Below, piece after piece: positions 1 through 6,503 of a stretch of DNA of 6,503 nucleotides. The notes beneath the pieces are model-generated. The model ran no database searches and was not told the DNA's origin. It saw only the letters and a program-made list of their open reading frames with translations. A program made the position numbers and the translations under genes. Position 1 is the first letter of the stretch. The number at the start of each line of letters is the position of its first letter. The DNA is from Candidatus Cloacimonadota bacterium (GTDB taxonomy: Bacteria > Cloacimonadota > Cloacimonadia > JGIOTU-2 > B8-G9): NCBI GenBank assembly GCA_003647765.1, contig QMNM01000088.1:1-6503 (forward strand), read 5' to 3'.

Positions 1-136
1 AATAATATCTGTCAAAAATAATAATCTTTCTCTGTGTTCTTTGCGACTCCGCGGTGTAAACCATTTTACCGAAGACCCGTCTCCTTTGTCTTCTTTTTCA
101 CCGCAAAGACGCGGAGAACGCAGAGATTTTTAATTA
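1..136. repeat. 135-bp imperfect palindromic repeat, copy A
   Basis: This is the first of two near-identical non-coding elements; position 1 corresponds to position 205 of the second copy. The two differ at three bases (30/234, 79/283, 123/327) plus a one-T length change near the right end. The outer arms are 29-56 and 99-126, two 28-nt sequences that are inverted repeats of each other with about 22 of 28 positions paired. The loop holds two smaller stems, GTAAA/TTTAC (56-60 with 65-69) and GAAGAC/GTCTTC (71-76 with 88-93). The element may begin before the window. The 137-204 spacer to the next copy is AT-rich with A and T runs and shows no gene. I read this as a dispersed palindromic intergenic repeat; mobility is not shown. 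Confidence 0.85.
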
Positions 137-204
137 CTTTTTTAATAAAAAAAAACTTTATAAAGAACCATTTTGAAAAATCCTTATTTATCATTTTTTA
201 TTAT

Positions 205-340
205 AATAATATCTGTCAAAAATAATAATCTTTTTCTGTGTTCTTTGCGACTCCGCGGTGTAAACCATTTTACCGAAGACCCATCTCCTTTGTCTTCTTT
301 TTCACCGCAAAGACGCGGAGAACGCAAAGATTTTAATTAA
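205..340. repeat. 135-bp imperfect palindromic repeat, copy B
   Basis: Second copy of the element at 1-136, in the same orientation, with arms at 233-260 and 303-330. It ends just beyond the stop codon of the mvhD-like gene. An mvhD transcript (minus strand) would therefore run straight into a long, imperfect, branched hairpin. No clean GC stem followed by a T run is present, so I do not call it a rho-independent terminator, although it could protect or process the 3' end of the transcript. Confidence 0.85.
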
Positions 341-345
341 ATTAT

Positions 346-804
346 TTATTTTCTCTGTGTTCTTTGCGACTCCGCGGTGGATGTATTTTCCGTAAAATTC
401 ATTTTTGGTATAGCCCCTAAACTTTTTATTTGTTCAACAAATTCCTTCATAGTGTTTGCGAACTTTCTTCCTTCACTGGCAGAAATCCATTCAAGACGCA
501 AACGGTTTGGGTTAATTCCCATCTGGTCTAAATATTTCTTAAGCAAAATTACTCTTCGTTGTGTTTTATAATTTCCAGTTTGGTAATGACAGTCACCGGG
601 ATGGCAACCTCCGATAAAAACTCCATCCGCACCTTTTTTAAATGCCAACAAAATGTATTGTGGATCAACACGGGAAGAACATAATGTTTTTATTACAACC
701 CCATTTGGAGGATACTTCATTCTGGATGTTCCAGCTAAATCAGCTCCAGCATAAGTGCACCATTTGCAAAGAAAACATACTATCTTTGGTTCAAAGTCAT
801 TCAT
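346..804 (-). CDS. mvhD: MvhD-type hydrogenase/Hdr iron-sulfur (delta) subunit
   Basis: This 152-residue protein belongs to the MvhD/FlpD family, the small [2Fe-2S] subunit that carries electrons from a hydrogenase, formate dehydrogenase or similar donor to HdrA. The hallmark motifs are intact: C13-x-x-C16 followed by TYAGADLAG, RMKYPPN, C42 in LCSSRVDP, GGCHPGDCHY (C67, C72), GNYK, and RLEWISASEG near the end. The ATG is preceded by GAGAGG about seven bases upstream, and an in-frame TAA lies at 828-826, so the start is well supported. The last residues (about S142-K152, ending AESQRTQRK) are encoded by a copy of the nearby palindromic repeat and are unlikely to be ancestral; the family fold should end near SLGAIPK. 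It lies about 510 bp downstream of hdrA, with a four-helix-bundle gene between them. It probably serves one or both HdrA proteins of this operon. Confidence 0.93.
   Translation of the reverse strand: MNDFEPKIVCFLCKWCTYAGADLAGTSRMKYPPNGVVIKTLCSSRVDPQYILLAFKKGADGVFIGGCHPGDCHYQTGNYKTQRRVILLKKYLDQMGINPNRLRLEWISASEGRKFANTMKEFVEQIKSLGAIPKMNFTENTSTAESQRTQRK
351..379. repeat. Half-copy of the palindromic repeat inside the mvhD 3' end
   Basis: Positions 352-379 match the left arm of the elements at 1-136 and 205-340 exactly as that arm reads in copy A (TCTCTGTGTTCTTTGCG and so on, ending GCGGTG). Only the left arm is present; the loop and right arm are missing. On the minus strand this arm is translated as the last ten or eleven residues of the MvhD-like protein, and the stop codon lies immediately beyond it. 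The repeat therefore overlaps, and probably extends, a coding region. Confidence 0.85.
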
Positions 805-828
805 CTTTTTCCTCTCTTGATATGTTTA

Positions 829-860
829 TGGGTAGATGAGTAAATGGGTAGATGAGCATA
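829..860. repeat. Tandem 16-bp (octamer-based) repeat, left flank of four-helix gene
   Basis: Two adjacent 16-bp units, TGGGTAGATGAGTAAA and TGGGTAGATGAGCATA. On the minus strand they resolve into 8-bp units alternating CTCATCTA and CCCATTTA-like. The same octamers occur on the plus strand at 1282-1322, on the other side of the four-helix-bundle gene, so the two blocks form inverted flanks. The lower edge abuts an in-frame TAA (828-826) just upstream of the mvhD start. Confidence 0.85.
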
Positions 861-884
861 AAAATATAAGGACATTGATTTCAT

Positions 885-1241
885 TTACTTAATTTTGGTT
901 TTGACATATTTAATAAAATTCAATAATTTTTTTCTTAAAATCTCTATGGAATTAATCATATCAAGCGAATCTAAATACCCAATTTTATTTGCTATAATGA
1001 CTTGGGTTTCAAGTTCTGAAAGAGAGCCTAAACTAATATACAAAAATTGGATAAATTCCTTTTCTGAATTTCTTGCGGCACCTTCGGCTATATTAGATGG
1101 AATTGAAACAGCAGCTCTTCGCATTTGGGAAGTTAAACCATAAATCTCCTCCTTGGGAAAGCCGATGGTTGCTTTGTATATTTTTTCAACGAGTTCAATT
1201 CCCAATTTCCAGACATCTAAATCTTTATGAGTTCTTACCAT
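885..1241 (-). CDS. Four-helix bundle protein (23S rRNA intervening-sequence type)
   Basis: This 118-residue protein matches the four-helix-bundle family first known from 23S rRNA intervening sequences (S23/IVP) and now found widely in bacterial genomes. Its biochemical function is not settled. Family signatures are DLDVWKLGIELV at the N terminus, LTSQMRRAAVSIPSNIAEG around residues 36-54, FIQFLYISLGSLSELETQ in the third helix, and NKIGYL. There is no signal peptide or membrane segment. The start is ATG with a weak AAGG about eight bases upstream. It sits between hdrA and mvhD on the same strand, enclosed by octamer repeats in inverted orientation, and has no obvious metabolic link to either neighbour. 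It looks like an insertion into the operon. It is not inside an rRNA gene here. Length and motifs are complete, so it is probably intact. Confidence 0.92.
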   Translation of the reverse strand: MVRTHKDLDVWKLGIELVEKIYKATIGFPKEEIYGLTSQMRRAAVSIPSNIAEGAARNSEKEFIQFLYISLGSLSELETQVIIANKIGYLDSLDMINSIEILRKKLLNFIKYVKTKIK

Positions 1242-1280
1242 TTTTTATACCTTATTCTTTCTTTTTCTTCACCCTAAATT

Positions 1281-1322
1281 TACCCATCCACCCATTTTCC
1301 CATTTACTCATCTACTCATTCA
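1281..1322. repeat. Octamer repeat block, right flank of four-helix gene
   Basis: A run of 8-9-bp units on the plus strand: ACCCATCC, ACCCATTTT, CCCATTTA, CTCATCTA, CTCATTCA. Positions 1303-1318 match the reverse complement of the 829-844 unit at 15 of 16 bases, so this is an inverted counterpart of the block on the other side of the four-helix gene. It overlaps the hdrA stop codon (1318-1316), which lies inside one of the octamers. Confidence 0.8.
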
Positions 1323-3268
1323 TTCAATATCACATTTATCATATTATATATTTGCTTATCCGTCAGATTTTTCTGCTGAGATGCTCCAGAAGGGCAAGCA
1401 CTGATGCAAGCTCCACAACCTTCACAAAGAACATCATTCACACTAGCAATTTTTTCAATCTCATCAAATTCACGAGCGCCATAAGGGCAGGTTCCAATGC
1501 AAATTTTACATCCTGAACACAAATCTTTATCAACAGTGGCTATGATAGGGGAATGATATATTTTATCACTGGAAAGTAAAGCAAGTGCTTTTGCAGCTGC
1601 ACCGGAAGCTTGAGAAACCGAATCTGGAATATCTTTTGGTCCTTGAGAAGCACCAGCAAGATAGAATCCAGCTTGTAAGCTTTCAACAGGTCGCAATTTC
1701 GGATGTGCTTCAACTAAGAATCCAGCCTCATCTGTATTTAATTTTAATCTTTTAACTAATTCATCAGTTCCATAGCTTGGCACAATTCCCATTGCCAATA
1801 CAACCATATCTGCGGTTATCTCTATCTTTTTTCCAGAAAGTGTATCCATTCCATGAACTATCATTTTGTCGCCTTCTTTATAAATTCTGGCAACTTTACC
1901 TTTAATGTAAAGAATTTCTTCTTCTGAAACTGCTTGTTGAACAAACTCTTCGTATCTCTTACCACCTGAACGAATATCAATATAGAAAATATAAGGCTGT
2001 CCATCTGAAACTTTATGCTTGTAAAGTTTAGCGTGCTTCAGCGTATACATACAGCAGATTTTGGAGCAATAGGACAGATGTCTTTCCGGGTCTCTTGAGC
2101 CTGAACATTGTACAAAGACGATTTCTTTTGGAATTTTGCCATCGGACGGTCGTCTCATTTCTCCACCTGTTGGACCTGTTGCAGAAAGGATTCTTTCAAA
2201 TTGCAAACTTGTAATCACATCAGGATATTTTCCATAACCATATTCTGCCATATTTTCAACAGGATACAAATCATAACCAGAAGCGACAACAATTGCACCG
2301 ATTTTTTCTTCAAAAATTTCAGGTTTTGCATCGTAATTTATTGCGTCTGCTTCACATTTTTCACGACATTTTCCACAAGCAATTGGTTCAAGACCCAAAC
2401 AATTTTCAACATCAAGGGTATATGTGGCTGGAATCGCTTGTGGAAATGGAATATAGATTGCCTTGCGCCAGGATAGGCCTTCTTCTTGCTCATTTGGAAC
2501 TAAAACAGGACAGACATCAGTGCAGTCATCACATAGATTACATTTATCAGGGTCTACATACTGGGCTTTTCTTTTTATCTTTACATTGAAATTTCCAATA
2601 TATCCTTCAACTGATTCTACTTCACTATTAACATAAAGTTTGATGTTTTTATGCTTGCTGAGTTGAACCATCTTTGGAGTCAAGATGCATTGAGAGCAAT
2701 CCAATGTGGGAAATGTTTCGGAAAGTTGTATCATATGTCCACCAATGGAAGGGTTTTTTTCAACAACAGTAACCTCATATCCTGCATCAGCAATATCAAG
2801 TGCAGACTGAATTCCAGCAATGCCTGCACCGATTACCAATGCTTTTTTTGTTACAGGAGCTGATACCGGGAATAATGACTCATTGAGTTTCAACTTCTCA
2901 ATGGCAGTTTTGATAATTAGATTCGCTTTTCTTGTTGCTTCTTCTTTATTTGTATGAACCCAACTGCATTGTTCACGAATATTAGCAATTTCACATTGAT
3001 ATTGGTTTAATCCTGATTCTTCTATCACACCTTGAAATGTGGATTCATGAAGCGTAGGAGAACAAGCTGCAACAACCACAGCGTCTAAATTTTTCTTCTT
3101 AATGGCTTCTTTTATTAAATTTTGTCCAGGGTCTGAACACATAAACATATAGTTTTCAATATGTGCAACTCCTGGATAATCTGCAAGTTGCTCTGTTAAT
3201 TTTTCTACATCAACAGTATCTTTGATATTTACACCGCAGTGGCAAACAAAAACACCGATTTTTTTCAT
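1316..3268 (-). CDS. hdrA: HdrA, stand-alone heterodisulfide reductase subunit A
   Basis: A 650-residue HdrA, the cytoplasmic FAD/iron-sulfur subunit that performs flavin-based electron bifurcation or confurcation in Hdr-type complexes. The N-terminal domain (1-135) has VCHCG (C9, C11), MCSDPGQ (C44), C69, C92 and C101. The FAD domain begins with GAGIAGIQ at 147-154, then VEKNPSIGGHM and LDCSQC (C191, C194). An inserted ferredoxin domain follows: C243, C246, C249, C253 and then C290, C298, C301, C305. YCSKICCMYT lies in the second half of the FAD domain. The C terminus is a 2[4Fe-4S] ferredoxin with C584, C587, C590, C594 and C615, C618, C621, C625. Length and architecture are those of a full HdrA. 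The ATG has a strong AGAGGA site. It aligns without gaps to the HdrA part of the upstream gene, so the pair arose by duplication. The stop codon sits inside an octamer repeat. No HdrB or HdrC is visible. Confidence 0.96.
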   Translation of the reverse strand: MKKIGVFVCHCGVNIKDTVDVEKLTEQLADYPGVAHIENYMFMCSDPGQNLIKEAIKKKNLDAVVVAACSPTLHESTFQGVIEESGLNQYQCEIANIREQCSWVHTNKEEATRKANLIIKTAIEKLKLNESLFPVSAPVTKKALVIGAGIAGIQSALDIADAGYEVTVVEKNPSIGGHMIQLSETFPTLDCSQCILTPKMVQLSKHKNIKLYVNSEVESVEGYIGNFNVKIKRKAQYVDPDKCNLCDDCTDVCPVLVPNEQEEGLSWRKAIYIPFPQAIPATYTLDVENCLGLEPIACGKCREKCEADAINYDAKPEIFEEKIGAIVVASGYDLYPVENMAEYGYGKYPDVITSLQFERILSATGPTGGEMRRPSDGKIPKEIVFVQCSGSRDPERHLSYCSKICCMYTLKHAKLYKHKVSDGQPYIFYIDIRSGGKRYEEFVQQAVSEEEILYIKGKVARIYKEGDKMIVHGMDTLSGKKIEITADMVVLAMGIVPSYGTDELVKRLKLNTDEAGFLVEAHPKLRPVESLQAGFYLAGASQGPKDIPDSVSQASGAAAKALALLSSDKIYHSPIIATVDKDLCSGCKICIGTCPYGAREFDEIEKIASVNDVLCEGCGACISACPSGASQQKNLTDKQIYNMINVILNE

Positions 3269-3278
3269 TTTTCCTCTA
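3269..3278 (-). promoter_or_regulatory. Shine-Dalgarno overlapping upstream stop (coupling site)
   Basis: On the minus strand the upstream gene ends in TAG, which runs directly into GAGGAAAA and then the ATG of the second hdrA. The ribosome-binding site therefore shares bases with the stop codon, and the intergenic gap is only 7 bp. This arrangement usually gives translational coupling, which would help keep the two HdrA proteins in fixed ratio. Confidence 0.75.
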
Positions 3279-5669
3279 ATTTAATGATTCCCATCTCTTT
3301 GACTGGACTGGACCCTGCTCTTTAAGATATTTAACAAATGTATCAATAAAACCAGCGAATCCTTTTGCTTGCCTGCCTGCATACCATTCTAATTTTATTC
3401 TTTCAGGATTTAGTCCAGCATCTTTTATTTTCTTTTTAAGAGCATTTACTCTTTCTTTTGTTTTCTTACTCGCTCCGGGATAAGGAGATTCGCCAGGATG
3501 ACTTCCACTTATCAGCACACCATCAGCCCCATTTTTTATTGCATATAAAATATGTTTGTCGTCTAACATTGAAATTGAAAGAAGTCTAATTATTAGAGCA
3601 TTTGGTTTATATTCCATTCTTCCGATACCAGCAAGGTCTGCTGCCTGATAAGCACCAATATTACTAAAAAAGCACACAATTTTTGGCTCAAATTCTTTAC
3701 TTTTTACAACCTTCTTATCCTTTCCTAATATAGCATCTATCATATTATAAATTTGCTGGTCAGAGAGGTTCTTTTGCTCTAATGCATCTTCAGGACATTC
3801 CGGAATGCAAAAGCCACATCCTTTACATTTCATTTCATCAATGACAGCGATATTTTGAACTTCATCAATAGTAATTGCATCAAAAGGACATTTCTCAATA
3901 CAATCTCCACAGCCATTGCATTTTTTATCATTAACTTTTACAACAACTGGCGATTTTTCTATAGTATCATGAGCCAATAATGATAACGCTTTTGAAGCCG
4001 CGCCAGAAGCCTGTGCAACAGTTTCAGGTATATCTTTTGGTGCCTGACATGTTCCGGCAAGGAAAAATCCAGGATTAACAGTTTCTACTGGTCGTAATTT
4101 AGGATGTGCTTCTGTCAGAAATCCTGATGTTCCTTCTGAAAGATTAAGTTTTCTTGCCAGTTCATCAGTTCCAAAACTTGGTATCATTCCTAATGCGAGA
4201 ACTACCATATCCACTTTGGCTTCAATTTTTTTGCCGGAGAGAGTGTCAAAAGCATTGATAATCATTTTATCATTTTCTTTATAAATACGGGATACCTTAC
4301 CTCGGATATAAACTAACTTTTGCTCCAATTGTGCTGTTTGGATAAACTCTTCATAATCTTTTCCAGTTGCTCTAATATCAATATAAAAGATATATGCCTG
4401 TCCATCTGGCACCTTATTTTTAAACATTTTTGCCTGTTTTGATGTATACATACAGCAGATTTTTGAACAATGAGAAAGATGTCTTTCCGGGTCTCGTGAG
4501 CCAGCACATTGAACAAAAGCAATTTCCTTTACCGGCTTTCCATCGGATGGTCGTAACATTTTTCCACCTGATGGACCAACAGCAAAGATAAGCCTTTCAA
4601 ATTGCAGTCCACTAACAACATCCGGATATTTTCCATAACCATATTCTCCAATATTTTCCATAGGATATAAATCATATCCAGTTGCAACTATTACTGCTCC
4701 AACATTTTTTTCCATAGTTTCATCTTTTGCATCATAATTGATAGCACCTTCCTTACAGGCATCTTTGCATTTTCCACAAGCAATTGGGTTTAATCCCAAA
4801 CAATTATCAATATCCAATGTATATGTATATGGAATCACTTGTGGAAACGACATATAAACTGCCTTACGATATGAAAGCCCTTCCTCGTATTCATCCGGAA
4901 CAAGTACAGGACAAACATCTACACAATCTCCGCAGCCAGTGCATATTTCTGGGTTAATATATTGTGCTTTTCTTTTAATTTTGACCTTAAAATTACCCAC
5001 AGCACCGTCAATTGATTCTATTTCGCTATTAACGAAGAGGTCAATATTCTCGTTCTGGTCAACTTGAACCATTTTAGGAGTCAGAATACATTGTGAACAA
5101 TCAAGTGTTGGAAAGGTTACTGATAATTGAATCATATGCCCACCAATGTATGGTCTCTTTTCCACTAAAAAAACTTTATGCCCTGCATCAGCAATGTCCA
5201 ATGCCGCCTGAATCCCTGCAATTCCAGCACCTATTACTAATACATTCTTATTTGTTGGTGAAGATATTGGATATAGTGATTCATTCAATTTCAGCTTTTC
5301 AATCATAGATTTTATGATAAGAATCGCTTTTTTTGTAGCCTGTTCTCTATTAGAATGAACCCAACTGCATTGCTCTCTGATATTGGCTATTTCACATTGA
5401 TATGGATTTAATCCAGCAGATGCGGCCGCTTTCCTGAAAGTTGCTTCATGCATTGTGGGTGAACAACTTGCTACAATTACCCCATCCAATTTTTTCTCTT
5501 TTATTGCATCCTTTATCATTTTCTGCCCGGGGTCAGAACACATAAAAGTATAATCAGTGCTATAGATAACGCCGCTATAATTGCCGATTTCTTTGGCAAC
5601 CCTCTCCACATCCACTGTATCAGCAATATTTTCGCCACAATGGCAAATAAAAACTCCGATTCTTTTCAT
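3276..5669 (-). CDS. hdrA: HdrA fused to a cysteine-less MvhD-like domain
   Basis: A 797-residue fusion. Residues 1-650 are a complete HdrA: CHCG at 9-12, MCSDPGQ at 43-49, GAGIAGIQ (FAD) at 147-154, LDCSQC, the inserted ferredoxin beginning ICTGCGDCVDVCP (C243 onward), HCSKICCMYT, and two C-terminal clusters (CNGCGDCIEKCP, CKGCGFCIPECP). After a lysine-rich linker (about 649-659) comes an MvhD-like domain, from FEPKIVCFF at 660 to about 785. HdrA-MvhD fusions are known, for example in Methanosarcina HdrA2, and QmoB of sulfate reducers has a related plan. Unusually, the MvhD cysteines are gone: positions matching C13, C16, C42, C67 and C72 of the free MvhD are S669, G672, S698, S723 and S728. 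This domain cannot bind the usual [2Fe-2S] cluster through those ligands. The ATG has AAGAGG five bases upstream. It is the first hdr gene of the operon seen here. Confidence 0.95.
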   Translation of the reverse strand: MKRIGVFICHCGENIADTVDVERVAKEIGNYSGVIYSTDYTFMCSDPGQKMIKDAIKEKKLDGVIVASCSPTMHEATFRKAAASAGLNPYQCEIANIREQCSWVHSNREQATKKAILIIKSMIEKLKLNESLYPISSPTNKNVLVIGAGIAGIQAALDIADAGHKVFLVEKRPYIGGHMIQLSVTFPTLDCSQCILTPKMVQVDQNENIDLFVNSEIESIDGAVGNFKVKIKRKAQYINPEICTGCGDCVDVCPVLVPDEYEEGLSYRKAVYMSFPQVIPYTYTLDIDNCLGLNPIACGKCKDACKEGAINYDAKDETMEKNVGAVIVATGYDLYPMENIGEYGYGKYPDVVSGLQFERLIFAVGPSGGKMLRPSDGKPVKEIAFVQCAGSRDPERHLSHCSKICCMYTSKQAKMFKNKVPDGQAYIFYIDIRATGKDYEEFIQTAQLEQKLVYIRGKVSRIYKENDKMIINAFDTLSGKKIEAKVDMVVLALGMIPSFGTDELARKLNLSEGTSGFLTEAHPKLRPVETVNPGFFLAGTCQAPKDIPETVAQASGAASKALSLLAHDTIEKSPVVVKVNDKKCNGCGDCIEKCPFDAITIDEVQNIAVIDEMKCKGCGFCIPECPEDALEQKNLSDQQIYNMIDAILGKDKKVVKSKEFEPKIVCFFSNIGAYQAADLAGIGRMEYKPNALIIRLLSISMLDDKHILYAIKNGADGVLISGSHPGESPYPGASKKTKERVNALKKKIKDAGLNPERIKLEWYAGRQAKGFAGFIDTFVKYLKEQGPVQSKRWESLN

Positions 5670-5686
5670 TATAACCTCTTAATATA

Positions 5687-5816
5687 TTTAGCCACCAAGA
5701 ACACTAAGAAACACGAAAGATTAAAACATTTTTTTAGCCACCAAGAACACTAAGAAACACGAAAAAGTTGATACATCTTTTAGCCACCAAGAACACTAAA
5801 AAACACGAAAAAGTTG
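5687..5816. repeat. 46-bp tandem repeat array, left (three units)
   Basis: Three copies of a 28-bp core (GCCACCAAGAACACTAAG and ten more bases ending CACGAAA) start at 5691, 5737 and 5783, exactly 46 bp apart. The third core has one G-to-A change. The 18-bp stretch between cores is AAGTTGATACATCTTTTA after copy 2 and diverges after copies 1 and 3. Inside the core the beats CACCAAGAA, CACTAAGAAA and CACGAAA repeat about every 9-10 bases. The first unit ends 18 bp from the start codon of the fused hdrA, so the array forms most of that operon's leader. Confidence 0.92.
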
Positions 5817-5849
5817 AACTGGTCTGATATATGAAAGTTATCACCAGTT
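5817..5849 (-). terminator. Hairpin after the GxxExxY gene, possible terminator
   Basis: AACTGG (5817-5822) pairs with CCAGTT (5844-5849) and TGATA (5825-5829) pairs with TATCA (5839-5843), giving an 11-bp stem with a 2-nt bulge and a 9-nt loop. It begins about 10 bp beyond the GxxExxY stop codon on the minus strand and is followed after a few bases by TTTTT. It could be a weak terminator for that gene or an operator/leader structure for the hdr operon. The stem is not GC-rich and the T run is short and offset. Confidence 0.4.
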
Positions 5850-5856
5850 TTATAGT

Positions 5857-5897
5857 TTTTAATCTTTTAGCGATTCTTCGCGTCCTTCGTGGCTTAT
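5857..5897 (+). repeat. Diverged copy of the AATCTTT...GTGGC repeat at GxxExxY 3' end
   Basis: Reads on the plus strand from TTTTAATCTTTTAGCGATT (5857-5875) through CTTCGCGTCCTTCGTGGC to an AT stretch. It aligns with the first 46-bp unit read on the minus strand, which also begins TTTTAATCTTT (5726-5716) and ends GGTGGCTAAATAT. On the minus strand it encodes the last 12-13 residues of the GxxExxY protein (SHEGREESLKD) and its stop codon. Its first 19 bp recur exactly at 6356-6374. Confidence 0.75.
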
Positions 5898-6323
5898 ATC
5901 ATCCTTTTTGTTTTCAATAAATGTTCTGATATATCTTCTCCATTCCAATTTTTCATGACTACCAAAATTAATTAATATTCCAACTTTCATTCCTGTTGCC
6001 TTTAAATAATTTATTATCTGAGCTTCTTCTACTTTTGTTAATTTAGGGATACACTTAAATTCAACTATGATTTTGCCATATCCAATGTAATCAGCGATAA
6101 ACTCTTTTTTTAATTTTTGGTTTTTATAGTAAACAGGTATCTTAACTTGCGTTTCGTATGGTATCTGTCTTTTACTTGATTCAATTACCATTGCTTCTTC
6201 ATAGACCGATTCTAAGAATCCAGGGCCAAGTTCTTTATGTATTTCAATTGCAGCACCTATTATTCTGTAGACTTCTTTCGCATATAACAAATCTTTGTTC
6301 ACTTTTTTAGCCTTCCTTCTCAT
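5859..6323 (-). CDS. GxxExxY-family protein (PD-(D/E)XK nuclease-like)
   Basis: A 154-residue member of the GxxExxY family, a small PD-(D/E)XK nuclease-like fold that is widespread and of unproven function. Visible signatures are AAIEIHKELGPGFLESVYEEAM (the name motif is GFLESVY), a mid-protein EFIADYIG and IVEFKC supplying candidate D and E-x-K residues, then INYLKATGMKVGILINFG and EWRRYIRTF near the end. There is no signal or membrane segment. The annotated ATG has AAGGAAGG directly upstream with short spacing. A GTG at 6302-6300 (eighth codon) has AGAAGGAAGG about eight bases upstream and is a plausible alternative start. The C terminus past about residue 141 is encoded by a repeat element and is probably not part of the fold. 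The gene sits between two arrays of the same 46-bp repeat, is separate from the hdr operon in theme, and looks like an inserted accessory gene. Confidence 0.92.
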   Translation of the reverse strand: MRRKAKKVNKDLLYAKEVYRIIGAAIEIHKELGPGFLESVYEEAMVIESSKRQIPYETQVKIPVYYKNQKLKKEFIADYIGYGKIIVEFKCIPKLTKVEEAQIINYLKATGMKVGILINFGSHEKLEWRRYIRTFIENKKDDISHEGREESLKD

Positions 6324-6355
6324 CCTTCCTTGCTTACATCAAATTTGACAGTTTC

Positions 6356-6374
6356 TTTTAATCTTTTAGCGATT
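6356..6374 (+). repeat. 19-bp direct repeat partner upstream of GxxExxY
   Basis: TTTTAATCTTTTAGCGATT, identical to 5857-5875 and in the same orientation, 499 bp apart. The pair brackets the whole GxxExxY gene. Here it is followed by an AT run and then the right-hand 46-bp array, so only the start of the repeat element is present. It resembles the footprint of an insertion or of recombination between repeats, but 19 bp is longer than usual target duplications. Confidence 0.7.
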
Positions 6375-6382
6375 TTTTTATA

Positions 6383-6503
6383 TTTAGCCACTAAGAACAC
6401 TAAGAAACACGAAAAAGTTGATACATCTTTTAGCCACCAAGAACACTAAGAAACACGAAAAAGTTGATACATCTTTTAGCCACCAAGAACACTAAGAAAC
6501 ACG
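6383..6503. repeat. 46-bp tandem repeat array, right (three units, cut by window)
   Basis: Cores begin at 6387, 6433 and 6479, again 46 bp apart and in the same orientation as the left array. The first core has C-to-T in GCCACTAAG. The 18-bp inter-core sequence AAGTTGATACATCTTTTA is identical after the first two cores and equals that of unit 2 in the left array. The last unit runs off the window, so the array may be longer. With the left array it encloses the GxxExxY gene. Confidence 0.92.

Follow-up and report, generated by a model that had tools for sequence, protein, structure and literature searches.

Why would an operon that encodes an intact MvhD also encode an HdrA fused to a second MvhD-like domain from which every cluster cysteine has gone? 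The question is raised by the window, by which is meant the whole 6503-bp contig of a Cloacimonadota metagenome-assembled genome (MAG; all genomes compared are MAGs), placed in this phylum through L053 and L055, near relatives that carry names. On its minus strand the ORFs follow the order fusion, HdrA, MvhD:

5669 to 3276, minus strand: HdrA-FlpD fusion, type A, with a cysteine-less FlpD, 797 residues (ORF, NF040770, PF02662, AlphaFold2)
3300 to 3698, minus strand: fused FlpD/MvhD-like domain, residues about 658-790, ligands lost (PF02662, AlphaFold2, Foldseek, dN/dS)
1316 to 3268, minus strand: HdrA, unfused paralogue, 650 residues, its core the sister group of type A fusions (ORF, tree)
346 to 804, minus strand: free MvhD, five cysteines intact (ORF, profile match)

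In the fusion chain an MvhD domain is joined to the C-terminal end of HdrA, which is the HdrA2-type architecture. PF02662 matches residues 664-784 of it with 112 bits (cut-off 22.3) and the free MvhD with 184 bits. When the fused domain and the free MvhD are aligned over their full lengths, another residue stands at each of the five cysteine positions:

3663 to 3665, minus strand: S669 (AGT), in place of ligand C13 (alignment with the free MvhD)
3654 to 3656, minus strand: G672 (GGT), in place of C16, which the family can do without (alignment, family survey)
3576 to 3578, minus strand: S698 (TCA), in place of ligand C42 (alignment with the free MvhD)
3501 to 3503, minus strand: S723 (AGT), in place of ligand C67 (alignment with the free MvhD)
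3486 to 3488, minus strand: S728 (TCT), in place of ligand C72 (alignment with the free MvhD)

An earlier note on this DNA had described these five substitutions, and both the alignment and the codons bear it out. It was also right that the operon's free MvhD keeps all five cysteines (TGC or TGT at each, within the motifs CxxC, LCSSR and GCHPGDC) and that the flanking motifs DLAG, RMEYKPN, GADGV, HPG and LEW are preserved in the fused domain.

The pattern S-G-S-S-S recurs in all six orthologues found (G000, which is the window genome, G002, G012, G010, G011 and G126), and these represent three Cloacimonadota family groups. Among those aligned, domain identity to the window falls as low as 69%, and the serine codons differ synonymously between orthologues (AGT/AGC, TCT/TCA). 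A sequencing error or frame artefact is ruled out by identical residues in six assemblies and by normal codons. The loss extends beyond the cysteines. W19, D75, H77, N82, S112, A113, E115 and G116 (domain numbering), which are residues of the cluster pocket and of the 'WISASEG' stretch, are gone as well. The fusion retains the residue in 16 of the 30 columns with at least 90% conservation among FlpD proteins. The other 14 have been lost, and they include all five cysteine columns, for which p = 0.014 when taken alone. The fixation of S-G-S-S-S in six orthologues, together with a low dN/dS, is stronger evidence than this p value.

How general is the loss? A first survey took in 125 FlpD domains, drawn from many lineages of bacteria and archaea, with a few domains counted twice where loci overlapped. 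Free FlpD/MvhD proteins have five of five cysteines in 84 cases and four of five in nine, and in those nine (9/93) the missing one is always C2. Among the fusions, 16 have all five, 12 have none and four have two. Those with five include Methanolobus and Methanothrix fusions. Beyond this survey, fusions of Asgard, Bathyarchaeota, Chloroflexota, Rhodospirillaceae, Thermodesulfobacteriota and further lineages likewise have all five. Five QmoB-type sequences show C-D-C-C-C; in three genomes (L136, L137, L138) they follow AprB, and two are related fusions (L186, L188). Since C2 is missing from nine free MvhDs and from all QmoB-type sequences, it is dispensable, and C1, C3, C4 and C5 form the conserved ligand set. 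A [2Fe-2S] cluster requires four ligands. The real loss in the window is therefore that of C13, C42, C67 and C72, and the earlier view of all five cysteines as ligands stands for these four and is unlikely to hold for C16. Scored against MvhD, HdrA2-type and QmoB domains, as the note had proposed, loss of the ligand set is confined among the sequences sampled to Cloacimonadota fusions and one bacterial MAG of unassigned phylum (L121, G172). As a side observation, many free MvhD genes of family f4 (e.g., G065:C80, G072:C101, G063:C165) contain one in-frame TGA, which suggests that a selenocysteine-containing MvhD may exist in Cloacimonadota.

The fused domain thus has cysteines at none of the five positions, and at none of the four in the ligand set. 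Substitute ligands were looked for within it. The sole remaining cysteine is C666 (counterpart of C10 in the free MvhD), so there is no alternative four-ligand site in the domain. Nevertheless, the domain is maintained. Pairwise dN/dS is 0.04-0.17 for it and 0.03-0.08 for the HdrA part, which argues that it is functional, though under weaker constraint than the HdrA part in wider comparisons. AlphaFold2 models it with a pLDDT of 88.5 and a pTM of 0.83, from an alignment dominated by cysteine-bearing MvhDs, which makes the model no independent test of the fold; the full-length fusion reaches a pLDDT of 87.8. Foldseek matches in the PDB with E of at most 0.001 are all MvhD-type chains (5odc_D, 5odh_D, 8rvu_F, 7bkb_F), and the predicted domain superposes on solved MvhD and ElpC chains with TM scores of 0.86-0.97. 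The fused domain is accordingly predicted to keep the MvhD fold. Judged by its residues, it appears to be without a [2Fe-2S] cluster, and this is well supported. It is likewise well supported that MvhD-type electron transfer would be absent from it, because all ligands are gone, there are no substitutes, and fold and purifying selection are kept.

The HdrA part tells a different story. The cluster cysteines, E358 and K411 are invariant when the fusion is aligned with other HdrAs (numbering via the 5odc alignment; the two residues correspond to FAD-site E356 and K409 of 5ODC). Every Fe-S and bifurcation residue checked there is intact, as the earlier note had stated for the Fe-S motifs. In its FAD-site Glu and Lys and its cluster cysteines the fusion therefore has the residues expected of a bifurcating HdrA.

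Several known systems resemble the fusion. The first is HdrA2, or type Ia (Methanosarcina HdrA2B2C2), with which it shares a single chain of HdrA and C-terminal MvhD and intact FAD and ferredoxin domains. However, the MvhD domain of Methanosarcina HdrA2 reportedly holds one Fe2S2, and HdrA-MvhD fusions are described as cluster-bearing (PMC5296606, PMC12054007). Identity with HdrA2 was rejected on three grounds: the NF040770 HdrA2 model scores 924 bits, below its curated cut-off of 1100; common descent of the fusion with HdrA2 is lacking; and there is no cluster-bearing MvhD domain. The second is QmoB of the Qmo complex, which also combines an HdrA-like part with a C-terminal FlpD domain. Here too identity was rejected, since the window has neither the C-D-C-C-C FlpD, nor a shortened HdrA (the fusion's is full length), nor the aprBA-qmoA context. 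The third is the group of MvhD, FlpD and ElpC in the Mvh-Hdr, Fdh-Hdr and Elp-Hdr complexes (5ODC, 7BKB, 8RVU). The likeness lies in the predicted fold, but the fused domain is without cluster ligands and is joined to HdrA instead of forming a separate subunit.

The cysteine-poor fusions are of two types. Type B, found in about 20 Cloacimonadota genomes, shares roughly 38-45% identity with the window fusion and has D-T-S-S-S or D-C-S-C-S at the cysteine positions. Its HdrA core falls into the HdrA2-like fusion clade. That of the window fusion lies outside this clade, the type A core being sister to unfused Cloacimonadota HdrA (support 100/100). On the HdrA core a single origin is rejected both for all cysteine-poor fusions (p-AU 5e-6) and for all fusions (p-AU 1.6e-5). 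The FlpD tree groups A with B (support 79/89), and a grouping of A with Cloacimonadota MvhD fits equally well (p-AU 0.56). The domain is short and divergent, and one loss with domain exchange fits as well as two losses do. Because the FlpD tree is indecisive, the claim of two origins extends to the HdrA lineages and not to the cysteine loss.

How such a fusion might arise is hinted at in G003, G006, G007 and G091. Search hits there looked like 60%-identity fusions and were rejected as such, for each consists of two genes, HdrA and an intact MvhD, with an in-frame stop codon between them, just ahead of MvhD, through which the search reads. Loss of such a stop codon could yield an HdrA-MvhD fusion in one step. 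Another genome, G008, has an HdrA and an HdrA-FlpD fusion in tandem (L040:8047-13081) that are near-identical over the first ~540 residues and different beyond. This suggests a recent duplication, gene conversion or an assembly artefact, and with it that domain exchange or conversion may occur in the HdrA-FlpD family. Finally, the fusion genes of G126 (L149) and G010 (L035), which belong to two families, are 88.6% identical and their operon neighbours 62-75%, which suggests that the type A gene may have been transferred singly between families.

The next clue is operon content. The intact operon of G010 and G011 reads Kor-HdrC-HdrB-fusion-HdrA-MvhD-TfrB-TfrA-MvhG-MvhA-protease. The same cluster without the fusion occurs in G004, G006, G007 and G009, and within contig reach in G003 and G091. 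In the available part of the report on Ca. Celaenobacter, a Kor-Hdr-Mvh-Tfr cluster is tied to an H2-driven reverse TCA cycle (PMC8542988). Operon type and phylum are the same as here; that part of the account names Hdr, Mvh, TFR and OGOR and mentions neither an extra fusion gene nor cysteine loss. In the window genome TfrB-TfrA-MvhG lie on contig C146, with about 90% DNA identity to G002. This is consistent with the same operon, and misbinning of the window contig was rejected on that basis.

G002 itself, a 96%-complete MAG, is instructive. Its operon reads HdrC-HdrB-fusion-TfrB-TfrA-MvhG-MvhA. Neither a further HdrA nor a free MvhD is encoded in the genome, which leaves the fusion as the only HdrA and FlpD of the operon. 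The HdrA-HdrA-MvhD assembly that the earlier note implied is thus not a necessity. The MvhG gene of this operon (hydrogenase small subunit, L033:13344-14345) contains an in-frame CAG>TAG nonsense codon, the ancestral CAG being deduced from Gln in G010. Type B operons comprise HdrA-FlpD, HdrC and HdrB, often with TfrB and TfrA. MvhD and MvhGA are missing from them, the exceptions being G008 and G118, both of which have an additional unfused HdrA. MvhA is present in 5/19 type B genomes versus 18/22 FlpD genomes without a fusion (p = 5e-4, Fisher, shared ancestry ignored), and in 4/12 versus 11/13 among genomes at least 90% complete (p = 0.015, Fisher, shared ancestry again ignored). Those MvhA-positive type B genomes whose Hdr operons were read also have an unfused HdrA. 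TfrA is common in both groups alike.

What might a cluster-less FlpD do? In solved Hdr complexes an MvhD-type subunit and the N- and C-terminal domains of HdrA form a mobile arm, and as this arm moves, HA3, the C-terminal cluster, travels between FAD and ferredoxin branch; electrons from the [2Fe-2S] of the MvhD-type subunit are proposed to go to the FAD of the partner HdrA protomer (PMC12350162). We favour, at about an even chance (roughly 0.5), the reading that the fusion represents an HdrA isoform uncoupled from hydrogenase, with FlpD persisting as a structural element of this arm. It is favoured because loss of the cluster from a domain that stays in place would shut the port for hydrogenase electrons yet spare the arm movement, and because the other HdrA cofactor residues that were checked are intact. 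HdrA and FlpD would first have been joined in one chain, and the FlpD part would then have lost its [2Fe-2S] while its fold was retained as a piece of the arm, if the arm of the solved complexes (PMC12350162) survives in the fusion. Electrons from MvhAG would have no entry into this HdrA. A complex of HdrA-FlpD, HdrBC and the thiol:fumarate-reductase-like TfrAB would then connect just two sides, that of ferredoxin (Kor, other ferredoxin enzymes) and that of HdrB/Tfr. Alternatively, ferredoxin or another soluble donor might give electrons directly at the FAD of the fusion. Where HdrA, intact MvhD and MvhAG are also encoded, operon content suggests that the two HdrAs may be H2-coupled and H2-uncoupled alternatives sharing HdrBC and TfrAB.

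Two findings sit uneasily with an uncoupled isoform. One is that the window genome has an intact MvhD beside the fusion, and MvhG and TfrBA on C146; function there could require both HdrAs. The other is that the N-terminal HdrA clusters, which as a rule feed MvhD, are retained. Together with the proposed loss they would form a dead end for H2-derived electrons.

What if the two neighbouring HdrAs work as a pair? In this main rival to the uncoupled isoform the fusion and the adjoining HdrA form an asymmetric heterodimer. Free MvhD on one arm would feed the FAD of the partner and the dead FlpD would fill the other arm, so that half of the complex is hydrogenase-fed. The arrangement accords with MvhD feeding the opposite HdrA protomer in solved complexes (PMC12350162) and with the tandem HdrA heterodimers proposed for ANME archaea (PMC9012536). 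Moreover, the fusion adjoins HdrA in one operon with a single HdrB, HdrC and MvhD in G010, G011 and G126, and adjoins it within contig reach in G000 and G012. However, G002 and most type B genomes have a cysteine-poor fusion with no adjoining unfused HdrA. Nor do the two HdrAs show what marks the proposed ANME pairs, in which Cys197 (the trans cysteine) or terminal domains are lost in a complementary way: the CSQC motif (C194 = Cys197) and the terminal cluster domains are present in both window proteins. An obligate heterodimer by complementary loss was rejected for this reason, and the heterodimer in general is considered rather unlikely.

The earlier note had concluded that the domain serves docking and not electron transfer. 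The second half of this holds for MvhD-type transfer. Docking is just one option, and a structural arm is at least as likely. A dead FlpD could bind MvhAG or another MvhD partner, recruiting it or competing for it, with no passage of electrons. The motifs outside the cluster pocket are indeed kept, and competition of MvhAG and Fdh for MvhD has been reported (PMC6085437). Against this, the search found no cysteine-intact FlpD to compete against in G001 (99% complete), G002 (96%) or G032 (96%), and MvhA is missing from most type B genomes, which makes a docking module or decoy quite unlikely.

Still less probable is a degenerating relic with no present role. Decay of the cluster-pocket and WISASEG residues would suit it, as would the two of five cysteines in some type B copies, which resemble stepwise loss. 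A relic already appears disfavoured on the dN/dS values, read beside those of the HdrA part; in addition, the domain is intact in all type A copies and its predicted fold is confident. There is only a very slight chance that the four ligand-position serines bind a metal or another cofactor: serine does occupy exactly those four positions in six orthologues, with codons changed synonymously, but in type B some of them are taken by Asp, Thr or Cys, Cys to Ser is near-isosteric and often a single-base change, and we know of no all-serine Fe-S site.

To return to the hydrogenase-uncoupled isoform, it may have a wider counterpart. Tentatively, and with somewhat less than even odds, there may be an HdrA subclass that dispenses with the middle-potential entry of the bifurcating enzyme and keeps the arm, its MvhD surviving without the cluster as a mechanical component. 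It would have arisen on two Cloacimonadota HdrA lineages, both beside fumarate reductase genes, and would form an Hdr-Tfr complex without hydrogenase. HdrA-MvhD fusions are well known; for the cysteine-less form, no description of a cysteine-less MvhD or FlpD turned up in a literature search that covered few subscription papers. The nearest parallel is ElpA and the Mo-free 'Molybdop' proteins near Hdr (PMC12350162, PMC12054007), which are likewise Hdr-complex subunits that keep their fold after loss of a cofactor site. The cofactor differs, these FdhA homologues having lost molybdopterin and the fused MvhD [2Fe-2S].

The route of electrons from MvhD to the bifurcating FAD, and the effect of arm movement, have been described as operating via an unknown mechanism (PMC12350162). 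A natural HdrA with the arm but without its cluster would offer a ready-made separation of the mechanical and redox roles of the arm. It also bears on H2-independent fumarate reduction and 2-oxoglutarate synthesis in Cloacimonadota of the rTCA type. For annotation, the label 'HdrA-MvhD fusion' is no guarantee of MvhD-type electron transfer.

The remainder of the window holds two small genes and repeats. The one at 885-1241, between HdrA and MvhD, encodes a protein of the 23S rRNA intervening-sequence family; the one at 5859-6323, upstream of the fusion, encodes a PDDEXK_3 protein. Similar small genes stand elsewhere in the operon of relatives (L033:7130-7573, L035:16094-16513), as if mobile. 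Both ends of the contig (1-350 and 5690-6503) are built of short interspersed repeats, e.g., tttagccaccaagaacactaagaaacacg, and short multi-copy stretches like these are found across G002 and G012. The end repeats probably account for the termination of the contig at the window edges.
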